Positions 1 through 14,346 of a stretch of DNA of 14,346 nt are shown here, in pieces (positions within the stretch are counted from its first letter, which is position 1; each line of letters opens with the position of its first letter). The position numbers and the translations under genes are program-made. The notes below the pieces were generated by a model. It was not told the origin of the DNA. It saw nothing but the letters and a program-made list of their open reading frames with translations, and ran no database searches. This stretch comes from Magnetococcales bacterium (GTDB lineage: Bacteria; Pseudomonadota; Magnetococcia; Magnetococcales; JADFWU01): positions 1 to 14,346 of the forward strand of contig JADFWU010000062.1 in NCBI GenBank assembly GCA_015234045.1, given 5' to 3'.

Positions 1-2034
1 AATGCGGCTGCTGCCTGGGCTAGTGGGGCAACGGTAGCGGCAATCGTACAGGCTGCCGTGATAACTGCCGCTACGATGTCGGCTGCCCGGTTGCTCATGC
101 CTGATGCGCCAAGCCTGTCCAGCGGTAAACGAACTCAAGCTGTTCGGCAGGCAATCGAGTCGCAAAAAATCGCCTATGGTCTGACCAGGGTGGGTGGTCA
201 ATACACCTATTTGGGCACTACCAGCGATAGAAAAATACATATCCTGATTACCTTAGCGGCACATGAAATTGAATCGGTTGAAAAGGTCTGGTTTGGTGAG
301 GAAGAGGTGTCTTTTGATCCGGTGACTGGTGAGGTAACTGGCAAATATGCCAACTTTGCTTGGGTCTATCCCGGTCTGGGGACTGCTGCAACTGATAGCG
401 GTTTACATACTGCCTTATCAACAGCATTCCCAGATAAATGGACTGCTGATCATAAGCAAACCGGGCATGCCAAAATCTATCTAGTGCTGAAAAAAAGTGC
501 CAGCAAATACCCGAATAGCGTTCCGTCAATTACCGTGTTGATTAAAGGGCGTAAGATCTTTGATCCGCGAACTGGTGTTACGGCATGGAGTGCCAATAGT
601 GCGCTGTGTGTATTGGATTATCTGATGGACACAGAGTTTGGTAAGGGTGCGGTATACCCGGACGATTTTGATGTTGATGATCTGGTGGCGTCGGCCAATA
701 ACTGTGATGAGCAGGTGACGCTAGCTGCTGGTGGCTCGGAGGCGCGATATCAGTGTCATGGTGTGCTGGATACATCCAATCGGCTGGGTAGTAATCTGGA
801 ACATTTGCTTGTTGGAATGTGGGGTCGTTTGTCGCATAGGATTGATCAGAAATGGTCTATCCGCTCGGCCTATTGGCGTCCGCCAACATTGAGTTTGGGG
901 CTGAAAGATCTGCATGGGCCTATCCGGGTTTACACATTGCAGTCAAAGCGGGATGTTTTTAACGGGGTTAAGGGCATTTTTGCGCACCCTGATGGACAGT
1001 ATCAGCCTACCGATTTTCCAGCCTATCAGGGGGCTGGGTATCTTGCTCAAGATGGCGGTATTCCGATCTGGCGTGACCTGGAATTTGGTTTCACAACCTC
1101 TGCGGCGGCGTGTCAACGCATTGCCCGTATTGCGCTGGAAGAGAATCGGCAACAGGTAAAAATTGAGATCGAGTTGCGGATATCTGCCCTGGAAATGTCG
1201 GAGGGTGACTGTTTCACACTGACGCTGGATCGATATGGATGGACTGATAAAGCGTTTGTTGTTGATGAGTGGAGATTGATCAATAAGCAGGATGATGAGG
1301 GTGGGGCTTATATAGCCGTAGCTCTTAAATGTTCCGAAGTTGATCCAGATGTTTACGCATGGGATCCGGTCGGTGATGAGAAACTAATGATTGTCTCCTC
1401 AGGCACGCCATCGGTGGATTACGATATATGCCAGCCTCCAACAAATCTGAGCGTTACTTCTGATCCGTATGTTTTTCCAGATCAAACAACGCAACCGCGT
1501 TTAAAGGCTGCCTGGGATTCATCTCCAGATTCAACGCTGAAACATTATGAAATCCGTTGGCGGGTTAATGGTTCTGGGGATGAATTTCAAATCAGCACCA
1601 CCACTGCGGCGTTGAAGTATGTAACCGGCGTTGAACACCTGGAAGAGTATGAAGTTCAGGTCGCTGCTATGAGTGAATATGATGTTTACTCTGCATGGCT
1701 CACTGATACGGCGGTTGCTGCTGGCGACACCACGCCACCGTCAATTCCGTCATCAATTCAAGTAACTGCGGAGTCAAGTGGCGGGATTGAAGTTGCCTGG
1801 TACAACTCACCTGAGCATGATTTTCAATCTGTGGATGTCTTGAGAAGTGAGACAGATGATGTTCAGACAGCCTCGGTGATAGCCACAGAAGCGGGCACAT
1901 TTGGCAGTTATGCATTTCATCTCTATCCCGATCATGTTGAAGATGTCACCTACTATTTTTGGCTCAAGGCCAGGGACACCACAGGCAATCTCAGTGATCC
2001 ATCATCGTCCTACTCAGTAACTGCAATCGCCTAG
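1..2034 (+). CDS. Phage tail tip / host-specificity protein (J-like), 5' end cut by window
   Basis: This is the C-terminal 677 residues of a phage tail tip protein, the class that closes the distal end of a siphovirus tail and contacts the receptor. The frame is open from base 1. The GTG at 58 lies inside continuous Ala-rich coding sequence, so the true start is probably upstream of the window. The first ~475 residues have the look of the J-like tail protein core (motifs such as NSVPSITVLIKGRKIFDPRTG and ALCVLDYLMDTEFG). Two fibronectin type III-like domains follow, at about residues 478-575 (from CQPPTNLSV) and 578-677 (from TPPSIPSSIQV, with DTTGNLSDPSSSY near the end), as in lambda J relatives. 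The next gene starts 8 bases after the stop, so the two are probably co-transcribed late genes. The family call is firm; the receptor cannot be named. Confidence 0.85.
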   Translation, partial: NAAAAWASGATVAAIVQAAVITAATMSAARLLMPDAPSLSSGKRTQAVRQAIESQKIAYGLTRVGGQYTYLGTTSDRKIHILITLAAHEIESVEKVWFGEEEVSFDPVTGEVTGKYANFAWVYPGLGTAATDSGLHTALSTAFPDKWTADHKQTGHAKIYLVLKKSASKYPNSVPSITVLIKGRKIFDPRTGVTAWSANSALCVLDYLMDTEFGKGAVYPDDFDVDDLVASANNCDEQVTLAAGGSEARYQCHGVLDTSNRLGSNLEHLLVGMWGRLSHRIDQKWSIRSAYWRPPTLSLGLKDLHGPIRVYTLQSKRDVFNGVKGIFAHPDGQYQPTDFPAYQGAGYLAQDGGIPIWRDLEFGFTTSAAACQRIARIALEENRQQVKIEIELRISALEMSEGDCFTLTLDRYGWTDKAFVVDEWRLINKQDDEGGAYIAVALKCSEVDPDVYAWDPVGDEKLMIVSSGTPSVDYDICQPPTNLSVTSDPYVFPDQTTQPRLKAAWDSSPDSTLKHYEIRWRVNGSGDEFQISTTTAALKYVTGVEHLEEYEVQVAAMSEYDVYSAWLTDTAVAAGDTTPPSIPSSIQVTAESSGGIEVAWYNSPEHDFQSVDVLRSETDDVQTASVIATEAGTFGSYAFHLYPDHVEDVTYYFWLKARDTTGNLSDPSSSYSVTAIA

Positions 2035-2042
2035 GGGGCATT

Positions 2043-4505
2043 ATGACATTGCATTCGATTTTTCTCGGCAACGCTAAAAATGATGGGTTGGGAGATAGTT
2101 TGCGCAATGCGCTTGGCAAGATAAATAATAATTTCCAGGTGATGAGTGAGAGTGTAACGCCTTCCTATATGGCGATGGCTTGGCCTATGCCATTGGATTT
2201 GACCGTAACGAACGCTGCTTTCCATGGGTTCGATTCAGGTTGCACTGATGGGCAGTTTGGTTATCTGGTTAACTCAACCCATATTGTGCGCTTTGACCTG
2301 CATGATTATTCAACCGTTGGTTCGTTTGATCTCTCGGTTGTTGGTGGTGATGGTGGGTTAGGATATACAGGCTGCTGTAGCAATGGGCGTTATCTCTATG
2401 TGATCTATGGGAAAATGTTTGTCACACTGGATCTGAGTGATTTTAGTACTTGGACGGCTAGTGACGTGACGGTTGATGTTGATGAGACAATAACCGACTT
2501 TTGGGGGATGTTTCTGGATAGCCAGTGGGCCTATTTAGTGCCGTATGAAAACAGTGGTGGCTATTACGGTAAGCTGGTCCGTGTGCGTTTGATTGGTGGT
2601 TACGCTGTTTCTGTTTTTGATTTGGCGACAGTGGATCCTGATTTGGTCGGCTTTCGGGGTGGGGTTACCGATGGAGAGTATGGCTATCTGTTCCCGATGG
2701 CGGAAGGCGGCGATGGAGGCTGCAAGCTGGTTCGGGTGGCGTTGGCTGATATTGGGGTTAAGAGTGCGTCGGATGTCGTTGATATCCTGGATCTCACCTT
2801 GGATGTTGGCACGGCATACGCCGGTTTCTCAGGGGGGTTTGTTGTAGGCAACTTTCTTTACTGCATTCCGAGTGGCCACCAAAGAATCTTCAAAATTGAT
2901 CTCGATGCTTTTATTGTCTCCGGCACGCTGGATCTTGCGGTGCATGATCCAGGGCAGAGTCAATACTGGGGTGGTTTTGCTTCCGGGCGGTACGGATTTG
3001 TTTGTCCCGACGGTGGTAAATTAATCCGGTTTGACTTGAGGGATTTTTCCACGGTCGTGGTGTTGGATATGACCGTGGAAAACAGTGAGTGGTTGCGTTT
3101 CCATGCTGGTTTTGTGACTGGTGAAAATGCCTATCTGGTACCCAGTGCCGGAACGGGTGATTTGGGTACGGTGCTGAGGCTGTATCTTGGGTCAGAGGAT
3201 TTTGGAAGCAGTGCAGAAATGCAATTGAGTTCCACTGCCGGTGATTTCGAGGTTGGTTATGAAGGTTCTATAAGTCTGGGGAGTGCTTATAAAGGTGTTT
3301 GGGAAGGGGCAGTTGTCTACAAAAAAGGCGATGCAGTCGCTCAATCTGGCATGCTGTATATCAGTGATCTTGATGACAATATTGGCAATAGTCCGGCAGA
3401 TTCACCGAGTTGGTGGAAGAGTATTACCGAAAAAGGCGCCACCGGAGAACCCGGCGGTTTTAGAGTTCCTCACTCTACCGCTGTAATTGATGGTGATGGT
3501 GTATTGCATTTTGATCTCTCTGAGGCGTTTTCTTTTGACGTGTTGCTCGACAAGAATGTCAATGAGATCACCTTTTCTGGTTGGCTTGAGGCTAACAAAG
3601 TAAAAGTTGATGTGCGCCTTACTCAGGGGAGCACACCATACTCAATAAATTTCGGCGAAATATTTATTCAGGAGGCAAAACCACCTGACCTGTCAAAACC
3701 TAACGCGGTTACCCTGCTGCGTTTTGAAAGTGTGGGTGGGGCTGAGGTCGATTGTGTAGTACGCGGTACAGAGATGGCAAGCGTGGCTACTGGGCTGTGG
3801 GTAGGGCTGGTCGCCTACTATGCCTGTGGAGAGCCGTCGTGGAGTGGAGCGAATGATGTGGTTGACTCATCATTCAATGCCTATAACGCCTCACCCGTTG
3901 GAGCTACCGACACTGCTGATGGTGGTGATTTTATTGCTGTTGGCAATAGGGTTGCCGTCAATACTGCTGTCGGAGATGGTATTGATCTGCCTTCTGAGGT
4001 CAAATTAACCACCATAACGCGTAATCACACATTCGCTTTATGGGTTAAGCCAACAAGTCTTGGTTCCTATCAATATCTGTACGCGCAAAAACAATCAAGC
4101 GGCGCTCCTACCGAGATGTATATTCGAATAAAAACCGACGGTAAGGTAATGGCTGTGAGTTACGTGGGTGGAGTCGGTTATATCTACACTATTACAACGA
4201 GTTCTGCCGTAACGGCTGGTGCATGGTCACATGTCATCCACACAATTGATAATGATACCGGAATGGTTAAACTTTACATTAATGGCGTGGAGGGGGCTTC
4301 AGCGAGCTTTACACCGACTCTCAACGCTGGCGCTGATAGTGTAAATGCTGGGCTTCTCACACAGAGAAGTCAAAATACTATTCACGGGTCTTCACTGATC
4401 GGCGAAGCGGATCAGATGGCTTTTTGGGACTATGTGTTTGATCAGGATGATGTTGATTCGCTCTATAATTCTGGACAGGGCCACGATATTAACGAGGGGG
4501 CATAA
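2043..4505 (+). CDS. Tail fibre / receptor-binding protein with propeller-like repeats, CBM-like module and LamG domain
   Basis: An 820-residue mosaic tail fibre. Residues 1-35 hold the phage structural N-terminal motif (GNAKNDGLGDSLRNALGKIN), probably the attachment to the tail. Residues ~58-395 contain seven consecutive ~45-60-residue repeats of the form F.GGF..G.YGYLVP...KLVRFDL.DFST...LDL, which suggests a seven-bladed beta-propeller. Residues ~415-461 (YKGVWEGAVVYKKGD to PSWWKSI) resemble the small chitin/carbohydrate-binding module common in fibres. A short collagen-like GATGEPGG at ~465-472 follows. Residues ~475-580 are a beta-rich spacer. Residues ~655-815 resemble LamG/concanavalin-like lectins (HTFALWVKP, GAWSHVIHTID, MVKLYINGVE, GEADQMAFWDYVF). 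An A+G-rich site (AGGGGGCATT) precedes the ATG. The stop overlaps the next start as TAATG. A receptor-recognition role is inferred from the domains. Confidence 0.8.
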   Translation: MTLHSIFLGNAKNDGLGDSLRNALGKINNNFQVMSESVTPSYMAMAWPMPLDLTVTNAAFHGFDSGCTDGQFGYLVNSTHIVRFDLHDYSTVGSFDLSVVGGDGGLGYTGCCSNGRYLYVIYGKMFVTLDLSDFSTWTASDVTVDVDETITDFWGMFLDSQWAYLVPYENSGGYYGKLVRVRLIGGYAVSVFDLATVDPDLVGFRGGVTDGEYGYLFPMAEGGDGGCKLVRVALADIGVKSASDVVDILDLTLDVGTAYAGFSGGFVVGNFLYCIPSGHQRIFKIDLDAFIVSGTLDLAVHDPGQSQYWGGFASGRYGFVCPDGGKLIRFDLRDFSTVVVLDMTVENSEWLRFHAGFVTGENAYLVPSAGTGDLGTVLRLYLGSEDFGSSAEMQLSSTAGDFEVGYEGSISLGSAYKGVWEGAVVYKKGDAVAQSGMLYISDLDDNIGNSPADSPSWWKSITEKGATGEPGGFRVPHSTAVIDGDGVLHFDLSEAFSFDVLLDKNVNEITFSGWLEANKVKVDVRLTQGSTPYSINFGEIFIQEAKPPDLSKPNAVTLLRFESVGGAEVDCVVRGTEMASVATGLWVGLVAYYACGEPSWSGANDVVDSSFNAYNASPVGATDTADGGDFIAVGNRVAVNTAVGDGIDLPSEVKLTTITRNHTFALWVKPTSLGSYQYLYAQKQSSGAPTEMYIRIKTDGKVMAVSYVGGVGYIYTITTSSAVTAGAWSHVIHTIDNDTGMVKLYINGVEGASASFTPTLNAGADSVNAGLLTQRSQNTIHGSSLIGEADQMAFWDYVFDQDDVDSLYNSGQGHDINEGA

Positions 4506-5062
4506 TGGGCACGCAATGCTTAATCACGATTAATGATAGCCCTGTCTTGAGCACTGTTGGCGAATGGGATCGGGCGCGGTATCAAAAGTTGCTTGCCCGG
4601 TATGGCGTGCCTGTTGTGCTTGGCGGGTTTTCAAAGCAGGATTGGGTTAGTCGCAATGGTGATGATGTGGGTTTAGTGCCTGCTGAGTCTGTTGTGGTTG
4701 AATATGATTTGATCACCCAAGGTCTTGCTGTTGACACTATCGATCTCGCTAGTTCCCCTGCTGTAATAAAGTACATTTCCGTTGATTTGGATTTAGAGGC
4801 GGTTCGGCGGAACGCTTTGATTGAGGCAAGGTCACGCGGTGTTGTGGCTGAAGAGGGGTACTTGCCAGAAGATGTTGAAAAGATGCGTGTAAAAAATGCG
4901 CTACCTGATGAAATTATGACCGTAATTACCGGGTATAGTAAGACCTGTACTGCAATCTACAGTGCCGCGAAATCAGCTATTGAGGAAGCGACAACTATAC
5001 AGGCGATTAAGGATATTTTGGCTGGAATGGTGTTCGATGCGCCTCCGGTGTTGGATCTGTAG
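4505..5062 (+). CDS. Hypothetical phage protein downstream of the tail fibre
   Basis: A 185-residue protein that I do not recognise. It is translationally coupled to the fibre gene: the fibre stop and this start share the TAATG sequence, and the purine-rich GAGGGGG just upstream serves as ribosome binding site. The N-terminal half is mixed alpha/beta (TQCLITINDSPV, then VSRNGDDVGLVPAESVVVEYDLI). The C-terminal half is predicted helical and charged (DLEAVRRNALIEARSRGVV, then YSKTCTAIYSAAKSAIEEA). No signal peptide or membrane segment is visible, so it does not look like a holin. Position directly after a fibre gene is where fibre chaperones or assembly proteins often lie, but no chaperone signature is visible. 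That role is only a contextual guess. Confidence 0.75.
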   Translation: MGTQCLITINDSPVLSTVGEWDRARYQKLLARYGVPVVLGGFSKQDWVSRNGDDVGLVPAESVVVEYDLITQGLAVDTIDLASSPAVIKYISVDLDLEAVRRNALIEARSRGVVAEEGYLPEDVEKMRVKNALPDEIMTVITGYSKTCTAIYSAAKSAIEEATTIQAIKDILAGMVFDAPPVLDL

Positions 5063-5117
5063 TGGTAGCAGTTTATTGATGTAGCTTGTATTCAACCGTC
5101 ACAATAGTGGGATAGTC

Positions 5118-5555
5118 ATGTCAGATGATCTGAATATGCAGCAAATGCAGAAACAGTTGGTGTTGCATGAGGGTATGCGAACCGAACCCTATCACTGTAC
5201 TGCCGGAAAGTTGACCATCGGCGTAGGCCGGAACTTGGATGATGTCGGCATCTCCGAAGATGAGGCTATGGTTCTGTTGGCCAACGACATTGCCAAGGCT
5301 GAAGCTGAAGTTTCTGACCGCATTTCGGCCTATGCGGGGCTTGATGAGGTCCGAAAGCGGGTCTTGGTGGATATGTCCTTCAATATGGGCATTGGCGGAT
5401 TGTTGAAGTTCAAGAACATGTTGGCGGCGCTGGAGGCTGGTGATTATGCTGAGACTGCCCGTCAAATGCTGGATAGTCGATGGGCACGACAGGTAGGGAG
5501 CCGGTCAGAGCGATTGTCTACCATGATGGAAACCGGTGAAGATCAGATTGCTTAG
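5118..5555 (+). CDS. Phage endolysin, T4-type lysozyme (GH24)
   Basis: A 145-residue muramidase that cleaves the MurNAc-GlcNAc bond of peptidoglycan for host lysis. The family signature is clear: HEGMRTEPYHCTAGKLTIGVG near the N-terminus aligns with the T4 lysozyme active site. Glu18 corresponds to T4 Glu11 and Thr33 to Thr26. Cys27 occupies the place of T4 Asp20; this Glu-Cys-Thr form is known in other phage lysozymes such as P1 Lyz, so activity is expected. The downstream core FNMGIGGLLKFKNMLAAL and SRWARQVGSRSERL also fit. There is no N-terminal signal or SAR membrane anchor, so release would normally need a holin, and none is recognisable nearby. Length is close to the family's usual ~150-165 residues. 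The gene ends in a 3-base overlap with a convergent gene. Confidence 0.92.
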   Translation: MSDDLNMQQMQKQLVLHEGMRTEPYHCTAGKLTIGVGRNLDDVGISEDEAMVLLANDIAKAEAEVSDRISAYAGLDEVRKRVLVDMSFNMGIGGLLKFKNMLAALEAGDYAETARQMLDSRWARQVGSRSERLSTMMETGEDQIA

Positions 5556-6016
5556 ATAGGGTCATCACTGAGAGTCATATAAACATAGCCAAGGTGGATC
5601 AGGATGTTCAGCCATGCTGACCATGGTACTTTATTGTCTTCGTTGCTGCTCCAGTAGCGTTGCCAAGTCCGAAGAGTGACCTTGGCTATTTCGGCCATTT
5701 GATGGCCACGAAATTTTGTAGTTTTTGATAGACCTTGGAGTTGGGCAGGTGTCGGGCCTGTGATGTTGTCTGCGTCTGCCCAAATTTGAGCAAACCGAAC
5801 CGGATCTGTTTCCCTTCGCCCTTCCCAACCCTTATCTGTGCGATAGCAGGCCGGTGCTATCTGATGCCCGTTCGGGATGATTGCAACTACTCCTTCCCCG
5901 TCATGTCTTTTCTTAATCAATCTGAAGTAGGCTTTTTCCGCTTCCAGCGGGAGAACGGTTTCCATCTCCTCAATTACGGTGCCGTTTTCGCGGTATATAA
6001 TTTGGATAAATTCCAT
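5552..6016 (-). CDS. Small putative DNA-binding protein, Cro/XRE-like HTH C-terminus
   Basis: A 154-residue protein on the strand opposite the late genes. I chose the ATG at 6016 (MEFIQIIYREN), which has AGAAAGTGA upstream; an in-frame GTG three codons earlier is possible. The N-terminal ~90 residues (including EKAYFRLIKKRHDGEG) are not recognised. Residues ~105-145 (GHQMAEIAKVTLRTWQRYW, then KVPWSAWLNILIHLG) resemble the helix-turn-helix seen in phage XRE-like proteins, where recognition-helix residues of the type RTWQRWE are followed by PxSAWxLLL. It is convergent with the lysozyme and its TAA overlaps the lysozyme TAG. Its promoter region (6017-6226) contains palindromic AT-rich sequence, consistent with autoregulation. 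A phage regulator is likely; a repressor role is not shown. Confidence 0.7.
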   Translation of the reverse strand: MEFIQIIYRENGTVIEEMETVLPLEAEKAYFRLIKKRHDGEGVVAIIPNGHQIAPACYRTDKGWEGRRETDPVRFAQIWADADNITGPTPAQLQGLSKTTKFRGHQMAEIAKVTLRTWQRYWSSNEDNKVPWSAWLNILIHLGYVYMTLSDDPI

Positions 6017-6222
6017 ATTAATCACTTTCTATCAGATTGTTGCAGTTATTTATGATATTTTGTCATATTTTTAATCGGTTTGCCAGAGCTTTTAAGTGGA
6101 TATTTTGTTGGGTGTGCTTACATTGTGCTTAAATCAAAAATAACCACATGGATTGGATGTGATTATGGTTTTCTAAGATATTGATTTGTTGTAACAAGTT
6201 TGATTGTTAATGTTTCTATGAT
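6017..6222. promoter_or_regulatory. AT-rich promoter/operator and possible att-arm region
   Basis: This ~200-bp AT-rich stretch separates the minus-strand HTH gene from the tRNA-derived att core. It holds an inverted repeat TATGA-7-TCATA at 6051-6067, just upstream of the HTH gene start and a possible operator. It also holds a direct repeat TGTGCTTA at 6113-6120 and 6124-6131, about one helical turn apart. Being next to an att core, the direct repeats could equally be integrase or excisionase arm sites. No coding potential is visible. The assignment is inference. Confidence 0.3.
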
Positions 6223-6274
6223 CCCAGCCTTCACACGGCAGGGGTCACAAGTTCAATCCTTGTGCCGCCCACCA
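6223..6274 (+). other. 3' half of tRNA-Val(CAC): phage/element attachment core
   Basis: The segment reads as the 3' part of a tRNA. It has an anticodon stem and loop (GCC-TTCACAC-GGC, anticodon CAC at 6232-6234, valine), a variable loop, a T-arm with stem ACAAG/CTTGT around loop TTCAATC (6248-6264), the acceptor strand GCCGCCC, discriminator A and encoded CCA ending at 6274. The sequence upstream has no D-arm and no GGGCGGC partner strand, so this is not a functional tRNA. A tRNA 3' fragment ~95 bp from a tyrosine integrase is the classic att core. Identity may begin around 6227, because the outer anticodon stem has an A-A mismatch. Confidence 0.85.
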
Positions 6275-6302
6275 TGTTTAAGAATTTAGAAACAACATGT
6301 TA

Positions 6303-6338
6303 GGCCAAAGTCAGTAGCAGCTGACTTTGGCCCTTTTT
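6303..6338 (+). terminator. Rho-independent terminator after the tRNA fragment
   Basis: A perfect 12-bp stem GGCCAAAGTCAG / CTGACTTTGGCC with loop TAGCAG (6303-6332), followed by C and five T residues on the plus strand. Its orientation matches transcription of the tRNA. It may be the tRNA's native terminator or one carried by the element to replace it after integration. On the minus strand, downstream of the integrase, the stem lacks a U-tract. Confidence 0.8.
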
Positions 6339-6366
6339 GTGCCCGTTGCCAGATATTGCCAACTTC

Positions 6367-7494
6367 TTATCCAGCGTTTTGGTTCTGATTGCTGATTTGA
6401 ACGACCTGTGCAGCAGTCCGTTTTGCAGCATCAGTTGCTTGCACATAATGCTGATCTGTCACCCGGGTTCCAGGTGCGTGACCAAGCAGAGCTTGCAGAA
6501 CCCGTTGGGGGGTGCCGCTGTTTGCCTGCCATGTAGCAAAGGCCTTCCGAAGAACGTGTGGTGTGATCTTCATAGGCTGACCATCATGTACCAGACCAGC
6601 TTTGAGGATTGCTGCACCTAAAGCTTTGCGGATATTATCACGAGGTTTGTTGGGGTCGCCCTTGGCGTGGAAAACGTATGGGCCACGTTTTGGCAGATTC
6701 CGAAACATAGACAACAACTTTTTTCCAACGGGGACCCGTCGAATGGATTGCCGAGTTTTTGGGGTCCAACCATCCTTTGGTTTAAACTCCACCCACCCGT
6801 TGATTTCGTCAACACAGTCCCAGGTAAGATTAAACGCCTCACCTGCACGACAACCGGTTTCTGCCATCAACTGGACTATGGGTTTCACTGACGGCCTTAT
6901 CGCGTCAATGAGGCGACCAACTTCTTCCATCGTTGGTACGTGAACTATCTTGGGGAATTCAGGAATTTGCTCAACGTCGGGCACTTCAATGATAATCTTG
7001 CTCTTCTTCGCCCAACGCAGCACCTTCAGCAGTGTCCGTACATCTGAGTTGATAGTTGCCGGACTTTTGCTTTGATTGATCCGATGCTCCTGGAATCGCA
7101 CTATGCTGTCTTCAGTTACAGATGTTAGATCAATGGTCCCATAAAACTCCTCAAGCACCTGTAGCCGGTACCCATCGGTTTCAAGTGACGAGGCGCGCTT
7201 TTTCAGGGTTCGCACCCTGGTTTCCTCCTTTTCCTTCCACCTGACAAAGGCATTCTTCAGGGTCACTCCACTCCGCTTCACCGATTGCTCGAACCCCAAA
7301 GAACGGGTCTCCAACCCTCGTTTCAGTCGCGTGGCGGCATCAGCAGCCTGTTTTCTGTTTTCAAAGAGCTTCCGCTTACGCTGTCCAGTGGGCATCAGCT
7401 TTGCGGGAATATCCAAAAACCACTTCCCGGTTTTGACGCCTTTCAGAACCTGCGGGCGGATGGTGACGGGACCAATTTTTTTCGATTTACTCAT
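6367..7494 (-). CDS. int: Tyrosine-recombinase integrase
   Basis: A 375-residue site-specific recombinase that would integrate the element at the adjacent tRNA-derived att site. I chose ATG 7494 (MSKSKKIGPV) because AAGGAGAACGTT lies directly upstream; an ATG five codons earlier would sit on that ribosome binding site. The N-terminal ~75 residues are a basic arm-binding type region. Residues ~78-170 are the SAM-like core-binding domain (TLKNAFVRWKEKEETRVRTL, ATINSDVRTLLKVLRWA). The catalytic domain follows, with Arg216 (GCRAGEAFNLTW), likely Lys246, His313-x-x-Arg316 (TPHVLRKAF), His339 (LLGHAPGT) and nucleophile Tyr350 (DQHYVQA). All key residues are present, so it is probably active. The excisionase-like gene ends 53 bp upstream. 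Length is typical for phage and island integrases. Confidence 0.93.
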   Translation of the reverse strand: MSKSKKIGPVTIRPQVLKGVKTGKWFLDIPAKLMPTGQRKRKLFENRKQAADAATRLKRGLETRSLGFEQSVKRSGVTLKNAFVRWKEKEETRVRTLKKRASSLETDGYRLQVLEEFYGTIDLTSVTEDSIVRFQEHRINQSKSPATINSDVRTLLKVLRWAKKSKIIIEVPDVEQIPEFPKIVHVPTMEEVGRLIDAIRPSVKPIVQLMAETGCRAGEAFNLTWDCVDEINGWVEFKPKDGWTPKTRQSIRRVPVGKKLLSMFRNLPKRGPYVFHAKGDPNKPRDNIRKALGAAILKAGLVHDGQPMKITPHVLRKAFATWQANSGTPQRVLQALLGHAPGTRVTDQHYVQATDAAKRTAAQVVQISNQNQNAG

Positions 7495-7547
7495 AACGTT
7501 CTCCTTCATCGAGAACGCTCCCGCACGTCATCCCGGGAAGGAGTGTA

Positions 7548-7841
7548 TCACCCCAAAACCTCGGTGAGCAGGTCTTGAGGTATTTCCGGGACAATCCGTC
7601 GGGAACGGATAAAGGCTAGCAGATCATCGCGGAGATACAAGTTACAGCGGCCAGGCCCCCGGTAGACTGGCAAATCCTCTTTGTGAATCCTGCGTAAAGT
7701 GTCCACCGTACAACGGAGGATTATGGCAGCCTCATCAATAGTGAGGATTTCTTGGTCAACAACATGGTGCTGGGCTTGGCTGTGACCATCCGTGGATTTT
7801 TCCATCAACACTTCAGGCTCTGAATTGATTTGTGAAGACAT
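7548..7841 (-). CDS. AlpA/excisionase-type HTH (MerR-like) protein
   Basis: A 97-residue protein. The start ATG at 7841 is preceded by GGGAGGA at good spacing. The first ~33 residues are low-complexity and probably disordered. Residues ~34-85 (LTIDEAAIILRCTVDTLRRI, then LPVYRGPGRCNLYLRDDLLAF) match the helix-turn-helix DNA-binding domain of the excisionase/AlpA type (HTH_17), with the usual pattern of helix, recognition helix, then a wing ending in a basic-aromatic segment. Placed immediately upstream of the integrase and in the same direction, it is most likely the recombination directionality factor or a regulator of integrase expression. The fold is clear; the excisionase role is inferred from position. 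Confidence 0.8.
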   Translation of the reverse strand: MSSQINSEPEVLMEKSTDGHSQAQHHVVDQEILTIDEAAIILRCTVDTLRRIHKEDLPVYRGPGRCNLYLRDDLLAFIRSRRIVPEIPQDLLTEVLG

Positions 7842-7915
7842 CACTGTCCTCCCGCATGTCTCTGCTTGCAGTAGCTGAAGTAGCCCTCCAGCTGGTCCTT
7901 TTTTGTGATAGGGCA

Positions 7916-7943
7916 GTCACCCCCACTGTTGGGTGGAGGTGAC
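7916..7943. repeat. Intergenic hairpin downstream of the 211-residue gene
   Basis: An 11-bp inverted repeat GTCACCCCCAC / GTGGAGGTGAC with one mismatch and a 6-base loop. It lies just after the stop of the minus-strand gene at 7960. No U-tract follows on the minus strand, so it is not a canonical intrinsic terminator. Confidence 0.6.
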
Positions 7944-7959
7944 GACCTACTGTCAGTGG

Positions 7960-8595
7960 TTACTCTTCTAGAATCCGCTTCACAACCCGGTGATCAAAAC
8001 TATCAACGAGGTAGTTCTCGGCTAGCTTCCGTAGTACCCACCCCTCGTTAAGAAACTCAGGCCACACAGGTTTTTCAACCTCCTTCAGGACGCGGTGGGT
8101 GTATTCTTTTTTCGGAGCCTTGATGTAGGCGACCTCGATCATCGTGTCAGTTAACTCGGCGCTGACCAGTTTATGGATTTTCTGATTGTACAGGTCCATG
8201 TGCCCTCCATAAGTGGCAATGCTGCCAGGAGTTAGCATCACAAACTGATCCGGTTTTATCCCTGCATAGACATGACCTTTGTACAACTTGCTGATGAGCT
8301 TACGGTCCTGTTTAACAAGGATCTCAGCATGGAATTTTTTATGTACAACCCAGTATTCCGGTGGCAACCAACCGGAATCAGTCTGTTTCCAGCCAGTCCG
8401 GAGAAATAGGGCTGGTACAGAGATTTCAGGGTGAAGAGCGATCCTTTCCCCATTACCAATCTGTTGAAGCCAAGGGATATAGTCTCCTGTTGTGGTGATA
8501 GAGAGAGGATGTTGGTCAACGCGTGTTTTGAGCGCCTCGAACTCCTCGTTGGTGTATTCCAGACCGCTTACGTCAATCATTTTCTGTTCATACAT
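7960..8595 (-). CDS. Hypothetical protein, 211 residues
   Basis: I do not recognise this gene. The start is well supported: TTTTTTGGAGAA lies six bases before ATG (MYEQKMIDVSGLEY). The protein looks soluble and mixed alpha/beta. It has aromatic-rich patches (DYIPWLQQIGNGER, TGWKQTDSGWLPPEYWVVHK), a basic central part (KQDRKLISKLYKGHVYAG) and a charged C-terminus (SFDHRVVKRILEE). No signal peptide, transmembrane segment or cysteine cluster is visible. It is the first unknown gene upstream of the int-xis pair on the same strand, separated by 118 bp with a hairpin. Its 15-bp leader TTCTCCAAAAAAGTT (plus-strand reading) recurs exactly upstream of the interrupted small ORF at 12114-12293, linking the two ends of this arm. 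Confidence 0.75.
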   Translation of the reverse strand: MYEQKMIDVSGLEYTNEEFEALKTRVDQHPLSITTTGDYIPWLQQIGNGERIALHPEISVPALFLRTGWKQTDSGWLPPEYWVVHKKFHAEILVKQDRKLISKLYKGHVYAGIKPDQFVMLTPGSIATYGGHMDLYNQKIHKLVSAELTDTMIEVAYIKAPKKEYTHRVLKEVEKPVWPEFLNEGWVLRKLAENYLVDSFDHRVVKRILEE

Positions 8596-8631
8596 GGTTT
8601 GTTCTCCAAAAAAGTTTCTGTTGTGTCATGA

Positions 8632-8733
8632 GCCTGATCCATGCACTCTGGAGTTGCGTTTTCTGAGAGGCTGGATCAGGCGACTGGTCTAGTGGTTTTC
8701 AGATCAAGGCGAGGGTCTTGCTGGACCCTCGTC
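8632..8733. repeat. Two hairpins in the 8596-8750 spacer
   Basis: The first is a perfect 10-bp inverted repeat GCCTGATCCA / TGGATCAGGC at 8632-8641 and 8672-8681 around a 30-base loop. The second is GAGGGTC / GACCCTC at 8711-8717 and 8724-8730, extended by GGC/GCC across a 3-base bulge. Both lie between minus-strand genes and neither is followed by a U-tract on that strand. Their role is unknown; RNA processing, transcript stabilisation or weak termination are possible. Confidence 0.5.
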
Positions 8734-8750
8734 GCCCAGTTGCTGGATCA

Positions 8751-9047
8751 TCACTTCTTCTTGGCACCACCTCCTTTTTTCTTTTTGGCTTTTGGTTTCA
8801 TGATGACCTGAAGCCGAGGAGCAAACACATCACGGAACGTGCCCATCAGACCGACGATCTCTGAAGCGAGCTTGTCTTGTTTGTCAAGCAATGCTTTCGG
8901 ATCATTCGGAGGACCGTCGATGTAGACAGCTACTCTCTTGGCATAGGTTCCTGGCAACGGTTCCCAATTCAGTTTGCGACCAAACTGTTTCTCGATTTCG
9001 TCTCGAGCCTGGTAGAGCTGATCGAAAACTGAGCTGACCCGTTCCAT
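8751..9047 (-). CDS. Small DUF4268-like domain protein
   Basis: A 98-residue protein. The sequence YQARDEIEKQFGRKLNWEPL, then KRVAVYIDGPP, then VGLMGTFRDVFAPRLQ follows the pattern of DUF4268 (IEaefGeplxWerL, then SRIavyr, then a helix ending in FxxvFaprL). That domain usually sits at the C-terminus of larger nuclease-like proteins. Here it stands alone with only a short N-terminus, and it ends in a lysine-rich tail (KPKAKKKKGGGAKKK) that could bind nucleic acid or be flexible. No clear ribosome binding site precedes the ATG. The upstream gene ends 39 bp away, so reinitiation is plausible. The family match is from memory of the motif pattern and is moderate. Confidence 0.65.
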   Translation of the reverse strand: MERVSSVFDQLYQARDEIEKQFGRKLNWEPLPGTYAKRVAVYIDGPPNDPKALLDKQDKLASEIVGLMGTFRDVFAPRLQVIMKPKAKKKKGGGAKKK

Positions 9048-9086
9048 ATTCTGAAGAGTACAGCTGAAGTAGGCCTCGGTCCGAAT

Positions 9087-9440
9087 CTAACGCTTGTGAG
9101 AAAACGATAGCCTCAGGTCGATGTTGGAAACGCCGAATTCGGGATATCGGCGCCAGTTAGTAGTTGTCGGATTGACCCTACCGAACCCAAGAACGACGTG
9201 GAGCTGCTCCGAAGTGAAAGCCAGAAATTCCTTCTTCGCGGCATCCATTTCAGATTTCGGTTTTGGGATTTTTTGCTGTTCCCATTCAGGTACCACAGAA
9301 ATGGGATTGTCCTTAGTACCGTGCTGGCTCAGTTTCGACTCAGGACCATCTTTCACCGCATCCGATCGCCTTACTGAACCTTGTTTAGTAGCTTTGGTTC
9401 CAGCAACCTTCGCGTTGGCATTTTTTGTTGGTGTAGTCAT
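9087..9440 (-). CDS. Hypothetical protein, 117 residues, disordered N-terminus
   Basis: Not recognised. I chose ATG 9440 (MTTPTKNANAKV) over the in-frame start at 9515 because AAAGGA sits just upstream of it, and because the longer version would read through non-coding-like leader. The first ~55 residues are Lys/Thr/Ser/Gly-rich and probably disordered (KVAGTKATKQGSVRRSDAV). A folded part follows at ~70-117 (AAKKEFLAFTSEQLHVVLGF, then TNWRRYPEFGVSN). There is no membrane segment. It lies 39 bp upstream of the DUF4268-like gene and may be co-transcribed with it. Its own upstream spacer carries the hairpin at 9540-9569. Confidence 0.65.
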   Translation of the reverse strand: MTTPTKNANAKVAGTKATKQGSVRRSDAVKDGPESKLSQHGTKDNPISVVPEWEQQKIPKPKSEMDAAKKEFLAFTSEQLHVVLGFGRVNPTTTNWRRYPEFGVSNIDLRLSFSHKR

Positions 9441-9539
9441 GATGAATCCTTTGTAAAACAGTTTGTTGTGACTGAAATAATCGTGTTTTAGCCCTGTCTG
9501 AAAACCATTAAACAACAGCTTTCGAACTCCATGTTGGAA

Positions 9540-9569
9540 GCTGCTCCAAACTTCGCACTTTGGAGCAGC
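9540..9569. repeat. Hairpin GCTGCTCCAAA/TTTGGAGCAGC
   Basis: A perfect 11-bp inverted repeat with an 8-base loop in the spacer between the 216- and 117-residue minus-strand genes. The plus strand continues CAGTTTT, giving only a weak T-run. The same 10-bp arms recur at 13172-13199, also upstream of a minus-strand gene. That favours a shared regulatory or transcript-end element over chance. Confidence 0.6.
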
Positions 9570-9584
9570 AGTTTTACAAAAGGC

Positions 9585-10235
9585 CTATTTTTCGATGGAA
9601 CCGGCAATCCATTTGGTTGGAGTGGAAAACAGGATCGGTGGGACAGCCTTCATCAGCGGTTCGTAGTGAGCCTGAACAAAGACCTTAAAGATGTGTCGGA
9701 TATGATCATGATAGGTGACTGTTGCCTGGACACGTTGACGTTGGTAGTGATCTACCACCAACGTTCCTGGGACTGTTTTGGGAACCAGCTTTGCGAGTGC
9801 CCGCTTGACCTTTTTTGGAGAACGACGGCATTTGAACTGAACGGTGAGTTCAGCACCAACGCTACCGCTTTTAATCACCGGCCCACTGGAGCCCTCATTA
9901 ACAATCAGTTCAGTGTGATCAAGGGTGATATCCAGCATTACTCCCAGCTTCAAGCTGTCAAACATGGTGTCCACGACCGACATTCCAAGGTTGATGAACT
10001 CCACTTTATAAATGTCATAGCGAGATTCCAGCAGTTCAGCCATTTCAAGCTGTGCATCTTCAAGGTTCTCGCCTTGCGTGAGGTGGGCAGTTGCCCGAAC
10101 AGTGTTGGGATCTGGTAATTGAGAAGAGGCCCCAAATTGACCGCTCCCATTGAAACCACCAGGAGGGCGTTTAAGTCGGAGCTTCCCTCCTGCTTTGAAC
10201 CGATTTTCCTCTACATGTTGTGGACTGTTTTTCAT
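9585..10235 (-). CDS. Hypothetical protein, 216 residues
   Basis: Not recognised. ATG 10235 (MKNSPQHVEENRFKAGG) is preferred: AGGTGATGG stands just upstream, whereas the alternative TTG at 10253 would lie upstream of that site. Residues 1-45 are polar and Gly/Pro-rich. Residues ~50-150 are predicted alpha/beta (ATAHLTQGENLEDAQLEMAE, then LGVMLDITLDHTELIV, then VGAELTVQFKC). The C-terminal part is basic (RRSPKKVKRALAKLVPKTVP) with a His-rich stretch (DHYQRQRVQATVTYHDHIRH) that could bind metal or nucleic acid. No transmembrane segment is visible. It belongs to the same minus-strand row as the integrase but is separated from its neighbours by spacers of 144 and 306 bp. Confidence 0.7.
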   Translation of the reverse strand: MKNSPQHVEENRFKAGGKLRLKRPPGGFNGSGQFGASSQLPDPNTVRATAHLTQGENLEDAQLEMAELLESRYDIYKVEFINLGMSVVDTMFDSLKLGVMLDITLDHTELIVNEGSSGPVIKSGSVGAELTVQFKCRRSPKKVKRALAKLVPKTVPGTLVVDHYQRQRVQATVTYHDHIRHIFKVFVQAHYEPLMKAVPPILFSTPTKWIAGSIEK

Positions 10236-10541
10236 GGTTCCATCACCTATCAATCAGGGGTTAAAGTGTAGTGCCTGGGCACCTGTTGGAGATAGAAAAC
10301 CAAACTCCGGGAATTCGAAGTTGGCTACCGCGCCAGAAATGTGGTTTTTGGCTTAGAAATTTCGGAAGTTGATTGGAGCAACGCTTGGATGTGACTGATC
10401 CGACTGGGATCAGTCACAAGCTGAAAATAGTTAGAGCCCATCGTTACCAGTCAGATATTGATGAGTGTTTTGTGGTTGGTAAGGCAGGTCAGATAAGTCG
10501 GGTTTGTTGTGAAAGCCACCAACCTCTAGCGAAAAGGCCGA
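10236..10541. other. 306-bp spacer without a supported gene
   Basis: I see no gene with a start and ribosome binding site here. The spacer holds a perfect inverted repeat (10390-10418) and a small palindrome GTGCC-TG-GGCAC near 10270. On the minus strand, about 33 codons ending at a TGA close to 10249 look protein-like (NFEFPEFGF, SPTGAQALHFNP) but lack a start codon. They could be the tail of a decayed gene. Confidence 0.5.
10390..10418. repeat. 12-bp perfect hairpin TGTGACTGATCC/GGATCAGTCACA
   Basis: The arms are at 10390-10401 and 10407-10418 with the 5-base loop GACTG. It lies downstream of the minus-strand gene at 10542. No U-tract follows on either strand, so intrinsic termination would be weak. 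An operator or RNA-processing role is possible. Confidence 0.6.
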
Positions 10542-11000
10542 TCAGAACGGCTTGGAATGAACATGATTCAGCAGCACTTTGGCTGATGGAAAGTTGGAGT
10601 CGACCCACTTTTCAGCAACCCGCCGTATCCCGGCATATTTTGGAAGTGTTGAGTCGGTGAAGCTCTCACTGTGCTCGGTGTACTCTTCAATCCACATTGC
10701 AATGCCCTTATTGGTCTTCAGGAAGCTGGAGGTCTTGTCAGCGATCTTCCGCTCCGATATCCGACCGCCGTGCAGGTATTTCAACCACCCCTTATCCTCC
10801 ATCACGTCTTCGATCACCCGGACGATTGTTGCGTACCGCTCTTTGGCCGAGTCCTGAACCATCCCTTCAAAGAACTTGTCGACACACACCTCAACGTCGA
10901 TTTCCTTATCCTTGTTCATGACCATCCTCATCATATCGAGATCAGCGATTTTGTTGGAGCAGTGGGGGCAAGTGAGGGATCCTTTTAGAAGGTCACACAT
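10542..11000 (-). CDS. Hypothetical protein with N-terminal CPHC motif, 152 residues
   Basis: Not recognised. The N-terminus MCDLLKGSLTCPHCSNKIAD places a CxxC pair (Cys11, Cys14), with Cys2 nearby and Cys39 further on; this could be half of a zinc-binding knuckle, but a complete four-ligand set is not obvious. The remainder is helical and highly charged (VCVDKFFEGMVQDSAKERYA, RVIEDVMEDKGWLKYLHGGR, RRVAEKWVDSNFPSAKVLL), suggesting a soluble nucleic-acid- or protein-binding factor. The purine-rich GGTGAGAC before ATG is rather distant, so the start is moderately supported. This is the most upstream gene of the minus-strand row, and the structured non-coding region begins directly behind it. 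Confidence 0.65.
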   Translation of the reverse strand: MCDLLKGSLTCPHCSNKIADLDMMRMVMNKDKEIDVEVCVDKFFEGMVQDSAKERYATIVRVIEDVMEDKGWLKYLHGGRISERKIADKTSSFLKTNKGIAMWIEEYTEHSESFTDSTLPKYAGIRRVAEKWVDSNFPSAKVLLNHVHSKPF

Positions 11001-11229
11001 GGCTGAGCCGTCTCACCACGGACGGCATGGCCCCACCATTGGGGCCACCAGACCGTCGTCGCGATTGGCCCTAAAGCCGTTTTGAAGGCTGGATGGACGT
11101 AGTAGTGAAAATGAAAAATCGCACTTTTCTGTAACTAACTGTAAAATAAGGAATAAATTTTCAGCTTGTTTTCGCTTTGTCTGACGATGGTCAGGAAGGC
11201 TGGAGGCAGCGGCTCATAGAACAGCCCTA

Positions 11230-11251
11230 CCTTCCCCCTAAAGGGGGAAGG
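11230..11251. repeat. G/C hairpin CCTTCCCCC-TAAA-GGGGGAAGG
   Basis: A perfect 9-bp stem with a tetraloop-size spacer. It is not followed by a T-run on either strand. Confidence 0.7.
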
Positions 11252-11407
11252 CTGATGTCATCAGTGACTGGTAGTGGAATTGAGAGTAAGTAGCTCGTTG
11301 GACTGGATCAGTGAGGCAAGCGCTTCAGCTGATCAGGCTGGTTGGGTTCTGGACATGGTTTTTGGCCACCGCAAGCTTCAGCTTGTGGCCTTCTCCATCG
11401 GTGCTGA

Positions 11408-11467
11408 TTTTTGCCACACGACGGTTTTTCTTTTTTTAAAACACAACAAGATATCGTGTGGCAAAAA
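11408..11467. repeat. T-tract stem-loop, copy 1
   Basis: A perfect 14-bp inverted repeat TTTTTGCCACACGA / TCGTGTGGCAAAAA enclosing a 32-base loop made of a C/T run, then AAAACACA, then AAGATA. The loop core (TTTTCTTTTTTT followed by AAAACACAA) recurs in copy 2 at 11614-11670. Confidence 0.8.
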
Positions 11468-11489
11468 CGACGGTTTTGAATGGATGCTA

Positions 11490-11529
11490 TTCAGGCCGAA
11501 TGCTTCGCTGGGCTCCACATCGGCCTGAA
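11490..11529. repeat. Hairpin TTCAGGCCGA/TCGGCCTGAA
   Basis: A perfect 10-bp inverted repeat with a 20-base loop, just downstream of T-tract stem-loop copy 1. The left-arm sequence AGGCCGAATGCT reappears as AGGCCGAGTGCT at the same relative place after copy 2, which extends the duplicated unit. Confidence 0.65.
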
Positions 11530-11613
11530 AAATGATGTGTCAGGTGAGTTGACAAGTTGGTTACCTGACCGGTGATGGAAGCCCAAGAAGAAGCCATCGG
11601 TCAGTTGCATGGT

Positions 11614-11670
11614 TTTGCCACACCCTTGCTTTTCTTTTTTTTAAAACACAAAAAGACATCGTGTGGCAAA
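11614..11670. repeat. T-tract stem-loop, copy 2
   Basis: A 10-bp inverted repeat TTTGCCACAC / GTGTGGCAAA with a 37-base loop. The loop contains TTTTCTTTTTTTT, AAAACACAAAAAGA and CATC, nearly the same as copy 1. The start-to-start distance is 206 bp. The motif CCATCGGT precedes both copies at similar spacing. Confidence 0.8.
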
Positions 11671-11734
11671 TCATCATTCTTCTAGGCCGAGTGCTGGCTG
11701 GTCTCCTGAAACGTGGCATCAATCAGCCAGTATC

Positions 11735-11785
11735 ATCACTCAGACCGAGGCGTAGGCACCAAGCCGGAGCCTCGGTCTGAGTGAT
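11735..11785. repeat. 17-bp perfect stem-loop
   Basis: The arms at 11735-11751 and 11769-11785 (ATCACTCAGACCGAGGC and its exact complement) are separated by 17 bases, which themselves contain GGC-ACCAA-GCC. This is the longest perfect stem in the window. There is no flanking T-run, so it is not a standard terminator. Confidence 0.8.
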
Positions 11786-11992
11786 CCAGAAACCTGAATT
11801 ATAAGGCTGGAATCAGAACGATCCTTTCTGGCCCAGCCCATGTTTCCGGGGGGAAAGCTTGTAGCCGGAAAGATTGGGGTTCTACAGCCCCTTCATGGGG
11901 TTGAAAACCATTTCGGGAACACCGGGGCCGAAAAAAATTGAAGCCGCTAGGAGGCGTTTCATACCTGAGTTCATGCTTCGACTTAAGGCCTG

Positions 11993-12017
11993 GGATGGGC
12001 AGTGAACCTGCCCATCC
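11993..12017. repeat. Hairpin GGATGGGCAG/CTGCCCATCC
   Basis: A perfect 10-bp stem with the 5-base loop TGAAC, near the right edge of the structured non-coding region. Confidence 0.7.
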
Positions 12018-12113
12018 ATCACGGATGAATCAAGGGCTTGAATATTTCGTGTATTCAGTACTCACTGGAATGTAGGGCATCTCGTTTCCTCCCATCCATC
12101 TGGCTACGATATC

Positions 12114-12293
12114 CTAGAGTTTCTCTTTTTCTTCGAACCACTGTCGGATCCAAATGGCTAACCCATGATTACCAGCCATCCAAGTCTCATCCATCAACGT
12201 CTTAAACTCTGCGATATCCAGCTGGGTCAGGTATGGGATTTTATTCAACGCTGCTCTTTCCTACCTTATGGCCTCGATTTCATGCTCATCCAT
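12114..12293 (-). pseudogene. Small ORF interrupted by an in-frame amber codon
   Basis: Reading from ATG 12293 gives MDEHEIEAIR, then TAG (12261-12263), then a protein-like 48-residue stretch (ERAALNKIPYLTQLDIAEFK, then TLMDETWMAGNHGLAIWIRQ and WFEEKEKL) ending in TAG. GGAGAA stands seven bases before the ATG, and the 15 bp around that ribosome binding site are identical to those before the intact 211-residue gene at 7960-8595, so this is a genuine translation start. The simplest reading is a nonsense-mutated small gene. Alternatively, translation restarts at a TTG four codons after the amber, where AGGAAAGAG precedes it, making the first ten codons a leader peptide. Amber is used as a normal stop elsewhere in the window, so recoding is unlikely. 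No family is recognised. Confidence 0.55.
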
Positions 12294-12537
12294 AACAACA
12301 TTCTCCAAAAAAGTTGAAGGCATCCATGCCAGTGTGCGTCTAGCAAAACAGTGGGCTTTCGCCCATAAACCTGTTGGTGCTCGTCTATATCCACGAATCC
12401 ATCGCATCCTGACAACCGAGGCGGAGGCACAAAAGCCGCAGCATCGATTGACTGATGATCAAAAAGCACTCGAATAGATCATCAGTGTTTTTTATTGTAG
12501 GTTGGAACTTGCCCCACCTCCTGATTATTTATTGCGT
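12294..12537. other. 244-bp spacer between two minus-strand genes
   Basis: I see no supported gene. It includes the shared leader (12301-12315), a short GGGC-TTTC-GCCC hairpin near 12355, and the terminator-like hairpin at 12451-12493. A 67-codon minus-strand frame crosses it but lacks a ribosome binding site and starts inside the hairpin. Confidence 0.45.
12451..12493 (+). terminator. Terminator-like hairpin with T-run
   Basis: A 10-bp perfect stem ACTGATGATC / GATCATCAGT around a 16-base loop, followed by G and six T residues on the plus strand. No plus-strand gene is visible just upstream. It may insulate this region, or act on transcripts from the non-coding region if those run rightward. 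Confidence 0.5.
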
Positions 12538-13080
12538 TTACCCCCAAGCAAAAACGCCCCGCTTGTTCTCGAACGCAAGCGCTATATTCTCAGACAGTTC
12601 CGCATCAATCCTCTCTTCCCAGTAGTCCGTCGCATCAGTCAGGCACGAAAATATGCCCCTTTTGCTGGATGAAAACGCAGCACCGTTGCCATATCGAAAT
12701 CCGTGAATGGCTGCGATATTCGCAAAGGTTCCACCATACATAGGAATACCAATCCGGCAGATATGGATTGCACAGACCAGTATGAATAGATTAAGCGGAG
12801 AAGGGCTGAACTCATTCACTAACTGTTTGATCTCTGGCTCGTTGTACTCGTCAGTGAATCGAAAAGAAGTTAGCGCCTCTTCGATCTGATCCAAAGTCGT
12901 GCAATTTTTCAAAAGAACAGGTATTGAAGCGACACGCTTGTCCAATTCACTACCAATTCCACCAGAAGCGCATGTACGAAAATCAACTTTCACGACATTC
13001 TCCAGTTGATGGCATGGTGTAGACACCGCACCATGATTTTGAGGAATAAGATCGGTTGCTACAGCGTTTGATCCATTCAT
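12538..13080 (-). CDS. Hypothetical protein, 180 residues
   Basis: Not recognised. The start is strong: AGAGGTGATTAATC precedes ATG (MNGSNAVATDLIPQNHG). The first ~40 residues are polar with two cysteines (STPCHQLENVVKVDFRTC). Residues ~45-90 look helical and acidic (TTLDQIEEALTSFRFTDEYN). A hydrophobic stretch at ~95-113 (PLNLFILVCAIHICRIGIPM) could be a buried helix or a single membrane segment. The C-terminal ~65 residues are mixed, with a final acidic helix (DYWEERIDAELSENIALAFE). It stands between the amber-interrupted ORF and the transposase. It may be cargo of the mobile element or host sequence. The hairpin at 13172-13199 and a ~145-bp leader lie upstream of it. Confidence 0.7.
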   Translation of the reverse strand: MNGSNAVATDLIPQNHGAVSTPCHQLENVVKVDFRTCASGGIGSELDKRVASIPVLLKNCTTLDQIEEALTSFRFTDEYNEPEIKQLVNEFSPSPLNLFILVCAIHICRIGIPMYGGTFANIAAIHGFRYGNGAAFSSSKRGIFSCLTDATDYWEERIDAELSENIALAFENKRGVFAWG

Positions 13081-13171
13081 GATTAATCACCTCTTCAAAG
13101 TAGTTGAAATGCGGTGTTGTCTGTACTTGTTAAAGCGATTAGGCCTGATTCTGAGGGGTGAATGTTTGACA

Positions 13172-13199
13172 CTGCTCCAAAAAAAGTGTTTTGGAGCAG
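13172..13199. repeat. Hairpin CTGCTCCAAAA/TTTTGGAGCAG
   Basis: A perfect 11-bp inverted repeat with a 6-base loop in the leader of the minus-strand 180-residue gene. Its arms match the hairpin at 9540-9569 over 10 bp, while the loops differ. Confidence 0.65.
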
Positions 13200-13225
13200 A
13201 AATTGTCTGGGGGGGAGGATTCTGG

Positions 13226-13238
13226 GTAACCGTTCAGG
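13226..13238 (+). mobile_element. Candidate left end of the IS66-family element
   Basis: GTAACCGTTCAGG lies 79 bp before the transposase ATG. IS66-family terminal repeats typically begin with GTAA, so this is the best candidate for the left terminus. The right terminus is outside the window, and no 8-bp target duplication can be checked. The assignment is inference. Confidence 0.35.
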
Positions 13239-13294
13239 TGGTCTGGTAATTAACCTGGATGCCTCTGACTTCAGAATTATATTGCATAATATTT

Positions 13295-13322
13295 CATAAA
13301 GATTCACCATAATCTTTATGAA
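13295..13322. promoter_or_regulatory. Inverted repeat covering the transposase start codon
   Basis: A 12-bp arm pair TTCATAAAGATT / AATCTTTATGAA (13293-13304 and 13311-13322) with loop CACCAT places the transposase ATG inside the right arm. No Shine-Dalgarno sequence precedes the ATG. In RNA the stem would occlude the start and hold transposase synthesis low; as DNA it could be an operator. Confidence 0.5.
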
Positions 13323-14346
13323 TTTCGACTTCTCACAACCTGCGCCTCGTCTTGATTCAATGACTCCCGAAGAGGGGCAACGTCTTGTTGACACCCTGTG
13401 GGAGTTACTGCGTATTCAAACCGTACGAATTGACAAGCTGGAGACTCAGGTCAAGAATCTTGAAGAACGTTTGAATTTAAACTCTCAAAACTCCTCACGT
13501 CCTCCATCCAGTGATTTTGGCAACGGGAAACGTCAGACTCGAAAAAAAAGACGGGCTACCAATCAATCTAGTCCATCTAAGCGGTCTCAGGGCGGTCAAC
13601 CAGGACACAAAGGCACTTCAAGGAATCTGTTACCATCTGATCAAGTAGATGAATTTATTGACTGTATCCCGCAGTCAACTTGTAGGTGTGGTGGGAACGT
13701 TCATGTTGATCCCACAAAACATGCACGACATCAGATATTTGAACTTCCGGTTATTCGCCCTCTTATCACTGAATTTCGATTATTCTCCGGCATCTGTTTT
13801 CAGTGTGGCAAACCCCATACAGCCAAGCTACCCAAGGAATACATTAATGGGATGTTTGGTCCCAGAATGATGGCCTGGATCGTCGTCCTTTCCGGCCTTT
13901 ATCAGATAAGCCGTCGAAAAATCCAACGTTGGCTTGAAGATCTGGTTGGTGTTTCGGTGAGTCTCGGTACTATTTCCAAAACTGAAGAGCGCGTGAGCGA
14001 TGCGCTTCACCAATCAGTCAGGGAAGCAGCTGACCATGTCCGTACTGCACCACATGTCAATCTGGATGAGACTGGACACAAACAAGCTGGTAACACTGGC
14101 TGGATGTGGGTCTCGGTGACCTCTATTGTTACCGTCTTTCGGATCAGGATGTCGCGTGCTGCTATTGTGGCAAAAGAAATTCTGGGAGAAGCTTTCACAG
14201 GAATCGTCATTTCAGACCGGTACTCTGCTTACAACTGGGTTGATCCATCTCGCCGTCAATTATGTTGGGCACATCTAATTCGGGATTTTCGTCGAATTGC
14301 AGGCCGAAGTGGCAAAGCGGGTCACATTGGCGATAATCTTCTTTAT
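13318..14346 (+). CDS. IS66-family transposase (TnpC-like), 3' end cut by window
   Basis: The first 343 residues of an IS66-family DDE transposase; the frame stays open to the window end. Residues ~36-60 form the N-terminal leucine-rich coiled region (LETQVKNLEERLNLNSQNSS), followed by the family's RPPSSD motif and a basic GGQPGHKG segment. A zinc-finger-like cysteine set follows: Cys122/Cys124 (CRCGG) and Cys160/Cys163 (CFQCG). The catalytic domain begins with Asp250 (VNLDETG) and Asp300 (VISDRYSAYNW), then the conserved CWAHLIRDF. The catalytic Glu would lie beyond the window. No tnpA or tnpB orthologue precedes it, as in the tnpC-only (ISBst12-like) subgroup. The start ATG is inferred from the family N-terminus and sits in an inverted repeat. 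Confidence 0.92.
   Translation, partial: MNFDFSQPAPRLDSMTPEEGQRLVDTLWELLRIQTVRIDKLETQVKNLEERLNLNSQNSSRPPSSDFGNGKRQTRKKRRATNQSSPSKRSQGGQPGHKGTSRNLLPSDQVDEFIDCIPQSTCRCGGNVHVDPTKHARHQIFELPVIRPLITEFRLFSGICFQCGKPHTAKLPKEYINGMFGPRMMAWIVVLSGLYQISRRKIQRWLEDLVGVSVSLGTISKTEERVSDALHQSVREAADHVRTAPHVNLDETGHKQAGNTGWMWVSVTSIVTVFRIRMSRAAIVAKEILGEAFTGIVISDRYSAYNWVDPSRRQLCWAHLIRDFRRIAGRSGKAGHIGDNLLY

Follow-up and report, generated by a model that had tools for sequence, protein, structure and literature searches.

This locus raises the question of what a gene-free stretch crowded with stem-loops is doing among the genes of a phage. We have analyzed the window, which is one whole contig (C76) of 14,346 nt from a genome of 3.65 Mb in 117 contigs; this genome is the single member of its family among the 48 genomes of its class that were compared. 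A first-pass annotation had described the stretch as phage-associated non-coding DNA packed with hairpins, and had proposed a large ornate RNA or a hairpin-rich replication origin as its identity. Our leading reading, held with a little less than even confidence, is that the array is a cis-acting control region of the replication-origin type, belonging to a mobile element (a temperate phage or a phage-derived island).

A hairpin array in a phage early region

A summary of the features of the window is presented in Table 1. The tail genes, lysozyme, attachment-site core, integrase and AlpA-like gene mark the contig as that of a temperate phage, with the array in its early region; the association with a phage is thereby borne out. 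The 49-bp core looks like attP, because the host tRNA-Val locus on contig C29 is intact and has neither an integrase nor a phage gene among its neighbours; the window contig may represent phage DNA in the free state, or else an element that has integrated at another site. AlphaFold models of two of the orphan proteins were of low confidence, and the IS66 transposase is present as a single copy in the assembly. Separately, a palindrome of the form CTGCTCCAAA-N6-8-TTTGGAGCAG occurs at 9541-9568 and at 13172-13199 and is absent from the rest of the genome.

Table 1. Features of the 14,346-nt window
Feature	Position	Strand	Remarks
Phage tail genes	58-4505		
Lysozyme	5118-5555		
Attachment-site core	6227-6275	+	49 bp, copied from the 3' end of tRNA-Val(CAC); lies between the lysozyme and integrase genes
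Tyrosine integrase	6367-7509	-	PF00589, phrog_1
AlpA/excisionase-like HTH_17 protein	7548-7844	-	
Several orphan genes	between AlpA-like gene and array	-	
98-aa ORF, DUF4268 fragment or lone domain	8751-9047		matches C-terminal half only (DUF4268 / PADLOC PDC-S11)
152-aa orphan gene	10542-11000	-	adjoins array; AlphaFold model of low confidence
Non-coding hairpin array	11001-12113	.	24-25 local stem-loops
Unit A	11408-11605	.	T-rich hairpin (stem TTTTTGCCACACGA/TCGTGTGGCAAAAA), then hairpins 11490-11529 and 11565-11604
Unit B	11613-11800	.	diverged duplicate of A; T-rich hairpin 11614-11670, hairpins 11691-11733 and 11735-11785
H14-type hairpin	11735-11785	.	17-bp perfect stem, 3x3 internal loop, GGC-NCCAA-GCC apex
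TTTCGGGAACACCGGGGCCGAAAAAAATT motif	11911-11947	+	also 71 bp after the H14-type hairpin on C84
Small ORF	12114-12293	-	broken by an in-frame amber codon
Unit C	12349-12480	.	diverged copy of the 3' part of unit B, with H14-type hairpin 12405-12450
10-bp hairpin after unit C	12451-12486	.	entry for unit C with this hairpin runs to 12490
180-aa orphan gene	12538-13080	-	
IS66-family transposase	13318-14346	+	PF03050, PF20042; cut by contig end

The array consists of about 20 short DNA or RNA hairpins without a gene, and the first description holds. With loops of up to 40 nt allowed, it contains 13 perfect inverted repeats with arms of at least 7 bp (shuffle mean 2.4, maximum 8), 7 with arms of at least 8 (mean 0.66, maximum 3), 6 with arms of at least 10 (mean 0.04, maximum 2) and 2 with arms of at least 12 (none in 100 shuffles). 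Six stems reach a score of at least 10, against four in the densest 1113-nt stretch of the genome, in a survey of ~10,000 windows that covered 1.1 Mb, or about a third of the genome. The z score of the minimum free energy is -8.3 on the plus strand and -8.8 on the minus strand, and stays at -7.9 and -7.8 when pairs are limited to 70 nt; four control segments of the contig gave values between +1.2 and -3.2. The local elements span 84-90% of the bases of the array, and 11 8-mers are present at least three times (0.4 in shuffles). Single hairpins are also found in other intergenic gaps of the contig. The array has no credible ORF, no match to Pfam when all six frames are searched with stops masked and no terminator-like site, which upholds the earlier statements that it is non-coding and that its hairpins are not simply terminators. 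Its proposed limits stand only in part: the array is there, but it does not end at 12113, since hairpins continue in a diverged copy of a module (unit C) beyond the degraded small ORF.

Units A and B open with a common T-rich hairpin of ~60 bp; the first 77 columns of their alignment are 82% identical (E 9e-12), and the remainder, after the T-rich hairpin, is also alignable, with a score reached by none of 500 shuffles. The array has grown by duplication, with an old tandem pair (A/B) and the diverged unit C. Four copies of TTTGCCACACG in the window, one of them with one mismatch, form two inverted pairs around T-runs.

A search of 60 related genomes, of phages and of plasmids identified no DNA homologue of the array region, and searches of viral contigs, phages, genome contigs and 398 genomes of the phylum gave no useful relatives of the integrase or the orphan proteins. 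The closest integrases (62% and 44%) belong to elements without such an array. Pattern scans returned chance coding matches or nothing. The R3 match in genome G022 is a tandem coding repeat. In none of the collections searched was a homologue of the array found outside the source genome.

A recurring hairpin and a second array

The 17-bp hairpin of unit B (11735-11785), designated H14-type, bears CTGAGTGAT in both orientations on its outer arms. A covariance model (R2) built from the copies in units B and C matches one further site in the genome, C84:26611-26663 (E 2.8e-4), with the loop and apex of the H14 type and an 11-bp stem that is wholly different. The three copies are paralogous, and the search that located the one on C84 used a model rewarding pairing; across them, 7 of the 11 stem pairs differ on both sides while 97.6% of cells remain paired (0 of 500 shuffles). 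Because the apex is conserved while the stem pairs change, the folded strand seems to matter. One G.U pair is kept only on the minus strand, which is the strand of the neighbouring genes. The motif TTTCGGGRACACCGG comes after the H14-type hairpin both in the window and on C84, with order and orientation unchanged.

Reading around the C84 site revealed a second array of 600 nt at C84:22839-23439 (L151:4840-5440), 3.2 kb from the H14-type hairpin, which lies outside it. With z scores of -9.5 to -12.3, this array is the densest hairpin locus in the 1.1 Mb surveyed; the window array shares the next rank with a run of near-identical host repeats. On one flank is a gene for a 1124-aa CyRepA1-type helicase/primase (PF02399, 4e-10; phrog_4913 'replication', 4e-92), and on the other a 295-aa HTH_36 gene resembling phrog_270 'replication initiation'. 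The C84 element also encodes AlpA, DUF2787 and a tyrosine recombinase.

The two arrays share several features, which were found by exploration, so that the chance values given here are optimistic. All nine exact copies of CTGANTGAT, a motif picked after looking at the sequence, in the 20-kb C84 locus fall inside the C84 array (1.3 expected; 0 of 200), as do five of the seven copies of CCAACTGA. In the window CTGANTGAT occurs in three exact copies within 68 bp, two of them forming the outer arms of the 17-bp hairpin. When one mismatch is tolerated, the whole contig has 32 copies, against 15 expected (0 of 200). Each array has two tandem units, ~183 and ~205 bp apart (~183 bp on C84), and in every tandem unit a T-run lies in the loop that separates the inverted repeats. 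The likeness of the T-rich modules themselves is mainly through these T-runs: unit B scores 17.5 against C84, less than the 18.0 reached by the top-scoring T-run segment elsewhere in the genome. Overall, these resemblances suggest, short of proof, a link between the two arrays, and a similarity so weak beyond the T-runs does not establish their common descent. In the 1.1 Mb surveyed, dense arrays of unlike hairpins are found only on these two integrase elements; elsewhere in the genome, places rich in hairpins are either coding sequence or near-identical host repeats.

Dispersed palindromes with almost the same sequence, TGGAAAGGGA-cacg-TCCCTTTCCA and GCACTTTTYGYCC-ttt-..., occur at L056:13723-14057 and L064:3260-4137. 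These are host REP-like repeats, of a type unlike the array hairpins.

Origin, RNA or neutral palindromes

A cis-acting DNA region is favoured because of the position of the C84 array between replication genes, the repeated motifs, the AT-rich segments between inverted repeats and the symmetry between strands. Equal folding on both strands fits palindromes that act at the DNA level. Tandemly duplicated modules, with AT-rich segments lying between inverted repeats, would make up the region, and further stem-loops could extrude from single-stranded or supercoiled DNA. The repeated arms would be bound by an initiator encoded by the element, the T-rich segments would then open, and hairpins formed on the exposed strand could mark or load the priming machinery there, or block the fork. 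We infer a common role for the window and C84 arrays, the occurrence of initiator binding and opening, and DNA rather than RNA as the working form.

Both arrays contain a repeated short motif together with an AT-rich segment, and protein binding is putative. The C84 array adjoins two replication genes; the early genes of the window contig are orphans, and no replication gene was recognised there. The origin proposed in the first-pass annotation gains support, short of proof, from the C84 array; GC skew, an inversion of which that annotation named as support for an origin, has no clean switch. An origin of the DnaA type was rejected, with no DnaA boxes near the window array or in L151. Further points against the origin reading are the missing replication gene on the window contig, the four other CyRepA1-type plasmids that have no array of this kind beside rep, the weak likeness of the T-rich modules and the location of the C84 H14-type hairpin outside the C84 array. 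If the arrays are origins, their design is unusual: tiles of unlike perfect hairpins take the place of identical iterons, and pairing is kept rather than sequence. Such origins would be invisible to sequence searches, and this could explain the unrecognised origins of many environmental phages and islands.

The conserved apex of the H14-type hairpin may fit hairpins of a single-stranded DNA origin, but it may fit RNA as well. A large structured non-coding RNA of the phage, or a long structured 5' leader of its leftward early operon, seems to us unlikely, though ahead of the other rivals. The size and phage setting are those expected (the size class of GOLLD and ROOL, or of a ~800-nt ICP1 transcript), the folding signal is strong, the H14-type apex is conserved over a covarying stem, and the G.U pair is kept on the strand of the neighbouring genes. 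There is also a precedent in the abundant ORF-less RNAs, of about this size, made by phage ICP1 and its satellite PLE, for which complementarity of the non-coding RNA to ORF leaders was reported (PMC7567579). However, an Rfam scan of the window identified no family up to E=1, so the suspected kinship with GOLLD, ROOL or HEARO is not supported, and the first-pass annotation was right to leave the array unmatched to a known class; the C84 stretch gave only sub-threshold chance matches. Neither a sigma-70-like promoter nor a terminator bounds the array at threshold. The z scores are alike on both strands and under the 70-nt limit, unlike those of a strand-asymmetric multibranched RNA, and no homologues outside the source genome were found for a real covariation test. 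One specific role for an RNA, that of a CsrA sponge, was rejected: GGA occurs 22 times on one strand, but there is no ANGGA. If the arrays do specify RNAs, these would be a further kind of large phage RNA, distinct from the ornate classes already known. The presence of two arrays in one genome makes the question testable either way.

The most novel proposal, a shade more doubtful than an RNA, is that the arrays belong to a hitherto undescribed family of folded-strand modules carried by mobile elements of this bacterial lineage. Its members would have the conserved GGC-NCCAA-GCC apex over a 3x3 loop and stems replaced wholesale with pairing kept, and would be tiled in arrays close to replication genes or early genes, where they would serve either as origins on single-stranded DNA or as a large RNA.

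We consider it improbable, and less so only than the explanation dealt with last, that the palindromes are neutral or weakly selected products of local duplication and template-switch mutation in decaying mobile DNA, folding without function. Template switching creates perfect stems, and compensatory changes of several bases at once, with no selection acting on RNA (PMC8794818), and could give the H14 pair changes; the neighbourhood is partly degraded (the amber-broken ORF, the DUF4268 fragment and the IS66 insertion), and the array is internally duplicated. Such an origin for the palindromes nevertheless leaves unexplained the C84 array between replication genes with its nine copies of one motif, the conservation of the H14 apex under stem change and the restriction of dense unlike-hairpin arrays to two integrase elements. 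Finally, that the array is what remains of a protein-coding gene, or a series of ordinary terminators, is very improbable, despite the broken ORFs nearby, as the six-frame search gave no Pfam trace of a decayed gene and the array holds no terminator-like site.

Comparison with known systems

The array resembles GOLLD and ROOL in size, phage setting and heavy predicted structure, and the contig carries the end of a tRNA as attachment site. It differs in the absence of an Rfam match and in hairpins that are only local and strand-symmetric. With the ICP1 and PLE transcripts it shares ~1 kb without ORFs in a phage, whereas its antisense or direct matches to intergenic gaps are marginal (4 of score at least 11, against 1.4 in shuffles). 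The likeness to integron attC sites lies in hairpins of a folded single strand that have unpaired internal loops and a tyrosine recombinase nearby; an attC array was rejected, since no RYYYAAC/GTTRRRY core-site pair is present in the array.

The remaining systems are iteron or AT-rich origins of plasmids, phages and satellites, among which the CyRepA1-type replicons are the best comparison here. Four other CyRepA1-type plasmids have no such array beside rep, and the arrays described here differ from these replicons in lacking DnaA boxes. Iteron and AT-rich origins are like the arrays in having AT-rich segments between inverted repeats; short repeated motifs are also common to both, while flanking replication genes are found only at the C84 array. 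Compared with these origins, the arrays presented here are far denser in unlike stem-loops.
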